Assembly: GCF_013694095.1 (NCBI RefSeq)
Contig: NZ_JACEFB010000006.1
Location: 1 to 64,000 of the forward strand
Origin: Thermogemmata fonticola
GTDB lineage: Bacteria > Planctomycetota > Planctomycetia > Gemmatales > Gemmataceae
Direction of reading: 5' to 3'
DNA length: 64,000 nt
Position 1 is the first letter of the stretch; each line of letters begins with the position of its first letter. The position numbers were made by a program, and so were the translations under genes. Below, piece by piece: positions 1 through 64,000 of this stretch. The notes under the pieces were generated by a model. That model was not told where the DNA came from. It ran no database searches and saw only the letters and a list, made by a program, of their open reading frames with translations.

Positions 1-134
1 CCCCACCGCAAGGGACAGCCATCGGGATTTTGCTCTTGCAGGCTGCGGAGGGTGGTCATTACACTAATCACTCCCAATAGTCTGTGATGCGGGGTAGGAA
101 ACCTCGTCGTGAGACACTCCAAGGAGGGAGACCC

Positions 135-932
135 ATGGCATCCGTTCGCACGAAAGAAAGCAAGAGCACACCTTCCGTTCGTTCCGTAGCGCGCCCGGTC
201 ATTGGCATCAATATGGATGTGATCGCCGAGCGAGGCGTGACCCCGCATTTGCGTCTGAATCTAGGGTATTTGGATGCCATCTGGGCGGCTGGTGGTATGC
301 CTCTGTTGATTCCGCCGCTGCGTAAGGATTCTTTGTCAGAGCTGGATAGCTTGTTGGAACGCCTCTCTGGTGTGTTACTGACCGGTGGAGCGGACATGGA
401 CCCTCGGCGCAATGGCCAGTCGCTGACCGCTGCTGTGCATCCGATGCCGGAGCGACGGGAAGAGGTCGATCGCTATTTGCTGGCGTGGATATTCCAGCGG
501 AAGCTGCCGGTCTTGGGCATCGGAGTAGGGATGCAACAGTTGAATGTATTCGCCGGTGGGACATTGTTTTTGCATCTCCCGCACGACAATCCCCGCGCCA
601 TGCCGCATTATGACCACACGGGAGCACCCCACCGACATATGGTCTTGATTGAGCCGAATACCCGTTTGCAGGACATTTATGGCACGCCGGAATTGCGGGT
701 TAATAGCATGCACCACCAGGCGGTCCATCAACTCGGACGGCGAATGCGGGTGGCGGCTCGTTCTCCGGATGGAGTCGTCGAAGCTATTGAGTCTACCGAC
801 CCGAATTGGTTCTGTGTCGGGGTCCAGTGGCATCCCGAGGATGAAACCGCTAGCGCGTTGGACATGCAGATCTTCGAGTGCTTCGTGCAGGCGGCAGCTC
901 GGAGCGGAAGTGCTTTGAGTGTGGCGGCGTGA
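135..932 (+). CDS. PuuD-like class I glutamine amidotransferase (peptidase C26), catalytic Cys missing
   Basis: The 265-residue protein has the layout of gamma-glutamyl-GABA hydrolases (PuuD, peptidase C26). It has an N-terminal PVIGIN segment, a GVLLTGGADMDP loop and a C-terminal GVQWHPE motif that supplies His233 and Glu235 of the triad. The nucleophile elbow, normally G-I-C-x-G-x-Q, reads GIGVGMQ, so Gly130 (codon 522-524) replaces the catalytic cysteine. Hydrolase activity as known for the family is therefore doubtful; a binding or regulatory role is an inference. ATG 135 is preferred over upstream ATGs because AAGGAGGG lies at 121-128. The gene is followed closely by a divergent AnmK-like gene on the same strand, so the two may be co-transcribed. 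Confidence 0.85.
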   Translation: MASVRTKESKSTPSVRSVARPVIGINMDVIAERGVTPHLRLNLGYLDAIWAAGGMPLLIPPLRKDSLSELDSLLERLSGVLLTGGADMDPRRNGQSLTAAVHPMPERREEVDRYLLAWIFQRKLPVLGIGVGMQQLNVFAGGTLFLHLPHDNPRAMPHYDHTGAPHRHMVLIEPNTRLQDIYGTPELRVNSMHHQAVHQLGRRMRVAARSPDGVVEAIESTDPNWFCVGVQWHPEDETASALDMQIFECFVQAAARSGSALSVAA

Positions 933-1014
933 GCCATCCTCCCGTTGGAACCGGTTCATTCTGATCTCTCCGCTTGTGCTGGCAGCCTTGTGACCTGACA
1001 ATGGCAGATCTGTC

Positions 1015-2214
1015 ATGCGCCTGGTGGTCGGAGTCAGCATCAGTTCTGGATGGGAAGGCGTCGATGCCGTTGTCCTGCAAGTCCAAGGTATTGGTTTGGA
1101 ATTGCAGCCGCGGCTGTTGGCGTCCGTCCGCGTGCCGTTTCCTTTGTCTCTGCGGGATTGGTGCATCTGCAGTCGCCTGGAAGTGCGTGACCATGGGAGG
1201 CCCGCGAGTCATAGCGAAAGAACTGGTGTGGCCGAGGTGGCCGTACAAGCTCTGCGTCAGACACTAACTCAAGCCGGGGTGGGAGTTCGGGACCTCTTTG
1301 TTTGCGGTCTGTTAGAGCCAGTTATTGGGAGCACCTGGCTGGATTGGGCCGAAATGGCGGCACGGCTGGCAGAACAAACAGGATGTAGTGTGGTGCATAG
1401 TATGCCACAACGCGATCGGGCTGCCGGCGGTTCCGGCCGGCTTCTGACCGCTTTGGCAGACTTTCTCCTGTTCCGCCACCTCCCCTTACCGCGAGTGTTG
1501 TTGCATGTGGGTCACGTGACCAGCCTCCTGTATCTTCCGGGTCATGGCAGTCTCAAACAGTTATTTGGCTTTGAAGTAGGACCAGGGAACCATTGGCTGG
1601 ATAGCCTGATATATCATGGCACCCGTGGACGGGAGTATTGTGACCATGGTGGAAAACGGGCAGTGCAAGGGCATCATCATGAATCCTTGTCGACCCGTTG
1701 GGATGAGCACCCCTACCTCTCACGCCGTCCTCCCAAGACCATCCCTCCGGAGACCTTTGGCCGAGCCTTTCTTCTCTCGGCATTCGCAGCAGCTCAGTCG
1801 CTGAGAATCACCCTCTCGGACCTGTTATGCACCGCCACGTGCTGGATAGCTCGATCCGTTGCCGACGCCGTCCGCCAATGGTTGCCCGCGGATGCCTTGA
1901 CCCATCCCCTTCTCGTCAGCGGCGGTGGCGTACGCAATGGCTTCCTCTGGCAATTGTTGGCCCAGCACTTCCCCGTTGGGTTGCAGCGGACCGATGTGGC
2001 GGGGATTCCTCCACTAGGCCGACAGGCGGCTGCTGCTGCGATCCTCGCTACCTTGACTTGCGATGGTGTCGCCGGTCAATTCCCCTTTCTCACAGGCGCC
2101 CGAGGAGGACGATGGTTGGGTAGTTTTTGTCCTGGCGATCCACGACATTGGTCGCGATTGAGTGCTTGGGTTGCCGAACAAACCAAGGACTTGGCGCTTC
2201 TCCGTGCCGCCTGA
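1015..2214 (+). CDS. divergent anhydro-N-acetylmuramic acid kinase (AnmK)-like protein
   Basis: The 399-residue protein matches AnmK in several places: FEVGPGN around residue 187, a PKTIPPETFGRAF stretch resembling the PKSTGRE motif, LLVSGGGVRN, a TDVAGIPPLGRQAAAAA segment and an FPFLTGA segment near the end. AnmK phosphorylates 1,6-anhydro-MurNAc during cell-wall recycling. Key motifs are altered. The ATP-binding MSGTSLDG motif is replaced by SISSGWEG, and the YDTGPGN loop carries Glu187 where the family has the Asp that I recall as the catalytic base. Fold membership is fairly secure, but activity and substrate are uncertain. It starts 82 bases after the amidotransferase-like gene. Confidence 0.7.
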   Translation: MRLVVGVSISSGWEGVDAVVLQVQGIGLELQPRLLASVRVPFPLSLRDWCICSRLEVRDHGRPASHSERTGVAEVAVQALRQTLTQAGVGVRDLFVCGLLEPVIGSTWLDWAEMAARLAEQTGCSVVHSMPQRDRAAGGSGRLLTALADFLLFRHLPLPRVLLHVGHVTSLLYLPGHGSLKQLFGFEVGPGNHWLDSLIYHGTRGREYCDHGGKRAVQGHHHESLSTRWDEHPYLSRRPPKTIPPETFGRAFLLSAFAAAQSLRITLSDLLCTATCWIARSVADAVRQWLPADALTHPLLVSGGGVRNGFLWQLLAQHFPVGLQRTDVAGIPPLGRQAAAAAILATLTCDGVAGQFPFLTGARGGRWLGSFCPGDPRHWSRLSAWVAEQTKDLALLRAA

Positions 2215-2476
2215 CTTGCCACCAATACTGGCCGCAAGTAATGCTCACACGATAGGGGGTCTCCTATCATACTCGTCGCCATGAGTTATATGCACATGAA
2301 ACTTCATAAACAATTTTCTAAGATGGTACAAACAAATTGCAAACAGCGCTGTGCCACACAGCGATATGAGTTGAATCGTGTTTAAGTGAAATGAAGAATC
2401 CGCTCGAAAGAGCTGGAGTGGATCATATCATTTGGTTTCACTGCACTTAGTTTCACCTGAGTTTCAAGTGACAAGT

Positions 2477-2550
2477 CGGGGTGACAGGATTTGAACCTGC
2501 GACTTCGTGGTCCCAAACCACGCGCTCTAGCCAGGCTGAGCTACACCCCG
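2477..2550 (-). tRNA. tRNA-Pro (anticodon TGG)
   Basis: Read on the minus strand, this 74-nt gene has a complete cloverleaf. The acceptor arm pairs CGGGGTG with CACCCCG, the anticodon stem is CGTGG/CCACG with loop TTTGGGA (anticodon TGG at 2513-2515), and the T-arm contains the GGTTCAAATCC core. No CCA end is encoded. It stands alone. The flanks (2215-2476 and 2551-2841) hold no convincing ORF. The side downstream of the tRNA is noticeably AT-rich, but I found no duplicated tRNA end that would mark an integration site. Confidence 0.95.
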
Positions 2551-2841
2551 TTGTCTTAGCTTCGATGGGGGCGGTGATATTTTCCCATCCCTCCATCATA
2601 GCTTTCCTATCCGCTATTGTAGGAAAAAGAGCGGAAAAATAAAGGGCGAATGTGGGAAGTTCAGGGGAACATCCCCCGTGGGTCTACGAGCATGGGTGGT
2701 GGAAAGTGACCCCAACGCTCCCCATGCTTTCCGTCCTGATGGGATTTGGTCAGAGCCTAGGTGCCCAAGGGTCACCGGCAAGTTCGTTCCACTCCTTAGG
2801 GTTGTTTTCTCTGCGGGGATGGTTTTCACAATTGGCGGCAG

Positions 2842-3381
2842 TCACTTAATCAACAGCGAGTCGAGGAATGCGCGAGCTGTATTGCTTGTGACAAATTGGG
2901 GTGAGCCAAGCACCATGATTTGGTACAAGCGTTGTTTGCACAGGATGTAACGGCAGACCATTTGTCTGTCGTCCGTGTGCCACGTGATTTCTTGACCCGG
3001 CAGTTTTTGCTCCCCGAAGACAAGATTTTTCAGTTGGATCATGGGGTTGTCGCGTACTAATCCTTCGAACACTCCCTGAAGAATGGCGTTCGCATCTGGG
3101 GGTTGAGTCGGTAAATCGGCATACCCAAAGAGGAAAATATCCCCCTCTACAGTGGCGTAAGTGGCGAGCCGTAATGTGACCGAGTTCCCCCCGATGCGGA
3201 GAGTACGTTTGGACTCCTTGGGCTTATCGGGAAACTGCACAGTCCCTTTCCCGTCGGGGGTCGAGAAGCGATAAGACTTTTCCAAAAGGCGGACAGGGTG
3301 GGCCAGAGAGTCCATTGCGTGGTGGTTCATGCCGATAACCAGTGCGGTGAACCACGTTAGCAGGCACAACAGGTTGATCAT
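2842..3381 (-). CDS. secreted protein of unknown function, paralogue of the gene upstream
   Basis: The 179-residue protein has a hydrophobic N-terminus (LLCLLTWFTALVIG) typical of a signal peptide or anchor, followed by a compact globular domain. Its second half aligns by eye with the adjacent upstream gene: a YADLP motif, an element of the form G-E-Q-K-L-P-G-Q-E, then RLYQIMVLGS and a closing VTSNTARAFLDS. The ATG overlaps the end of the upstream gene by four bases (ATGA type), so the two are surely co-translated. I do not recognise a named family; the fold could be of the PsbP/Mog1 type, but that is only a guess. Confidence 0.75.
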   Translation of the reverse strand: MINLLCLLTWFTALVIGMNHHAMDSLAHPVRLLEKSYRFSTPDGKGTVQFPDKPKESKRTLRIGGNSVTLRLATYATVEGDIFLFGYADLPTQPPDANAILQGVFEGLVRDNPMIQLKNLVFGEQKLPGQEITWHTDDRQMVCRYILCKQRLYQIMVLGSPQFVTSNTARAFLDSLLIK

Positions 3382-3938
3382 CGGGTAACCTCAAAGGCTT
3401 GAATAAAATGGTCTGCGGAGGGAGAAGTCACTACCTCCCGGCTTCCTCGAACCGATATTTGATACAAACGCGCTCCGGCAATGACAATCCGGTGGCGCAA
3501 AAATCCCTCCGGCGTTTCAATGAGCAGGTCCCTTGCAGGATATTTTTCGTATCCGATCGTCAATTCTTTTTCCTCCAGTATTTTACCCCGTGGTCCTTTG
3601 ACGGCGTCGCGTACTTTGTCCATTCGGCTCGCAGTTGGCTGTTGAGCGACTTCCGGTGGTGCATCTGCATAACTGACCAGGAACAAAGTTCCCCCGCGCA
3701 ATTCGACAGAGTCAATCACCACTTTGATCTTGTCCCCCGTTTTGCCATTTCCGGGAATTTCTACTTCCTCGGTTTTCACAGGGCCGGGAAATATCGTTTT
3801 GTAACGCCCTGTTCCAGAAGCAAAGGGGAGAAACTCTGGGATCTGAGCCGCCAAACGTGGAATGCCGAGTTCTCCCAATGCGAACACTCCCCCCAAGCTC
3901 ATGATCCCCAACACGCGTATCCAACTAACCCAGGACAT
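3378..3938 (-). CDS. secreted protein of unknown function, first gene of a paralogous pair
   Basis: The 186-residue protein begins with a signal-like segment (WIRVLGIMSLGGVFALGELG) when started at the ATG at 3938; an upstream in-frame ATG at 4040 would add 34 residues lacking signal character. The mature part contains a YADAPP motif, an R-D-A-V-K-G element, RLYQISVRGS and VTSPSADHFIQAF, each with a counterpart in the downstream gene. The pair probably arose by tandem duplication and forms a two-gene operon through the ATGA overlap. The family is unknown to me; export is inferred from the N-terminus. Confidence 0.75.
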   Translation of the reverse strand: MSWVSWIRVLGIMSLGGVFALGELGIPRLAAQIPEFLPFASGTGRYKTIFPGPVKTEEVEIPGNGKTGDKIKVVIDSVELRGGTLFLVSYADAPPEVAQQPTASRMDKVRDAVKGPRGKILEEKELTIGYEKYPARDLLIETPEGFLRHRIVIAGARLYQISVRGSREVVTSPSADHFIQAFEVTR

Positions 3939-4394
3939 CCATGACTTTCCGTGTCGCACGGTTTGGCCTCCGTTTCTCAAGCTCACGACGTACCAGGAAT
4001 GGTTCCAGGAGTGTTGATTCTCACCGAGGAGTCGCCACACCTTGTCAAAAACCTTTTCAGTGGGCGGTCGGGTGCTGTTGAAACTAGCGGAAGTTCACGC
4101 TCACCCGAGTCATTCGCCGGCCACCATAGCGGATTAGGACGATTGCTGCAAGGCAAAGGCCAACCTAGCCTCCCAACGTAAGGAGGTAATGTTCTCGTTA
4201 TGGAGCATGCGGCGGGCAAGTCACGGTCAAGGCTTGAAAGAAGGAACTGCAAATAATCTTGGAGCCTATTGAGATCGTAGCTGGTTTGGCACAGTCGGGA
4301 GCTGGTATTTTTGTGACCCCCCGAAGAGTTTGGCTCTGGGTAACTATAATGGTGCAGAGAGATCACCCTGGAAACCAAAGTTCGAGGACCCAAC
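3939..4394. other. intergenic region with an isolated strong Shine-Dalgarno
   Basis: About 450 bases separate the divergent secreted-protein pair (minus) from the ferredoxin gene (plus). No long ORF is convincing. A perfect AAGGAGGT occurs at 4180-4187. The ATG at 4189 (27 codons, stop ending at 4272) is only two bases beyond the GGAGG core, and a second ATG at 4200 opens an 18-codon frame. Either could be a leader peptide, but no conserved peptide is recognisable. Confidence 0.4.
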
Positions 4395-4814
4395 ATGGCT
4401 GGAGTCAACCCATATATTCGCAAGGTTCCGTTGAAACGGCCCACACGACCCTACACGGTGACGTTTATCGATGAAGAAACGGGCAAGACCACGACGTATC
4501 GCATGGATCCTGAGACGTTTCCGTTTGGCAAAATTGGCCAGGATGGGAGCTTGCTAGCCATAGCGGAAGAAGCGGGGGTGGAGATCAACCACTCCTGCGG
4601 TGGGGTGTGTGCTTGTTCAACCTGTCATGTCTATGTAACCCAAGGTTTGGAATCCTGCCCGCCGCCGACGGAGGATGAGGAGGATATGTTGGATGAGGCG
4701 CCCGCGGTGACACCGGAGTCTCGCCTGAGTTGCCAATGTGTTCCCGATGGCAGCAGTGATGTCGTGGTGGTTATCCCGAAATGGAACCGTAATCTAGTCA
4801 AAGAAGGCCACTAA
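4395..4814 (+). CDS. fdx: 2Fe-2S ferredoxin (adrenodoxin/Isc Fdx type)
   Basis: The 139-residue electron-transfer protein has the cluster motif C-G-G-V-C-A-C-S-T-C followed by a downstream cysteine in SRLSCQC, the C-x5-C-x2-C ... C pattern of Isc-type ferredoxins. The domain is preceded by about 30 extra residues (TVTFIDEETGKTTTYR and so on), so the protein is slightly longer than E. coli Fdx. An acidic helix (PPPTEDEEDMLDEAP) follows the cluster loop, as is usual for partner docking. The start at 4395 has CGAGGA just upstream. No other isc or suf genes are adjacent, so the redox partner cannot be named from context. Confidence 0.9.
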   Translation: MAGVNPYIRKVPLKRPTRPYTVTFIDEETGKTTTYRMDPETFPFGKIGQDGSLLAIAEEAGVEINHSCGGVCACSTCHVYVTQGLESCPPPTEDEEDMLDEAPAVTPESRLSCQCVPDGSSDVVVVIPKWNRNLVKEGH

Positions 4815-4903
4815 GACGGGTTTCCCCCTTGTCTCATGTCCCCTGGATCGGACGGCTTTTCTGTCGGCTACGCCGAGGAAGTTAGTTAGCAGAGCCCAGG
4901 AAA

Positions 4904-5785
4904 TCAACGATCCAGTACGGGAAGTTTGGGATACACCAACTCATTCCGCACCTCTCGAACTCCGGGGGTCAGGCTGATCATGTTTGCGATGCGGCGGGCT
5001 TCTTCCTCGTCTGCGGCCGACCCCCGCAGAATCACCGTATTTCCGGAGACAGTGGCCTGGATGCTTCCAGGATTGGAGATGTTGGTACTGCGCTGCAAGA
5101 GAGTTTGGATTTGCTGCTGGAGTTGCGGGGCTGGTGTTGTCTGAGCTGGGAAACGGGCGACCATCATGTAGCTGTTTCCGGTCTGGTGAGGGATAACCAC
5201 CCCACTCTGCAAGTTGGTCGCGCCTCCAGCACCAAAACTGCCTCCTATTCCTATACTGCCTCCTCGGCCGCCTCCCATGGTCCCTCCCCGGCTGCTCCCA
5301 ACACTGCCGCCGCGGCTGCTGCCTGCGCTTCCTGCAAAGCCAATGCTTCCCCCTCCCATGCCGCCATTGGTGCCGAAGGTCGGTTGTCCAAAGCCGCCGG
5401 GTGCTCCCGTGTTACCACCCGAAGAGCGATTGTTTTGGGCGGAGCCTTGGTAGAGCACATTACTGAAATACGGTGCCAGGAAATTACTGCTGCTCACTCC
5501 TGAGCCAGCAGTCGTGGTTGTGGTCGGAGGGGCAATAGTAGGAGCCTGCATGATTTGCTGGAGTTGAAAACTGCTGCCGCTGCCGGTACCCAAGCCACCA
5601 CCGCCTCCCAATCCTCCTGTGCCTAGCCCTGTCCCGCCACCTGTTCCCCCTGTTCCTGTCCCTGCTCCTAGGCCGCCTAAGCCTCCTGTACCGCTCCCTC
5701 CCGTTTGTTGGGCAGCCGCTTTCCCACCCAATAGAGCGATCAGTATCCCCACCAAGGCTAATCGTGCAATCTGGTCCATGACCAT
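4904..5785 (-). CDS. glycine-rich secreted protein with C-terminal BON domain
   Basis: With the ATG at 5785 (AGGGGAAC just upstream) the 293-residue protein begins with a signal peptide (IARLALVGILIALLGGKAAA). A long low-complexity Gly/Thr/Ser region with GTGGLGG-like repeats follows, then a second Gly/Ser-rich block. The last ~70 residues form a BON domain: SIQATVSGNTVILRGSA, then DEEEARRIANMISLTPGVREV and an ending VRNELVYP. BON domains bind membranes or surface ligands and occur in OsmY-like periplasmic proteins. The Gly-rich part suggests a flexible, surface-exposed linker. An upstream in-frame ATG at 5938 would add a basic, non-signal extension and is not favoured. Confidence 0.8.
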   Translation of the reverse strand: MVMDQIARLALVGILIALLGGKAAAQQTGGSGTGGLGGLGAGTGTGGTGGGTGLGTGGLGGGGGLGTGSGSSFQLQQIMQAPTIAPPTTTTTAGSGVSSSNFLAPYFSNVLYQGSAQNNRSSGGNTGAPGGFGQPTFGTNGGMGGGSIGFAGSAGSSRGGSVGSSRGGTMGGGRGGSIGIGGSFGAGGATNLQSGVVIPHQTGNSYMMVARFPAQTTPAPQLQQQIQTLLQRSTNISNPGSIQATVSGNTVILRGSAADEEEARRIANMISLTPGVREVRNELVYPKLPVLDR

Positions 5786-6044
5786 GTTCCCCTGATCTCT
5801 AGGACGAGCCGGACTACACTTGCAGGTACCCACCCTGGGTGGTTGGGAAATGCTGGCATTCGTATTCCTATCGTCAGTATCGACGCTCGGAAGGAGGTAG
5901 TCCAGGGAACTTCTTTGGAAAAATTGATGAGAGAACACAACCGATCACAGGGGGGACTGGCTAGAGGAGTGAAGATTTTTAGCCTAGCAGGGGGGAATTA
6001 GGTCGGGGACGGAGTAAGGGATTAACACTTCAGGGGGACCCACC

Positions 6045-6962
6045 ATGCAATTGGGTTTCGTCTCGGCGATCCTGCCAGATTTGTCCTTGGAAGAAGTGCT
6101 AGCATTTGCGGCGGAGGAGGGGTTCGATTGTGTCGAGTTGATGTGCTGGCCGGTAGGTAAGGCGGAGCGGCGCTACGCGGGGGTGACCCATTTGGATGTT
6201 ACCCAGTTCCGGGAGGATTTGGCCAGCCACGTCCGCGATTTGGTTCGGATTCACGGAGTACAGATCTCCGGGCTGGGGTATTACCCCAACCCTCTCGATC
6301 CCGACGTGGAACAGCGGCGCCGGGTGGTGGACCATTTGCGCAAGGTCATCCAGGCGGCTCCCCAGGTGGGAGTCCGGGTGGTCAATACATTCATCGGACG
6401 GGACCCCCACAAGACCGTCAGCGAGAATCTGCGATTGGTACAGGAGGTCTGGCCGCCGATTGTAGCGGAGGCTCAGAAAGCCGGCGTGCGGATCGGCATC
6501 GAGCACTGTCCGATGCTCTTTAGCGACGATCAATGGCCCGGCGGCTGGAACGTCGCCTCGACTCCAGCCATTTGGCGGCAACTGTTCGCCTTCTTCGACT
6601 CCCTGGCGCCGGGTGTCGTCGGCTTGAACTTTGATCCTTCCCATCTGGTCTGGCAGGGCATCGACACTGTACGAGCAATCCGAGAGTTTGGCCCCCGCAT
6701 CGTCCACGTCCACGCTAAAGATGAACGGATCGACCGGGATCAGCTCTACGAGGTGGGCATCTATGGTTACAAGTGGCACGTCCCCAAACTGCCTGGTCTG
6801 GGTAGCGTGGAATGGGGGCCTTTCTTTGCTGCTTTGACCGATGTGGGGTATCGGGGGCCTGTTTGTATCGAAGTGGAAGACCGAGCTTACGAAACTTCAC
6901 TGGAGGATCGCAAGCGCGCTCTGCGGCAAAGCCGAAGGTTCCTCCTCTCCTTTTTCGGATAG
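6045..6962 (+). CDS. sugar phosphate isomerase/epimerase-type TIM-barrel protein
   Basis: The 305-residue protein belongs to the xylose isomerase-like/AP-endonuclease-2 TIM-barrel family. It opens with MQLGFVSAILPDLSLEEVL, has a conserved acidic residue in DCVELM, a central RIGIEHCP strand, GLNFDPSHLVWQG, and HVHAKDE plus VCIEVEDRA near the end. The Glu, Asp, His and Glu residues are the usual metal ligands. Many planctomycete genomes carry numerous such genes of unknown substrate; a hexose or inositol-type substrate is possible but cannot be read from the sequence. The RBS is a CAGGGGG-type run a few bases before the ATG. It stands as a single gene. Confidence 0.85.
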   Translation: MQLGFVSAILPDLSLEEVLAFAAEEGFDCVELMCWPVGKAERRYAGVTHLDVTQFREDLASHVRDLVRIHGVQISGLGYYPNPLDPDVEQRRRVVDHLRKVIQAAPQVGVRVVNTFIGRDPHKTVSENLRLVQEVWPPIVAEAQKAGVRIGIEHCPMLFSDDQWPGGWNVASTPAIWRQLFAFFDSLAPGVVGLNFDPSHLVWQGIDTVRAIREFGPRIVHVHAKDERIDRDQLYEVGIYGYKWHVPKLPGLGSVEWGPFFAALTDVGYRGPVCIEVEDRAYETSLEDRKRALRQSRRFLLSFFG

Positions 6963-7114
6963 CAGGGAATGACCCTGATTTTGGAGAGAGCCTTTCTCAC
7001 GGGGTCTGTAGTCCGATATCTAGGGTCTAGAAAGAGTAATCTTCAGGTGGTCCTTTCCCGCAGGTTGTGTCTCCGGTGTTGGTTCAGTCTATCTGCCCGA
7101 AGATGATGGCTGAT

Positions 7115-8440
7115 TCACCGGCTTTCGCGCGGATTTTGATGGTGAAGGCTGCACCAAATGTCTTTAGCCCAGGAAAGGTCCGAGCTGTCCTGCATGTAGA
7201 TATTGCACAGGACAAGCTGTTCATCGGCTACCGCCACCCCCATGAGCCGCCAAAGGGTACGTCCATCTTCTTCGACCTGTCCAAAGACGGCGAGGCGATC
7301 GGGTCCGCAGGCGGGTTCACCCTGGATTTCTTCCCCTTCGCCCAAGAGGGTTTGCCGCCCGAAGTTGAGTAGTTCCTGGGGGCTGCGCACCTTGCCATTG
7401 CCGCTGTGGAAACCGAGACGGCGGAACCAAATGGCACGGTGACGATTCCAAGCCGTCCAATTTCGCTCCTCGTCCCATTCCCAGAGAAAGTCACCGGGGA
7501 TTTGCACACGCCATCCGCCGTCCAGACGCACCCAGACCGGATATCGACGGTACCCTAACGGCGGCTGGCGCAGGTTGGGTACAGGGCCGGCCCGCCTCCA
7601 CAGTTGGATGCTCAGGTCCCGATCATCCGGTGTGACACAGAAATGCTCATCGGCAGCGTCCTGATGAATGTGCTGTAGGACTTCTAGCCATTCCACCCAG
7701 GGCAATTCTGCCGCAGGGTCCAGTTGGAAAGCGGTGGCCAGATCAGCGGCAATCTGATCAGTCTTTTCTCCTTCGCTTTCCGTCAGAGGCGGGCGCCACG
7801 GATAATGGCACCACAAATTGACCAAGGCCCGATTCCGATAAAAGTTGGCGTGGATGTCTACGTCCCACCAAGGAAAAAAGTCCGTGCCTGCTCCGGGATT
7901 CTGAGTGATGCACTCCCGCCAGTGTCGGTCGCGTGGTCCGAGCGGCGTGAGAACCTCAGCGGGATAGGTGTACTCGCAGTCTCCGCGAAGTCCTGGGCTG
8001 TGAGGCCGGTTTTGGCATTCCCGCGCCAACCATTCAAGGAATGCCGACTCGGCAGCCTGACGATCCTGGCGCAGGAAATAACCGGTGTCATCCCGGCAAT
8101 CATCCAGAACCCAGGAAAAGGAGAATTCCTGGGACATGGTTCGCAAGAGCCGGCACAACCAAATGTGATAGCCCGGTCCGGCAGGTGTGGTGATAGCTGA
8201 GGCACGCACCCGCCCCTCGGTGTCCAAGCGCACCTCGATCGGCTCAGCGGCTGGATGGACAAATACGCGCAGGATTGGTCGTTCCTCTGCATCGCGGCCC
8301 AATTGGGCATCCAAGACCACGTCCCCCACCTCTTCAAACCAGACCGCAACCCGTGTCAGCCATTCCCGCACGGCTTCCAAGGCTAACGGTGCTCGGTTTT
8401 TCCGGCAGACCATCCCTTGCAAGGTCAGCGTGATACCCAT
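7115..8440 (-). CDS. conserved-looking cytoplasmic protein of unknown function
   Basis: The 441-residue protein has no signal peptide or membrane span. It is rich in Trp, Arg and acidic residues, with a distinctive central stretch (FFPWWDVDIHANFYRNR then LVNLWCHYPWRPP) and a C-terminal region containing WRLMGVAVADEQLVLCN. I do not recognise a family. It is convergent with the preceding isomerase gene and divergent from gatB. The long open frame and sensible codon use argue that it is real. The ATG at 8440 has only a weak GAGGG upstream. Confidence 0.65.
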   Translation of the reverse strand: MGITLTLQGMVCRKNRAPLALEAVREWLTRVAVWFEEVGDVVLDAQLGRDAEERPILRVFVHPAAEPIEVRLDTEGRVRASAITTPAGPGYHIWLCRLLRTMSQEFSFSWVLDDCRDDTGYFLRQDRQAAESAFLEWLARECQNRPHSPGLRGDCEYTYPAEVLTPLGPRDRHWRECITQNPGAGTDFFPWWDVDIHANFYRNRALVNLWCHYPWRPPLTESEGEKTDQIAADLATAFQLDPAAELPWVEWLEVLQHIHQDAADEHFCVTPDDRDLSIQLWRRAGPVPNLRQPPLGYRRYPVWVRLDGGWRVQIPGDFLWEWDEERNWTAWNRHRAIWFRRLGFHSGNGKVRSPQELLNFGRQTLLGEGEEIQGEPACGPDRLAVFGQVEEDGRTLWRLMGVAVADEQLVLCNIYMQDSSDLSWAKDIWCSLHHQNPRESR

Positions 8441-8777
8441 AGATGGGGGCGCCCTCGACTATTCATCGTTCGCAACCTGTCCCACGATCACGATTGTGCT
8501 CTGCGGTCCTAAAGAGAGTCCGCGGTCGATTGTACACACCACCGGGTAACAGCGGCGAGCCGAGGTGTTCGGCCGTTTTCCTTCCCTGTGCTAAACGCGG
8601 TGAACCTGCCAGGATACTCATTCCGCGGGGAAACCAGCCGATTCCCATTCCGCGGGAAAACCAGCCGGCCGCAGGGATAGCCACTATACCACCGCTTCCG
8701 GCGGCTGCCGGCCTTCCTACAATGCACCACACCTGGACATCCGATTCCTGCACCTGCTGGGAGAGACTCAGGTGGCC
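8441..8777. other. intergenic region upstream of gatB with a 22-bp direct repeat
   Basis: This spacer between divergent genes has no convincing ORF. It contains two near-identical 22-bp copies, CATTCCGCGGG followed by RAAACCAGCCG, at 8619-8640 and 8646-8667 (27-bp period). They lie about 110 bases before gatB and could be paired protein-binding sites or a simple duplication. Confidence 0.5.
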
Positions 8778-10301
8778 ATGACCGCTCCAGCCTCGATGAC
8801 TGTGCCTTACCGCCTTGTGGTGGGTCTGGAAGTTCACGTCCAACTGCTGACGCGTACCAAACTCTTTTGCGGTTGCCGTAATCAGTTTGGACTACCTCCC
8901 AACTCCGCGACTTGCCCGGTATGTTTGGGTCTGCCGGGGGCTTTGCCGGTGATGAATGAGCAGGCCTTCCGCTTGGCTCTGCGGGCTGCTCTGGCGCTCA
9001 ACTGCACCATCGCTCGCCATCCCCATCATCCCCCTGGCTTTACCAAATGGGATCGCAAAAACTACTATTACCCCGATCTGCCTAAGAATTACCAGATCAG
9101 TCAGTACGACCTGCCCTTCAGTCACGACGGCTGGCTGGAAATCAATGTGGCAGCCGATCCTAAGAAGGACTACGTTCCTAAACGCATCGGCATCATCCGG
9201 GTGCATCTCGAAGAAGATGCTGGCAAAAACCTCCACGATGAAACGGGACGGGGCGGGGACTCCCTCGTGGACCTCAATCGGGCCGGTACCCCCCTCCTGG
9301 AGATCGTTACCCATCCCCACATGAACTCCCCAGAGGAAGCAATCGCTTTCTTGGAGGAAATCCGCTTGCTCCTGCGGGAAATCGGTGTCTCGGATTGCGA
9401 GATGCAAGAGGGATCGCTGCGGTGCGATGCCAACGTCAACGTCCATATTCCGGCGGAGGAAGAACCGGGAGGCTATGTGGCGACTCCGATCGTGGAGATC
9501 AAAAATCTCAACAGTTTCCGGGCAGTGGGCCGGGCCTTGGCTTACGAAGGACGCCGCCAATTCGAGGAGTATCAGCGCCAGCCCCAACACTATCGCCTCG
9601 GCAAGCTTCTCAAAACGACAGCGGGATGGGACGATGCTCGCGGTGTCACCGTTGTGCAACGACACAAGGAAGAGGCGGCCGATTACCGTTACTTTCCCGA
9701 ACCGGACCTGGTGCCCGTCATTGTTTCTGATCGCTGGCTGGAGGAGGTCCGCGCCGAGATGGGGGAATTGCCCCAGCAGCAACGCCAACGCTTGGTTAGC
9801 CAATATGGCCTGACGGCTTATGATGCCCAGGTTCTCACCGCCAAGGGGCGGGCGATGGTCGCCTACTTTGAGAAAGCGGCCGCTATATTGGGCGATGCTC
9901 GTTTGGTAGCCAACCGGATGAGTGACTTGATTTATCCAGCATTGACGGAACGCAAGGAAGAGATCACAACCTTTCCCATCGGTCCCGAGGCATTTGCGAA
10001 CTTTCTCCGCCAGGCGCCTGGCAATTCCCAGGATCGCCGAGATGTTTTCGCCATCATGCTGCGCGACGGAGTCGATGTGGCCGAAGCCAAGCGGCGAGCC
10101 GGGATCAAAGAATGGGATGAAGCGGCCTTACGGGACGCCGTGCAACAAGCCATTGCTGCCAATCCCAAGGCTGTCAGCGACTTCAAAAAGGGGAAAGAAG
10201 CGGCCAAGATGGCTATCGTCGGTGCCGTCATGAAGGCGAATAAAGGGGCGCCCAATGATCTGGTTCGACGTCTTGTGGATGAAGCCTTGATGCAGAGTTG
10301 A
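8778..10301 (+). CDS. gatB: Asp-tRNA(Asn)/Glu-tRNA(Gln) amidotransferase subunit B
   Basis: GatB is the subunit of the GatCAB amidotransferase that activates misacylated Glu-tRNA(Gln) or Asp-tRNA(Asn) for amidation. Visible hallmarks are the N-terminal VVGLEVHVQL, the zinc-type cysteines in FCGCRNQF and ATCPVCLGLPGALP, the DLPKNYQISQYD segment, HLEEDAGK, DLNRAGTPLLEIV, the SLRCDANVN motif and a C-terminal YqeY-like tail (KAVSDFKKGKEAAK). The length of 507 residues is normal. A GTG two codons upstream (8772) is an alternative start. gatA and gatC are not nearby, so the complex is encoded at dispersed loci. Confidence 0.97.
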   Translation: MTAPASMTVPYRLVVGLEVHVQLLTRTKLFCGCRNQFGLPPNSATCPVCLGLPGALPVMNEQAFRLALRAALALNCTIARHPHHPPGFTKWDRKNYYYPDLPKNYQISQYDLPFSHDGWLEINVAADPKKDYVPKRIGIIRVHLEEDAGKNLHDETGRGGDSLVDLNRAGTPLLEIVTHPHMNSPEEAIAFLEEIRLLLREIGVSDCEMQEGSLRCDANVNVHIPAEEEPGGYVATPIVEIKNLNSFRAVGRALAYEGRRQFEEYQRQPQHYRLGKLLKTTAGWDDARGVTVVQRHKEEAADYRYFPEPDLVPVIVSDRWLEEVRAEMGELPQQQRQRLVSQYGLTAYDAQVLTAKGRAMVAYFEKAAAILGDARLVANRMSDLIYPALTERKEEITTFPIGPEAFANFLRQAPGNSQDRRDVFAIMLRDGVDVAEAKRRAGIKEWDEAALRDAVQQAIAANPKAVSDFKKGKEAAKMAIVGAVMKANKGAPNDLVRRLVDEALMQS

Positions 10302-10438
10302 AGGCTTTTACCGCCGCTGTTCCCAAAAGTAACTGCCAATATGCCCAGTCTTCCCTGATGAACGTGATCTGCACATCCCGTAGACCCTGCGAAAGAGTCC
10401 GTCCTCGCACGGAAACGATGTTCTTCCCTGGAATTGAA

Positions 10439-10741
10439 TTACTGAGGAGGACGCGGCAAAGGATCGTCCTTGGGCTTGGGGAAATCGGTATGTCGGGAAG
10501 CACGCTCCTCGCGCTGTTCCTCGTAAAGTTTAATGGCTGCCTGGGCTTTCTCGGCATCCTTCCGTTGGACCCATAGTTCGACCACATCCGGAATTGCCGA
10601 ACCAAAACTGGCCAACAATTCTTCGCCGACAACCCGTGCTGGAATGCCTGCCTCCTGCAGAATCTGCTGGTAAATCTCCGCCGTGACGTAAGGGCCGGAG
10701 TAAACCCGAACAATATCCTCCGGATGCTCTTCTACCGGCAT
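10439..10741 (-). CDS. DUF2007-type putative signal-transducing protein
   Basis: The 100-residue protein resembles the DUF2007 family: an N-terminal beta strand (DIVRVYSGPYVTAEIYQQIL), an amphipathic helix, EAGIPARVVGEE, then VELWVQRKDAEKAQAAI. These small domains resemble the PII/ACT ferredoxin-like fold, but their role is not established. The C-terminal 25 residues are charged and proline-rich, probably disordered. It is convergent with gatB and separated from it by 137 bases that hold nothing obvious. Confidence 0.75.
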   Translation of the reverse strand: MPVEEHPEDIVRVYSGPYVTAEIYQQILQEAGIPARVVGEELLASFGSAIPDVVELWVQRKDAEKAQAAIKLYEEQREERASRHTDFPKPKDDPLPRPPQ

Positions 10742-11191
10742 GAGCTACACTCCTGGAATTCCAAAAAGGGTCTTGTTCCAGTATCCGTTGCAGGAGGTCG
10801 CCTGAGAGCCGCCAAAACGCCTCCTGCTCTACCCCTGGGCGTTCCATATTTTCAAGGCAACAATCGCTCCCTCAGTCCACCTTTACTGACTACTTTATCA
10901 CTTCCGGTTTAGGCTAGCAGCACGATTTCCCGCGGCAACTGACCTTTTCCTGAGCATTACGCACCGTTTACTTAGGATGGGGATGATTGCGGCGGATTTT
11001 CTATAACAACGCCCCACAACTGCGAATAACTCATCAGAGGAGTAGAATACTTATCATATAGGTGGCGGAACGGATTCAAGCTGATAGAATTTTGCAGCCG
11101 ATCGGTTGATCATTCAGCTTACAGAGGCGGAAGTAAGTCGCTCACGGATTTAGGAGGTGAGGGGAGTCCAGGAAAAGGGGCAGGAGTTCCC
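10742..11191. other. intergenic region, no gene seen
   Basis: 450 bases lie between divergent genes. The left part is GC-rich and contains short shadow frames. The part around 10990-11060 is AT-richer (for example TAGAATACTTATCATATAGG at 11042-11061) and is the likely promoter area for the downstream membrane-protein gene, though no clear -35/-10 pair can be assigned. Confidence 0.4.
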
Positions 11192-11809
11192 ATGGATGCG
11201 ATGACGGTCTGGCAGGAACTGGAACAACGTGTGAGCCGGCTAGAAGAAGCTCTGGCCCGACAAACGGTGGTGGTCGAGGAAGAAGCTGTGGTGCAAAAGG
11301 TGTTGAGTCGTCTCAAGGCTTTGGCCGCGGAACGCCGCCATCAACCCCGCAGCGCCGAAGATGGTCTAATCCTGACTCCCCCGCCGCCTTCCTCTGTGGT
11401 TCCCCTTCCCCCGGAGCCTCCGCCGGAGGGAACGATCTTGCCAATGCAAACTTCTCAATCCCAAGCTGAGGCAGGGAACATCCCCCCTGATACCACCGCT
11501 TCCTCCCATCGCCTCTGGAGTTGGCTGCAATCTCTGGCGGATCTTCGTCTAGTATTGGCCATGTACTTTGATCCCCACTACCGCATGAGCCGCCTGACGC
11601 AATTGGGGCTGTTGGCCCTCGTGGGACTTATCGTATTTGACTACTTCTTCTTCGCTGTTTGGTTTACCGTGCCTTTTGTCAGTCCCATCCTGGAACGCCT
11701 GTTAATCGTCATCGCCACTCTGATTGCCTACAAACTCATCAAACTGGAACTGATCCGTTACCGCCGCGTGCGGGACTATATGAGCCGCTGGTACAATCGC
11801 CCCTTGTAG
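11192..11809 (+). CDS. small membrane protein with N-terminal coiled coil, unknown function
   Basis: The 205-residue protein starts with a predicted coiled coil (WQELEQRVSRLEEALARQ and following). A proline-rich linker (TPPPPSSVVPLPPEPPPEG) comes next, then two closely spaced hydrophobic segments, LGLLALVGLIVFDYFFFAVW and LERLLIVIATLIAYKLI, and a basic C-terminal tail. It is probably an inner-membrane protein with its coiled coil in the cytoplasm. No family is recognised. It precedes pdxJ by about 70 bases on the same strand, so the two may be co-transcribed; a functional link is not implied. Confidence 0.7.
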   Translation: MDAMTVWQELEQRVSRLEEALARQTVVVEEEAVVQKVLSRLKALAAERRHQPRSAEDGLILTPPPPSSVVPLPPEPPPEGTILPMQTSQSQAEAGNIPPDTTASSHRLWSWLQSLADLRLVLAMYFDPHYRMSRLTQLGLLALVGLIVFDYFFFAVWFTVPFVSPILERLLIVIATLIAYKLIKLELIRYRRVRDYMSRWYNRPL

Positions 11810-11879
11810 GTTCCATGCCGCATGATACGGGGAACGAACACGGAGTCGTTAGGAACAAGCACACGTGGGACGAGAGGTG

Positions 11880-12629
11880 ATGCACACGACCAGTAATGTA
11901 CGATTGGGTGTCAACATTGATCACGTGGCCACGGTGCGTCAAGCCCGGCGGGCAAAGGAACCCGACCCGGTAGCGGCTGCCATTCTGGCCACCTTAGGGG
12001 GCGCGGATGGCATTACAGTTCACCTCCGTGAGGACCGCCGTCATATTCAGGACCGCGATCTCTTTGTGCTGCGAGAGATCGTGACCACACGCCTGAATCT
12101 GGAAATGTCCGTAGCCGATGAGATCGTAGCGATTGCCTTGAAAGTCCGCCCAGATGAAGCCACCTTGGTCCCGGAACGTCGGCAAGAATTGACGACTGAG
12201 GGCGGTCTGGATGTGATCGCTCATGAATCAGCGGTTCGTGCTGTAGTGGATCGTCTCAAGGAAACGGGTATCTCGGTCTCGCTCTTTATTGATCCGGAAC
12301 CCGCGCAGATCGAGGCAGCCTGCCGGGTGGGAGCCGAGGCCGTCGAGTTGCAAACTGCCAGCTATTCGGAAGCGAGGACTGCCAATGCTCAAATCGCCGA
12401 GCTGGAGAAGCTGCGCCAGGCAGCGCATCGCGCGGCGGAACAAGGACTGCACGTCCACATGGGTCATGGCCTCAACTATAGCAACGTCATCCCGATTGTG
12501 CAAATTCCAGAAGTGGAGGAATTGAACATCGGACATAGCATCGTCTCCCGCGCTGTTCTTGTAGGCATGGAACGGGCTGTTCGGGAAATGAAAGACATTC
12601 TTCTACGCTATCGTCAAGCGATAATGTAG
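11880..12629 (+). CDS. pdxJ: pyridoxine 5'-phosphate synthase
   Basis: PdxJ condenses 3-amino-2-oxopropyl phosphate with 1-deoxyxylulose 5-phosphate in vitamin B6 synthesis. The family signatures are clear: [16 protein letters not shown] at the N-terminus, [46 protein letters not shown] and GHGLNYSNV near the end, closing with [14 protein letters not shown]. The length of 249 residues is normal for this TIM barrel. ATG 11880 (GAGAGG upstream) is preferred; a GTG at 11865 would add five residues. No acpS or other B6 genes are adjacent. Confidence 0.97.
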
Positions 12630-12898
12630 GAGGTTCTTTTTCCATTCCTCCTGTAAGGTTTACTGGACTGCAATGAAGCAATCGCTATTCCGCTGGGAGT
12701 CGTGACGCCAACGTTGCGCTGACCACAGCGGGGGACATGAAGCTTTTCTTCAACGTTCCGCCTCACCGAGATATGAGTCCCGCGGTATCTGGATCGCAAC
12801 AAAACTGATACCCAAACAAAGTATCCCAAGAGAGGAAGTGTAACATGTTGAGGATGACCAGAGCAGAGGTTTGAATTCAGAAAGCAGCGGGGTAGAGT

Positions 12899-13948
12899 TC
12901 AAGGGGATTTGGGCTTGGAATACGTGATCTGAGCGTTCCGGCGGAGTTGCTGGAGTGTTTGTTCCCGGAGATGCTCGGCGAAGGCTTCCAGAACTTCGGG
13001 CAGGCATTCCTCCAAAGGAGGAGCGGGACGGTAGGTACGTTCATGGACGTAAAACAAGTGGAAACCCAACTCCGACTCGATCACAGGGCTGAGTGTCCTC
13101 ACGGGGAGTGTAAAAGCGTGTTGAAGCCAGCGTTCATCGTGGGGTATTGCGTGCCGGCTCCAGGTGCCTAAATCTCCGCCGGAAGAAGCGCTTGGGCAGT
13201 GGGAATACCGCCGGGCCGCTGAGGCAAAGTCGAGGCGCTGCGACATAATTTGTTCCCGCAATAATTCCAATCGCTTCTTGAGGCGTTGGCGTTCTCCTGC
13301 ACTGGCGTGAGGATCAATCCGCAAGAGAATGTGACTGGCATGGGCAGTTGTACGTTCGAATCGCTCCTTGTGCGTGTGATAAAACACTCGGAGACGATCA
13401 TCGGTCGCTTCCCGCTGGACGTAGCGTTGCCAACGGCTGTGGAGCGACCATAGGTTTTGTAGGTATTCTTCCGTGGTACCTATCTCGCGGCAGTAGTCGG
13501 CCAGGGTTCGCTGTTCGCGCCGCAAGCGTTGGATGAGCAAGTCCTTTTGTGTTGCAATCACTTGCGGCTCCACGGGGATGTTGTGCCGGTCTAAGAATTG
13601 TTCCAGCAGCTTATCATCAATCAGGTCATTGAGGATAGCGGTGCGGAGTGCATCGCGGTCCCGGTTTGTCAAGGGGAGTTGGCGGACCGCCGCCGCCAAA
13701 GCCGCTTCCAAAGCGGTGCGGGGAATCGGTGCCCCGTTGACATATGCCACGGTTTCCTCAGCGGCAGAGGAAGATGACGGGGAGGAGGTGGTCGGGTCTG
13801 GGTGGGCGGGAGCCAGATTTACCGGAGGAGGGTCAGCGACATCGCTGCGGGTGGCCGCGGACACGCCCTTGGGGAGAAGGCCAAAGCAGAAAGCAGCCAA
13901 GGAAGGGAAGAAAAGCAAGGAAGGGAAGAAAAGGTTGGGCCAGAGCAT
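12899..13948 (-). CDS. parvulin-type peptidyl-prolyl isomerase (SurA/PrsA-like), exported
   Basis: The 349-residue protein has a hydrophobic N-terminal export signal (LLFFPSLAAFCFGLLP), a proline-rich linker, and a SurA-N-type chaperone helix region (AYVNGAPIPRTALEAAL then LNDLIDDKLLEQFL). A parvulin domain follows: ASHILLRIDPHA, RYSHCPSASSGGDLGTWSR and ESELGFHLFYVHER. Parvulins catalyse prolyl isomerisation and act as periplasmic foldases. With bamA in the same window it probably serves outer-membrane or secreted protein folding, though the two genes are not in one operon. The C-terminal helix (EVLEAFAEHLREQTLQQL) resembles the closing chaperone segment of SurA. Confidence 0.88.
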   Translation of the reverse strand: MLWPNLFFPSLLFFPSLAAFCFGLLPKGVSAATRSDVADPPPVNLAPAHPDPTTSSPSSSSAAEETVAYVNGAPIPRTALEAALAAAVRQLPLTNRDRDALRTAILNDLIDDKLLEQFLDRHNIPVEPQVIATQKDLLIQRLRREQRTLADYCREIGTTEEYLQNLWSLHSRWQRYVQREATDDRLRVFYHTHKERFERTTAHASHILLRIDPHASAGERQRLKKRLELLREQIMSQRLDFASAARRYSHCPSASSGGDLGTWSRHAIPHDERWLQHAFTLPVRTLSPVIESELGFHLFYVHERTYRPAPPLEECLPEVLEAFAEHLREQTLQQLRRNAQITYSKPKSP

Positions 13949-14059
13949 GGAGGAACACCTCCCTTTATCGTACAGCTTGAGGCGGGTCGGTAAGGGCGTA
14001 TATCGGTACCCTGCGGAAAGGGCAACGCGAGTCCGGCTGAGATGCTATAAGATGGCAGT

Positions 14060-14794
14060 ATGGGGGACCGCAAGATTCCAAGATTGGCAATGGCAGAGAT
14101 TCCGCCGGCGGTAGAACACCGGGTGCGCCTTTTGCGACAGTTGCAGCCCGGCGAATTGCTCATTCACGAGATCTACCGGAGTATCCAAGGGGAATCTACG
14201 TTTGCTGGTCTGCCTTGTGTGTTTGTCCGGTTGGCGGTGTGCGACCTTCGTTGCACCTGGTGTGATACACCCCATGCTTTTACCCAAGGGCAACCGCTGC
14301 GACGTGAACAGGTGGTGCGTCAGGTTCTCGACTATCACTGTCCTCTGGTCGAAATTACAGGTGGGGAACCCCTACTGCAACAGGAGGTGTACCCGCTCAT
14401 GCGGGAACTGGCCGATGCGGGATGCACGGTGCTCCTGGAAACCAGCGGCGCTCACGATGTCTCCGCAGTGGATTCCCGAGTCCATATCATCATGGACTTG
14501 AAATGTCCAGACAGCGGCGAATGTGAACGGAATTACTGGCCTAACCTAGAGGTCCTCAAACCTACCGATCAGATCAAATTTGTCGTGGCCAGTCGCAGAG
14601 ACTGGGAATGGGCGGAACAGACCATTCGGGAACATGGCCTCGAGGAGCGTTTCCAGTGTTTGGTCAGTCCTGCCTTTGGCCGGGTCACACCGCTAGAAGT
14701 GGTCACATGGCTCCTGGAGTCAGGCTTGCAGCAGGTTCGATTTCAGTTGCAGTTGCACAAGTACGTGTGGGAACCGACAACACGGGGCGTTTGA
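14060..14794 (+). CDS. queE: 7-carboxy-7-deazaguanine synthase (radical SAM)
   Basis: QueE converts 6-carboxytetrahydropterin to 7-carboxy-7-deazaguanine in queuosine and preQ1 synthesis. The evidence is IHEIYRSIQGESTFAGLP followed by a radical-SAM cysteine motif C-D-L-R-C-T-W-C (CxxxCxxC), DTPHAF, the EITGGEPLLQ element and DLKCPDSGE. The length of 244 residues fits. A second in-frame ATG at 14090 is a possible start. No queC, queD or queF is adjacent. Confidence 0.93.
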   Translation: MGDRKIPRLAMAEIPPAVEHRVRLLRQLQPGELLIHEIYRSIQGESTFAGLPCVFVRLAVCDLRCTWCDTPHAFTQGQPLRREQVVRQVLDYHCPLVEITGGEPLLQQEVYPLMRELADAGCTVLLETSGAHDVSAVDSRVHIIMDLKCPDSGECERNYWPNLEVLKPTDQIKFVVASRRDWEWAEQTIREHGLEERFQCLVSPAFGRVTPLEVVTWLLESGLQQVRFQLQLHKYVWEPTTRGV

Positions 14795-14857
14795 TTGGGG
14801 TAAGTTTTATCGTCAGGGGATTGTCTACTGGGGGCAGGGGTGCTATAGGACCAATCC

Positions 14858-15340
14858 TCATTCGGCGATGAGGAGGGCGGCGGCGTGGGGAGAATGGTTC
14901 AACTGTTGAAGCGCCGCCGACAGGGAATGGATACCTTGGGTTTCCGGATCCAAAATCTGATAAGGCAGTTGCCACGCCTGAACGGCAGCTTCGGCGAAGC
15001 GAGCGGCACTATCCTGACTTTGCCCGGCTTTCCAAGCCCGATAGCTGCGCAATCCGATGAGCAATTTCAGAGGTAGTTGCAGATCATAAACCACATTCCG
15101 CAAGGCATCTCCTGCCTCGAAAAAGCCGGTGGATTGAAGAATCACTAAGGGTCGGGCTTCGCCTAGCAGTAGCCCCGCTGCCACTCCGATAGCCTCTCCT
15201 TCTCGGGTGACACGAATCAGGGGCAACGAGGAACGACACAAAGGTTCGTCCCAGGCCCCAAAAAAGCTATCGGGAATCCAGACGACATGAGTAAACCCCG
15301 CAGTTTCTAACGCTGCGACGGCTTCCTGAGCAGACCACAT
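14858..15340 (-). CDS. ThDP-enzyme Pyr-domain protein, similar to sulfopyruvate/phosphonopyruvate decarboxylase alpha part
   Basis: The 160-residue protein resembles the N-terminal (Pyr) domain of thiamine-diphosphate decarboxylases such as ComD or phosphonopyruvate decarboxylase. It has VWIPDSFFG, then VTREGEAIGVAAGLLLG with the Glu that would activate the cofactor, and VILQSTGFFEAGDALRNVV. In two-subunit decarboxylases a separate PP-domain subunit binds the diphosphate, and no such gene is seen next door. It is convergent with queE and divergent from the membrane-protein gene. The substrate is unknown; the partner may be encoded elsewhere. Confidence 0.75.
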   Translation of the reverse strand: MWSAQEAVAALETAGFTHVVWIPDSFFGAWDEPLCRSSLPLIRVTREGEAIGVAAGLLLGEARPLVILQSTGFFEAGDALRNVVYDLQLPLKLLIGLRSYRAWKAGQSQDSAARFAEAAVQAWQLPYQILDPETQGIHSLSAALQQLNHSPHAAALLIAE

Positions 15341-15422
15341 CGGCGGTCCTCGCGGGCTTATCCCCCCATGGGGTTATTTCTTATCATCCTCCAGATGAAG
15401 TTATTCTTATCTGGGGAAACGT

Positions 15423-17152
15423 GTGGCCGAACGACTCGGTCGTTCGGAACAGGACGTTCCTACCTGGATCTACTACGAAGAATACGGTGGAGAGTGTTGT
15501 TGGGGAGGGCAGCCTTCCGTGGTGGACGCTTCTTCGAGGACGGACGCAGCAGCGCAGCCTGGTACGAGGCACTGGTGGCGATACGCTGAAGGTTTGTTAT
15601 TCGCTGTCCTTTTTGCCCTTGCTCACACTCAGTCGCCGTTGTTTTACTCCAACCAAAACCAGTACTTGTTGCATGGGTTGGCGTCGGCAGGCGTCGGTTA
15701 CCTTCGGGAGGATTGGCTAGCGAATACCCGTGATCCGACGCCGGTTTTCTCGTATCTGGTGGCTGGGGTTTACACGCATTTCGGTCCCCTCAGCCTGCAC
15801 TTGGCTTACTTCGTGCTACTGATGGTGTATTTCCTGAGCTTTCGCTGCCTGATCGCCGCTTTGCCATTTTGGCGAGATACGCTAGCTGCACGCTGGGGAT
15901 TTGCCGCCCTTTTCACCTTGGCTCATGCGGCTGGACCGCGATTGCTGTCGGTGATCCTAACGGGTACCGATTACCCCTGGTATTTGCAGTGTGGGGTGGC
16001 CAATCAGTATCTTTTGGGTCCCGGCCTACAGCCGTCGGCGTTTGGTGTTCTGCTGGTAAGTGGTGTGGCGGCGTTTGCTCAGGGTCGGACCGTGTGGGCT
16101 GCCATCCTCACCGCGGCATCGTGTGTGTTTCACTTCACCTACTTTCTGCCGCTGACTCTGTTGTTGATGGGATACATCGGGGTGACGCTGGGGGAAAAGC
16201 AGGGGCCAGGGGCAGGCCGACGGGCGTTTGCTATGATGGCGGCCGCTTCGATCCTTTGCTTGCCGATCGCTACCTACTCCCTGTTCACCTTCGGTTCTGC
16301 CAATCCGCAGACTTGGGGTGAAGCCCAACGGATTCTGGTGGAAGTACGCATTCCTCACCATGCCGTGATTGATCGTTGGTTTGCCGGGGCGGATGCCTGC
16401 CAATTGGTCTGGATTTCTTGTGGTTTGTGGCTTGTGCGATGTTGCCCTTGGGGTAGAGCGCTCATTGTCGCTGCACTGATAGGTTTGGTGTTATCGTTGG
16501 TACAATACGGCACCCAATCCCATCTCCTGGCGTTGTTATTCCCGTGGCGAATCTCTGCACTGCTAGTTCCCACAGCCACGGCGGTCCTGGCAGCAAGACT
16601 GGCACAAGCACTGACCCTGTACCCCGGCGTAACATATGTGTCTGGCATCCTGTGCGGGGGCTTGGCTGCGATTGGGGTCGCAACGATGCTCCAGGGTTGG
16701 GGATATCAGATGAGTCCGGATGAGGAGGGCTTATTGGGCTATGTCAGGAACCACGTGCAAGCCGGGGAAACCTATCTGTTGCCTATCCGCTTTCCGGCTG
16801 TCCGACAGGGTCGAGGTACAGCCTCGACAACGTTTACACCGCCGCCGCGACCCCGACCGGGATCTCCCCTCATTCCGGTGGACCTCCAACGCTTCCGCTT
16901 GGCGACCGGTGCCCCCATTTACGTCGATTTCAATCCATCCCTTATTACGATCTTGAAGTGCTGGAGTGGTATCGCCGCATGAAACAATGCGAGGAATGGT
17001 ACGCCGGAGGGTGGGATTCCCCGTTCCGCCATGAGGAGTTGAAAGCGGAGGGTATTACCCACGTGGTGGCTCCCGCAGCTCAGCATCTTGCCGCAGACTA
17101 CCTGCGTGTTGTGTATCGGGATCACGCCTACATTCTTTACCGTGTCGAATGA
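15423..17152 (+). pseudogene. polytopic membrane protein interrupted by a one-base frameshift near the C-terminus
   Basis: The first frame (15423-16982, GTG start) encodes a polytopic membrane protein of about 500 residues with roughly ten hydrophobic segments, resembling glycosyltransferase-like planctomycete membrane proteins. After VDF (codon ending 16931) this frame degenerates and stops at 16982. The -1 frame continues the protein sensibly from 16931 (SIPYYDLEVLEWYRRM) to a stop at 17152, ending DHAYILYRVE. Adding one A to TTCAATCC would give VDFKSIPYYDLEVLEWY, a motif I recall from the C-terminal domain of planctomycete membrane proteins (DUF6798-like). This is either a recent inactivating deletion or a sequence error. 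A programmed shift is unlikely because there is no slippery heptamer. Confidence 0.75.
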
Positions 17153-17331
17153 GCCGGAATCTTGGACCGCATTGAGCGCCTCTACCTCCGGACGGCGTGG
17201 ATGAGCCGGATTCGGGGGGCGCCAGATTATGCCGTATTTCTGAACACCGAATGATCCAGCCGATCGCCTGGTGTAGGGGACACATCAGAAGCCCAGCTTA
17301 AGCGAGACTGGGGGCGGAATTGAAGAGTTTG

Positions 17332-19284
17332 TCAGGCGCTGGGTTCTTCCAAGTAGGTATAACCTTCCAGACCGGCTTCGTAAAACTTCAGAATTTGACG
17401 ACTTTCGGCCGGTGTGATCCGTCCCTGGCGGACAGCGCGTTCGACATCTTTGCGCATGCGGTCCATGAGTTTTTCCGCGCTATATTGCACGTAGTTCAGC
17501 ACTTCCGTAACGGTGTCTCCTTTGATGACGTGATCAATCGAGGGTGTTCCATCTTCATCGAGGGAAACGTGGACCGCGTTGGTATCGCCGAAGAGATTGT
17601 GGAGGTCGCCGAGGATTTCCTGATAGGCTCCCAAGAGGAAAACGCCCAAGTAGTACGGCTCACTGGGATCGAAAGGATGCAACTCGAGGGTGGAACGGAC
17701 ATCTCGCAGGTCGATGAACTGATCCACTTTGCCATCGGAATCGCAGGTAATATCGCCAAGGACAGCCCGGCGGGTCGGGGCTTCGTTGAGGCGATGAATG
17801 GGCATGATGGGGAACAGTTGTTTGATCGCCCAGGAGTCCGGCATGCTCTGGAAGACAGAAAAGTTGCAGAAGTAGGTGTCTGAGAGCATGGCATCCAAGC
17901 CGTGCAATTCCTCAGGCACATAATCCAGGGTACGGACAATCCGTTGCAGTTTCCGTCCCAAGGCCCAGAAGATTTGTTCTGCAGCAGCTCGTTGTTCGAT
18001 GGACAGATGACCGAGATTGAAGAGGGTTAGGATTTTGTCCATCTGGTCGATGGCGTCATGGTAGTGTTCCAGGAAGTTTTTCCGGTTCAATTCTCGGAAG
18101 TTGGCGAAGAGGTCCCGCAAGGGTTCTGGTGCGTCAGGGGAAATCGTTTCCGGCGGGGGAGAACGATCCACACTGGAGGTTCCCAGCACGTCAATGATCA
18201 GCACGGAGTGGTAAGCGACCATAGCCCGGCCGCTTTCCGAGATGATATGCGGATGGGGAACGCCCGCCTCATCGCAAACCTGCTTGATCCGGTACACGAC
18301 GTCGTTGGCGTATTCTTGCAGGGTATAGTTGATGCTTGACTCGAAGGCCGTTTGCGAGCCGTCGTAGTCGATGCCTAGTCCCCCGCCGACATCCAGGTAT
18401 TTCAGCGGTGCTCCGAGGCGGTACAGTTCGACGTAGATTCGGGCAGCTTCGGTCAGAGCTTCCTTGACTTTGCGGATGTCTGAGACCTGCGAACCCATAT
18501 GGAAGTGGGTCATCTGCATGCAATCTTCCAGGCCGCGGGCTTTCAGATACTCGAAGGCTTCCAGGACTTCCGTGATGGTCAGGCCGAACTTGGAGCGATA
18601 ACCCGCACTGGAACGCCACCGGCCAGCACCCCGCGCCGCCAATTTGACACGGACTCCCAAAGGCTGGCGGACGTCGAGTTGCTCCATGTATTTGACCAGC
18701 AATTCCAGCTCTGTGAATTTTTCGACGACGGGGATGATGTTTTTGCCGATTTTGCGAGCCAGAACCACCATCTGGATGAATTCGTCGTCCTTGAAACCGT
18801 TGCAGATGATGGGGGTGTCTCCGCCGCCATTGGTGATGGCCAGCACGGCGAGCAGTTCGGGCTTGCTTCCCGCTTCGATGCCGAAGCCATACGGCTTGCC
18901 GAAATTCAGGATTTCCTCCACCACGTGGCGCTGTTGGTTGACCTTGATGGGGTAGACGCAGTGATAATTGCCGGTGTAACCGTACTCCGCGCGGGACTGC
19001 GCGAAGGCTTCGGCAATCTCGGCGATACGGTGGCGGAGAATGTCCGTAAAGCGGAGTAACAGCGGCGTTTGAATCCCGCGGGCACGGATCTGGTCGACCA
19101 GTTCCTTCAGGTCAATTGCCTGCTGGGGGTCCTTGTTGGGATGAACGGTGACGTGTCCGAATTTGTTTATGCCGAAGTATCCTTTCCCCCAGCGCAAGAT
19201 GCCGTAGGTTTCGCAAGCGTCTTGCAGTTTCCAGGCGACGGGCGTGTCCGAATCAGTGGCACGGCGGTCGAGGATCTTGCCCAT
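17332..19284 (-). CDS. speA: biosynthetic arginine decarboxylase
   Basis: SpeA is a PLP enzyme that decarboxylates arginine to agmatine, the first step of putrescine and spermidine synthesis. The 650-residue protein has YFGINKFGHVTVHP, the PLP lysine region VYPIKVNQQRHVVEEI, GIEAGSKPELLAVLA, the DVGGGLGIDYDGS loop, ESGRAMVAYHSVLIIDVLG and a C-terminal GAYQEILGDLHNLFGDTNAVHV. These are hallmarks of the alanine-racemase-fold (group IV) SpeA family, and the length is typical. No speB or agmatine deiminase lies in the window. The neighbouring genes are unrelated. Confidence 0.97.
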   Translation of the reverse strand: MGKILDRRATDSDTPVAWKLQDACETYGILRWGKGYFGINKFGHVTVHPNKDPQQAIDLKELVDQIRARGIQTPLLLRFTDILRHRIAEIAEAFAQSRAEYGYTGNYHCVYPIKVNQQRHVVEEILNFGKPYGFGIEAGSKPELLAVLAITNGGGDTPIICNGFKDDEFIQMVVLARKIGKNIIPVVEKFTELELLVKYMEQLDVRQPLGVRVKLAARGAGRWRSSAGYRSKFGLTITEVLEAFEYLKARGLEDCMQMTHFHMGSQVSDIRKVKEALTEAARIYVELYRLGAPLKYLDVGGGLGIDYDGSQTAFESSINYTLQEYANDVVYRIKQVCDEAGVPHPHIISESGRAMVAYHSVLIIDVLGTSSVDRSPPPETISPDAPEPLRDLFANFRELNRKNFLEHYHDAIDQMDKILTLFNLGHLSIEQRAAAEQIFWALGRKLQRIVRTLDYVPEELHGLDAMLSDTYFCNFSVFQSMPDSWAIKQLFPIMPIHRLNEAPTRRAVLGDITCDSDGKVDQFIDLRDVRSTLELHPFDPSEPYYLGVFLLGAYQEILGDLHNLFGDTNAVHVSLDEDGTPSIDHVIKGDTVTEVLNYVQYSAEKLMDRMRKDVERAVRQGRITPAESRQILKFYEAGLEGYTYLEEPSA

Positions 19285-19539
19285 CTACGGGAACCTTTCC
19301 CCGCGGCGGCGGGCGAGTAGAAGTTAGCGGCCCTCGTCAGGTCGCGGATACCCCAGACACACATCAACGGTTCGTTGACATCATACGTTCGTTTCTTCAG
19401 GATGCAACCGGTATTGCGTCAAGTCTCTCACCTTCATGAAATCTACATCTCGCACCACCTGGCCCGCGCTGAGCCTGAAGCTCAACTGCCTCTCAAGGTG
19501 TCGGCAACCCCCGGTACGCTCGGAGTTCTGGACCGACTC

Positions 19540-21948
19540 TCATGGACCTCCAAAGACCCCCACTGAGAAGTTGAAAATCTGACGATGGTCATCCGGTCCG
19601 CGAACCACCGGAAAGGCGAAGTCAAAGGCCAAAGGCAGCGGACCCAGAGCGGGAACACTGATGCGCAAACCGGTACCGACACTGACGCGATAATTCCGGA
19701 TCGATACATTCCGTTCGACGGTGCCGTGATCGACAAAGATGGCCCAGTGGAGCTTGTCATTGGCCAGCAAGGGGATTTGATATTCGACCGTATTGATCCA
19801 CAGGAAAGTGCCGCCAATGGCCAGATTATTTTCAAACGGTCCCATGCCGCGGAAGGTAAAGCCGCGCATGCTGCGAATACCGCCTCCATAAAACCGTTCG
19901 TAGACTGGGGCATTGCCCGTGGTGACTGCTAGCATGGAGCGCAGGCCGAGGACATGCCGCCCACTGCCGTCCTCGCGCGCCAGGTAGCGAGAGGAGAAGA
20001 ACTGGGTCCACTCGGCTGTGCCAATGGGGAAGGCGTTCGATCCGAGGACCTGCTCGAAACCGATGTCGAAGACCCCGCCACGGGTGGGATAGATGTAGGA
20101 GTCGCGGGTGTCGCGGGTCAAGCCAGCTCGCAGGCCGAGCAGAAAGTGGTTGCCGCGGTCCTCGGCGATCTCCTTGGGAGCAAACCAGGGAACGTGGCCG
20201 ATGTCGATTCCCTCCACGCGTGTCATGAAGCTGGCCCGCCAGATCGGATCGAGACGCCGATCAATGGTGAAGCGTCCGCCGTAGCGATCCTCAATGTATT
20301 CGGCAAAAGCACGAGTGAAGAAATAGCCCGATGTGGTCAATCCGAAGGGGGTGTCAAAGAGATACGGTTCCCGGAAGGTGATGGCGTAACGCTGGAATTG
20401 CGTTCCCGGTGCAGCTTCGATGCGCAGTTCCTGGCCGTCGCCGCGAAATGCCCGGCCGCTGCGAATATCATCCCAGCTTGTGGGCCAGCGGGTCAGACTG
20501 AAGTTCCGCTCGTTGATGACAATGGTGCCGGTCAGACCCATGTCTGAATTGACAGCACCCCCGATCATGAACTGACCGGTTCGCGTTTCCTTGACCCGGA
20601 TGCGGATGTCTTTAAAGACGCTATCCCATTCATTGGGTAGGACTTCCACGGTCGGCGGGTCCTCCGGGTCGAAAATGCCTAACCGGGCCAGTCTCATCCG
20701 GGCTTCATCAAGGCGGTCGTAGGGGAGAATCTGGCCGGGGCGGAAGGGCAGTTCATTGAGGATGACCCGCCGCTTCGTCACTTCGTTCCCTTCGATGATG
20801 ATCCGACCTACGCGGTCCGGTTCTCCTCGATCATTAATCACTTCGTATTGGACCTGTACCGCGCCAGGTTGCCCAGCGACTTCGTAGAGTCGCGGCTCCA
20901 CCGCCACGGGATATCCCCGCATGCCGTAGTAATCTTTGATCCTCTGGGCGTCGGCTTGGACGACACGTAGATCATAGCGCTCCCCCGGCTTCAATTCGGT
21001 GAGGGCTTCGAGTCGTTCTGGGGGAAAAGACTTGGCACCACTAATCACCCTAGCGGCCACGTGATAGGGCCGGCCTTCCCGCACGTGATAGACAACACGA
21101 ACCAAGCCGGGGTCGGGTAGGGGAACTACCTCGGGAGTGACCTGGACATCGAGGTAACCTAGGCCATGATAGTAGTCGATGATCTTCTGGCGGTCAATTT
21201 CCAAGGTCATCGGGTTGAATTTCCCCCCTAGAAAGCCGAGCAGGCGTTTCTGCGTGACCAGAAGGGTTCGGATCCGGGCCTGGCTGGCCTGCTCGACGCC
21301 GCGCAGCTCGATTCCCGCCACCTTGACCACTGGCCCTTCGACAATCCGGTAGACGACCCGCCGATCCGTGGGGCGGCTACCCTCCACCAATTCGACGGTG
21401 GCAAAATAGCGCCCGTCCTCCTGATAGCGGCGCTGAATAGCTTGACGCCCCAGCTCATTCGCCAGCGGGTTCATGGGTTCGCCTTTGCGAATGCCGGTCA
21501 GTTGCTGCAGCTCTGATAGCCGCAAATGTTGGGCACCTAGATAGTGGACCTCTTCCACGGTTTGGCTAAGTTCTTGGACATGAACGAGCAGGGTGACTCG
21601 GCCATCGGGGTCCAGGTGAGCCAGAATCTGCACACCGCCGGGTACGAACCACTTCGTGGCGTGCAATCGGCGGACATCCTCCTGCAGTGTTTGATCATCG
21701 TAGCGACTGCCGGGACGGGTGAGCATCTTGCTCCGGATTTGCTCCGCCGTGCGTATCCTGTTACCGACGGGAATGACATCGGCAATGATCTTTCCTTGGA
21801 GATTTTCTTCAGCCCTTGCTGGATGAATGAGCATCAGCGCCGCAACAAAACCCAGGAAAGCGAGTGCTGGAAAATGGCTCAGCAGCCTGCCGAAAACGCC
21901 TGTCCAGAAGCTGGACGGACAGCATTCCTTTCGGCGTTGTTGCGGCAT
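19540..21948 (-). CDS. bamA: outer-membrane protein assembly factor BamA (Omp85)
   Basis: The 802-residue protein has a signal sequence (LAFLGFVAALMLIHPARA), several POTRA domains of the form VRVVYHVREGRPYHVAARV and VQVQYEVINDRGEPDRVGRIIIEGN, and a C-terminal surface-antigen (D15) barrel. The barrel includes the Omp85 element YGGGIRSMRGF, a late GLRISVPALGPLPLAFDFAFP strand and a final FNFSVGVFGGP. BamA inserts beta-barrel proteins into the outer membrane, so a diderm envelope is implied. Two tandem copies of a ~110-bp repeat lie about 180 bases upstream of the start, where a promoter would be expected. A parvulin PPIase gene lies 5.6 kb away. Confidence 0.95.
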   Translation of the reverse strand: MPQQRRKECCPSSFWTGVFGRLLSHFPALAFLGFVAALMLIHPARAEENLQGKIIADVIPVGNRIRTAEQIRSKMLTRPGSRYDDQTLQEDVRRLHATKWFVPGGVQILAHLDPDGRVTLLVHVQELSQTVEEVHYLGAQHLRLSELQQLTGIRKGEPMNPLANELGRQAIQRRYQEDGRYFATVELVEGSRPTDRRVVYRIVEGPVVKVAGIELRGVEQASQARIRTLLVTQKRLLGFLGGKFNPMTLEIDRQKIIDYYHGLGYLDVQVTPEVVPLPDPGLVRVVYHVREGRPYHVAARVISGAKSFPPERLEALTELKPGERYDLRVVQADAQRIKDYYGMRGYPVAVEPRLYEVAGQPGAVQVQYEVINDRGEPDRVGRIIIEGNEVTKRRVILNELPFRPGQILPYDRLDEARMRLARLGIFDPEDPPTVEVLPNEWDSVFKDIRIRVKETRTGQFMIGGAVNSDMGLTGTIVINERNFSLTRWPTSWDDIRSGRAFRGDGQELRIEAAPGTQFQRYAITFREPYLFDTPFGLTTSGYFFTRAFAEYIEDRYGGRFTIDRRLDPIWRASFMTRVEGIDIGHVPWFAPKEIAEDRGNHFLLGLRAGLTRDTRDSYIYPTRGGVFDIGFEQVLGSNAFPIGTAEWTQFFSSRYLAREDGSGRHVLGLRSMLAVTTGNAPVYERFYGGGIRSMRGFTFRGMGPFENNLAIGGTFLWINTVEYQIPLLANDKLHWAIFVDHGTVERNVSIRNYRVSVGTGLRISVPALGPLPLAFDFAFPVVRGPDDHRQIFNFSVGVFGGP

Positions 21949-22128
21949 TACTGCCCCCCTTTGTGTTCTGATGCAGAACGCCTGCCCCCAATGGGTTCAC
22001 ACCCCATTCTGATCTCGCCGGTTGTTTTTCGTGACGATCGCAGAACAGTGCGTACTCCCGGCGTGCCAGCAATGCCCCGCCATACGAGCCGTGCATTCTC
22101 ATGTCAAGATTGTCTGAAAGACAGGGTA

Positions 22129-22238
22129 CTAGGGGGTGCAACCAAATTTTCTGGGGGTTCCTGCCGGGCAGCTCTGCTAGTCTGGGGAAACACCTCGCGG
22201 GTTCAGCCCCCACCCCCAGAGAATCTAGGTACACCCTA
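22129..22238 (+). repeat. MITE-like inverted-repeat element, copy A
   Basis: The element of about 106 bp starts GGGGTGCAACCAAATTTTCT and ends CCCCCAGAGAATCTAGGTAC plus ACCC, so its two ends are near-perfect inverted repeats of about 24 bp. The middle contains CTGCCGGGCAGCTCTGCTAG and a segment around CCTCGCGGGTTCAG. A CTAG tetranucleotide precedes it (22129-22132) and another follows (22239-22242), as a 4-bp target duplication would. It has no coding capacity and probably folds into a long hairpin. Confidence 0.8.
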
Positions 22239-22351
22239 CTAGGGGGTGCAGCCAGATTTTCTGGGGGGTCCCTGCCGGGCAGCTCTGCTAGTCTGGGGAA
22301 ACACCTCGCGGGTTCAGCCCCCACCCCCAGAGAATCTAGGTACACCCCTAG
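22239..22351 (+). repeat. MITE-like inverted-repeat element, copy B (tandem with A)
   Basis: This second copy repeats copy A at a 110-bp period with a few differences (GGTGCAGCCAGATTTT in place of GGTGCAACCAAATTTT, one extra G or C in short runs). It is bounded by CTAG at 22239-22242 and again at 22348-22351. The array therefore reads CTAG-element-CTAG-element-CTAG. A third copy in reverse orientation lies at 31944-32047. Confidence 0.8.
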
Positions 22352-22562
22352 GGCCGGTCCTTCTGTGCAGCGATCAAGCCACGGCAGGAATCTGGATGCC
22401 GGGTTGGGGGGAGCGACTCGCTTCCGGCCTGACCTAGGAAAGAGTCGTTTACGCTAGCCATTGGGAAGTGGGCAGCTATGCTGGCTGAAAGACCTAGACA
22501 GGAACGGAACGGTCACCTGCCATTGGGCGAGATATGATTCCCGCCGCGGGAAGGAGGATCTG

Positions 22563-23651
22563 ATGAAGGTGGCATTTCGCATGGGTTTTCTAGGGTGGGC
22601 CATAGCGTGGCTCGGAGGAATAGTTACGATCCAAGGTGACGAGGTGGTCCTGGTGGCCGGTGGCGGCACGGGGGGCGACGGGAGTGCGGCACGAGAAGCT
22701 AAACTGATCCAGCCTTTTGGTGTCGATTTTCTTGGTTCCACCCTTTACTTCGTCGAGATGCTCGGCGGGGATCGGCTGCGTGCGATTACGGAGGACGGCA
22801 AGGTGGTTACGCTGGCCGGGACAGTGGGCCAGAAAGGGAATGCTGGCGACGGCGGAGACCCTTTATCGGCTCGGTTCAACGGCTTGCACGCCTTGGCCGT
22901 GGGACCGGATGGCCGAATCTACCTGGCGGATACCTTCAATCATCGGGTCAGAGTGTATGATCCGCAGCGTAAGACTCTAACCGCGTTTGCGGGGACGGGC
23001 GAGGCTGGCTACTCCGGTGACGGCGGTCCGGCAGCCCAAGCGACCTTCCGGGGTATTCATCACCTGGCTTTTGATCCCCAAGGGAAGTATTTGTACCTGA
23101 CCGATCTGGGCAATCGGCGCATCCGACGGGTGGAGCTGAAGAGCGGGGTGGTGACGACCGTAGCAGGCAATGGGGAAAAAGGCGTGCCACAAGATGGCCA
23201 GCGAGCTACTGAACAACCGCTAGTCGATCCGCGGGCTGCGGTAGTCGATGCTCAAGGGCGGATCTGGATTCTGGAACGCAGCGGTCATGCCTTGCGAGTG
23301 GTGGACAGCGACGGCACCATCCGCACTGTGGCCGGCACTGGCAAGGCCGGACAGGGGATAGGTCCAGCACGCGAGGCCGCCCTCAACGGCCCGAAACACC
23401 TCTGCCTGGATCGCGACGGTACCGTCCTCATTGCCGATACCGAAAATCACCGCATCGTCCGGTACGATCCCAAGTCCCAGACGCTAACAGTGGTTGCGGG
23501 AACAGGCAAGCGCGGAAACCGCCTGGTCCACGATAACCCGCGGCAGACAGAACTGGCCCAACCGCACGGCGTCCACGTCCACCCCGCTACCGGCGATATT
23601 TACATCGCCGATTCCAGCAATCACCGCATCCTCAAGATCGTTCGCCGCTAG
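22563..23651 (+). CDS. secreted NHL-repeat beta-propeller protein
   Basis: With the ATG at 22563 (AAGGAGG eight bases upstream) the 362-residue protein has a signal peptide (FLGWAIAWLGGIVTIQG) and then a series of about six NHL-type blades. Repeating units include GPDGRIYLADTFNHRVRVYD, LYLTDLGNRRIRRVE, GTVLIADTENHRIVRYD and DIYIADSSNHRILKIV, alternating with TVAGTG/GNGEKG turns. NHL propellers bind proteins or carbohydrates; in planctomycetes they are often extracellular. The ligand is unknown. The gene is monocistronic and convergent with aconitase. Confidence 0.85.
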   Translation: MKVAFRMGFLGWAIAWLGGIVTIQGDEVVLVAGGGTGGDGSAAREAKLIQPFGVDFLGSTLYFVEMLGGDRLRAITEDGKVVTLAGTVGQKGNAGDGGDPLSARFNGLHALAVGPDGRIYLADTFNHRVRVYDPQRKTLTAFAGTGEAGYSGDGGPAAQATFRGIHHLAFDPQGKYLYLTDLGNRRIRRVELKSGVVTTVAGNGEKGVPQDGQRATEQPLVDPRAAVVDAQGRIWILERSGHALRVVDSDGTIRTVAGTGKAGQGIGPAREAALNGPKHLCLDRDGTVLIADTENHRIVRYDPKSQTLTVVAGTGKRGNRLVHDNPRQTELAQPHGVHVHPATGDIYIADSSNHRILKIVRR

Positions 23652-23713
23652 AACGGATCCGGTTCAGGGCAGAAGAACGCTCTGTCATTTTCCAGGCCAA
23701 GCCAGGGAAAGAT

Positions 23714-26479
<2,766 letters not shown>

Positions 26480-26824
26480 GGTCGCACCCCGTTTCCTGCG
26501 CGCCTGCCAGCCGCTCGCTGTTGCCAAAATTCCCCTTTGAGCTGCGCTGGGCTGGCGGTTGGGTTGGATGGCGGCACCCTGGTAGTCATCGCCTTCCTGG
26601 AGGTATTGTTGGCAATGGCGGACAAATGGCAATTACCGGTGAACACCCGTTGCACTTTCCCCAAGGACGCCCCACGATTGGGCACGCTGCACGATCTGGA
26701 GTGCTGAGTGACGGAGTCTTTTCCCTGAAGGTGCAGAGGGGTGATCGAGGATAAGAGAAGGGCGGCGAAGGCAGGCCAACAGAAAAATGGAGGTGTGGTA
26801 ACAAGGTGGACGTGGGCAGGTCCT
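26480..26824. other. intergenic region, nothing seen
   Basis: About 345 bases lie upstream of aconitase (minus) and downstream of the Helicase_C_3-type gene (minus). Only short frames without motif support are present. The aconitase promoter should lie here. Confidence 0.4.
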
Positions 26825-29137
26825 TCAGGATTCAGGAGAAGGTGGCTGCGGGGATGTCGGCGGTAGCGCGGCCGGGGCAGCGGAAAGGTCCTCCAGCAAT
26901 GTCAAGCCAGCCTCCTGGAGAGCCAAGCGCAGCGGTGGGAGATGTTCCGGTGCAATGGCCAGTGTGGTCGGCCCCAGTCGTTCGGCAATGAGATGGCGGG
27001 TGGCAGGCCACTGAAGGAGGCCATCGGCGGCTTCCGGTGCAGGAAGGCGAATGACCAGCAACCGTTCCGCACGCAGCGGCGGCCAGTGCGGTCCCAGCAC
27101 CAGCAATCGAGCGGCTGGAGACAAGGGTGCACCACTGCGTGCGATCAGCCAGGTGTCGATAGCTTCGAGTGAGGATGTTTCGACAGCCTGGCGCAGGCGT
27201 TCCGCTGTGATCCGGTAACGCCGCGGTTCCGACGGCTCGGAGGGGGCACAGAGTTCCGCGATGCGTCCGACTTCCAGGTCCACAAACAGATCCGCCTGAA
27301 TCGGATCGACTTCGAGCGTCAATCCGTCCTCGGCTTGGCGCAGGCACGGTTGGGGCGGGGTTTCATAGTTCCGATTGGCCAACAGGCGGAAGTGCCGCAA
27401 GTCCGGTTCCGATCCATCGGCGGTCATTCCGAAGCGCTCGCCCAGACGCCAGCGAATCCAGCCCTGGGCCAAAGCCAGCTCGACATCCGCGGAAGAGGCG
27501 AATTCGACGATCACGGCGGAGGGAAAAATTGCCAATCGTTCCCGCTTGCTGCCCCAACGTTCCAGCAGGTCGAGCACGGTAGCAGGCAGGGGATGGCTGG
27601 CGTGGCGTTGCAACGTCTGGAGGATCTGGGGCAGGGTCCATTCCCCCTCCAGGGCCAAATGAAGGGACGATTCCTGCAATTCCAACACGCACGCTGGTCC
27701 GATCCGCTTCCACCAGGCCAGCACGGATAAGTCCGCCACCAAGGAGGGGCATAACCCCTGCCGGTAAGCGATGATTTCGGCATTGGGTTGCACCAGCAGC
27801 GTTTGGGGAAACGCAGACTGGATGGGCAGTTCGCTTTCACCGGCTCCTTGAAAATACCACCGGCCCAGGGGGGTCAGACGAACCCGCTCGTTCCAGACTT
27901 CCACCATCTGAAGGGGCAAAGGAATCGCATGCAACCAGCGTTCCACCCACCCTCGGCCTCCTTCCTGGGCTTCTGCGGGAGGAAGGACACCAGCCCAATG
28001 GGGATGATGGTTCCACAACCAGGCAGCCAAGTCAGCCGGGTCGATCCAAGCGTTTTCGGGTGCAGCAGCCAGCAACAACAGGATCAGCCAACCCGCGCTG
28101 GGGGTGATGCCTGCTTCGCTGGCTATCTGCGGGCGCCGGCCCAATAAGGGGTCCCACCGCTCCACACTCACGAGGTGAGGGAATAATTCCACCAGCAAAC
28201 GCGGCAGCGATGTGCGCCAGCACGGGGGGAAAGGGGCGGCTCGCAAACTATCGCCGTGCCGTTCCAGCAGCCCGGTCGCCACTGCCATGCTTAGGGCGAG
28301 AATGCCCGCATCCGAGGGGGTGATTCCCCCTTCCCAGCCCTCCTCGAAGACGGGATCGTGATGCAATCGCTGAATATCTTTTTTGTAAAACTCTCCCTCC
28401 TGGGTCAGCCGCACAGGATTGTCTCGCACCCGCTGCCAGACTGCGGCCAGCCGCAGAGGCCAGTCCCAGCCATCCCGGCGCTGACCCGCGCCAGGCTCGC
28501 TCTCCGGTCCCGCGAAGCAGGGGAGGGGAAGGGGTCGGGAACGTATCCGTTCGCCCACAGCGGGATGCAGGAACACGTGCGCCACTGCGCCTCCCATAAC
28601 CTCCAGCCAGGGGGTGATCTCTCCACTTTGCACCGCTTGGGATGGGGGGGAGGCTAAAGCCAGCGGATTGGAACCTTGGGTCGATCTGTAAGGCGGAGAT
28701 GCTCTGGTCTCTTCGCCAGGTACACCTCGTGCTACCGATACCGATGCCGTGCCAGCGGAGCAGTCTTGCACAAAAGGGAAGACTAACCCGTATTCCAGGG
28801 CCTCCTTCAAGATGGCAGGTCCGTCGTGGATTCCCAAGGCAGCAAGTATCGCTAGCAGTTGCCAGCGTTCCCATACCGGCTTGCGGCAGCACGCCATGAC
28901 GGACAGGAGCTGGACCACTTCCGGGCGAACTTTGCGCAAGCAGCGATCGATGAGCGGTGGATTGAGTTGGGCAGTGACGATGGCTTGGGCCACGGCGGTG
29001 CGTTCCTGCCGCAGCATTCGCCCGGTCAAGCGCATCGCTACGGAGCGCAATTGTTCCTCCGGATAGTGCTCAAGCGCATCTCGGCAGCGCTGCGACCATA
29101 GAGCGGGGGGGTCAAACCATGAAACCGGTGATGACAT
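26825..29137 (-). CDS. Helicase_C_3 / XPB N-terminal-domain-like partner protein of the XPB helicase
   Basis: The 770-residue protein lacks helicase motifs. Its N-terminus (LEHYPEEQLRSVAMRLTGRM and following) consists of winged-helix-like repeats. The middle (QTLLVQPNAEIIAYRQGLCP) and C-terminal part (FRLLANRNYETPPQP, YRITAERLRQAVE) match the Helicase_C_3 (XPB/Ssl2-like N-terminal) family. In actinobacteria such proteins are encoded beside an XPB helicase, and an XPB gene lies upstream on the same strand here. A role in DNA repair or helicase regulation is inferred from that neighbourhood. The C-terminus ends in a short Pro/Ser-rich tail. Confidence 0.75.
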   Translation of the reverse strand: MSSPVSWFDPPALWSQRCRDALEHYPEEQLRSVAMRLTGRMLRQERTAVAQAIVTAQLNPPLIDRCLRKVRPEVVQLLSVMACCRKPVWERWQLLAILAALGIHDGPAILKEALEYGLVFPFVQDCSAGTASVSVARGVPGEETRASPPYRSTQGSNPLALASPPSQAVQSGEITPWLEVMGGAVAHVFLHPAVGERIRSRPLPLPCFAGPESEPGAGQRRDGWDWPLRLAAVWQRVRDNPVRLTQEGEFYKKDIQRLHHDPVFEEGWEGGITPSDAGILALSMAVATGLLERHGDSLRAAPFPPCWRTSLPRLLVELFPHLVSVERWDPLLGRRPQIASEAGITPSAGWLILLLLAAAPENAWIDPADLAAWLWNHHPHWAGVLPPAEAQEGGRGWVERWLHAIPLPLQMVEVWNERVRLTPLGRWYFQGAGESELPIQSAFPQTLLVQPNAEIIAYRQGLCPSLVADLSVLAWWKRIGPACVLELQESSLHLALEGEWTLPQILQTLQRHASHPLPATVLDLLERWGSKRERLAIFPSAVIVEFASSADVELALAQGWIRWRLGERFGMTADGSEPDLRHFRLLANRNYETPPQPCLRQAEDGLTLEVDPIQADLFVDLEVGRIAELCAPSEPSEPRRYRITAERLRQAVETSSLEAIDTWLIARSGAPLSPAARLLVLGPHWPPLRAERLLVIRLPAPEAADGLLQWPATRHLIAERLGPTTLAIAPEHLPPLRLALQEAGLTLLEDLSAAPAALPPTSPQPPSPES

Positions 29138-29274
29138 GGTCCTGTCTGTTTAGCTTGAGGGAACCGGGGGTGTGACGGGTGGGGTCCTTCCCAAGTCGTG
29201 CTGGTCTGAGATCACGGGATGTCCAGGATGCCAAACCGTAGTGATGCCGCGTTTCGAGGCTGCCGGCGGAAGTC

Positions 29275-29532
29275 CTATTCACGGGCAGATCGTTTGGGGG
29301 AAGCCGGTGGCTGAACAATCCGCGGAGCATGCCCCAGCTTCCGCAGTTCCGCAACCACGGCTTCCCACCGGCCCGGACGGATGAGAAGCACCGTCTCGCT
29401 CAGGCGCCCCACAATCTCCGCCGCCAGTTTCGGCCGTGCTAGCACTTCTTCGGCTGTTACGGCCTTATCCGTCATCAGGACACAGACCCGCTGGTGCAAT
29501 TTCACAGCTAAACGTCCCGAAGGCCTCCTCAT
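29275..29532 (-). CDS. small protein of unknown function inside the XPB module
   Basis: The 85-residue basic protein reads MRRPSGRLAVKLHQRV, then AEEVLARPKLAAEIVGRLSETVLLIRPGRWEAVVAEL, then KLGHAPRIVQPP. Its compact alpha/beta character and position between XPB and the Helicase_C_3-type gene, all on the minus strand, suggest a real accessory gene. I recognise no family. Three degenerate direct repeats lie just upstream of its start. Confidence 0.55.
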   Translation of the reverse strand: MRRPSGRLAVKLHQRVCVLMTDKAVTAEEVLARPKLAAEIVGRLSETVLLIRPGRWEAVVAELRKLGHAPRIVQPPASPKRSARE

Positions 29533-29552
29533 CGGGTATTCCTCGCTCCCTG

Positions 29553-29618
29553 GGTTAGCTCACGATCCTCTTCGCCACCTTAAGCTAATGATCCTTTCAC
29601 TGTGTTAGCTCAATATCG
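29553..29618 (-). promoter_or_regulatory. three degenerate direct repeats upstream of the small XPB-module gene
   Basis: On the minus strand three similar 14-mers occur: GATATTGAGCTAAC (29605-29618), GATCATTAGCTTAA (29580-29593) and GATCGTGAGCTAAC (29553-29566). They are spaced 25 and 27 bases apart, roughly two and a half helical turns. They end about 20 bases before the ATG at 29532, where operators or promoter-overlapping sites would sit. No regulator can be named. Confidence 0.35.
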
Positions 29619-29874
29619 GTTCCGGGAGTCCATCAGTGTGCCGCCCACGCTGTGCCGTTCTCCCGCTGGGTGCTTGGCGGGTTTCGAGGAAGGGAAGGGT
29701 TTTGGCTTTGCTGCCTTGCTTTTCGGCCTCGGTGGGGGTTTCCCGTCCGTGGTCTTGTCTTATGCATCCGGCGTGTCCCAAACGGATGCTGTGGCTGCGG
29801 AAACTATCGTCCTGATTGGGCGGCACTGGGGTTGAAGCTAGCCACTTCTGCAGAACCTCCAATTCCATTTCCAT
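29605..29874 (-). CDS. possible small ORF downstream of the XPB helicase
   Basis: An open frame of 89 codons from ATG 29874 lies in the gap between XPB and the 85-residue gene. It begins MEMELEVLQKWLAST and becomes polar and basic, with no recognisable domain. The RBS is weak (GCGAGAA). It is listed only because the ~420-base gap otherwise holds nothing; the frame may be fortuitous. Confidence 0.2.
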   Translation of the reverse strand: MEMELEVLQKWLASTPVPPNQDDSFRSHSIRLGHAGCIRQDHGRETPTEAEKQGSKAKTLPFLETRQAPSGRTAQRGRHTDGLPEPILS

Positions 29875-29956
29875 TTCTCGCAATAACTTACTGTCTGAGC
29901 GGTGACTTACTGTCCGACCAGTTGCCGTCTCTAGGCGATGCCCAAAGAAAGTGTCA

Positions 29957-31720
29957 TCAGCCCGCCTCCCGTCGGCAAAGGGGGACCAACTCCGAAGCGT
30001 CGAGGATTTCATAGGAGTATCCTTGCTCCGTAAGGAACAGTTGGCGGTGGTGGGCAAAGTCCTGTTCGCAGGTGTCCCGCGTGACAAGGGTGTAGAAGTG
30101 GGCGGTGGAGCCGTCGCTTTTGGGCCGCAGGATGCGCCCCAGCCGCTGGGCTTCCTCCTGGCGCGAGCCAAAGGTTCCTGACACCTGAATCAGGACGTTC
30201 GCATCGGGCAAGTCGATGGCGAAATTGCCGACCTTGGAAAGAATCAGATGGCGGAGTTGCCCTTGGCGGAAGCGGAGATAGAGTTGCTCGCGCTCGCTGT
30301 TGGGGGTGGAACCCGTGATGAGGGGAAGTTGGAAGCGGCGGGCGAGGCGGCGGAGTTGGCTGAGGTATTGCCCAATGATAAGTACTTGCTGCTGAGCATG
30401 TCGGTGCAGCAGAGCGGCGACCACCTCATCCTTGGCGGGATTCTCGCTAGCGATGCGGTACTGGGCCCGCCGTTCCGCCACAGCGTACTCTAGTCGGATG
30501 GCATCATTCGAGAGATTGACCCGAATTTCCGTGCATTGGGCCGAGGCGATCCATCCCTGGGTTTCCAGTTCGCGCCACGGTACATCGTAGCGTTTGGGAC
30601 CAATGAGGGCGAACACGTCCCCTTCCCGTCCATCTTCCCGGATGAGGGTGGCTGTTAGCCCCAGACGCCGCCGGGCCTGAATCTGAGCTGTCACGCGGAA
30701 CACCGGTGCAGGCAGCAGATGTACCTCGTCGTAAATAATCAATCCCCAGTCTCTTTGCTCAAAGAGGCCAAAGTGGGGAAACTCCTCCGTTTTGTCCGGC
30801 CGATAGGTCAGAATCTGATAGGTGGCGATGGTGACAGGGCCAATCTCTTTGCTCTCGCCGGTGTATTCCTTGATCTGTTCAGCGGTCAGGGTGGTTTTGT
30901 CGAGCAATTCCCGTTTCCACTGTTTGACAGCAGTGATGCTGGTCGTCAGGATGAGGGTGTGTTTTTGCAACAAAGCCATGACGGCCAGGCCGACGATGGT
31001 TTTACCAGCACCACAGGGGAGGACGATCACGCCAGAGCCGCCGCGGGCCTGACCCCCCGCATGGAAGACAGCAGCCGCCTCGCGCTGGTAGTCGCGGACC
31101 ACAAAGGGCCGGTCTTCCAAGGTGCGGTCGCGCAAGGCCAGAGGTAAGTCCGCCCCATCGGTATAGCCGGCTAAGTCCTCGGCGGGATAACCAATGGTGA
31201 TCAGGGCCTGTTTGACGACGCCGCGGTGGGCCGCGGCCACCTGGCAACTCCGCTCATCGAGACTCTCGCCCAAATAGTCCCGTAGGCCCTTCTGCCGCCG
31301 CAATTCAGCCAACAAAGCGGGTTGGTCGCATACCAAGCGCAATGCCAGGCCGGATTGCGAACCTGATAGCCGTTCCAACCGGATCCGCCCATAACGGGCC
31401 ATGGTTTCGCTGATGTCCACCGGGAGATTGGGGGGCAGCGGAAATTTGGTGAAGCGGAGCAGGGTCTCAATCACCTGCTGAGAGGTTAGCCCCACAGCGG
31501 CAGCATTCCATAGGGAGAGATTGGTGATCCGATAGGTGTGGAGGTGTTCCGGGCTTTTTTCCAGTTCAGCGAATGGAGCTAGGGCATCCCGTGCGGCGGC
31601 GTAGCGGGGATTATTCACTTCGACCAAAATGGTCCGGTCAGACTGCACAATGCAGGGATTGGCAAGATCACAGGTAGGGGGGACCTGAGGCCCAGTTCCG
31701 GTTGATGCGATACGTGGCAT
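29957..31720 (-). CDS. XPB/Ssl2-family superfamily 2 DNA helicase
   Basis: The 587-residue protein starts with the XPB-N domain (CIVQSDRTILVEVNNPRY, then HTYRITNLSLWNAAAVG). It continues with a damage-recognition-like region and a complete SF2 core: Walker A VLPCGAGKTIVG, TSITAVKQW, DEVH box IIYDEVHLLPA, LGLTATLIRED, and motif VI region EEAQRLGRILRPK. Bacterial XPB proteins are 3'-5' helicases thought to act in repair. ATG 31720 fits the usual domain start; ATG 31861 would add 47 residues but touches a GGGAGG with no spacer. It is first in a minus-strand module with two smaller genes and the Helicase_C_3-type partner. Confidence 0.93.
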   Translation of the reverse strand: MPRIASTGTGPQVPPTCDLANPCIVQSDRTILVEVNNPRYAAARDALAPFAELEKSPEHLHTYRITNLSLWNAAAVGLTSQQVIETLLRFTKFPLPPNLPVDISETMARYGRIRLERLSGSQSGLALRLVCDQPALLAELRRQKGLRDYLGESLDERSCQVAAAHRGVVKQALITIGYPAEDLAGYTDGADLPLALRDRTLEDRPFVVRDYQREAAAVFHAGGQARGGSGVIVLPCGAGKTIVGLAVMALLQKHTLILTTSITAVKQWKRELLDKTTLTAEQIKEYTGESKEIGPVTIATYQILTYRPDKTEEFPHFGLFEQRDWGLIIYDEVHLLPAPVFRVTAQIQARRRLGLTATLIREDGREGDVFALIGPKRYDVPWRELETQGWIASAQCTEIRVNLSNDAIRLEYAVAERRAQYRIASENPAKDEVVAALLHRHAQQQVLIIGQYLSQLRRLARRFQLPLITGSTPNSEREQLYLRFRQGQLRHLILSKVGNFAIDLPDANVLIQVSGTFGSRQEEAQRLGRILRPKSDGSTAHFYTLVTRDTCEQDFAHHRQLFLTEQGYSYEILDASELVPLCRREAG

Positions 31721-32463
31721 AGTGGGGTGATGAGGCTCGCAGGTGGGGGGACTGAACCTGCCGGGGTCGATGGACCAGTCGGACTGCTCCACCGCCTTCG
31801 CCCGGTGATCCGAGGCGTCATGCCCCCGCTGATCTTCTGGATCGGACACTGGCAGCGCCATCCTCCCGTGACGGCGCGCATCACAACTGCTATTGTCGCC
31901 TCAGAGCATCGCAGCGTAAAGGCGAACTCGTCCTCGCCTGTCTGGGTGTAACCAGATTTTCTGGGGGTGGGGGCTGAACCCGCGAGGTGTTTCCCCAAAC
32001 TAGCAGAGCTGCCCGGCAGGGAACCCCCAGAGAATTTGGTTGCACCCTGTCCTCGGGTACTAGAGTCGATATCCAACTCATGCGCCCGATTTAGGCCTTT
32101 TCGGATCCGGCAACGACAGCCATACCGCGCCGGGGAAGGGATCGGATTGAGGAGAGAGGGAAATTCGGCAGCCAAGAAAAAATTCGCGTTGATGCTTGAC
32201 GTAATGGCCTCGATAGGCTATTCTCGCCTGCGTCCTGCCAAAGTTTTTTCCCTATCGTTGCGTGAAAGTAAAGGGTGTCTGCAGGGTTTTTTCCAATAAC
32301 CTTAAACCCGGCACCTCCATCTCCCACGGTTGGCAATTCAGGGGGTTGCGGGGTGTGGGCCGAAAAGGCGGACACCGTTGCGTACAGACCCACGGCATGG
32401 CTTGGGAGTGACGGTCGCTCCCAAGGGCATGACGGGGAACCTGTTAGCTGAAAGGACGGGGTT
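31721..32463. other. intergenic region between XPB and the cytochrome c'-like gene
   Basis: About 740 bases lie between divergent genes. They contain an inverted copy of the MITE-like repeat (31944-32047). The remainder shows only short shadow frames. An AT-richer patch around 32170-32300 may hold the promoter for the cytochrome gene. Confidence 0.5.
31944..32047 (-). repeat. MITE-like inverted-repeat element, copy C (reverse orientation)
   Basis: On the minus strand this 104-bp element begins GGGTGCAACCAAATTCTCTG and ends in a matching inverted end, with the same core (CTGCCGGGCAGCTCTGCTAG and CGCGGGTTCAG) as copies A and B some 9.6 kb away. Its flanks show TGTC on both sides (TGTCT before, TGTCC after), consistent with a 4-bp target duplication different from the CTAG at copies A and B. 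Like those copies, it sits upstream of a minus-strand gene. Confidence 0.8.
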
Positions 32464-32874
32464 ATGTTCCGCAAGCTGATGCAGTCCAGTGTGTTTGCCC
32501 TGATGGGGGTGGTAGGGGTGCTGGCGACTTACGGATGGGCCATTTCGGCCAACAAGGCCGCCAGCATCAGCGATGTGATGAAGGCCAGCTTTGGCAAGGG
32601 CGGATTCAAGGCCAAGATTACTGAGGCGGTCAAGAGCAAGAACTACGATGAAGCCGCCAAGTTGGCGAAAAGCTGGGTGGCGTGTGTGGAGAATCTCCTC
32701 CAGAACAAGCCTCCCAAGGGAGACGAGGGGGCCTGGAAAGAGCGAGCGGAAAAATTCCTCAAGATCACACGTGACATTTTGGCAGCGGCTGAGAAGGGGG
32801 ATGGCAAAGGCATCAATGCCGGCATCGGTGCTGTCGGCAAGTTGTGCGGCGATTGCCACAAGAATCACAAGTAA
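32464..32874 (+). CDS. exported cytochrome c'-like protein (C-terminal CxxCH haem site)
   Basis: The 136-residue protein has a signal peptide (SSVFALMGVVGVLATYGWA), a helical domain of about 100 residues and, at the very C-terminus, CGDCHKNHK. This is the c-type haem attachment motif in the position typical of four-helix-bundle cytochromes c'. The helices contain KITEAVKSKNYDEAAKLAKS and AGIGAVGKLCG. A periplasmic electron-transfer or gas-binding role is the family expectation. A strong terminator follows about 135 bases downstream, so it is probably monocistronic. Confidence 0.85.
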   Translation: MFRKLMQSSVFALMGVVGVLATYGWAISANKAASISDVMKASFGKGGFKAKITEAVKSKNYDEAAKLAKSWVACVENLLQNKPPKGDEGAWKERAEKFLKITRDILAAAEKGDGKGINAGIGAVGKLCGDCHKNHK

Positions 32875-33008
32875 TGTCCCATCCGGCTGCGATGAGGGTA
32901 CCGCCTGAGTGACTCCGAGTCCCCGGTGTATCGGGCCGAAGACCGCAGGCGGTGACCAATAAGGCTAACTGTAGCCTAACTCTTGGGAAAACAAGACATC
33001 ACTCATCA

Positions 33009-33038
33009 GGGGCACGAGTGTAAACGTGCCCCATTTTT
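33009..33038 (+). terminator. rho-independent terminator
   Basis: A perfect 8-bp stem GGGGCACG / CGTGCCCC with an 8-nt loop is followed by ATTTTT. It lies downstream of the cytochrome c'-like gene and ends its transcript before the DUF971-mrp pair. Confidence 0.85.
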
Positions 33039-33139
33039 ACTAGTGTCGTTTTGGTTGGTTCTTCTCTCCCATGTATCGACCGAAGATTCTGTTGGGGAAA
33101 TCCTATCGCTTCAGTTCCTATAATTTCTGGTAGCAAAGG

Positions 33140-33547
33140 TTGAGTGAGGTGGAAGCAAGGGCGAAAAACGCAGGGGGCAACTCCATCGTGGCGGAATTGT
33201 GGCCAGTGGCACTACGGAACGAGGGAGACGGTTTGCGGATCGAATGGAACGACGGTGTGGCTACTTTTGTGCGTTGGCAGACGTTGCGGGAGAACTGTCC
33301 TTGTGCTTCGTGCATTGAGGAACGCCAGCGCCCTCCTGATCCCTTTCGCGTCTTGTCACCTCAAGAGGTGGCAGCCGGCACGCCCCGACCTCGATCTATG
33401 ACTCCCGTGGGTCGCTACGCCTACCAAATCGTTTGGAACGACGGGCATGCCACAGGAATCTACACCTTGGAGCGCCTGCGACAGTTGAGTCAACCACTGA
33501 GTATGTCCTCGAAGTCAGATGCGGTATCTCCGCCGGAGAGTCCATGA
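33140..33547 (+). CDS. DUF971 domain protein (gamma-butyrobetaine hydroxylase N-terminal-like)
   Basis: The 135-residue protein contains the DUF971 fold: LRIEWNDGVATFVRWQTLRENCPCASCIEE, then VGRYAYQIVWNDGHATGIYTLERLRQL. The cysteines in CPCASC resemble a zinc or Fe-S site. DUF971 proteins are frequently encoded next to Mrp/ApbC ATPases, as here: the stop codon overlaps the mrp ATG (ATGA), implying translational coupling. That context suggests a link to Fe-S cluster handling. The start is uncertain (TTG 33140 or GTG 33149). Confidence 0.85.
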   Translation: MSEVEARAKNAGGNSIVAELWPVALRNEGDGLRIEWNDGVATFVRWQTLRENCPCASCIEERQRPPDPFRVLSPQEVAAGTPRPRSMTPVGRYAYQIVWNDGHATGIYTLERLRQLSQPLSMSSKSDAVSPPESP

Positions 33548-34374
33548 GCCTGCCAACATCCCAACCTGTTTCGCCATCGCGGCCCCCAACTTTGTCCGGC
33601 GTGCGTCACTGTATCGCCGTGGCTAGCGGCAAGGGGGGCGTGGGAAAGTCCACTGTGGCGGCTAATTTGGCTATGGCACTCCACCACATGGGGCTGCGCA
33701 CCGGCCTGCTGGACGCTGACATCTACGGTCCTTCCGTTCCTTTGATGTTTGGTTTGGGAACTGTTGATCCACAGACCACCCCTTTGCCGCTCGAAAAGTA
33801 TGGCCTCAAACTCATGAGCATGGGCTTTCTCGTCAGCCCGGAACAAGCTGTCATCTGGCGAGGACCGAAAGTGGCCCAAGCCGTTCAGGCTTTTCTGGCT
33901 CAAATCCACTGGGGAGAATTGGATGCTCTGGTGGTGGACTTGCCCCCCGGCACAGGGGACGCTCAGTTGACCCTCAGCCAATCCGCCCCCCTCACCGGTG
34001 CTGTGATTGTGACCACACCCGGAGAAGTGAGCCTGATCGATGCCCGTAAAGGGGTGAAAATGTTCCGGGAGGTCCGTGTGCCGATTTTAGGAATCATCGA
34101 GAATATGAGCTACTATGTCGACGGCGCCGGCAGACGCACCTCGATTTTCGGCATGGGCGGAGGCATGAAACTGGCCCTGGAATCTGGTGTGCCGTTTCTT
34201 GGGGAATTGCCGATCGATCCACAAGTGTCCGAGTGCGTGGATGGCGGTGAGCCGATAGTCCGCCGCTATCCGGATTCTCCCGTGTCCCAAGCCTACCGCA
34301 CCATCGCCCAAACGATTTGGGACATTCTCCAGCGCCCACAGCAGGGGGCGTCTCTACCGTCTGTCCAGCTTTGA
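33544..34374 (+). CDS. mrp: Mrp/NBP35-type P-loop ATPase, CxxC motif absent
   Basis: The 276-residue MinD-like ATPase has the deviant Walker A ASGKGGVGKSTVAANLA, switch region LLDADIYGPSVP, Walker B-like ALVVDLPPGTGDAQLTL, and IENMSYYV followed by IFGMGGG. Mrp proteins act as Fe-S cluster carriers or scaffolds. The cluster-binding CxxC that usually follows ENMSYF is absent: residues 193-196 read DGAG. I recall that some lineages (for example Bacteroidetes) also lack it. It lacks the N-terminal DUF59 domain; the preceding, overlapping gene encodes DUF971. Confidence 0.92.
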   Translation: MSLPTSQPVSPSRPPTLSGVRHCIAVASGKGGVGKSTVAANLAMALHHMGLRTGLLDADIYGPSVPLMFGLGTVDPQTTPLPLEKYGLKLMSMGFLVSPEQAVIWRGPKVAQAVQAFLAQIHWGELDALVVDLPPGTGDAQLTLSQSAPLTGAVIVTTPGEVSLIDARKGVKMFREVRVPILGIIENMSYYVDGAGRRTSIFGMGGGMKLALESGVPFLGELPIDPQVSECVDGGEPIVRRYPDSPVSQAYRTIAQTIWDILQRPQQGASLPSVQL

Positions 34375-35159
34375 GAGAGATCTACCAGGACACCGCCCAA
34401 CTGGTCAGATATCTCCCCAAGGTTGTGTATGAGTCAGTAGCTTCGGGTGTCGTGTATAATGTTATGGCTGCAGGCGCAGACATGATGATCCCCTAGGCAA
34501 CAACCCCGAACTCTTGTTTCAAGAGTAAGCGACTGGTACTATGGGGGGTGGTAAGGTTAGCGGCCATATTGATCCTCCCCCCCATAAAGCCCTAGAATGC
34601 GGCAGATTTATCACCCACACGGGACCTAATGGCTTAGCAACAGGAATTGGCCGCCAGCGGGAATCTTGGCTTGGAGCGGTTGTAAATCCAGGGAGCAAAA
34701 ACGGAACAAGCTATCGAAGGGATGGAAAGACAATCGTGGGAAGCAGGGAGAGGTTTTGATCGGGGTCAGATGAGTGTCCCGATATGCTAGCTCCAGAGAT
34801 CGGAGGAATCTCAGGGGAACGATATTTGGAGTGGTTATTTCTCCAACACCTTTGTCATCAACAGGTTGTAAATGAGCAGGTTGCTTCGATCTGGAGATGA
34901 AACATTCACGGATTGTCTGGAAATCAACGCGAAGGGCGGAAATCACCCCTATAACATACTGAAATAAGAGCTGGAAAGCAGGGAATCGTTTCTCAGGGCA
35001 AACTATCCAAATGAATAGATACAGTGGGAAGGCGATCTTCCAGGATAGCAATAGGAGGATGGAAGAAGTCAACTGAGAAGGCAAAGGAACGGCAAGGCCA
35101 GTGTCTAGCCTCCCGTTCTGCAGCTTATATCCCCTTGAGGGAAAGGAAGGGCGGCAGGT
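34375..35159. other. long intergenic region upstream of clpC with hairpins; candidate ncRNA or leader
   Basis: 785 bases carry no convincing gene; the minus-strand frame at 34626-35492 is a shadow of clpC. A TATAAT occurs at 34455-34460. It is followed by a short hairpin (ACTCTTG/CAAGAGT near 34510-34526) and a larger one whose arms are TATGGGGGG (34540-34548) and CCCCCCATA (about 34578-34586). No T-run follows. This could be a small RNA, a structured leader or merely spacer. Confidence 0.35.
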
Positions 35160-37700
35160 ATGTACGAGCGTTTTACTGATCGAGCACGCAAGGTGATGCA
35201 GTTGGCCAATCAAGAGGCTCAACGCTTCAATCACGAGTACATTGGAACGGAGCATATCCTGTTGGGACTGGTCAAGGAAGGCTCCGGTGTGGCCGCCAAT
35301 GTCTTGAAAAACCTGGACGTGGATTTGCGGAAGATCCGCACGGAGGTGGAGAAAATTGTGCAGCACGGCCATCAAGGCGGCGAACAAGTCGTCATGGGTC
35401 GGCTGCCGCACACCCCGCGTGCCAAGAAAGTTCTTGACTATGCCCTGGAGGAAGCTCGCAACCTCGGCCACAACTATGTGGGAACTGAGCACCTTCTGCT
35501 GGGGTTGCTACGCGAGCAGGAGGGTGTCGCTGCCCAAGTGCTCATGAATTTGGGTCTGAAACTGGAAGATGTTCGCGAGGAAGTTCTCAATCTGCTGGGT
35601 CATAACATGCCAAACGAAAATGAACCGGGAATCGGAAGTGGTGGCGGCGCTTCGGAACGCGGAGCGGCTGCCCGAACTCGTTCAAAAACCCCTGCTCTGG
35701 ATAGCTTCGGTCGTGACTTGACCGAGTTGGCTCGCCAGGGCAAGCTCGATCCTGTCATTGGCCGCACCAACGAGATCGAGCGTGTCATTCAGATTCTGTC
35801 CCGGCGGCAGAAAAACAATCCCGTGCTTTTGGGTGAAGCAGGCGTAGGGAAAACCGCGATCGTCGAGGGTCTGGCCCAGATGATCGTCGATGGTAACGTG
35901 CCGGAATTGCTCCGCGACAAACGGATTGTCGTGTTAGACCTGGCCATGATGGTTGCAGGTACCAAGTATCGCGGCCAATTCGAGGAGCGCATCAAGGCCG
36001 TCATGAATGAAGTGCGCCGGGCCAAAAATGTCATTCTGTTCATCGACGAGTTGCACACGCTGGTCGGTGCGGGTGGAGCTGAAGGAGCCATTGACGCCTC
36101 GAATGTACTCAAACCTGCCTTGGCGCGTGGTGAAATTCAATGCATCGGGGCGACGACCCTCGATGAGTTCCGCAAATACATCGAGAAGGACCAGGCTTTA
36201 GCCCGCCGCTTCCAATCGATTATTGTCAATCCGCCGACTATGGCGGAAGCGGTGGAAATCCTCAAGGGACTGCGCGACCGTTACGAATCCCACCACCATG
36301 TGCAGATTACGGATGCTGCTCTCAAAGCGGCGGTGGAGTTGTCGGAGCGCTACATCACAGGCCACTGCCTGCCGGACAAGGCCATTGACGTGATCGACGA
36401 GGCCGGGGCGCGAGTGCGTCTGCGGGCTATGACCCGTCCGCCGGACCTCAAAGAATTGGATGAAAAGATTGAAAAACTCAACGCCGAAAAAGAGGCCGCC
36501 GTGATGGAGCAGGATTTCGAAAAGGCTGCCCATCTGCGGGATCAGGCGGAGAAGCTGAAGAAGGAAAAAGAGCGTTTGACACGGGAATGGCGTGAAAAAG
36601 CCAAGGAGTCGGAAGCCATCGTCGATGAGGAGGTGGTCGCCGAAGTGGTGTCCAAGATGACTGGCGTCCCCCTCAAGAAGGTCGGCGAGGATGAGACCAA
36701 GCGGCTGCTGAACATGGAAGCCGAGTTGCACGCCGCCATTGTCAGCCAGGACGAGGCGATCAAGGCTATCGCCCGGGCCGTGCGTAAGAGCCGCTCGGGC
36801 TTGAAAGACCCGAAGCGCCCCATCGGCTGCTTCATCTTTGCTGGTCCTACGGGGGTGGGTAAGACCCTCTTGGCCAAGCAACTGGCGAAATTCATGTTCG
36901 GCGACGAGAACAACCTCGTTCAGCTTGACATGAGCGAGTACATGGAAAAACATAATGTCAGCCGACTCGTCGGTGCACCGCCCGGTTACATCGGCTATGA
37001 GGAAGGCGGCCAACTTACCGAGAAGATCCGCCGCAAGCCGTATTCCGTGGTCCTGCTTGATGAAATCGAAAAGGCCCACCCCGATGTCTGGAACATGCTG
37101 TTACAGATCATGGAGGAAGGGCGGCTCACCGATAACGTCGGCCGCACGATCGACTTCAAAAACACAATCATCATCATGACCACCAACATTGGGGCGGAGT
37201 TGATCGTGGCGCAGGATGATATTTCTGCCCCGCTGCTGCGTGGGGTCAAGAAAGACGCGGAAGCCAGCTATCAAGAGATGCAGAAGAAAATCCGCGCCCG
37301 CATGGAGAAGGAGTTCCGTCCGGAATTCCTCAACCGCCTTGACGATATTATCGTCTTCCGGCAGTTGACCAAGGACGACCTCAAGCAGATCGTCAACATG
37401 GAGCTGGCGAAGGTTGCCAAGCGTCTGGAGGCCAAGAACCTGTCCTTAGAGGTACGCGATGATGCACGCGATTACCTCATCGAAAAAGGTTCCAGCCTCG
37501 AATTCGGTGCCCGTCCGTTGCGCCGGGCTATCGAGCAACACCTGGAAGACATGCTGGCCGAGGAACTGCTCAAGGATACGTTCCATCCCGGTGACACAAT
37601 CGTGGTCAAAGTCGTCGGCGAAGGAGATCAGCGGAAACTCGGCTTTGAAATCAGTCGCAAGGAGTCATCCCCGGAAGCCGTGCCTGTGACGGTAGGCTAA
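35160..37700 (+). CDS. clpC: ATP-dependent Clp protease ATP-binding subunit ClpC
   Basis: The 846-residue AAA+ unfoldase feeds substrates to ClpP. It has two N-terminal Clp-N repeats ([19 protein letters not shown] and [21 protein letters not shown]) and a first AAA module with [15 protein letters not shown] and [13 protein letters not shown]. The middle M/UVR region is short ([20 protein letters not shown]), which marks ClpC rather than ClpB. The second AAA module has [31 protein letters not shown] and a C-terminal [17 protein letters not shown]. The start follows AAGGAAGGGCGGCAGGT. A perfect terminator follows, so the gene is monocistronic. clpP and mcsAB are not present here. Confidence 0.97.
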
Positions 37701-37736
37701 ACCGGGACCACCAGCAAACCACGGAATGGTGAGTCT

Positions 37737-37769
37737 GAGGACGCTTGCCTCATGCAAGCGTCCTCTTTT
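37737..37769 (+). terminator. strong rho-independent terminator of clpC
   Basis: A perfect 12-bp stem (GAGGACGCTTGC / GCAAGCGTCCTC) with loop CTCAT is followed by TTTT, 36 bases after the clpC stop codon. Confidence 0.95.
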
Positions 37770-37882
37770 GTCTATGCGGTGCAACTCCACTTCGTCTATC
37801 GGAGATTTTCCAGGGGTCGGGTGGTGAATGGCTAGCGGAGCCGCTACAGTAGCACCAAGGTTGGCAAGTGGAGGAGGTTGGC

Positions 37883-38761
37883 ATGTCCCTAGCCCAACAG
37901 TTCCCAGAAATCGTGCGGTGTCGGGAGCCATTGGCTCCTTACACCCATTTGCGCATTGGCGGACCAGCAGATTATCTGGTGCAACCGCGAACGGTGGAGG
38001 AATTACGGCAAGTCCTCTTGGCGTGCCGGCAAGCCCAACTCCCCGTACGCATGTTGGGGGGCGGAAATAACCTCCTCGTCCGGGACGATCCGATCGCTGC
38101 CGCGGTGATTCGCCTAACAGCTCCGGCGTTTACGGAAGTCCAAGTGCAGGGGAAATATCTTCGAGCAGGAGGGGGCGGATCGCTCTGGCATCTCATTGCC
38201 ACCTCTGTCCGCGCTGGCCTCACGGGACTAGAAACCCTCGTCGGACTTCGGGGGACAGTGGGAGGAAGCGTTCGCTGCAACGTCGGGGATCGAACCGGAG
38301 AGATCGCGACGGTCGTCCGTGAAGTGACCGTCATGACTGAGGACGGTACCATTCACCACCGCCAGCGAGACGATCTCCACTTTGCCGAACATTCCAGTGA
38401 CATCGATGAACCGGTGATTCTTTCCGTACTCTTTGAGCTAGAGCCGGAGAACACCTCGGCTATTCTCAAAAGGATGCGTAAGGCTTGGATTCTCCGAAAG
38501 GCGCAGGAACCGTGGAGTTTCCAAGCAGCCGTCCGCCTCTTTCGGAATCCTCCGGGAAACACCGCAGCCGCTCTCATCGACCGAGCGGGTCTGGCCAAAA
38601 CACGCATCGGCAGTGCAGAACTGAGCGAACGCAACTCCAACTACGTGGTCGCCCACCCCGGTACCACGGCTGCGGATATTCTGCGGCTGCTCGATATAGT
38701 ACGGACCCAGGTCAAAGCACGGACTGGCGTCCTGCTGGAACAGGAACTCCATGTGTGGTGA
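37883..38761 (+). CDS. murB: UDP-N-acetylenolpyruvoylglucosamine reductase
   Basis: MurB reduces enolpyruvyl-UDP-GlcNAc to UDP-MurNAc using FAD and NADPH, an early step of peptidoglycan synthesis. The 292-residue protein has YTHLRIGGPADYLVQPRT, the FAD-binding LGGGNNLLVRDD, GLTGLETLVGLRGTVGGSVRCNVGD and a C-terminal AALIDRAGLAKTRIGSAELSERNSNYVVAHPG. The short form, without the type I insertion, is seen. ATG 37883 is chosen because GGAGG sits seven bases upstream; a GTG at 37868 is an alternative. An ftsQ-like gene follows, an arrangement reminiscent of a reduced dcw cluster. Confidence 0.95.
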   Translation: MSLAQQFPEIVRCREPLAPYTHLRIGGPADYLVQPRTVEELRQVLLACRQAQLPVRMLGGGNNLLVRDDPIAAAVIRLTAPAFTEVQVQGKYLRAGGGGSLWHLIATSVRAGLTGLETLVGLRGTVGGSVRCNVGDRTGEIATVVREVTVMTEDGTIHHRQRDDLHFAEHSSDIDEPVILSVLFELEPENTSAILKRMRKAWILRKAQEPWSFQAAVRLFRNPPGNTAAALIDRAGLAKTRIGSAELSERNSNYVVAHPGTTAADILRLLDIVRTQVKARTGVLLEQELHVW

Positions 38762-38886
38762 CCGTAGTGTCCCGCTGCACAGCTTTCGCACTAGCGCCAG
38801 ACTCCGACAACAACCGATCCACGCATCCAATCAGCATGAGCGTTTCCCAAAGGAATCATCTTCGAAGGGGAACACAACACGGTGAT

Positions 38887-39597
38887 ATGAACCGCCTGCG
38901 AGTCTCAAGACGAACTGATGGAACGAAACGTCCTACGCCTGGCCGTCCGCTTCGTTTCCTCATTGTCCTTGCGGGAGGCTGTTTGCTCATCCTGGGATTA
39001 TTCCATGGGTTTCAGGGAATCCATTCCACCCTGCAACAAAAGATTTCCTCACGAGAACGCTACCTATTTGATTTTCATGCTATCGACTGTCCAACTCCAC
39101 CAGCTTCCGATCGGCTCAGTTTTCTGGCGGAAGTACGCTATCTTTCACAATATCCTCCTCGGTTTTCTATCCTGTCACCCGATCTGGCGGAGAGTTTGCG
39201 GGCGGCATTTGCTTCCCATCCGTGGGTTGCCGAGGTCAGAAGTGTAACGATTGCCTCCGCGTTACCGCGTCAGGTCCATGTGGATCTCCGCTTTCGCACT
39301 CCTGTGTTGCAAGTGACTTTGGTGCAAGGCCCACCGCGCTGGGTGGACGAGCAAGGAATACTTCTGCCTCCTTTGAACTCGTATCCGAGCGGAGGCATGC
39401 CGGGTGCGGTATTACGTACTCCCCGGCTGCCGCCAGATATTCCGGCTGGGCGGCAATGGGAAGACCCGATTGTACTACAGGCCTTAGCTTTGGTTCAGGC
39501 CTATCAGCCCCGGCAATTGGAGTACCGCCAGCAACACTGGGAACTGATCCTCGCAGATGGCCGAATCTTGCATGTGGCGGCTCGAACCTTGGATTGA
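38887..39597 (+). CDS. FtsQ/DivIB-like cell-division protein (single membrane span, POTRA-like domain)
   Basis: The 236-residue protein has a basic N-terminus, one membrane span (RFLIVLAGGCLLILGLF) and an extracytoplasmic region. A POTRA-like element reads RFSILSPDLAESLRAAFASHPWVAEVRSVTI, followed by ALPRQVHVDLRFRTPVLQVTL and WVDEQGILLPP. That pattern is typical of FtsQ, whose beta domain contains an x-VDxxG-x element. The position directly after murB supports the call. Overall similarity is low, so the gene symbol is withheld. An ATG at 38836 would lengthen the cytoplasmic tail by 17 residues. Confidence 0.75.
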   Translation: MNRLRVSRRTDGTKRPTPGRPLRFLIVLAGGCLLILGLFHGFQGIHSTLQQKISSRERYLFDFHAIDCPTPPASDRLSFLAEVRYLSQYPPRFSILSPDLAESLRAAFASHPWVAEVRSVTIASALPRQVHVDLRFRTPVLQVTLVQGPPRWVDEQGILLPPLNSYPSGGMPGAVLRTPRLPPDIPAGRQWEDPIVLQALALVQAYQPRQLEYRQQHWELILADGRILHVAARTLD

Positions 39598-39657
39598 GAA
39601 AGGAGTAGTGACCAGGCGGGGCGTTTACTAGTTCGCTCTTCACACCTTTCTCAATGC

Positions 39658-39698
39658 AAAACACCGCTCCACTCCGGGAAAGAGTGACAGCGGTGTTT
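39658..39698. terminator. bidirectional terminator hairpin
   Basis: The arms AAACACCGCT (39659-39668) and AGCGGTGTTT (39689-39698) enclose a second inner stem CACTC/GAGTG. The A-run on one side and T-run on the other let it end transcripts from both strands. It sits between the convergent ftsQ-like (plus) and proline-rich protein (minus) genes. Confidence 0.85.
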
Positions 39699-39778
39699 CA
39701 ACGGAACGCCGAGGCGTTGGTCAGAGTATTCACGGTTGAAAGGGTAAGCGGGTATTTCCTCCTCGGTCTAACTCGGCA

Positions 39779-40639
39779 TCACTTGTCTTGCTTTTCGGGT
39801 CTAGAGGATTCCTTCTCGGTGGGTTTGGCCGGTGGCAGCGGAGGTACGGCCTTCCGATCGGAATCCACCTGATCGGCGCGTTCCTTTATAAGTTTTTCCA
39901 GGGCTTTCCGTAGCTGTTCGAGCTGTTCGCGATCCACCTGATCGGCGCGTTCCTTTATAAGTTTTTCTAGGGCTTTCCGTAGCTGTTCGCGATCCGCCTG
40001 ATCCGCGGGGAGTGCCTTTTTGAGTTTTTCAACGGGTACAACTGGGGCTGCTGGCAGCGGAATAGCTTCCACCGCAGGGCCGATCTGAATTTGGATCACG
40101 CCTCCCGGTTGGGCAGGAAGCACCGCGGGAGGGACGGCAGGTTGAATTTGCACGGGTCTGGGCTGAATACGGTTAGGAATCGTCGTTCCCCCGGCACCGA
40201 TCAGTTCGGGTGACGAAAGGATCAGGGTGTCGTCCTTGAATACTTTGAGGTAGGCCGGACTGATGGGTTGGCCCGCGGGAGCGATGAGGACCGTTTCACC
40301 TTTCTCCAGGCGTTTAGCGGCTTCCTCGACGCTAACTTTGCGGCCATCCACAGTGGTGATGGTAAGGTCCTTGACTTGGCCCAACTCGACAGTCTCATGG
40401 CGGCGAAGATTGCGGATAATGACAGCTCGGCCTGCTGCTCCGGGTTGGGCAGGGGCTATCGGTTGAGCTACCTCCACTTTTTCCTCCCGTGCTACCTGGA
40501 CCATGACCTTGCCGTTCGCATCAGCCTTGAGGAACAGCAACACCGGCGCTGGGCCAGTCGGAGCGGGCGTCACATTAGGCGGGGGAGGAGGAACGGGCGC
40601 CGCGACACTCAACGCAACTCCTGCTAGGATACTGTACAT
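39779..40639 (-). CDS. secreted proline-rich protein with C-terminal helical repeats
   Basis: With the ATG at 40639 (GGAGG eight bases upstream) the 286-residue protein starts with a short signal-like segment (YSILAGVALSVAAP). A Pro-rich stretch is followed by a domain with VKDLTITTVDGRKVSVEEAAKRLEKGETVLIAP, a second Pro/Gln-rich linker and a C-terminal block in which ALEKLIKERADQVDREQL is repeated. That block then turns into a charged tail ending EKESSRPEKQDK. The repeats encode amphipathic helices. Planctomycetes have many such secreted proteins of unknown role, and no family can be named. Confidence 0.7.
   Translation of the reverse strand: MYSILAGVALSVAAPVPPPPPNVTPAPTGPAPVLLFLKADANGKVMVQVAREEKVEVAQPIAPAQPGAAGRAVIIRNLRRHETVELGQVKDLTITTVDGRKVSVEEAAKRLEKGETVLIAPAGQPISPAYLKVFKDDTLILSSPELIGAGGTTIPNRIQPRPVQIQPAVPPAVLPAQPGGVIQIQIGPAVEAIPLPAAPVVPVEKLKKALPADQADREQLRKALEKLIKERADQVDREQLEQLRKALEKLIKERADQVDSDRKAVPPLPPAKPTEKESSRPEKQDK
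39863..40000 (-). repeat. 69-bp in-frame direct repeat inside the proline-rich protein gene
   Basis: Two nearly identical 69-bp copies start at 39863 and 39932 (23 residues each, EKLIKERADQVD-type helix), with a partial third at about 39989 (CGCGATCCGCCTGATCCGCG). Copy number could vary by slippage without breaking the frame. Confidence 0.8.
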
Positions 40640-41144
40640 GATTCTGCCTCCGAAAGTATATGAGCCTGCTGTATCCAACGCACGACCCCTCATTACAAAC
40701 AAGACGATTGACACCGGAGGGGCTAACCCGGAACGCCTGCTCTATCCACTACCGATCATACCGGAGTTTGTAAGGAGCTGACAATAGACCCTATGTAACA
40801 ATCTAGCGGCAAGTAACCCCCCGTATATCCACGAACGCAATTGGGCGAAGGAGCTGCGGTGGGATGGAGTAATGCTCTGCGCTCGGTTTTTGGTACGAAA
40901 GTTGTAGGATGTTCCGTGGGAAATTATGGCATCGTGCATGGAGATGGCATCGTACATGGAGGCAGTTTGAAGGGTGAGCGCTTGAGGAGTTGTCCCGCCA
41001 GTTCCATCCGCAACAAAGATCGGGCAGAATTAATCTGAATCTGAAAGTGGTTGGTGGAATTGCGATGTGCGGGAGTGACCAAGTCAGACCTGTGGAGTGG
41101 GTCAAAATGACCCATTCGTGGGTAACTAAAGAGAGGAATCCTCC
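40640..41144. other. intergenic region with an 18-bp tandem duplication
   Basis: About 500 bases lie between divergent genes. The only clear structure is a tandem pair of 18-mers, ATGGCATCGTGCATGGAG (40926-40943) and ATGGCATCGTACATGGAG (40944-40961), differing at one base. Short frames here lack motif support. The spacer presumably holds promoters for both neighbours. Confidence 0.5.
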
Positions 41145-41834
41145 ATGTCCATTTGGGAAGGGGAACGATTTCGAGATCGTCGACAAGCTGGCCAATTGCT
41201 GGCCGAGCAGTTACGTGCGGTGCCATTGGTTCGTCCTGTGGTACTAGCAATTCCTCGCGGGGGTGTTGTCGTGGGAGCAGCCCTGGCGCAAGCCTTGGGA
41301 GCCGAGCTGGATGTTATTCTGTCCCGCAAACTGCGGGCGCCCTTTCAGCCGGAATATGCCCTAGGGGCCATCGCTGAGGATGGCAGTATCATCCTCAACC
41401 CCGATGCTCTGCATCTGATCCGTGACATCGAGGAATACCTAGAAGCAGAGAGGCAGTACCAATTGCAGGAAATTGCTGAGCGTCAGAAGTTGGTTCGGGC
41501 GATTCGTCCTGCCGCGGAGGTGGAGGGGCGTTCTGTCGTCATCACGGATGATGGTGTCGCCACAGGTTCCACCGCCTTGGCCGCTTTGCAAACTGTCCGG
41601 GCACGCCATCCCCGCGAATTGATCCTCGCTGTACCTGTAGGTCCTCCGGAACGGCTGCGGGCCTTGGCACGTCACTGTGACCGGATTGTTTATCTCCTCG
41701 CTCCGGAGGATTTTCAGGCAGTGGGCCAATACTATGTCCACTTCGAACCAGTGGACGATGCAGAAATGGTTCAAATCCTTCGTTCCGCCCAGCAGAACCA
41801 CCGCTCCCAAAACATGACGGGCGATGTTGGATGA
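41145..41834 (+). CDS. phosphoribosyltransferase-family protein
   Basis: The 229-residue protein has the type I PRTase core. It has an N-terminal FRDRRQAGQLLAEQL, LAIPRGGVVVGAALAQALG, DVILSRKLRAP and, most diagnostic, the PRPP-binding loop VVITDDGVATGSTALAAL. It ends with APEDFQAVGQYYVHFEPVDD. Proteins of this subfamily are widespread and annotated as predicted phosphoribosyltransferases; the base or substrate is unknown. It appears monocistronic. Confidence 0.88.
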   Translation: MSIWEGERFRDRRQAGQLLAEQLRAVPLVRPVVLAIPRGGVVVGAALAQALGAELDVILSRKLRAPFQPEYALGAIAEDGSIILNPDALHLIRDIEEYLEAERQYQLQEIAERQKLVRAIRPAAEVEGRSVVITDDGVATGSTALAALQTVRARHPRELILAVPVGPPERLRALARHCDRIVYLLAPEDFQAVGQYYVHFEPVDDAEMVQILRSAQQNHRSQNMTGDVG

Positions 41835-42107
41835 TCAGTTCACCTGGCATTTCGTTCTCGGTTACGTGGGTTCAATGGGAATCTGATGGTAGTGCAAGGG
41901 ATTCAGAAAGCCAAACACTAGTTGAGTGACTGCGTTTTTCACCATCTGCCTGAACTCTCGCGGATTCAAGCACTGCGCAAGGTTTGCGAAGCGGTTGAGT
42001 GCTGGCAGGGTAATGTTGCCACGCAGATCACGAAGTACAATGATAGCGTTATTGGGTGTTTCACAAGATAAGACGGTGGAGCACGAGAACGAAAAGGAGA
42101 TGTAGCC

Positions 42108-42995
42108 ATGCGTACACTTCTAGCCTTGGGCGGTAGTGCGGTCCTGCTATTGGGGATAGCATCTTGGGTTGAAGCAGTGCAAGGGGGGAAGACCTATGAC
42201 TTGCGCGGTCCCGCTCCCCGCAAAGGCCTAACTTTAGAGACCAACACCACCCTGAGAATCAAAGACGCGGATACCACGTTGAAAGTCATGGGGCAGTCTT
42301 TGAAGATGAAAATGTCGATGACGATGGTCAGCGAAGAAGAGCAGAAAGTTCTGGAAGTTCAGGGGCGTGAAGTGACTAAGTCCCAGGCTCATATTCGCAA
42401 GGAGCGGGCCATCATCAAGTCCGATTTTGGCGGAGGCATGGAAGTCACTCAGCCGACCGAGTTGGAAGGCCAAACGGTTATCAGTGAATTGGTGGGCAAG
42501 GGAAAATGGAAACACCGGCTGGTGGACGCCCAACCGACCGAAAAACAAAAGAAGGAGTTGGATAATCGGATTGGCCTCGAAAACGACGATGATTTGTATC
42601 CGGCGGAGAAAGTGGCGGTAGGACATGAATGGGAAGTCCCAGCCGAGGCCCTGCGGAAACTCTTCGGGAACGCGATCGTCAATGTAAGCGGAAAAGTGAA
42701 ACAGAAGTTCGTCAAAGTGGAGACGGTCGATGGCGAAGAGTGCGCCGTGATCGAATCCCAAGGTAAGATCCGAGGTAAGATGAAAAACGAGGACGGCGAA
42801 CCCACAATCGATGTGGAAATGGAAATGCGAGGGAGAGCTTGGCGTTCGCTCCGCACAGGTGTGGAAATCAAAGGCGAATTCAGCGGCAAGATCACCCTTG
42901 CCGGCACGCAGAAAGTGGACGACGCGGAAGTGGAAATCGCAATGAGCGGCCCATTCAGCGGGGAATCGCGTACTAAGGTATTCCGCGCGGAGTGA
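42108..42995 (+). CDS. secreted protein of unknown function
   Basis: The 295-residue protein has a signal peptide (LLALGGSAVLLLGIASWVEA) and a mature domain rich in beta strands and Lys/Glu. It includes LEVQGREVTKSQAHIRKERA, a GHEWEVPAEALRKLFG element and late paired strands GEFSGKITLAG and EIAMSGPFSG. The organisation recalls uncharacterised planctomycete secreted proteins (DUF6263-like), but this is uncertain. It has a GGAGA RBS before the ATG. Its neighbours, a phosphoribosyltransferase and a kinase, give no functional clue. Confidence 0.65.
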   Translation: MRTLLALGGSAVLLLGIASWVEAVQGGKTYDLRGPAPRKGLTLETNTTLRIKDADTTLKVMGQSLKMKMSMTMVSEEEQKVLEVQGREVTKSQAHIRKERAIIKSDFGGGMEVTQPTELEGQTVISELVGKGKWKHRLVDAQPTEKQKKELDNRIGLENDDDLYPAEKVAVGHEWEVPAEALRKLFGNAIVNVSGKVKQKFVKVETVDGEECAVIESQGKIRGKMKNEDGEPTIDVEMEMRGRAWRSLRTGVEIKGEFSGKITLAGTQKVDDAEVEIAMSGPFSGESRTKVFRAE

Positions 42996-43157
42996 TCGTT
43001 ACATTCGGGGCTTCTCTTTTCCCTCCGTTGGTACGAATGGGGGGAGGGATGGGTCAAGGTAGCTGTTCGCTTTCCCAGCAGAGTTGGGAACACGCAGGAC
43101 TCGCATCGCAGCCAGAGTGCGGACCACGGTTTGTAACCGCACGGTTATATTGCTGAT

Positions 43158-45140
43158 ATGACCACTCCTGCTAGCTTGACGTGCCCTTATTGCGGCTATC
43201 GCTGGGAACATCCCGGTGCACGGCCCGTGACGCCGGAAGACTGGCGTGCTGCGTGTCCCTCCTGTCGGATGGCTAACGAGAGTACTCGCCAACCCCCTGA
43301 AGAGGCCCGGCAGCCGGCTTCAGGCACTGGGGTTGTTCCGTCCCAACTGGTTCCAGGCCAAGTGGTCGCCGGCTTTGAAATCTTGGAGGAGATCAACCGG
43401 GGTGGGATGGGAGTTATTTACAAAGCGCGGCAATTGGCCATGAATCGCCTCGTGGCCCTGAAAGCCATCAATGCCGCCAAGCTGCACCAGCCTACCGTCC
43501 GCGCCCGCTTCGAGTTGGAAGTCAAAGCCGCTGCTCTGCTTAATCATGTCAACATCGTAACAGTCTATCAGGCGGACCTCGATGGCCCCTTTCCCTACCT
43601 AGCTATGGAGTATGTGCCGGGGATTGATCTGCTCCGGTTGGTCCGGCAACAAGGCCCTGTGCCTGTGCTCGACGCGGTATATTACATCCGCCAGGCCGCG
43701 GAAGGATTGCAGCATGCCCACGAGCGTGGATTGATCCACCGGGACATCAAACCGAGCAATCTCATGGTCACTCCGGCACCCCTAGGTGCCCCGGAGTTGA
43801 AGGGACGCTTACCCCGTGTCAAAATTCTGGACATGGGTTTAGCACGAGTGGTAGCGCCGGATGGAACCGACTCCGAAGCCGGCATCTCTCAACCGGGGGT
43901 ATTTCTGGGAACGCCTGACTATGTCTCCCCCGAGCAAGCTGAGGATGCTCAGCAGGCCGATATTCGGTCCGATATTTTCAGTTTGGGGGCGACTTTTTAT
44001 TTCCTTCTCACAGGGAAAGTTCCTTATCCCGGTCGCACCTTAGTGGAGAAAGTCCGCAAAGCCTTAAGCGGTCCGCCCTCGCCACGCTCCCTACGTCCCG
44101 AGGTTCCTCCGGTCGTAGATGTGGTCGTGCGGAAAATGCTGGCCCCAGAACCACGCCGCCGGTACCAAACCCCCGCGGAATTGGCTGCCGCTTTAGACCG
44201 GATCTTGCGTGGAGAAAAGGTCCAGGTAGAAGAGACACCGGAGGTCTTCGCCGTTTCGCCTCTGCTTGCCGAAGTGGTGGCCCATAAGGGAGCCATCCGG
44301 GCCTTGGCCTTCCACCCGGATCGGAAAACGCTCCTGAGTGTCGGAGATGACGGTGCATTGACTTTCTGGGATTCGGTGACGCTGACAGCGCGGCAGACCT
44401 TCCAGGGTGATTTCGGGGTCGTGGAACAGATCGCTATCGCTCCCAACGGCCGGTGGGCCGCCACCTGTGCCATTCGCTTGACACCCGAAGAAATCGGAGT
44501 GCAGCTCTGGGATTTGCAAAGTGGTCAGGCACGCCGCCGTCTCCGAGGACCGACGGATAATGTCCTGTCGCTGGCTATTTCACCCGATGCAACAACAATC
44601 GCCGCTGGAACACATGATGGATTCCTCTGGGTTTGGTCCGTCGATCCCAAAGGACCGCAAACTTACTGCTTGCGCGGCCACGAAGGCCCAGTAACAGGGC
44701 TATGCTTTGTCGGGGTGGACTCGCTTCTCTCTGTAGGACATGACGGTACCTTACGCCAATGGGACCTCACGACAGGTCAACTCAAAGCGAGCAAAGCAAT
44801 CGAAGCGGGTCCTCTGCGTGCTCTGGCCTTTGCCCGCAAACGCGTGGCCTTGGCGGGAGACCAACTGGTCCTGCGCCGTCCCGACAAAACTTTCATCCAT
44901 CTTCCGGGACATACTCCTCCTGTTCTCAATGTCGTACTCAGCGATGATGGCAAGGTTCTCCTGAGTGCGGGACATGACGACACTGTGCGTGTATGGAGCA
45001 CCGATGAAGGTACGGAAGCGGCATGTTACCCTGGCCACACCGGACCGGTGCGTGCGATTGCCCTTGCCCCTGATCGTTCTGCTGCCTTCAGTGGGGATGC
45101 CGCTGGGCGGCTTCGCCGTTGGCGCCTGCCTATCATCTAG
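43158..45140 (+). CDS. Ser/Thr protein kinase with N-terminal zinc ribbon and C-terminal WD40 repeats
   Basis: The 660-residue protein starts with a CPYCG ... CPSCR zinc ribbon (residues 9-36). A Hanks-type kinase domain (about 72-350) follows, with glycine loop NRGGMG, Lys102 in LVALKAIN, catalytic loop LIHRDIKPSNLMV, a DMG in place of DFG (ILDMGLARV) and activation segment GTPDYVSPEQ. The C-terminal ~290 residues form WD40 blades (GDDGALTFWDS, GTHDGFLWVWSV, GHDGTLRQWDL, GHDDTVRVWST). No membrane span is seen between the kinase and propeller, so it is probably cytoplasmic. Kinase-WD40 fusions are characteristic of planctomycetes. The target is unknown. Confidence 0.93.
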   Translation: MTTPASLTCPYCGYRWEHPGARPVTPEDWRAACPSCRMANESTRQPPEEARQPASGTGVVPSQLVPGQVVAGFEILEEINRGGMGVIYKARQLAMNRLVALKAINAAKLHQPTVRARFELEVKAAALLNHVNIVTVYQADLDGPFPYLAMEYVPGIDLLRLVRQQGPVPVLDAVYYIRQAAEGLQHAHERGLIHRDIKPSNLMVTPAPLGAPELKGRLPRVKILDMGLARVVAPDGTDSEAGISQPGVFLGTPDYVSPEQAEDAQQADIRSDIFSLGATFYFLLTGKVPYPGRTLVEKVRKALSGPPSPRSLRPEVPPVVDVVVRKMLAPEPRRRYQTPAELAAALDRILRGEKVQVEETPEVFAVSPLLAEVVAHKGAIRALAFHPDRKTLLSVGDDGALTFWDSVTLTARQTFQGDFGVVEQIAIAPNGRWAATCAIRLTPEEIGVQLWDLQSGQARRRLRGPTDNVLSLAISPDATTIAAGTHDGFLWVWSVDPKGPQTYCLRGHEGPVTGLCFVGVDSLLSVGHDGTLRQWDLTTGQLKASKAIEAGPLRALAFARKRVALAGDQLVLRRPDKTFIHLPGHTPPVLNVVLSDDGKVLLSAGHDDTVRVWSTDEGTEAACYPGHTGPVRAIALAPDRSAAFSGDAAGRLRRWRLPII

Positions 45141-45361
45141 CACCCCCAAGGGATGGACTTCACGTCGCTTCCATTTTTCCTTACTCAACCGCGCCCCGCA
45201 AATATCCCTGCACGAGGAGCCGTGATTACTCCAGCAGCCTTCCTTGAGAGAACGTTGACAGTTATCAGTTCTTGTTCCTGTTCTCGTTGATTATTACTGA
45301 TAATGTATGCACAATTGCAGTTCGAATCTAATGTGATACCCTTGTGGGACAAAGGCTTTGA

Positions 45362-46051
45362 TCAGTCCGGCCAGCTCCAGGGTTCTGCTCCAGCTCGACT
45401 CGCAAGTGCTGGCAAATAAGCCTCTGCCGTGTAAGGCAGGAACCGTACCGACCCGTCTGCTGCGGTAAAATTAGCTCCCCCGCTGTGCAAGCTCCAAAAG
45501 TGGAACATATGGCAAGGATTGTCGAGTTGATCTGCCCGAAAGTGGTAAGGTCCTGGTGGACAAGGGTAACGCATGCCTAACGCGTTCAACTCCCGGACCC
45601 CTAAGATCATCTCTGCGGACCCCGTTTTGTTCTGTCCCCATCCGCGATACCACCACCCAAAGCGAAAATCAAAAGAAGGCGGACGCTCCCCCACCAAGAT
45701 CGTATTGTTCAAACCATCTCGAATGTCTCCAAAGCATAGTTGTAAGTCGCTAAAAAGAGTTCCATCTGGATTCAAATGATCTTGCCCGATCACACCTAAA
45801 TAACTGGTAAAGGCGTATTGATAATTCCCCATGGTTACCGCCTGTTGAACGCGGGGATCACTGGGACAAACATAGACGCGAATGACTGTGGCCAAAATCG
45901 GCAGATGGGCAGGATGGCCATAAAAGTTGTCAGGATGAGGGTCGGTAGCAAAAGCTTGTTCAATCTGACGCCAGAGCGGCTCTTGTTCGATGTATGGTAG
46001 AATACGCCTTGTCCATCCCAGATAACGATAGCGATTACCGTCTACCCTCAT
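45362..46051 (-). CDS. DUF1559 protein lacking the pilin-like N-terminus
   Basis: The 229-residue protein shows DUF1559 (SBP_bac_10, PulG-like) signatures: YLGWTRRILPYIEQEPLW, VYVCPSDPR, a FGDIRDGLNNTILVGERP element and a C-terminal SLHSGGANFTAADGSVRFL. Normal members begin with a prepilin signal (FTLIELLVVIA-type) and about 60 more residues; these are absent. The frame stays open upstream of the ATG and reads SLAHNLFLPHGYASGHS inside the C39 gene, which resembles the missing part of the domain, until a stop near 46100. It may be a 5'-truncated gene or part of an ancestral fusion. It is last in the four-gene minus-strand cluster. Confidence 0.8.
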   Translation of the reverse strand: MRVDGNRYRYLGWTRRILPYIEQEPLWRQIEQAFATDPHPDNFYGHPAHLPILATVIRVYVCPSDPRVQQAVTMGNYQYAFTSYLGVIGQDHLNPDGTLFSDLQLCFGDIRDGLNNTILVGERPPSFDFRFGWWYRGWGQNKTGSAEMILGVRELNALGMRYPCPPGPYHFRADQLDNPCHMFHFWSLHSGGANFTAADGSVRFLPYTAEAYLPALASRAGAEPWSWPD

Positions 46052-46052
46052 A

Positions 46053-46652
46053 CTATGACCAGAGGCGTATCCATGTGGGAGAAAAAGGTTGTGGGCTAAT
46101 GATCAGGCCAGTACCGTCCCAGATAGCCAGTAAATCTGCTAGTGGTAGGCGTTGTTTTTCGAGTGGGGGGTCCACAATCCAAGCGTGATTGCCATCGACG
46201 CCTAGGAACAGCAGCCAATGCGCATAAGGACTACCGGGGCCAGGACGTTTGACGTGCAAGATCATCGGATGCTGAGAGGCACGCAAGCTCGAAATCGATA
46301 GACCCTCCATGGGGATGGCGTAAGCCCCATGATCTTCAACGAGCAGCTTGAGTTGCTCCATAGTACTACCTTCCCAGGAAGATATGTATTTCTGATCGAG
46401 AAATTTTTCAAAATCTACAGGAATATTATAGCTGTTGAGAGTGATATAAACACAATACAGACCGCAATATGGGCCGGAGGCCTGAGTCAAAAAGTTATCA
46501 TCTGCCCTGGCTATTGTTGAGGGTGTGACTGCCAGTAACGTTACAGTTACGAAGCCAAGGAAGCTAGAAAAAGAGGTCTTACTTGGCAAAATATGTTTAC
46601 TTTGGAAGGCAATTGCACGAGTATGTATACCAGCGGCGCCAGTCATGATCAT
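46053..46652 (-). CDS. C39-type cysteine peptidase, membrane or secreted
   Basis: The 199-residue protein has an N-terminal hydrophobic segment (FSSFLGFVTVTLLAVTPSTIARA) followed by a C39-like domain. The nucleophile region is QASGPYCGLYC (Cys63), a helical part follows, then YAHWLLFLGVDGNHAWIVDPP supplies His145 and Asp161, a complete triad. C39 domains cleave double-glycine leaders of bacteriocins when fused to ABC transporters; stand-alone copies are of unknown role. No ABC transporter is adjacent. ATG 46652 has AAGGA upstream; a GTG at 46664 is an alternative. It lies 13 bases after the AT-rich gene and immediately before the DUF1559 gene. Confidence 0.8.
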   Translation of the reverse strand: MIMTGAAGIHTRAIAFQSKHILPSKTSFSSFLGFVTVTLLAVTPSTIARADDNFLTQASGPYCGLYCVYITLNSYNIPVDFEKFLDQKYISSWEGSTMEQLKLLVEDHGAYAIPMEGLSISSLRASQHPMILHVKRPGPGSPYAHWLLFLGVDGNHAWIVDPPLEKQRLPLADLLAIWDGTGLIISPQPFSPTWIRLWS

Positions 46653-46665
46653 AGGTCCTTGCACA

Positions 46666-47847
46666 TTAGGTATTTCCTCGGCGACGGCGGTAGAGGATAG
46701 CAGCGAGGGTCAGGGTCAGGACAAGAAAGATGAGGATAACGACGAGTCCTCGGCTCCAAAGACTTCCTCCTTCAAAATGAGCACCCGTTAGTTTTTCCAG
46801 AACCCCCTGGGGAACCTTTTTGACGATTTGCCCATCACGCCAGATGTACTCAATACCCTCCAGTGTTTTCATAGAGTCGGTATCTTTGTCGTATCTGAAG
46901 ATAGAGATAGGTGTATCATTTGGTATATCAATCTTGATGGGGATATTATGATTGAGACTGATATTTTCTATCTTATAGTGAGTTTCCTCAAGAACACGCT
47001 GTCCGTTATTATGATATCTTTCTAATTTACTGTGTATACTAGTAAATGTCAATTTTCCATCAACAATCTTGAATTCATCATAGTTAATCAACTCCGTCTC
47101 GTAGTTTAAGGAGGATTCGGGGTAGTCAGGATTGTCTTTCCATGACATCATGAATATGGGAGTATTAGGCTTATACCAGTGATGCTGCTTTGAAATACGA
47201 TTAATACTTTTTATCAAATATCTATTATTATGCAATATTATGTTTATCTTATATTCTCCATAATTGTCGTTATGTAATATGTTTATATCCTTAATTTTCA
47301 TATTGACATTCTGAATTATTTTGTCAATATGTTTATATATTACCTCGCAAAGTGAGTTCGTTTCATACAAGTTAGGTATATATCCATAGATACATGCATA
47401 GTTGCTTAACAATAAATTCTTTCTGAGTTCCCATGAAGAATATGTGGTGTTTTGTTCTTTATCTGTACCAGAAAATTCCGTTCTTTTTATGATCACTTTT
47501 TTATCATCTCCTAGTATCTCCACATGTTCTTTGAGATTAATCTTTTTCCCTTCAAAATATCTTTGACCAATTGTTTCCTCATTTATCTGATATCTTGGAT
47601 ACCTTACGTTTAAGGTACATCGACTGTGAGCCGTGGGAACATGGCGTTCTGGCCATCTTGGTGTATCAAAATACATCTTCGTAACTACAGAGTAGTGCGC
47701 ATTTTTATAAATCTCAAATGGCTCACATATTATATTTAAAAAATTAGATTTTTCACTAGAATAAATATATGTATCATAATATTGGTATATATTAGTTTTT
47801 ATAGATATTAGAATTGTTAATACCGACAAAATTATAAGTTTATACAT
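46666..47847 (-). CDS. AT-rich gene for a secreted, C-terminally membrane-anchored protein of unknown function
   Basis: The 393-residue protein has an N-terminal signal (IILSVLTILISIK), a long polar ectodomain rich in Ile, Asn, Lys and Tyr, and a C-terminal anchor (GLVVILIFLVLTLTLAAIL) ending in RRRRGNT. Base and codon use are strikingly AT-rich compared with every neighbour, except for the 3' end encoding the anchor, which returns to local composition. That suggests transferred or fast-evolving ectodomain DNA joined to a resident anchor. No family is recognised. GAGGAATATAAT provides the RBS. It sits between the Cys-rich gene and the C39 peptidase gene on the same strand. Confidence 0.75.
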   Translation of the reverse strand: MYKLIILSVLTILISIKTNIYQYYDTYIYSSEKSNFLNIICEPFEIYKNAHYSVVTKMYFDTPRWPERHVPTAHSRCTLNVRYPRYQINEETIGQRYFEGKKINLKEHVEILGDDKKVIIKRTEFSGTDKEQNTTYSSWELRKNLLLSNYACIYGYIPNLYETNSLCEVIYKHIDKIIQNVNMKIKDINILHNDNYGEYKINIILHNNRYLIKSINRISKQHHWYKPNTPIFMMSWKDNPDYPESSLNYETELINYDEFKIVDGKLTFTSIHSKLERYHNNGQRVLEETHYKIENISLNHNIPIKIDIPNDTPISIFRYDKDTDSMKTLEGIEYIWRDGQIVKKVPQGVLEKLTGAHFEGGSLWSRGLVVILIFLVLTLTLAAILYRRRRGNT

Positions 47848-47881
47848 ATTATATTCCTCTAACTGCTAGGTGCATTGTTTA

Positions 47882-48250
47882 CTAAGGAATAACTGGATTG
47901 CATTTCTCATAACTTAACCTATCTTGTCTTTTATGTTTGCATGTTCCCTTAGGAGACTGGCATGCAGATCCTCCATTCTCTGCATCGCATAGTAACGTTA
48001 ACTTGATTCCTGGATTTGGTTTTGCACATGCTCTGTAGCTCAATGTACATGCTACTCCTTCTTTTGCTGGTTCACAAGGTGCCGTTACGAGGCCTGAAGT
48101 GTTACAATTGGGCAGAACTGGGACGGGATCTGCCTCGCTGCCGATAAGGCGTTTGAGGCACGGCTCACCGACCACCTTCGGGCCAGCATCGTACAAAGCT
48201 AACAGCACAACCCCACTCGCTAACACGATTTGACCAGCTTTGCTGAACAT
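47882..48250 (-). CDS. cysteine-rich secreted small protein
   Basis: The 122-residue protein has an N-terminal hydrophobic segment (GQIVLASGVVLLALYDAG) followed by about 95 residues with nine cysteines, in contexts such as GEPCLKR, LPNCNTS, TAPCEPA, GVACTLS, YRACAKP, TLLCDAE, GSACQSP, GTCKHK and YEKCNP. The pattern suggests a disulfide-rich exported domain; no family is recognised. ATG 48250 is preferred because GGGGGAG lies five bases upstream; GTG 48256 is an alternative. It is first in the cluster with the AT-rich anchored protein, the C39 peptidase and the DUF1559 protein, with G-rich tandem repeats about 100 bases upstream. Confidence 0.7.
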   Translation of the reverse strand: MFSKAGQIVLASGVVLLALYDAGPKVVGEPCLKRLIGSEADPVPVLPNCNTSGLVTAPCEPAKEGVACTLSYRACAKPNPGIKLTLLCDAENGGSACQSPKGTCKHKRQDRLSYEKCNPVIP

Positions 48251-48350
48251 AGGCACTCCCCCTGGGCTGATGTGTAGTAGTATCTCTTTGGCCCCTTTTC
48301 CGTTTCCCCCTTACTTATTCGCCCCGTGCCCTGCTCCCCACCAATCTACA

Positions 48351-48430
48351 GAATCAGGGGGAATCAGGGGGAATCAGGGGAAATCAGGGGGAATCAGGGG
48401 GAATCAGGGGGAATCAGGGGGAATCAGGGA
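48351..48430. repeat. eight tandem 10-bp G-rich repeats (GAATCAGGGG)n
   Basis: Eight uninterrupted 10-bp units GAATCAGGGG are present. The fourth reads AAATCAGGGG and the last ends GGGA. Because each unit starts with G, the plus strand has runs of five G spaced by AATCA, which could form G-quadruplexes. The array lies in the spacer between dinB (minus, ends 48535) and the Cys-rich gene (minus, starts 48250), in the expected promoter region of the latter cluster. No spacer sequences are present, so it is not CRISPR. Confidence 0.9.
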
Positions 48431-48534
48431 CTTCCGCTACAACATACCAAATCGAATTGGAACCTGTCAATCCCAAAATGAAATTTTTTACGACTCTGTT
48501 GCACGTAGTGGTAGCTCGATAATCTCCCCAACAA

Positions 48535-49773
48535 TCAGAGGATAGCACGATCGAAACATGGAATTTGAGTGAACGCTATGCGTGTGGGAGCGGTGTTCCG
48601 GTGATCGTGAATGGAGGCGAAATGAAGGGCGTGAGGGCCACACTGCGTGTTGACCACGTCGAGGGTATGGGAGAGGGCAATGGACCTTCGATTGTCATCG
48701 AATAGAGAGGGGGTTGTGCAATCGGCGGATCGCAGCTCCGTCAGGAGGACGCCGACGTGGAAAGGAGCGAACCCTTGAGGGCGTGCCTGCCAAAGCTGGT
48801 TGACAGCTCGGAGAATGGCGGGAGTATCCTGGGCATGTGGGATGCGGCAGGCCCAACTCCAGCGGCGGCGGCTGACGGGACGTTTTGAGTCCAGGAAAGT
48901 GAGATGGATGCTGACACAGCCTGCACAGTAGCCTTCCTTGCGAAGACGAGCGGCCGCTTTGTGGGTGAGACGCGTCAGGACGCCATAAGCGTCGCTGTCG
49001 TTGCGCAGGGGCGGTGGCAAAACGTGGGAGTGGCCCAGACTCCGGCGGGCCGTGGAGAGGTCTTCATCCTCACCCCCGTGGAGGAGGCGGTGCCAACGCT
49101 CGCCTATTTTTTTGCTTTTCCAGACGGCACTCAGTGTGGCAAGAGGAGCGGCACAAAGCTGGCGGACGGAGGTAATGCCGAACGAGTGCAAACGGCGCAG
49201 CATGCGCGGCCCGATACCGGGAAAATCCGTCAACTGCAGGGAGTGTAAGGCATGGGGCAGGTCGGCGGCGGTGAGCAGAGTCAAGCCATCGGGCTTGCGC
49301 ATGTCAGCAGCTACTTTGGCCAGCAGCGTGTTGGGGGCGATACCAATCGAGCAAGTCAGACATTCGCCTACGCGAGTGCGGATGGCCTGCTTGATGGCGT
49401 TAGCTAGGGCAAGTGCCTGTTGAGGGGACCGTTCGTTGAGACCGAGAGAGCAAGTCATTTCGTCGATGGATAGCACTTTTTCTATGGGAAGCACCGTCTC
49501 GACAGCGTCTAGGATACGCTGATGAAAGAGGACATAGCGGCGGTGGCGTGCCAAGCGGAAAACCAGAGAAGGGCAAAGCTGCCGCGCTTGCCATACGGGA
49601 GTGCCCGTGCGGACACCATAGCGCTTGGCTTCATAACTGGCCGCGATGCAGCAGGTGGTGGGGGCATCGGTCGGAATGACGGCGACGGGCCGGCCCCGCA
49701 AGGTGGGATCGTCCTGTTGCTCGATGCTGGCGAAAAAGGCATTCATGTCAATGAAAAGCTTGCGGAGAGTCAT
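48535..49773 (-). CDS. dinB: Y-family DNA polymerase (DinB/Pol IV-like)
   Basis: The 412-residue protein is a translesion polymerase. It has the palm motif KLFIDMNAFFASIEQQ with a catalytic Asp, RPVAVIP, SYEAKRYGVRTG, the SIDEMTCSLG motif with the second Asp/Glu pair, CSIGIAPNTLLAKVAAD, and HhH-type LTDFPGIGPRMLRRL. A little-finger domain follows. There is no obvious beta-clamp QLxLF motif at the C-terminus, though TPSLFDD comes close. ATG 49773 aligns with family starts. It is divergent from nuoA. No clear LexA box was found upstream. imuA or dnaE2-type partners are not adjacent. Confidence 0.9.
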   Translation of the reverse strand: MTLRKLFIDMNAFFASIEQQDDPTLRGRPVAVIPTDAPTTCCIAASYEAKRYGVRTGTPVWQARQLCPSLVFRLARHRRYVLFHQRILDAVETVLPIEKVLSIDEMTCSLGLNERSPQQALALANAIKQAIRTRVGECLTCSIGIAPNTLLAKVAADMRKPDGLTLLTAADLPHALHSLQLTDFPGIGPRMLRRLHSFGITSVRQLCAAPLATLSAVWKSKKIGERWHRLLHGGEDEDLSTARRSLGHSHVLPPPLRNDSDAYGVLTRLTHKAAARLRKEGYCAGCVSIHLTFLDSKRPVSRRRWSWACRIPHAQDTPAILRAVNQLWQARPQGFAPFHVGVLLTELRSADCTTPSLFDDNRRSIALSHTLDVVNTQCGPHALHFASIHDHRNTAPTRIAFTQIPCFDRAIL

Positions 49774-49963
49774 GGCGATGGCCTTTCCAGTAGGATAATG
49801 GACTATAATCCACAATGAACTTATGACACTATGAACAACAGCACAATGTCGGTAGGCGTGACAGGGGGGCGGAGGGGTGCAGGAAGGTGAAATAGTAGCG
49901 GTTTGGTGAGTCATGCAGTTGTCTTGACTACGGATCATGCGGTCTCTAGATCAAGCAGGGAGA

Positions 49964-49991
49964 AGCCTCGATCAGGTCGAGGTTGTTTTTT
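49964..49991 (+). terminator. terminator-like hairpin in the nuo leader
   Basis: The stem CCTCGA/TCGAGG with loop TCAGG is followed by TTGTTTTTT. It lies about 58 bases upstream of nuoA on the plus strand, with no plus-strand gene before it. It could be an attenuator in the nuo mRNA leader, if the promoter lies upstream within the dinB-nuoA spacer. Confidence 0.5.
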
Positions 49992-50048
49992 ACCGGGGCT
50001 TGTGAAAAGATTCACAAAGATAAGCCGAGGTAACCAGGGGATACGGTT

Positions 50049-50486
50049 GTGGTGATCCCAGTGCAGACACCGGCAGGCCTGGAACCGGCATTTGATCTGT
50101 CGGCTTACTATCCCATACTGCTGTATGCGGTGGTGGTGTTGCTTTTCGCTGCGGGGACATTAGCGGCCTCGCATTTGTTTCCCCTCAAGCCGCGCAAGCC
50201 CACCGGGATCAAGCGGATGCCTTACGAATCCGGCATGGATCCTGTAGGGACAGCCCGCTTGCAATTCGACGTCAAGTATGCCATGGTTGCCATCATGTTT
50301 GTGATCTTTGACGTCGAGTTGCTGTTCTTGTATCCCTGGGCCGTGGTGGCGTTCGGAGAGGAAAGCTCGGCTTCCTGGCGCGCGGCGTTTGGGTCAACGG
50401 CTCTGGCTGCCGTGGCAGTGTTTCTGGCGGTGCTGGCTTTGGCCTATTACTACGAATGGCGCAAGGGGGCTTTCACATGGCGCTGA
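50049..50486 (+). CDS. nuoA: NADH-quinone oxidoreductase subunit A
   Basis: The 145-residue complex I membrane subunit has three membrane spans. Family motifs are [43 protein letters not shown], including the conserved Glu/Asp pair, and a last span before YYYEWRKG. It starts with GTG (50049 or 50052). It heads the nuo operon; nuoB overlaps its 3' end by ten bases. Confidence 0.96.
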
Positions 50487-51076
50487 CAAGTTGGCTACCC
50501 GATGTCCTGGTGAGCCGGATCGATTATCTGGCCAGTTTATTGCGGAAACACAGTCTCTGGCCGATGCCATTTGCCACAGCATGTTGTGGTATCGAATTGA
50601 TGGCCACGGCGAGCAGCCGTTATGACATCGCGCGGTTCGGCAGCGAAGCGATGCGGTTTTCTCCCCGACAATGTGATGTCATGATCGTGGCCGGACGGGT
50701 CGTGATGAAGATGGTCCCAGTCATGCAACGCATCTGGCTGCAAATGCCGGAACCGAAGTGGTGTATCAGCATGGGTGCCTGTGCCAGTTCGGGAGGAGTG
50801 TTCGACACCTATGCGACGGTTCAGGGGATTGATCGCTTTATCCCTGTGGATGTGTACATTCCGGGTTGTCCGCCACGGCCGGAACAGCTAATTCGAGCCA
50901 TTCTCGATTTGCAGGAAAAGATTCAAAAAACAGGTACCATTGATGGGCGGGAGTTCACCCACCGCGAAAGCTATGAGGGACCGACGGCCTTGGCATGCGA
51001 GTTGGCAGCAGAAAAGACTATTGTAGCTCCGGGAGACTATCGAACGGCTAGCCGATTGCGAGTGCCACTGAACTGA
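50477..51076 (+). CDS. nuoB: NADH-quinone oxidoreductase subunit B
   Basis: The 199-residue peripheral-arm subunit binds cluster N2, the last electron carrier before quinone. Ligands are seen in [11 protein letters not shown] (tandem Cys), [11 protein letters not shown] and [15 protein letters not shown] 50477, inside the end of nuoA, is preceded by AAGGGGG. The C-terminus has a short extension after the usual Fe-S core. Confidence 0.97.
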
Positions 51077-51163
51077 ATGGATACTACAGTCCCCTGAGGC
51101 ATGCCGGCAGGCAGACACCGCTAGTTTGTATTCTCCGGAGAGACGATCACAGGAGCCACCGCC

Positions 51164-51670
51164 GTGCCTGTCAATTTCGATGCCTTGCGACACCGTTTCG
51201 GGGAGGTATTTACCACCAGTCAGTTCCGGGACAATCGCCGATTGATCCTTCCTGCTGTCCATGCGCCGCACGTGTTGCTTCCGTTGCTCCAGTGTTTGAA
51301 AGAAGAGTATGGCTTCGACATGCTCGCCGAGTTGGGGGGGATTGACTATTTGGGTTATCCCCAAGCGCAAGACCGCTACGCCGTTGTTTATGGTTTGACA
51401 AATACGCAGACAGGTGAACGTTTGTTTGTAAAAGCCTATGCCAATGATCCCCAACCGGAATTGCCCTCTGTGACAGGATTGTGGCGTGGTGCTAATTGGC
51501 TGGAACGTGAAGTGTATGACATGTATGGGATTCGCTTTATTGGGCATCCGGATCTGCGTCGGATCCTGATGCCGGATGGATTTGAAGATCATCCGCTGCG
51601 CAAGGACTATCCGCTTCGAGGTTATGGAGAACGGCACAACTTTTCACCCGTGAGTCGGGCCGAGAGTTGA
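51164..51670 (+). CDS. nuoC: NADH-quinone oxidoreductase subunit C
   Basis: The 168-residue 30-kDa-type subunit shows MLAELGGIDYLGYPQ, YGLTNTQTGERLFVKA and the family signature WLEREVYDMYGIRFIGHPDLRRILMPDGFEDHPLRKDYPLRG. It starts at GTG 51164 with CAGGAG upstream. It is separate from nuoD (not a NuoCD fusion). Confidence 0.97.
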   Translation: MPVNFDALRHRFGEVFTTSQFRDNRRLILPAVHAPHVLLPLLQCLKEEYGFDMLAELGGIDYLGYPQAQDRYAVVYGLTNTQTGERLFVKAYANDPQPELPSVTGLWRGANWLEREVYDMYGIRFIGHPDLRRILMPDGFEDHPLRKDYPLRGYGERHNFSPVSRAES

Positions 51671-51729
51671 AACGCGCTCTTCAGACCTTCGATTCCAAGC
51701 AGCCACAGTTCTGAGTGGGGAATACGACG

Positions 51730-52962
51730 ATGCCATTGACCGCTATAACTCCAGCCGATGAAGACCTAATCGGTGCGGATCGCGAGTATTTGTACACTCT
51801 CAATTTCGGGCCGCAGCACCCTGCGACCCACACCACATTACGCCTAATACTGACCTTGGATGGAGAGACGGTCGTTAAAGCTGTGCCAGATATCGGTTAC
51901 CTCCATTCTGGATTCGAGAAGCTTGGTGAAGACCTGGATTATAATCAATATATCACCATTGTCGATAGAATGAATTATATATCTCCAGTAGCGAATGAAA
52001 TTGCTTGGCATCATACAGTGGAAAAACTTCTCGGCATCGAAATTACTCCCCGCTGCAAGTATATTCGGACAATATTGGCGGAGTTGGCGCGGATATCGGA
52101 TCATTTGTTATGTATTGGAGCTGCCGCTTTGGATCTTGGTGCCCTCACAGCCTTTCTGTATGCATTCAATCAACGTGAGGCGATTTACAATATTATTGAG
52201 ACGGCCAGCGGCCAGCGCTTCCATCCGAGCTTCACGCGTGTGGGTGGATTGGCCGCGGATGTCGGCGACGAATGGATTGCCCAAGTTCGACAGTTTGTTC
52301 GTACATTCCCTAAGGCTCACGCTGACATTAGTCGGTTGCTGAACCGCAATCGCATTTTTCTGGATCGCACCCGTGGCATCGGAGTGCTCACGAAAGAAGA
52401 GGCTATCAACTTCAGTTGTTCTGGTCCGGTGGCGCGTGCTTCTGGAGTTGTGCGAGATTTACGCAAAGACGAACCATACCTGGCATATGATGAGCTTAAT
52501 GGTTCTTTCAAAGTTATTTGTGCTAAGGAAGGTGATTGTTATGCGCGCTATCTTGTGCGTATGGAAGAGATGATAGAATCCCTCCATATTATTGAGGCGG
52601 CAATTGAGAACATGCCGAGTGGTCCGGTTAATGTAGATGTCAACGAAAAGATGACAATCCCAGATAAGACTGCTGTTTATCGCAGTATTGAAGGATTGAT
52701 TCAACATTTTGAGTTATTCATGTGGAATCGGAGATGGGAGACACCGGTAGAGGAAGTCTATGGTGCTAATGAGACAGCGAATGGTGAGCTGGGTTTCTAC
52801 ATTGTGGCTGACGGCAGCGGTCGCCCCTGGCGTGCTCGGACCCGGCCGCCCTCTTTCATCCATTTTGCCATTTTCCCCCACCTAATCGAAGGACATCTGA
52901 TCTCAGATGTGCCCGCCGTCCTGGGTAGCTTAAACATAATTGCTGCAGAGTTAGATCGTTAG
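51730..52962 (+). CDS. nuoD: NADH-quinone oxidoreductase subunit D
   Basis: This 49-kDa-type subunit forms the quinone site with NuoB. Motifs include LNFGPQHPATHTTLRL, DIGYLHSGFEKLGED, MNYISPVANEIAWHHTVEKLLGI, ARISDHLLCIGAAALDLGA and C-terminal HFAIFPHLIEGHLISDVPAVLGSLNIIAAELDR. The length is 410 residues from ATG 51730 (GTG 51715 possible). Codon use is mosaic, with AT-rich patches (for example 51940-52020 and 52480-52760) between GC-rich blocks. Confidence 0.97.
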   Translation: MPLTAITPADEDLIGADREYLYTLNFGPQHPATHTTLRLILTLDGETVVKAVPDIGYLHSGFEKLGEDLDYNQYITIVDRMNYISPVANEIAWHHTVEKLLGIEITPRCKYIRTILAELARISDHLLCIGAAALDLGALTAFLYAFNQREAIYNIIETASGQRFHPSFTRVGGLAADVGDEWIAQVRQFVRTFPKAHADISRLLNRNRIFLDRTRGIGVLTKEEAINFSCSGPVARASGVVRDLRKDEPYLAYDELNGSFKVICAKEGDCYARYLVRMEEMIESLHIIEAAIENMPSGPVNVDVNEKMTIPDKTAVYRSIEGLIQHFELFMWNRRWETPVEEVYGANETANGELGFYIVADGSGRPWRARTRPPSFIHFAIFPHLIEGHLISDVPAVLGSLNIIAAELDR

Positions 52963-53019
52963 TTTTTTGCCTTCCATTACTCTTGTGGGATGATAGGAAA
53001 TAGCCAGCAGGAGATATAT

Positions 53020-53502
53020 ATGACAATCCTGACACAAGAGTTGAGAGACAAGATACTATCTTATGTCCCTAAATATCCGAACAAGCGGGCTGTGACATTG
53101 CCAGCGCTACATATTGTTCATGATGCTCTCCGTCATGTTCCTCATGAAGCGATAGTGGAGATCGCAGAACTACTGGAGCTACACCCGTCCGAAGTATATG
53201 ACACGATGACTTTCTACGAATTTTTCAAAGGTGAAGGAGAGCGATTAGGAAAGACCCGTTTGTGGATATGTCGGGGCTTGGCATGTATGCTACGTGGAGC
53301 TTACGAACTGATTGAGCAGGCTGAACAATACTTGGGTATTCGATGCGGCCAAACAACCCCGGATGGCCAAGTAACATTGGAATTTGCAGAATGTATAGGT
53401 GCTTGCGATGGTGCTCCCGCTTGCTTGCGAAATGATGTACACGTAATGAACATGAATGTAGAAAAATTGAATAATTTATTGAGAGAATTGAAAAATTTGT
53501 AG
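53020..53502 (+). CDS. nuoE: NADH-quinone oxidoreductase subunit E
   Basis: The 160-residue thioredoxin-like 2Fe-2S subunit has cluster cysteines in WICRGLACMLRGA and AECIGACDGAPAC, matching the C-x4-C ... C-x3-C pattern of NuoE/HoxE. ATG 53020 follows CAGGAGATATAT. The gene is clearly more AT-rich than nuoA-C, especially at its 3' end. Confidence 0.95.
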   Translation: MTILTQELRDKILSYVPKYPNKRAVTLPALHIVHDALRHVPHEAIVEIAELLELHPSEVYDTMTFYEFFKGEGERLGKTRLWICRGLACMLRGAYELIEQAEQYLGIRCGQTTPDGQVTLEFAECIGACDGAPACLRNDVHVMNMNVEKLNNLLRELKNL

Positions 53503-53561
53503 CCATATTAGTGCATTTGGAATACTCTATCATAAAGTTAGTCATAGCTATGGTTTCTACT

Positions 53562-54926
53562 ATGAATTATGAGCCTGTATTATTGGCCCGCATCAACAAG
53601 CCTCGAAGCCAACAATTGGAAGGGTACCGCCAGGACGGCGGTTACGAGACATTCGCTCGGGTGTTGCGCGAGATGAAGCCAGAGGAGGTGGTAGCCCGAG
53701 TCAAGGAATCTGGCTTGCGCGGACGAGGCGGCGCTGGCTTTCCAACGGGTATCAAATGGGCCTTCTTGCCCAAAAACCATCCCGGTCCTGTCTACTTGGC
53801 AGTCAACGCTGATGAATCTGAACCATGTACATACAACAATCGCATTCTCATGGAAAAGGATCCACATCAAGTGTTGGAAGGTGTATTAATTAGTAGCTAT
53901 GCAATTCAAGCACGTGTTGCTTTTTTCTACATCAGATATGAATACGGAGATGCGTACAGGATTCTTCACGAATCCATAGATGAATTATACCAATCCGGTC
54001 TTTTGGGTCAAAATATTCTAAACAGTGGATATAGTTTGGATATTGTCTTGCATCGTGGTGCAGGGGCTTATATTTGCGGCGAGGAAACGGGATTGATCGA
54101 ATCGCTGGAGGGAAAACGGGCTTGGCCTCGAATCAAGCCGCCATTTCCTGCTGTAGAGGGGGCGTTTCGTAAGCCGACGATTGTCAACAACGTTGAAACA
54201 CTGGCCTGCGTGACGCAGATCATGCGGCGGGGGGTCGAGTGGTTTCGCTCCCTAGGAGTGCCACCGGATCCCAAGAATCCCCGTGACCTCGGTAGTTACG
54301 GACCGAAGCTCTATACGCTCGCAGGTCATGTGAATGAACCTAAGTGTGTGGAACTGCCTATGGGAGTTACTGTACGTGAACTGGTAGAAAGATATGGTGG
54401 CGGAGTGTGGAAAGGACGTAAGGCAAAAGCAGTTAATCCCGGTGGTATTTCTATGGGTTTTTTACGCTGTGATCTTCCATTGAAGAATGGCGAAGGTACA
54501 GAATACGACATTCCTTTGGACTTCAACGGTCCCGGCCGCGCCGGTTGCTTGGGATTGGGGACGGGGGCCGTCACTGTCATCGATGACCAAACGAGCATGA
54601 TTGACGTCGTGCACAATGTCTGTCAGTTCTTCAGTCATGAGAGTTGTGGTCAATGTACACCCTGTCGGGAAGGGACGGGATGGATGCTGAAGATCATGGA
54701 ACGGTTGCGTCGGGGCCGCGGCCGGCGAGAAGACTTGGATATTCTCTTGGATGTAGCCGAAAGAATTGGGATCATACCAGGGACGACGATCTGTGGCCTG
54801 GCGGATGGCGCTGGCTGGCCAGTCAAGACGGCGATCCGCAAGTTCCGGGATGAGTTCGAGGCAGCGATCCGAGAAGGAAAGGTGAGCCGGTATGTCCGTC
54901 CGCTGGAGGTCGTCGCCACGCATTGA
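53562..54926 (+). CDS. nuoF: NADH-quinone oxidoreductase subunit F (NADH- and FMN-binding)
   Basis: The subunit oxidises NADH through FMN and the N3 cluster. Motifs are GLRGRGGAGFPTGIKWAFLP, YLAVNADESEPCTYNNRILM, GAGAYICGEETGLIESLEGKRAWPRIKPPFPA and the N3 cysteines ESCGQCTPCREGTGWM with a later TTICGLADG. ATG 53562 (NYEPVLLARINKP) fits family starts better than the in-frame starts at 53511 or 53550. The N-terminal half contains AT-rich patches. Two lipoprotein genes, rather than nuoG, follow. Confidence 0.96.
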   Translation: MNYEPVLLARINKPRSQQLEGYRQDGGYETFARVLREMKPEEVVARVKESGLRGRGGAGFPTGIKWAFLPKNHPGPVYLAVNADESEPCTYNNRILMEKDPHQVLEGVLISSYAIQARVAFFYIRYEYGDAYRILHESIDELYQSGLLGQNILNSGYSLDIVLHRGAGAYICGEETGLIESLEGKRAWPRIKPPFPAVEGAFRKPTIVNNVETLACVTQIMRRGVEWFRSLGVPPDPKNPRDLGSYGPKLYTLAGHVNEPKCVELPMGVTVRELVERYGGGVWKGRKAKAVNPGGISMGFLRCDLPLKNGEGTEYDIPLDFNGPGRAGCLGLGTGAVTVIDDQTSMIDVVHNVCQFFSHESCGQCTPCREGTGWMLKIMERLRRGRGRREDLDILLDVAERIGIIPGTTICGLADGAGWPVKTAIRKFRDEFEAAIREGKVSRYVRPLEVVATH

Positions 54927-54974
54927 AGTGGAAGGGCATCAGTAGCGACGGAAACAACGTCGCGGGAGGGCGCC

Positions 54975-55559
54975 ATGAAACCCGGAGTGAAAGGGGCGTT
55001 GAATGTGGGGGGAGTTGTCCTGGGAGTGATGTTGATTTTGTCCGCTGGCTGTCACAAGTCCAAACCGAAGCCTCCCGACACTCCACCGCCGCCTGCGGTC
55101 TCAGCCCACAACGATTCCCAGGACGCCGCAGCGAAGAAGGCCGGATCAGGGGATGAAACACCAGGCGGTGGCCTCATTTACCCGGCAGGAGGTGTTGGAA
55201 TTGTCACTCCCGGCGTGATTGGTGGCGGAGGTGGAGGTGCCATCCAGGCGGTCCGCAAAGCAGCGCGGCGCACCCAGGCTCGCAATGAATTGCATAACTT
55301 GGGCCTGCTCATCGAGCAGATGCGAGATCCATTCGGCAAAATGCCCACGCGCGAACAAATCCTCCAAGAGTTGCAGCGAAGTTATCCTCAGTTGTATCAG
55401 GCGATTCAGGAGGGGTCCTACATTCTCACGGGTACCACCGACGGCAGCGGTGTATGGGCCTACGAAGTGGAAGCCGACATCCGCCCTGGACTAGCAGTGA
55501 TCGGTGGACGAGTGACCTCCATCAGCCCCGAGGAACTCGCCCGCTACCTGCGGCGCTGA
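54975..55559 (+). CDS. putative lipoprotein inserted in the nuo operon (paralogue 1)
   Basis: The 194-residue protein has a lipoprotein signal (VVLGVMLILSAGC, acylated Cys26), a Pro/Gly-rich linker and a C-terminal domain. That domain carries RNELHNLGLLIEQMRD, KMPTREQILQELQRSYPQL and SYILTGTTDGSGVWAYEVEA, ending SISPEELARYLRR. The last part matches the next gene. GGGAGG precedes the ATG, and the gene starts 48 bases after nuoF. Function is unknown; the location suggests co-expression with complex I. Confidence 0.75.
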   Translation: MKPGVKGALNVGGVVLGVMLILSAGCHKSKPKPPDTPPPPAVSAHNDSQDAAAKKAGSGDETPGGGLIYPAGGVGIVTPGVIGGGGGGAIQAVRKAARRTQARNELHNLGLLIEQMRDPFGKMPTREQILQELQRSYPQLYQAIQEGSYILTGTTDGSGVWAYEVEADIRPGLAVIGGRVTSISPEELARYLRR

Positions 55560-55573
55560 TAGGAGGGCATGCC

Positions 55574-56317
55574 ATGATTCCAGTCCATTTGCGATGGGAG
55601 TACCGGGTGGGAATATGGATGATGGTAGTTCTGTTGTGTGGTACGACGAGCTGCCAGCGTAAAGTGCGGTTGACCGGCCCTTCTGCGGACGGCTCGATTG
55701 CAGAAACATCAAAAACAGGGAAGGGAAGTGGTGATGAGGAGGTGGGTCGATTATCCATATCCGAACCAGGGACTGGACCATCCTCTTTCAATTCGTCGAA
55801 AGGGCAAGAACAACAACCCAATTGGATCGGCGATCCACGCTATGTTCGGGAGAGGAATCCTGCTCGTGTCAAGGGAAGCGGTGGAACCGGAACAGGTCGG
55901 ATGGAGCAACCAGCCGGAACAGCCGGAGCCACGACAGTTGGCGGCTCGCCGCCAGTAGCGCCAGCCTTGCCTACGGTTCCGGCCAATAACGACGCCGTTC
56001 GACCTGTGACGTCGGTAAGACCGGCTGTGACACAAGCGGATATGCAGGAGGTATGGATTTATATGGAGAATGCCTCGGCTGTGAGTGGTCGCTTGCCGCC
56101 TCCCGCTGAGGTGTACGCGGCCCTGGTTCAGACCCAAGCTAAGGCAGCCGAGTTGGTGCGCAGCGGTGCCATTATTTTGACGGGGGCGAAAAACCGCGAG
56201 AGTGTCTGGGCATTTGAAACCGCGGCCTTGCAGCACGGCGGCTGGGTGGCGGGGCCAAGTGGCGTGGAGAACGTGTCGGCATCTGAATTGAAACGCCGTC
56301 TGGTTCAGACACGTTAG
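55574..56317 (+). CDS. putative lipoprotein inserted in the nuo operon (paralogue 2)
   Basis: With ATG 55574 (AGGAGGG at 55561-55567) the 247-residue protein has a lipoprotein signal (WMMVVLLCGTTSC) and a long low-complexity Ser/Gly/Pro linker. Its C-terminal domain (DMQEVWIYMENASAVSGRLP, then AIILTGAKNRESVWAFETAA and NVSASELKRRL) aligns with the preceding gene. Fourteen bases separate the two genes, and nuoG follows after 66 bases. The pair looks like a duplicated envelope protein co-transcribed with complex I. Confidence 0.75.
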   Translation: MIPVHLRWEYRVGIWMMVVLLCGTTSCQRKVRLTGPSADGSIAETSKTGKGSGDEEVGRLSISEPGTGPSSFNSSKGQEQQPNWIGDPRYVRERNPARVKGSGGTGTGRMEQPAGTAGATTVGGSPPVAPALPTVPANNDAVRPVTSVRPAVTQADMQEVWIYMENASAVSGRLPPPAEVYAALVQTQAKAAELVRSGAIILTGAKNRESVWAFETAALQHGGWVAGPSGVENVSASELKRRLVQTR

Positions 56318-56383
56318 CACTATCGGAGTATCGCCAAAAGTCCGAAGAGGCGCCTTGTAAATCATTCCCAAGGGACCGTAGCG

Positions 56384-58111
56384 ATGCCTGTTTACGTCAA
56401 TGACAAGCCAGTGGAGTTGGGTTCTGAACGATGGAACTGCATCCAAGCTGCACAAAGGGCAGGTGTTTTCATTCCCCATTATTGCTGGCATGAAGCACTG
56501 TCGGTTGTGGCATCTTGCCGTATGTGTCTGGTGGAGATCGGAGAGTGGAAAGATGGGAAAGTGGTGATGCAACCGAAGGTGGTGCCGGGCTGTCAAACAC
56601 CTGTCAGAGACGGGATGGTAATTGTGACTGGGGAATATGAACGGCGGGATCCTTCCTGGCCGGCCTTGCCCTATGACAGCGCCTATTTGCAAGGCGGGCC
56701 GCCCGGCAGCCGGGCTAAAAAAGCCCAAGCCGACACCTTGGAGGGACTCCTGCTCAATCATCCGCTCGATTGCCCTGTATGCGACAAAGCGGGAGAATGC
56801 TTGCTGCAAGATTACAGTTTCCGTTACGGGCGTTCGACCTCCCGAATGGTGGATGCCAAAAATACACCGCCAAACAAACCCTATATCTCTAGCAAGATTA
56901 CGTTGTTCACAGATCGCTGCATCATGTGTACGCGGTGCGTGCGATTTCTCCGGGAGATCAGCGGAACGGCGGAACTGTGTGTGACACGCCGTGGACATCA
57001 TGAAGAAATCGATATCTTTCCCGGCCGTCCCCTGGAAAACAAATTGGCTGGCAATGTCGTAGATCTGTGTCCTGTAGGGGCTTTGGGAAGCAAAGACTTT
57101 TTGTACAAGCAGCGCGTGTGGTATTTGCAGAGTCGGGAAAGTGTCTGCTGCCGTTGTAGTACAGGTTGTAGTATCTATGTGGATTGCAACAAAGATATCG
57201 TCTATCGGCTGCGCCCGCGGTACAATCCCGAGGTGAACGGCCATTTTATGTGTGATGAAGGACGTTACGGCTATCACTTCAATCAATCCGCGGAGCGTAT
57301 CCGCCGAGCGTGTCTGATCCGCCGGGCAGGAGAAGGAATCGAAGGAAGCAACGGTCGCAGTTGGTTGCAGTGGCCAGTGCTTTTGTCCTACCTCCGCCGG
57401 GAGTGGCAAAACTTGGCACATTCCCACGCCCGTGTAGCCGCCGTCCTCTCGCCATTTTTGACAGTGGAGGAGGCCTTTCTACTGGCAACTGCCTTGCGGT
57501 CCCTGGCTCCCCAAGTGCAACTGACCATGGGGCCGGTGCCCCTCATTGGTGAAGACGACGCCTATCCTAAGGATGTGCATGGTCGAGCCATGGAGCCGGC
57601 GAAATTCATCATACGTGCGGAAAAATGCCCCAATCGCGTTGGGGTGGCAGCAGTTCTCCGCCACTTCACAGGTCGAGTGACCCCGTTTTCAGAAGTGGTC
57701 GAACAGGAATGGGACGCTCTGTGGTTTGCAGGAGGATACCCGGATGCGGCGGTGATCGATGCTGCCCTCCCGGTCGAGTGGTCCCCCCCGCCCTTGCTTG
57801 TGGTGCAAGATCTATTCAACTCTCGCTTGGCCCAAGCCGCTCGTTACCTTCTGCCGGCGACGACCAGCTTTGAGAAAGAGGGGACTTACATCAACCATGC
57901 TGGAGTCGCCCAAACTTTTCGCCGGGCGGTACGCCCCCCCCTGGAGGGACGGAGCGAGTTGCAATTGGCTCACGATCTTCTGGGACGAACTGGCCTTGTT
58001 CAAGCAGACCAGGTGCGCCGGGAAGCCGCCCAAGCGATCCCCGCTTTAGCTCACTTGGGAATGGCAGAGCAGACACCCTATGGCCTGCGCGTAGAACTGC
58101 CAACAGTGTGA
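56384..58111 (+). CDS. nuoG: NADH-quinone oxidoreductase subunit G (short form)
   Basis: The subunit carries the Fe-S clusters of the electron chain. It has a ferredoxin-like N-terminus (HYCWHEALSVVASCRMCLVEI, GCQTPV), His/Cys cluster N5 (HPLDCPVCDKAGECLLQD), 4Fe-4S ligands CIMCTRCVRFLRE and DLCPVGALGS, and an N7-type set CCRCSTGC ... MCDEGR. The following molybdopterin-oxidoreductase-like domain is abbreviated: 575 residues in total against roughly 700-900 in many homologues. Even so, it retains GGYPDAAVIDAALP and ATTSFEKEGTYINHAGVAQ. An intact start is at ATG 56384. Confidence 0.94.
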   Translation: MPVYVNDKPVELGSERWNCIQAAQRAGVFIPHYCWHEALSVVASCRMCLVEIGEWKDGKVVMQPKVVPGCQTPVRDGMVIVTGEYERRDPSWPALPYDSAYLQGGPPGSRAKKAQADTLEGLLLNHPLDCPVCDKAGECLLQDYSFRYGRSTSRMVDAKNTPPNKPYISSKITLFTDRCIMCTRCVRFLREISGTAELCVTRRGHHEEIDIFPGRPLENKLAGNVVDLCPVGALGSKDFLYKQRVWYLQSRESVCCRCSTGCSIYVDCNKDIVYRLRPRYNPEVNGHFMCDEGRYGYHFNQSAERIRRACLIRRAGEGIEGSNGRSWLQWPVLLSYLRREWQNLAHSHARVAAVLSPFLTVEEAFLLATALRSLAPQVQLTMGPVPLIGEDDAYPKDVHGRAMEPAKFIIRAEKCPNRVGVAAVLRHFTGRVTPFSEVVEQEWDALWFAGGYPDAAVIDAALPVEWSPPPLLVVQDLFNSRLAQAARYLLPATTSFEKEGTYINHAGVAQTFRRAVRPPLEGRSELQLAHDLLGRTGLVQADQVRREAAQAIPALAHLGMAEQTPYGLRVELPTV

Positions 58112-58318
58112 CAAATACAGACCAGCCGGGGTAGTGAACGCTGGGCGTGAATGTAAGGTCGATCAGCACTGAATGGCAGTACGGATGAAATCGGCTTGTT
58201 CCTCCGCCTTCGTGAAGTGTGTGGGAAAACCAAGTTTGGGTATTAGGGGCGTTTCCCCGCCTTCTTGAAGGGTTGGAACCAAGTTTGCTCAATGGTGTGT
58301 GAACAGGATGGGTGACAT

Positions 58319-59581
58319 ATGCCTTTGTTTGATCCATCGACAACCGCGATGATCATTGTCGCTTTGATGGCCGGCGCGTTGGGTCTGGCCGGGTATCTGG
58401 TCTTGTCGGAACGCAAGATTGCCGCATGGATTCAGGATCGCCGAGGGCCAAATCGTGTTGGACCCGGAGGATTGTTCCAGCCGATCGCGGATGGTGCCAA
58501 GATGTTTCTCAAGGAAGAGGTGATCCCAGCTCATGTGGACAAAGTTTTTTACTTACTGGCCCCTATTGTCTCGGTCAGCACCGCTTTGCTGGCGTTGGCG
58601 GTGATCCCTTTTGGCCCCACCACGCCGCCACCAGCACCGGTACCTTTCACGGCTGACCATTCTGCGTTCGAGTTGCTGGATGAGTTTCAGCGCCGTCAAG
58701 CGGATTACCAGCAGTACACTTCCTATGTACTAGCTCCCGGATTGGATATCGGCCTGTTATATGTCTTTGCTTTGGGGTCGCTGGCAGTGTATGGGGTAAT
58801 CCTCGCCGGGTGGAGTTCCAACAGCAAGTACTCATTGTTGGGTTGCCTGCGGGCCAGTGCCCAAATTGTCAGCTACGAGATTCCACTCGGTCTTGCCGTG
58901 TTGGGAGTTATCCTCATGGCAGGGTCGTTGAATTTGGAAACGATCATTGCTCGCCAGACGCAGCAGGGACCGTATTGGTTTGTTTTCTTTCAGCCTCTGG
59001 CGATGCTGCTGTTTCTAGTCAGTCTTTATGCCGAGGATAACCGCCTCCCCTTCGATTTGGCGGAAGCGGAACAGGAATTGGTGGGCGGTTACCACACGGA
59101 GTATTCTAGCATGAAGTTGGGGCTGATGCTATTAGCAGAGTATATCCATTTGGTGATCAGCAGTTTTTTGGTCACTGTAGTCTTTCTGGGGGGATGGAGC
59201 TTGTTCGGCTTGGAAGGCCTGTTGGGCGAGACGCCTTGGGCGGCTGTGGTCAAAGTCCTTGTCATTTGCGGCAAGATGCTGTTCCTCGTGTTGTTCGCCC
59301 AGGTGATCCGCTGGACGATTCCACGCTTCCGTTTCGATCAGTTGATGAATCTGGCCTGGAAGGTGCTGGTCCCGTTAGGGCTGTTGAATCTGGCATGCGT
59401 GATGATGGTCCTACAATGGCAACTCCCATGGATCACCTTGACAGTGGTCTCTGTCCTGCTGTTCGTAGCAACAGGATATTTGTCGGCCCGCTGGCAGGGT
59501 TCGGTGACTGTGCCACGGCGGAAAGTGGTGCCTTTGCCACCTGGCTTGCCACCGGGAGTCACCTTTGCACCCCAGCGGTAA
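58319..59581 (+). CDS. nuoH: NADH-quinone oxidoreductase subunit H
   Basis: The membrane subunit forms the quinone-chamber floor. Motifs are YLVLSERKIAAWIQDRRGPNRVGPGGLFQPIADG, YGVILAGWSSNSKYSLLG, RASAQIVSYEIPLGL and AEDNRLPFDLAEAEQELVGGYHTEYSSMKLG, all textbook NuoH. The length of 420 residues exceeds the usual ~330. It carries an extra hydrophilic loop after the second span (PAPVPFTADHSAFELLDEFQ) and a basic/Pro-rich C-terminal tail. Confidence 0.96.
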   Translation: MPLFDPSTTAMIIVALMAGALGLAGYLVLSERKIAAWIQDRRGPNRVGPGGLFQPIADGAKMFLKEEVIPAHVDKVFYLLAPIVSVSTALLALAVIPFGPTTPPPAPVPFTADHSAFELLDEFQRRQADYQQYTSYVLAPGLDIGLLYVFALGSLAVYGVILAGWSSNSKYSLLGCLRASAQIVSYEIPLGLAVLGVILMAGSLNLETIIARQTQQGPYWFVFFQPLAMLLFLVSLYAEDNRLPFDLAEAEQELVGGYHTEYSSMKLGLMLLAEYIHLVISSFLVTVVFLGGWSLFGLEGLLGETPWAAVVKVLVICGKMLFLVLFAQVIRWTIPRFRFDQLMNLAWKVLVPLGLLNLACVMMVLQWQLPWITLTVVSVLLFVATGYLSARWQGSVTVPRRKVVPLPPGLPPGVTFAPQR

Positions 59582-59733
59582 AGGCTTGTCCTCAATGAAG
59601 CCGCGCAAAGGAACCGCCAGAGGGAGCCGCCGTCGATGAGAGACGTATTCCCTGAGAGGCCTTAGGCTATGCCCCATTGCTGAATCCGTAGTTCGATTCA
59701 CGAAATGACGTTTCGATTCAGGAGTCACTTTCC

Positions 59734-60486
59734 ATGCCAATCCCAGAAAACGAAGTACGTTGGGTGCAGGCTCCCACCTTAGGATTGTGGGAACAGTTGT
59801 ATTTGCCGGCGGTGGTGGAAGGGTTAAAGACCACTGTGCGCCATTTGTTCGGACCCAAGGTGACGGAAGAGTACCCGGAGCAGGAACCGCAATTGCCGCC
59901 GAATTATCGCGGGGTGCATCGCCTGAATCGCGATGAAAAGGGCCGAGTCAAATGCGTGGCTTGTTACATGTGTGCCACGGCTTGCCCAGCTCATTGCATT
60001 GACATCGTGGCCGCTCCAGCACCGCCGGAATGGCAAAGTGATGGACGGGAAAAGTATCCGGAGACCTTCGTCATCGATGAATTGCGTTGCATCTATTGTG
60101 GCATGTGTGAGGAAGCCTGTCCTGTCGATGCTATCGAATTGACCACTCTATATGATCTGACCGGCTACACCCGCGAAGAGCTGATTTTCGACAAAGAGAA
60201 ACTGCTTAGCGTGTATGATTACACGGTGCAAACAGGCACCGATCCCATACGGACTCGATCTGGTCGATTGGGGCCTGCCTCGGAGCCGGCAATCCCTGTT
60301 CCAGCGCCGTCATCTCCTTCTCCTCCCACTGTAGCACGTCTAACCGTTCATTCCCCCACAGTCTCCGATGTTTCCTCCGCCGACAGGACAAATCCCGACT
60401 CGGGAAGCGGAACAGAGCCTGGGCCATCGTCGGTTAATGTCAGCGCAATGAGCAAAAAGAGGGAAGGCCCTGAAGGCTGTGCCTGA
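59734..60486 (+). CDS. nuoI: NADH-quinone oxidoreductase subunit I
   Basis: The subunit binds clusters N6a and N6b through two ferredoxin motifs, CVACYMCATACPAHCIDI and CIYCGMCEEACPVDAIEL. The N-terminal amphipathic part is short. After the core (ending ELIFDKEKLLSVYDY) there is a low-complexity Ser/Pro/Thr tail of about 70 residues not found in canonical NuoI. The ATG follows a GGAG-type RBS. Confidence 0.95.
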   Translation: MPIPENEVRWVQAPTLGLWEQLYLPAVVEGLKTTVRHLFGPKVTEEYPEQEPQLPPNYRGVHRLNRDEKGRVKCVACYMCATACPAHCIDIVAAPAPPEWQSDGREKYPETFVIDELRCIYCGMCEEACPVDAIELTTLYDLTGYTREELIFDKEKLLSVYDYTVQTGTDPIRTRSGRLGPASEPAIPVPAPSSPSPPTVARLTVHSPTVSDVSSADRTNPDSGSGTEPGPSSVNVSAMSKKREGPEGCA

Positions 60487-60634
60487 AGGTTGCTTTGCTG
60501 CTGTAATATCCCGCACCGGATCGGACAATTCGCCAAACTCACTAACCCACCCGCGCTTCTCCTTCAGAGCTGTACGCAGGGGGGCTGCCGTTAGCAGGCG
60601 AAATGATATACCATCCGCGATCCCTTGTGAAAAA

Positions 60635-61939
60635 ATGCACGAAGTCCCGATGGAAGCATCTTCACTGAGTACGATGTTGAACTCGATCGGGCCAGTTGCC
60701 CTGGTGGTGGTGCTGGCTGTCATCGGATCGAGTTGGTTGTTGCCACGCCCGCGGGGACGATTCGTGTCGGGAGGTGTCACAGCGTGGGTGGCAGCAGTTG
60801 GGATCCTGGCAGTTTGGTTGTACGAGCGATGGGGTCGTCCAACCTCAGATGCCGTAGGCAGTCTCTTGTTCGTTCTGTTTGCCTTGGCTGCTCTGCTGGG
60901 TGGAGCGACTCTCGTGGTTCAACGCAATCCCGCCCGCGGAGCTATGGCCTTCGCTTTTTCTATTTTGGGTGTTTGCGGCCTGTTCCTGCTTCTAGCTGCT
61001 CCTTTTCTGATGGCGGTGACCATTATCGTCTATGCTGGCGCGATTATCGTCACCTTCTTGTTCGTACTCATGCTTTCACGGACCGCAGGACCTTCGGATG
61101 AAAACGATCGCAGCCGGGAACCGCTTCTCGGTAGTTTGGCCGGCTTCGCTTTTGCTGGCTTGGTGCTCTGGTTGTTGCACCTATCCACACCTGGCGATGA
61201 GTCAGCGTCTGCGTTTGCTACGGCTGCTCCAGAATGGAAAACAGAACGTAAAGGGGGAATGGCCAAAATTGATGAAGGCCAGACTGGGAACTGGAAGGAA
61301 AGTCGATCGGAAGGAACCGCTCCAGAAGCAACAACGGCTAGAGCACACAAGGATCTATTGACCGTACTGACGAATGCCGAGCGGCAGAAACTCCAGGAAG
61401 CCTTGCGACGACTTGACCAAGCGGGGGAGGTGCTCGCGGGAGATCTACGACATGACCGTGAGAAGCGGATTGAGTATTTTGAGGCGGTCAAGGACCTGGT
61501 GGTACAGGTGGTGGGAGCCGCACGAGAAGATGAGATGGGGGCGGCCATAGAAGGCACGCTCTCAGAACGTCTGCTTTTGCCCGTACACGCAACGGGGGTA
61601 AGTATGCCACTGTATCGCTCGGACCCGCAAGTGCGAGGAATCATTGCTCAAGCTCGGCGGGTACGTGCTACGAATTGGGAGGTGTTCAAGCAGATCGAGG
61701 GGCAACTCCTATCAGAACGGCCCGAGAGAGTAACTCTGGAACGGGAGATACAAGCACTTCGGCGAGAATTGGTGCTGCTGCTCGGTTATGGGGAAATGCC
61801 GGCTCGGACTGTATCCAATCTCGCGTACGTGATGTACAGCGAATACCTGTTAGCGGTGGAAGCCATTGGAGTATTGTTGCTCATAGCAACGGTTGGTGCA
61901 GTGGCGGTGGCGCAGCGGTACAAGGGAGAAGGTGGATGA
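60635..61939 (+). CDS. nuoJ: NADH-quinone oxidoreductase subunit J, enlarged with a large insertion
   Basis: The NuoJ core is clear: LFALAALLGGATLVVQRNPARGAMAF, LLLAAPFLMAVTIIVYAGAIIVTFLFVLML, and a last span in YLLAVEAIGVLLLIATVGAVAVAQRY. The protein is about 434 residues against the usual 165-200. Two extra hydrophobic segments precede the core. About 200 charged, helical residues (about 61190-61800; LTVLTNAERQKLQEAL and so on) separate span 4 from span 5. The start is uncertain (60635, 60650 or 60674). The stop overlaps nuoK (ATGA). Confidence 0.9.
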   Translation: MHEVPMEASSLSTMLNSIGPVALVVVLAVIGSSWLLPRPRGRFVSGGVTAWVAAVGILAVWLYERWGRPTSDAVGSLLFVLFALAALLGGATLVVQRNPARGAMAFAFSILGVCGLFLLLAAPFLMAVTIIVYAGAIIVTFLFVLMLSRTAGPSDENDRSREPLLGSLAGFAFAGLVLWLLHLSTPGDESASAFATAAPEWKTERKGGMAKIDEGQTGNWKESRSEGTAPEATTARAHKDLLTVLTNAERQKLQEALRRLDQAGEVLAGDLRHDREKRIEYFEAVKDLVVQVVGAAREDEMGAAIEGTLSERLLLPVHATGVSMPLYRSDPQVRGIIAQARRVRATNWEVFKQIEGQLLSERPERVTLEREIQALRRELVLLLGYGEMPARTVSNLAYVMYSEYLLAVEAIGVLLLIATVGAVAVAQRYKGEGG

Positions 61940-62370
61940 TCACTCTGTGGCATTTTCTCGCGGTGGGAGCCATCCTGTTTGGACTGGGCCTGACAGGTTT
62001 TTTGACACGCCGCAATTTGATCACTATGTTCCTGTGCGCGGAACTGATGCTCCAGGGTGTGGCATTGAACTTCGCAGCATTTGCCCGCTGGCATGCCCAG
62101 ATGTATGGGCAAGTCTTCGTCATCTTTGCTGTAGCCGTGGCGGCGGCGGAGGCAGCGTTAGCCTTGGCCTTGTTTCTAACCTTATATCGGCAGGCTCGCT
62201 CGATGGATGTATCCGTTTGGCAATCCCTCCGTGAAGCCGGGGTGCCAGCAACAGTCGATCCAGACCCGCTGCCGCCCCCAACAGCGGCCGAGGAAGAAGA
62301 GATCGTTCATCTCCCGCCGGCAGGATTGCGACCGGCCATTAGCCGCAAGGAGGAACATGCCGGTGTCTGA
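61936..62370 (+). CDS. nuoK: NADH-quinone oxidoreductase subunit K
   Basis: The membrane subunit is related to MrpC. It has three spans: HFLAVGAILFGLGLTGFLTRR, NLITMFLCAELMLQGVALNF with the conserved Glu, and VFVIFAVAVAAAEAALALALFLTLYR with the second Glu. After the core it has an extra ~45-residue hydrophilic tail (PDPLPPPTAAEEEEIVHLPP). Its ATG overlaps the nuoJ stop, and its 3' end overlaps nuoL by 14 bases. Confidence 0.96.
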   Translation: MITLWHFLAVGAILFGLGLTGFLTRRNLITMFLCAELMLQGVALNFAAFARWHAQMYGQVFVIFAVAVAAAEAALALALFLTLYRQARSMDVSVWQSLREAGVPATVDPDPLPPPTAAEEEEIVHLPPAGLRPAISRKEEHAGV

Positions 62371-64000
62371 GCCGATGAGCTTGGTCTGGTTGATACTGAG
62401 TCTTCCGCTGGCAGCCGCCATAGCGGCAGCTTTATTGTCGCCGAGTCGGTTCGGGCGGACGTTAGCCCACGTGCCCTTGGTGGTGGCTTGCGCCTGCGCT
62501 GCCCTATTGGCGGTGACCTTACTGGCCCAGTGGCACCGCATACCTTCGGGCAGGCTCGTTTCCCAGGCGTGGACATGGTTTGCAGCGGGGCAGTTGCAGG
62601 TGAACGTCAGCCTAGCTTTGGACCCGCTCTCGGCCACGATGCTGGCGATGATCACGTTCATTTCCGCTTGGATAGCCCTCTTCTCCACTGGCTACATGTC
62701 TGGCGAACGTGGCTATGCCCGGTTCTTCGCCATCATGAGCCTGTTTGTTTTCGCCATGTGTGGCTTGGTTTTAGCCAATAACTTGTTCCTCTTGCTCGGA
62801 TTCTGGGAGTTGGTGGGTTTGTGCAGTTACTTGCTCATCGGCTACTACTTCACGAAACCTTCGGCTGCCGCCGCCGCTCGCAAGGCTTTTCTCGTGACTC
62901 GACTCGGAGATGTGGGTCTGGTCCTGGGGATATTCTGGCTTTGGAAGCTGGGCGGTTGGCACACGGACCTATCGGCCATCCTGGACTACCTGGCTCAACA
63001 TCGCCCGGCAGAAGGAGAGATCAGCCTGGCGTGCCTGCTCCTCTTGTGTGGAGCGATCGGGAAAAGTGCCCAATTCCCCCTGTACGTCTGGTTACCCGAT
63101 GCTATGGAAGGACCCACTCCGGTGTCCGCCTTGATCCATGCAGCCACGATGGTGACAGCGGGAGTGTATCTCGTAGCCCGGTGTGCACCCTTATTTGTTT
63201 TGTCTTCCACAGCGCCGATCATCATAGCATGGATTGGAGGCACCACAGCTCTGCTCGCCGCCGTGTTGGCCCTGGCCCAAACCGATCTGAAACGGATTCT
63301 GGCTTACTCGACGGTCAGCCAATTGGGTTACATGTTTTTAGCCCTAGGAACCTTGGGAACAGTTCATCCCGCCTTGGCAGTTGTGGCAGCCTTGTTCCAT
63401 CTACTCACCCATGCCTTTTACAAAGCCTTACTGTTTTTGTCCGCCGGAAGCGTCATGCATGCTATGGGCGGTGTCATTGATTTACGAGCCTTCGGGGGCT
63501 TGCGGCGCTTGATGCCCATCACTCACCTATGTTTCCTTTGTGGTGCGGCAGCCTTGGCTGGGGTACCTTTGTTATCTGGATTCTGGAGCAAGGACCTGAT
63601 TCTGGAAACGGTTGTCGCTGCCAGTGAACAAGGCGGGCCTTACAGCGGAGGATACTACCTATTGTTACTCATTGCTCTGGTCACAGCTCTGCTGACAGCG
63701 TTCTATAGTTTCCGTGCCTATTTTCTGGCATTCTGGGGCGCGGAACGTGTTCCTTCCGAGGCAGAGGGGCATGCTCATGAGTCTCCTTTGGTGATGACTG
63801 GTCCCCTCATCATCCTAGCGGCGGGCGCCTTGGGGGCGGGGATACTGCTGGAGCCAATCACTCATAGCTTGAGTCAGTTCCTCGCTACTACACCCACAGT
63901 GCAACAAGCGGCGCAATGGAGTGCAGCAACAGAATGGCATGTCCACTTCGATTGGACAGTCGCGCTAATCAGCACCACGTTGGCGGCTATTGGGATCGGA
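62357..64000 (+). CDS. nuoL: NADH-quinone oxidoreductase subunit L, 3' end beyond the window
   Basis: The antiporter-like proton-pumping subunit is open for 548 codons up to the right edge. ATG 62357 has AAGGAGG at 62347-62353. Visible motifs are FWELVGLCSYLLIGYY, KAFLVTRLGDVGLVLG, GKSAQFPLYVWLPDAMEGPTPVSALIHAATMVTAGVYLVAR, ILAYSTVSQLGYMFLALG and HLLTHAFYKALLFLSAGSVMHAM, followed by GFWSKDLI. nuoM and nuoN probably follow. The truncation is due to the window, not to damage. Confidence 0.97.
   Translation, partial: MPVSEPMSLVWLILSLPLAAAIAAALLSPSRFGRTLAHVPLVVACACAALLAVTLLAQWHRIPSGRLVSQAWTWFAAGQLQVNVSLALDPLSATMLAMITFISAWIALFSTGYMSGERGYARFFAIMSLFVFAMCGLVLANNLFLLLGFWELVGLCSYLLIGYYFTKPSAAAAARKAFLVTRLGDVGLVLGIFWLWKLGGWHTDLSAILDYLAQHRPAEGEISLACLLLLCGAIGKSAQFPLYVWLPDAMEGPTPVSALIHAATMVTAGVYLVARCAPLFVLSSTAPIIIAWIGGTTALLAAVLALAQTDLKRILAYSTVSQLGYMFLALGTLGTVHPALAVVAALFHLLTHAFYKALLFLSAGSVMHAMGGVIDLRAFGGLRRLMPITHLCFLCGAAALAGVPLLSGFWSKDLILETVVAASEQGGPYSGGYYLLLLIALVTALLTAFYSFRAYFLAFWGAERVPSEAEGHAHESPLVMTGPLIILAAGALGAGILLEPITHSLSQFLATTPTVQQAAQWSAATEWHVHFDWTVALISTTLAAIGIG

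Follow-up and report, generated by a model that had tools for sequence, protein, structure and literature searches.

C39 peptidases normally belong to ABC transporters and act in the cytosol on GG or GA leaders, which they cut; FapD is the periplasmic exception (PMC5557850). As a class the periplasmic C39 peptidases were uncharacterised in 2017, and the substrate of FapD was then unclear (PMC5557850). Homologues of MauE, suspected of a role in disulfide formation, occur in candidate RiPP clusters (PMC7794033), and Planctomycetes have a greatly expanded set of DUF1559/SBP_bac_10 prepilin proteins, whose genes often have genes with signal peptides as flanking neighbours (PMC8567305). Here we describe a locus of Thermogemmata fonticola with a C39 peptidase and a DUF1559 protein, and consider it probable that the locus is a truncated form of a cassette conserved in Planctomycetia, whose function would be the periplasmic maturation of a small, disulfide-rich protein exported by Sec.

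The window, by which we mean the whole stretch of 64,000 nucleotides analysed, contains four tightly packed minus-strand ORFs (gaps of about 34, 13 and 1 bases), as the first-pass annotation had recorded, and the features that it assigned to them are borne out (Table 1). The translation of the leading ORF is that of an exported protein with nine Cys, the second is AT-rich and encodes an ectodomain (31-34% GC) anchored by a C-terminal TM, and the third carries a Peptidase_C39 domain (Pfam E 1.7e-13) with the catalytic C/H/D at 63/145/161 when counted from the ATG at 46652, or 67/149/165 from the GTG at 46664. The DUF1559 assignment of the fourth is equally sound (E 2.4e-22), and its H-X9-DG end matches TIGR04294 with 26.7 bits against a cut-off of 19. 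Peptidase_C39 (46053-46664) and DUF1559 (45362-46051) were the only Pfam matches among the four products, to which NCBIfam adds the H-X9-DG tail; the ectodomain and Cys-rich proteins matched no curated family in Pfam or NCBIfam. What did not stand is the view of the last two ORFs as intact neighbours and of the second as foreign in composition, to both of which we return below. Upstream of the first gene, a 10-bp unit, GGAATCAGGG, is repeated in tandem seven times (window 48341-48439), with the promoter-like site on one side and the Cys-rich gene on the other.

Table 1. Features of the locus, in window coordinates
Feature	Position	Strand	Basis
Cys-rich exported precursor, predicted C39 substrate	47885..48250	-	ORF; 122 aa; homology to 28 others
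Predicted C39 cleavage site Gly37-Ser38 (RLIGS|EADP)	48137..48142	-	Aligned with GG/GA of family; motif test
Ectodomain protein: signal peptide, LolA/LolB-like domain, C-terminal TM, Arg-rich tail	46669..47847	-	Alignments, AF2 model, GC 34%
LolA/LolB-like domain (model residues 31-328)	46864..47757	-	Structure comparison of model
C-terminal TM helix of ectodomain protein	46675..46761	-	Model secondary structure and sequence
Truncated C39 peptidase ORF: signal peptide and C39 domain only	46053..46664	-	Pfam; profile match 3-181 of 361
Peptidase_C39 domain, Cys, His and Asp conserved	46089..46493	-	Pfam and alignment
Apparent 1.2-1.3 kb deletion junction: C39 C-terminus to mid-DUF1559, out of frame	46050..46105	-	Profiles; spacing in relatives
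DUF1559 remnant without prepilin N-terminus	45365..46102 (homology 45383-46072)	-	Pfam and profiles
H-X9-DG C-terminal motif of DUF1559	45437..45499	-	NCBIfam TIGR04294
Promoter-like TTGACA-N18-TATGTT upstream of first gene	48441..48470	-	Consensus match only

The first-pass annotation had made its reading depend on the genes occurring together elsewhere, and across planctomycete genomes they do. Within the window's family the C39 protein was matched in 12 of 95 genomes, with 11 strong matches (E 2e-12 or lower), the window's among them; the ectodomain gene was found in 10 of the 95, every one among the 11 with the C39 gene, and in the eleventh (G055) the contig ends inside the cassette. Wider surveys, first of the phylum and then, with just the C39 part as query, of the class, brought the total to about 30 genomes from several families, the relatives including some Gemmataceae, Limnoglobus and Planctomycetota MAGs, and annotation of the flanks with profiles built from the sequences found in this analysis gave 31 cassette loci. 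The window protein as sole query in a profile search of the genome contigs returned zero relatives, and a 15-row alignment yielded no motif that could be used; a four-sequence alignment returned five loci, most of them known already. Wherever the contig permits, genes for the ectodomain protein, a C39-rhodanese protein and a MauE protein are adjacent in these 31 loci and in a nearly constant order, the exceptions being L058 and L061, in which the ectodomain gene comes after the Cys-rich genes, and all of the cassette genes absent from loci fall beyond contig ends. A small exported Cys-rich gene adjoins the cassette in 25 of the 28 loci where this is visible, with three such genes in tandem in L058 and two in L061. 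Two kinds of fusion occur: the ectodomain and C39-rhodanese form a single protein in L020 and L118, and MauE is joined to a DUF1559 pseudopilin in L014, L017, L019, L022 and L112. A DUF1559 pseudopilin gene comes next in the cassette within the window's family and is only loosely linked to it outside the Gemmataceae.

The cassette comes and goes, as judged from its absence beside the homologous kinase gene in a genome of the same genus (G073). Partial second copies of the ectodomain gene lie upstream of the Cys-rich gene in L018 (2397-2573) and L019 (4677-5081), which indicates tandem duplication and loss of cassettes. A second, decayed copy is present in G072 (L138 4097-7455), where the ectodomain gene is in two pieces and a transposase-like ORF interrupts the DUF1559 gene, and in L013 (4295-5526) a frameshift splits the DUF1559 gene of an otherwise intact cassette.

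Outside the window, the cassette C39 gene encodes a longer product in which a signal peptide and the C39 peptidase are followed by two TM helices and then a rhodanese domain (31 loci in about 30 planctomycete genomes, with the window as the exception), and Pfam confirmed both domains in relatives. For signal peptides and topology we relied on inspection by eye or on a hydropathy script; by eye, a Sec-type hydrophobic N-terminus precedes the C39 domain. The loop joining the two TMs is positively charged in most members, and together with the signal peptide this would place both the C39 and the rhodanese domains outside the inner membrane. The catalytic Cys, His and Asp are present (PF03412 and alignment), with Asn as the third residue in L017 and L019, and the oxyanion Gln of the ABC-transporter C39 domains is not conserved. 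The rhodanese domain (PF00581; E 6e-16 and 3e-13 in relatives) has a C-x4-C motif (CQSxxC) in nearly all members, and MauE (PF07291; E 2e-19 in relatives) has a CGCFG motif; these parts would point to thiol chemistry, and the window copy has neither the domain nor a MauE. No ABC transporter was found either fused to C39 or recurring among the flank genes of the cassettes. Pairs of rhodanese and MauE that lack C39 are also common in the phylum, at 13 of about 21 loci checked, and the C39 and Cys-rich parts therefore appear to be a specialised form of a broader redox module.

Some loci depart from or add to this pattern. Two divergent copies of C39-like-rhodanese and MauE genes in G446 (L064 6404-8064 and L065 6099-7762) lack both the catalytic Cys motif and an adjoining Cys-rich gene, and their C39-like proteins are possibly non-proteolytic. 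A PMT/PMT_2-type glycosyltransferase gene follows MauE in seven loci (L062, L100, L105, L109, L111, L112 and L113), and L062 also has a fusion of MauE with a GT2 enzyme; glycosylation of the cassette peptide by PMT-type enzymes is possible.

The window Cys-rich protein has a hydrophobic N-terminus and is encoded by the sole gene of its kind in its genome. In alignments of 17 and then 25 such proteins, five to six Cys are invariant, as is a single Gly directly ahead of the Cys block, and a G[AGS] pair (GG, GA or GS) stands immediately ahead of the block in all 29 precursors, the window's included. The textbook double-glycine pattern [VILM]xG[AG] is found in 23 of the 29, against a mean of 4.6 when the same segments were shuffled, and in 10 of the 12 precursors that were found without requiring the motif, against a mean of 2.1; none of 5000 shuffles reached the observed count in either case. 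Cleavage of the window precursor at the predicted site would leave a mature part of 84 residues with eight of the nine Cys. Because the G-G/A/S motif precedes the Cys block and the gene adjoins the cassette, the Cys-rich protein is very probably what C39 cleaves, on the periplasmic side of the membrane. Comparison of the Cys-rich protein with the PDB, both by sequence and by the fold of a model, gave no match, a null that does not make its fold new. A co-divergence test of the Cys-rich protein against the ectodomain gave a weak partial correlation of 0.31, which we left out of the evidence.

The AF2 model of the window ectodomain (pLDDT 71) gave poor, scattered matches with Foldseek alone, and with VIA-align Z scores of 8-11.7 to LolB, LolA, RseB and related chains, the best (11.7) being to LolB. 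The ectodomain thus models as a LolA/LolB-like fold, on the strength of VIA-align re-ranking of a model of that pLDDT. The low GC of its gene, the feature that had earlier been called foreign-looking, is a recurring trait: the ectodomain gene is more AT-rich than its own locus in nine of nine Gemmataceae relatives measured (GC 0.371 versus 0.467 in L017 and 0.383 versus 0.508 in L020), with the window gene, at 0.34, the extreme case among the copies. Since the relatives are likewise AT-shifted, low GC does not by itself mean recent import, and we rejected a recent foreign origin as its cause.

Pseudopilin genes abound in the window's genome, which has 49 PF07596 matches, and three full-length homologues of the cassette DUF1559 lie elsewhere in it. 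The window copy starts at about position 60 of a 291-position profile (or 33 of 268), so that the prepilin N-terminal methylation motif is missing, and its ORF, in a different frame from C39, lacks an export signal as well as any clear ribosome-binding site. The first-pass annotation had taken the DUF1559 partner as a hint of assembly at the surface; as the window copy is a remnant without the pilin N-terminus, pilus-like assembly by it is unlikely. Two other clusters of the same genome, L135 2661-6181 (G000:C7) and L137 4984-7291 (G000:C2), pair a cassette-type DUF1559 with a protein of signal peptide, ectodomain and TM, the former also with a MauE-DUF1573 gene, which suggests that ectodomain and pseudopilin are paired beyond the C39 cassette as well.

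Gene linkage, domain content, the cleavage motif and the deletion are read directly from the sequence, and from these we infer how an intact cassette might work. The hydrophobic N-terminus would export the Cys-rich precursor through Sec, and the membrane-bound, periplasm-facing C39 peptidase would then cut it after GG, GA or GS; these two steps are strongly indicated by the sequences. The later ones are suggested by domain content and linkage: the rhodanese domain (C-x4-C) and MauE (CGCFG) would carry out thiol or disulfide chemistry on the Cys block, the anchored LolA-like protein would bind or escort the product, and in the Gemmataceae the DUF1559 pseudopilin may help to move or display it.

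The window copy departs from this arrangement at the point where C39 and DUF1559 had been taken for two intact neighbouring genes. The C39 product ends at the end of the domain, matching the 361-position C39-rhodanese profile over positions 3-181 and no further, and DUF1559 opens in mid-domain and in another frame. Eight relatives have 1205-1293 bp between these two points, a stretch that holds the two TMs, the rhodanese domain, MauE and the pilin N-terminus; in the window there is no gap. The simplest account would be an internal deletion of about 1.2-1.3 kb. Neither the cassette rhodanese part nor a cassette-type MauE was found elsewhere in the window's genome, which is 97% complete and does contain the distant MauE-DUF1573 gene of L135, and relocation of the missing parts is not supported by this search. 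The reading frames of the C39 domain, the Cys-rich protein and the ectodomain are still open, and hence the deletion could be a recent event, or what is left could still function. Because the membrane anchor, rhodanese, MauE and pilin N-terminus have gone, the window copy would be decaying, or else pared down to a soluble periplasmic C39, its substrate and the LolA-like partner.

It could be argued that the junction is an assembly artefact and that the organism has an intact cassette, given that the genome is a draft of 61 contigs and that the junction is known from one assembly. We consider this very improbable, as the junction lies inside a contig of 251 kb and the missing rhodanese and MauE pieces were not found on other contigs. 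That the locus is a complete four-gene system, as first proposed, is also unlikely, if less so. A reduced working variant, with soluble C39, ectodomain, Cys-rich substrate and a cytosolic DUF1559, would fit with four open ORFs, an intact catalytic triad, GS site and signal peptides, and FapD offers a precedent for a working soluble periplasmic C39. However, the arrangement is seen in no other cassette locus, matches to the C39 profile elsewhere (E below 1e-18) sit in frames of 338-674 aa, the relatives carry the rhodanese and MauE parts lost here, and DUF1559 begins in mid-domain, in a different frame and without an export signal. Of the first-pass interpretation, peptide processing without an ABC transporter is well supported by the co-occurring genes and the C39-type cleavage motif of the Cys-rich protein; the complete four-gene unit and pilus-like assembly by the window copy are not retained.

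The choice of the Cys-rich protein as substrate could be questioned in turn. The peptidase might instead cut the pilin or the LolA-like protein, with G-A/G/S a signal-peptidase or structural constraint, and indeed signal peptidase I, too, prefers a small residue at -1 and the target of FapD was unclear in 2017. We find this doubtful, since position -2 is always Gly and position -4 mostly V, I or L, like double-glycine leaders, the site is well past the hydrophobic segment in many members, and it is kept in the tandem Cys-rich genes. As to what the Cys-rich substrate does, the very divergent cores with fixed Cys, the tandem copies, the patchy presence (including the absence from G073) and the PMT-type glycosyltransferases of seven loci make us lean towards a secreted bioactive peptide. 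A specifically antagonistic or signalling, bacteriocin-like product of the intact cassette, as opposed to a surface or structural protein, is a serious possibility but short of an even one, no immunity gene or dedicated exporter having been recognised. More speculative still, and on balance rather unlikely, is a new class of modified Cys-rich Planctomycetes peptides, some delivered by pseudopilins, in which periplasmic, Sec-dependent double-glycine maturation would combine cleavage with rhodanese-MauE sulfur or disulfide chemistry and, in some lineages, PMT-type glycosylation.

As the first-pass annotation had supposed, our search of the open literature gave no description of this combination of genes, and each part has a different nearest relative. 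The pseudopilin shares the PF07596 domain and H-X9-DG end of other Planctomycetes DUF1559 proteins, but some genomes have the cassette type as a fusion with MauE, and the window copy is without the pilin N-terminus. The ectodomain resembles periplasmic proteins of the LolA/LolB/RseB type in its predicted fold (Z 11.7 to LolB), yet is anchored by a C-terminal TM, is about 390 aa long and has no sequence-profile match to them. The MauE/MauD pair, which matures the disulfide-rich small subunit of methylamine dehydrogenase, likewise places a membrane protein of the MauE family next to a small, Cys-rich exported protein, whereas the cassette has no dehydrogenase and no MauD, with a C-x4-C rhodanese instead. 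A possible job emerges for otherwise orphan planctomycete families (rhodanese-MauE, DUF1559 and the LolA-like anchored protein) and for a group of unannotated Cys-rich exported peptides. With the peptidase-containing ABC transporters of class II bacteriocins and microcins, the cassette has in common the C39 fold and a small precursor encoded alongside, with GG/GA/GS and a hydrophobic -4 residue, but it has no ABC transporter, its peptidase would face the periplasm and the precursor has a Sec-type N-terminus. The closest precedent is FapD of the Pseudomonas fap operon (PMC5557850), also a periplasmic protein with a Sec signal and a C39 domain and no ABC transporter. As described, FapD has no TM, rhodanese or MauE partner, and the fap system makes amyloid through the FapF pore. 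In an all-against-all BLASTP of the cassette flanks, no gene for a FapF-like pore or an amyloid-repeat subunit was seen to recur. In contrast to FapD, whose substrate was unclear in 2017, the cassette C39 has a G-G/A/S precursor adjacent to it, and because about 30 loci pair a periplasmic C39 enzyme with a probable substrate and a recognisable cleavage motif, the question of what such enzymes cut becomes directly testable.
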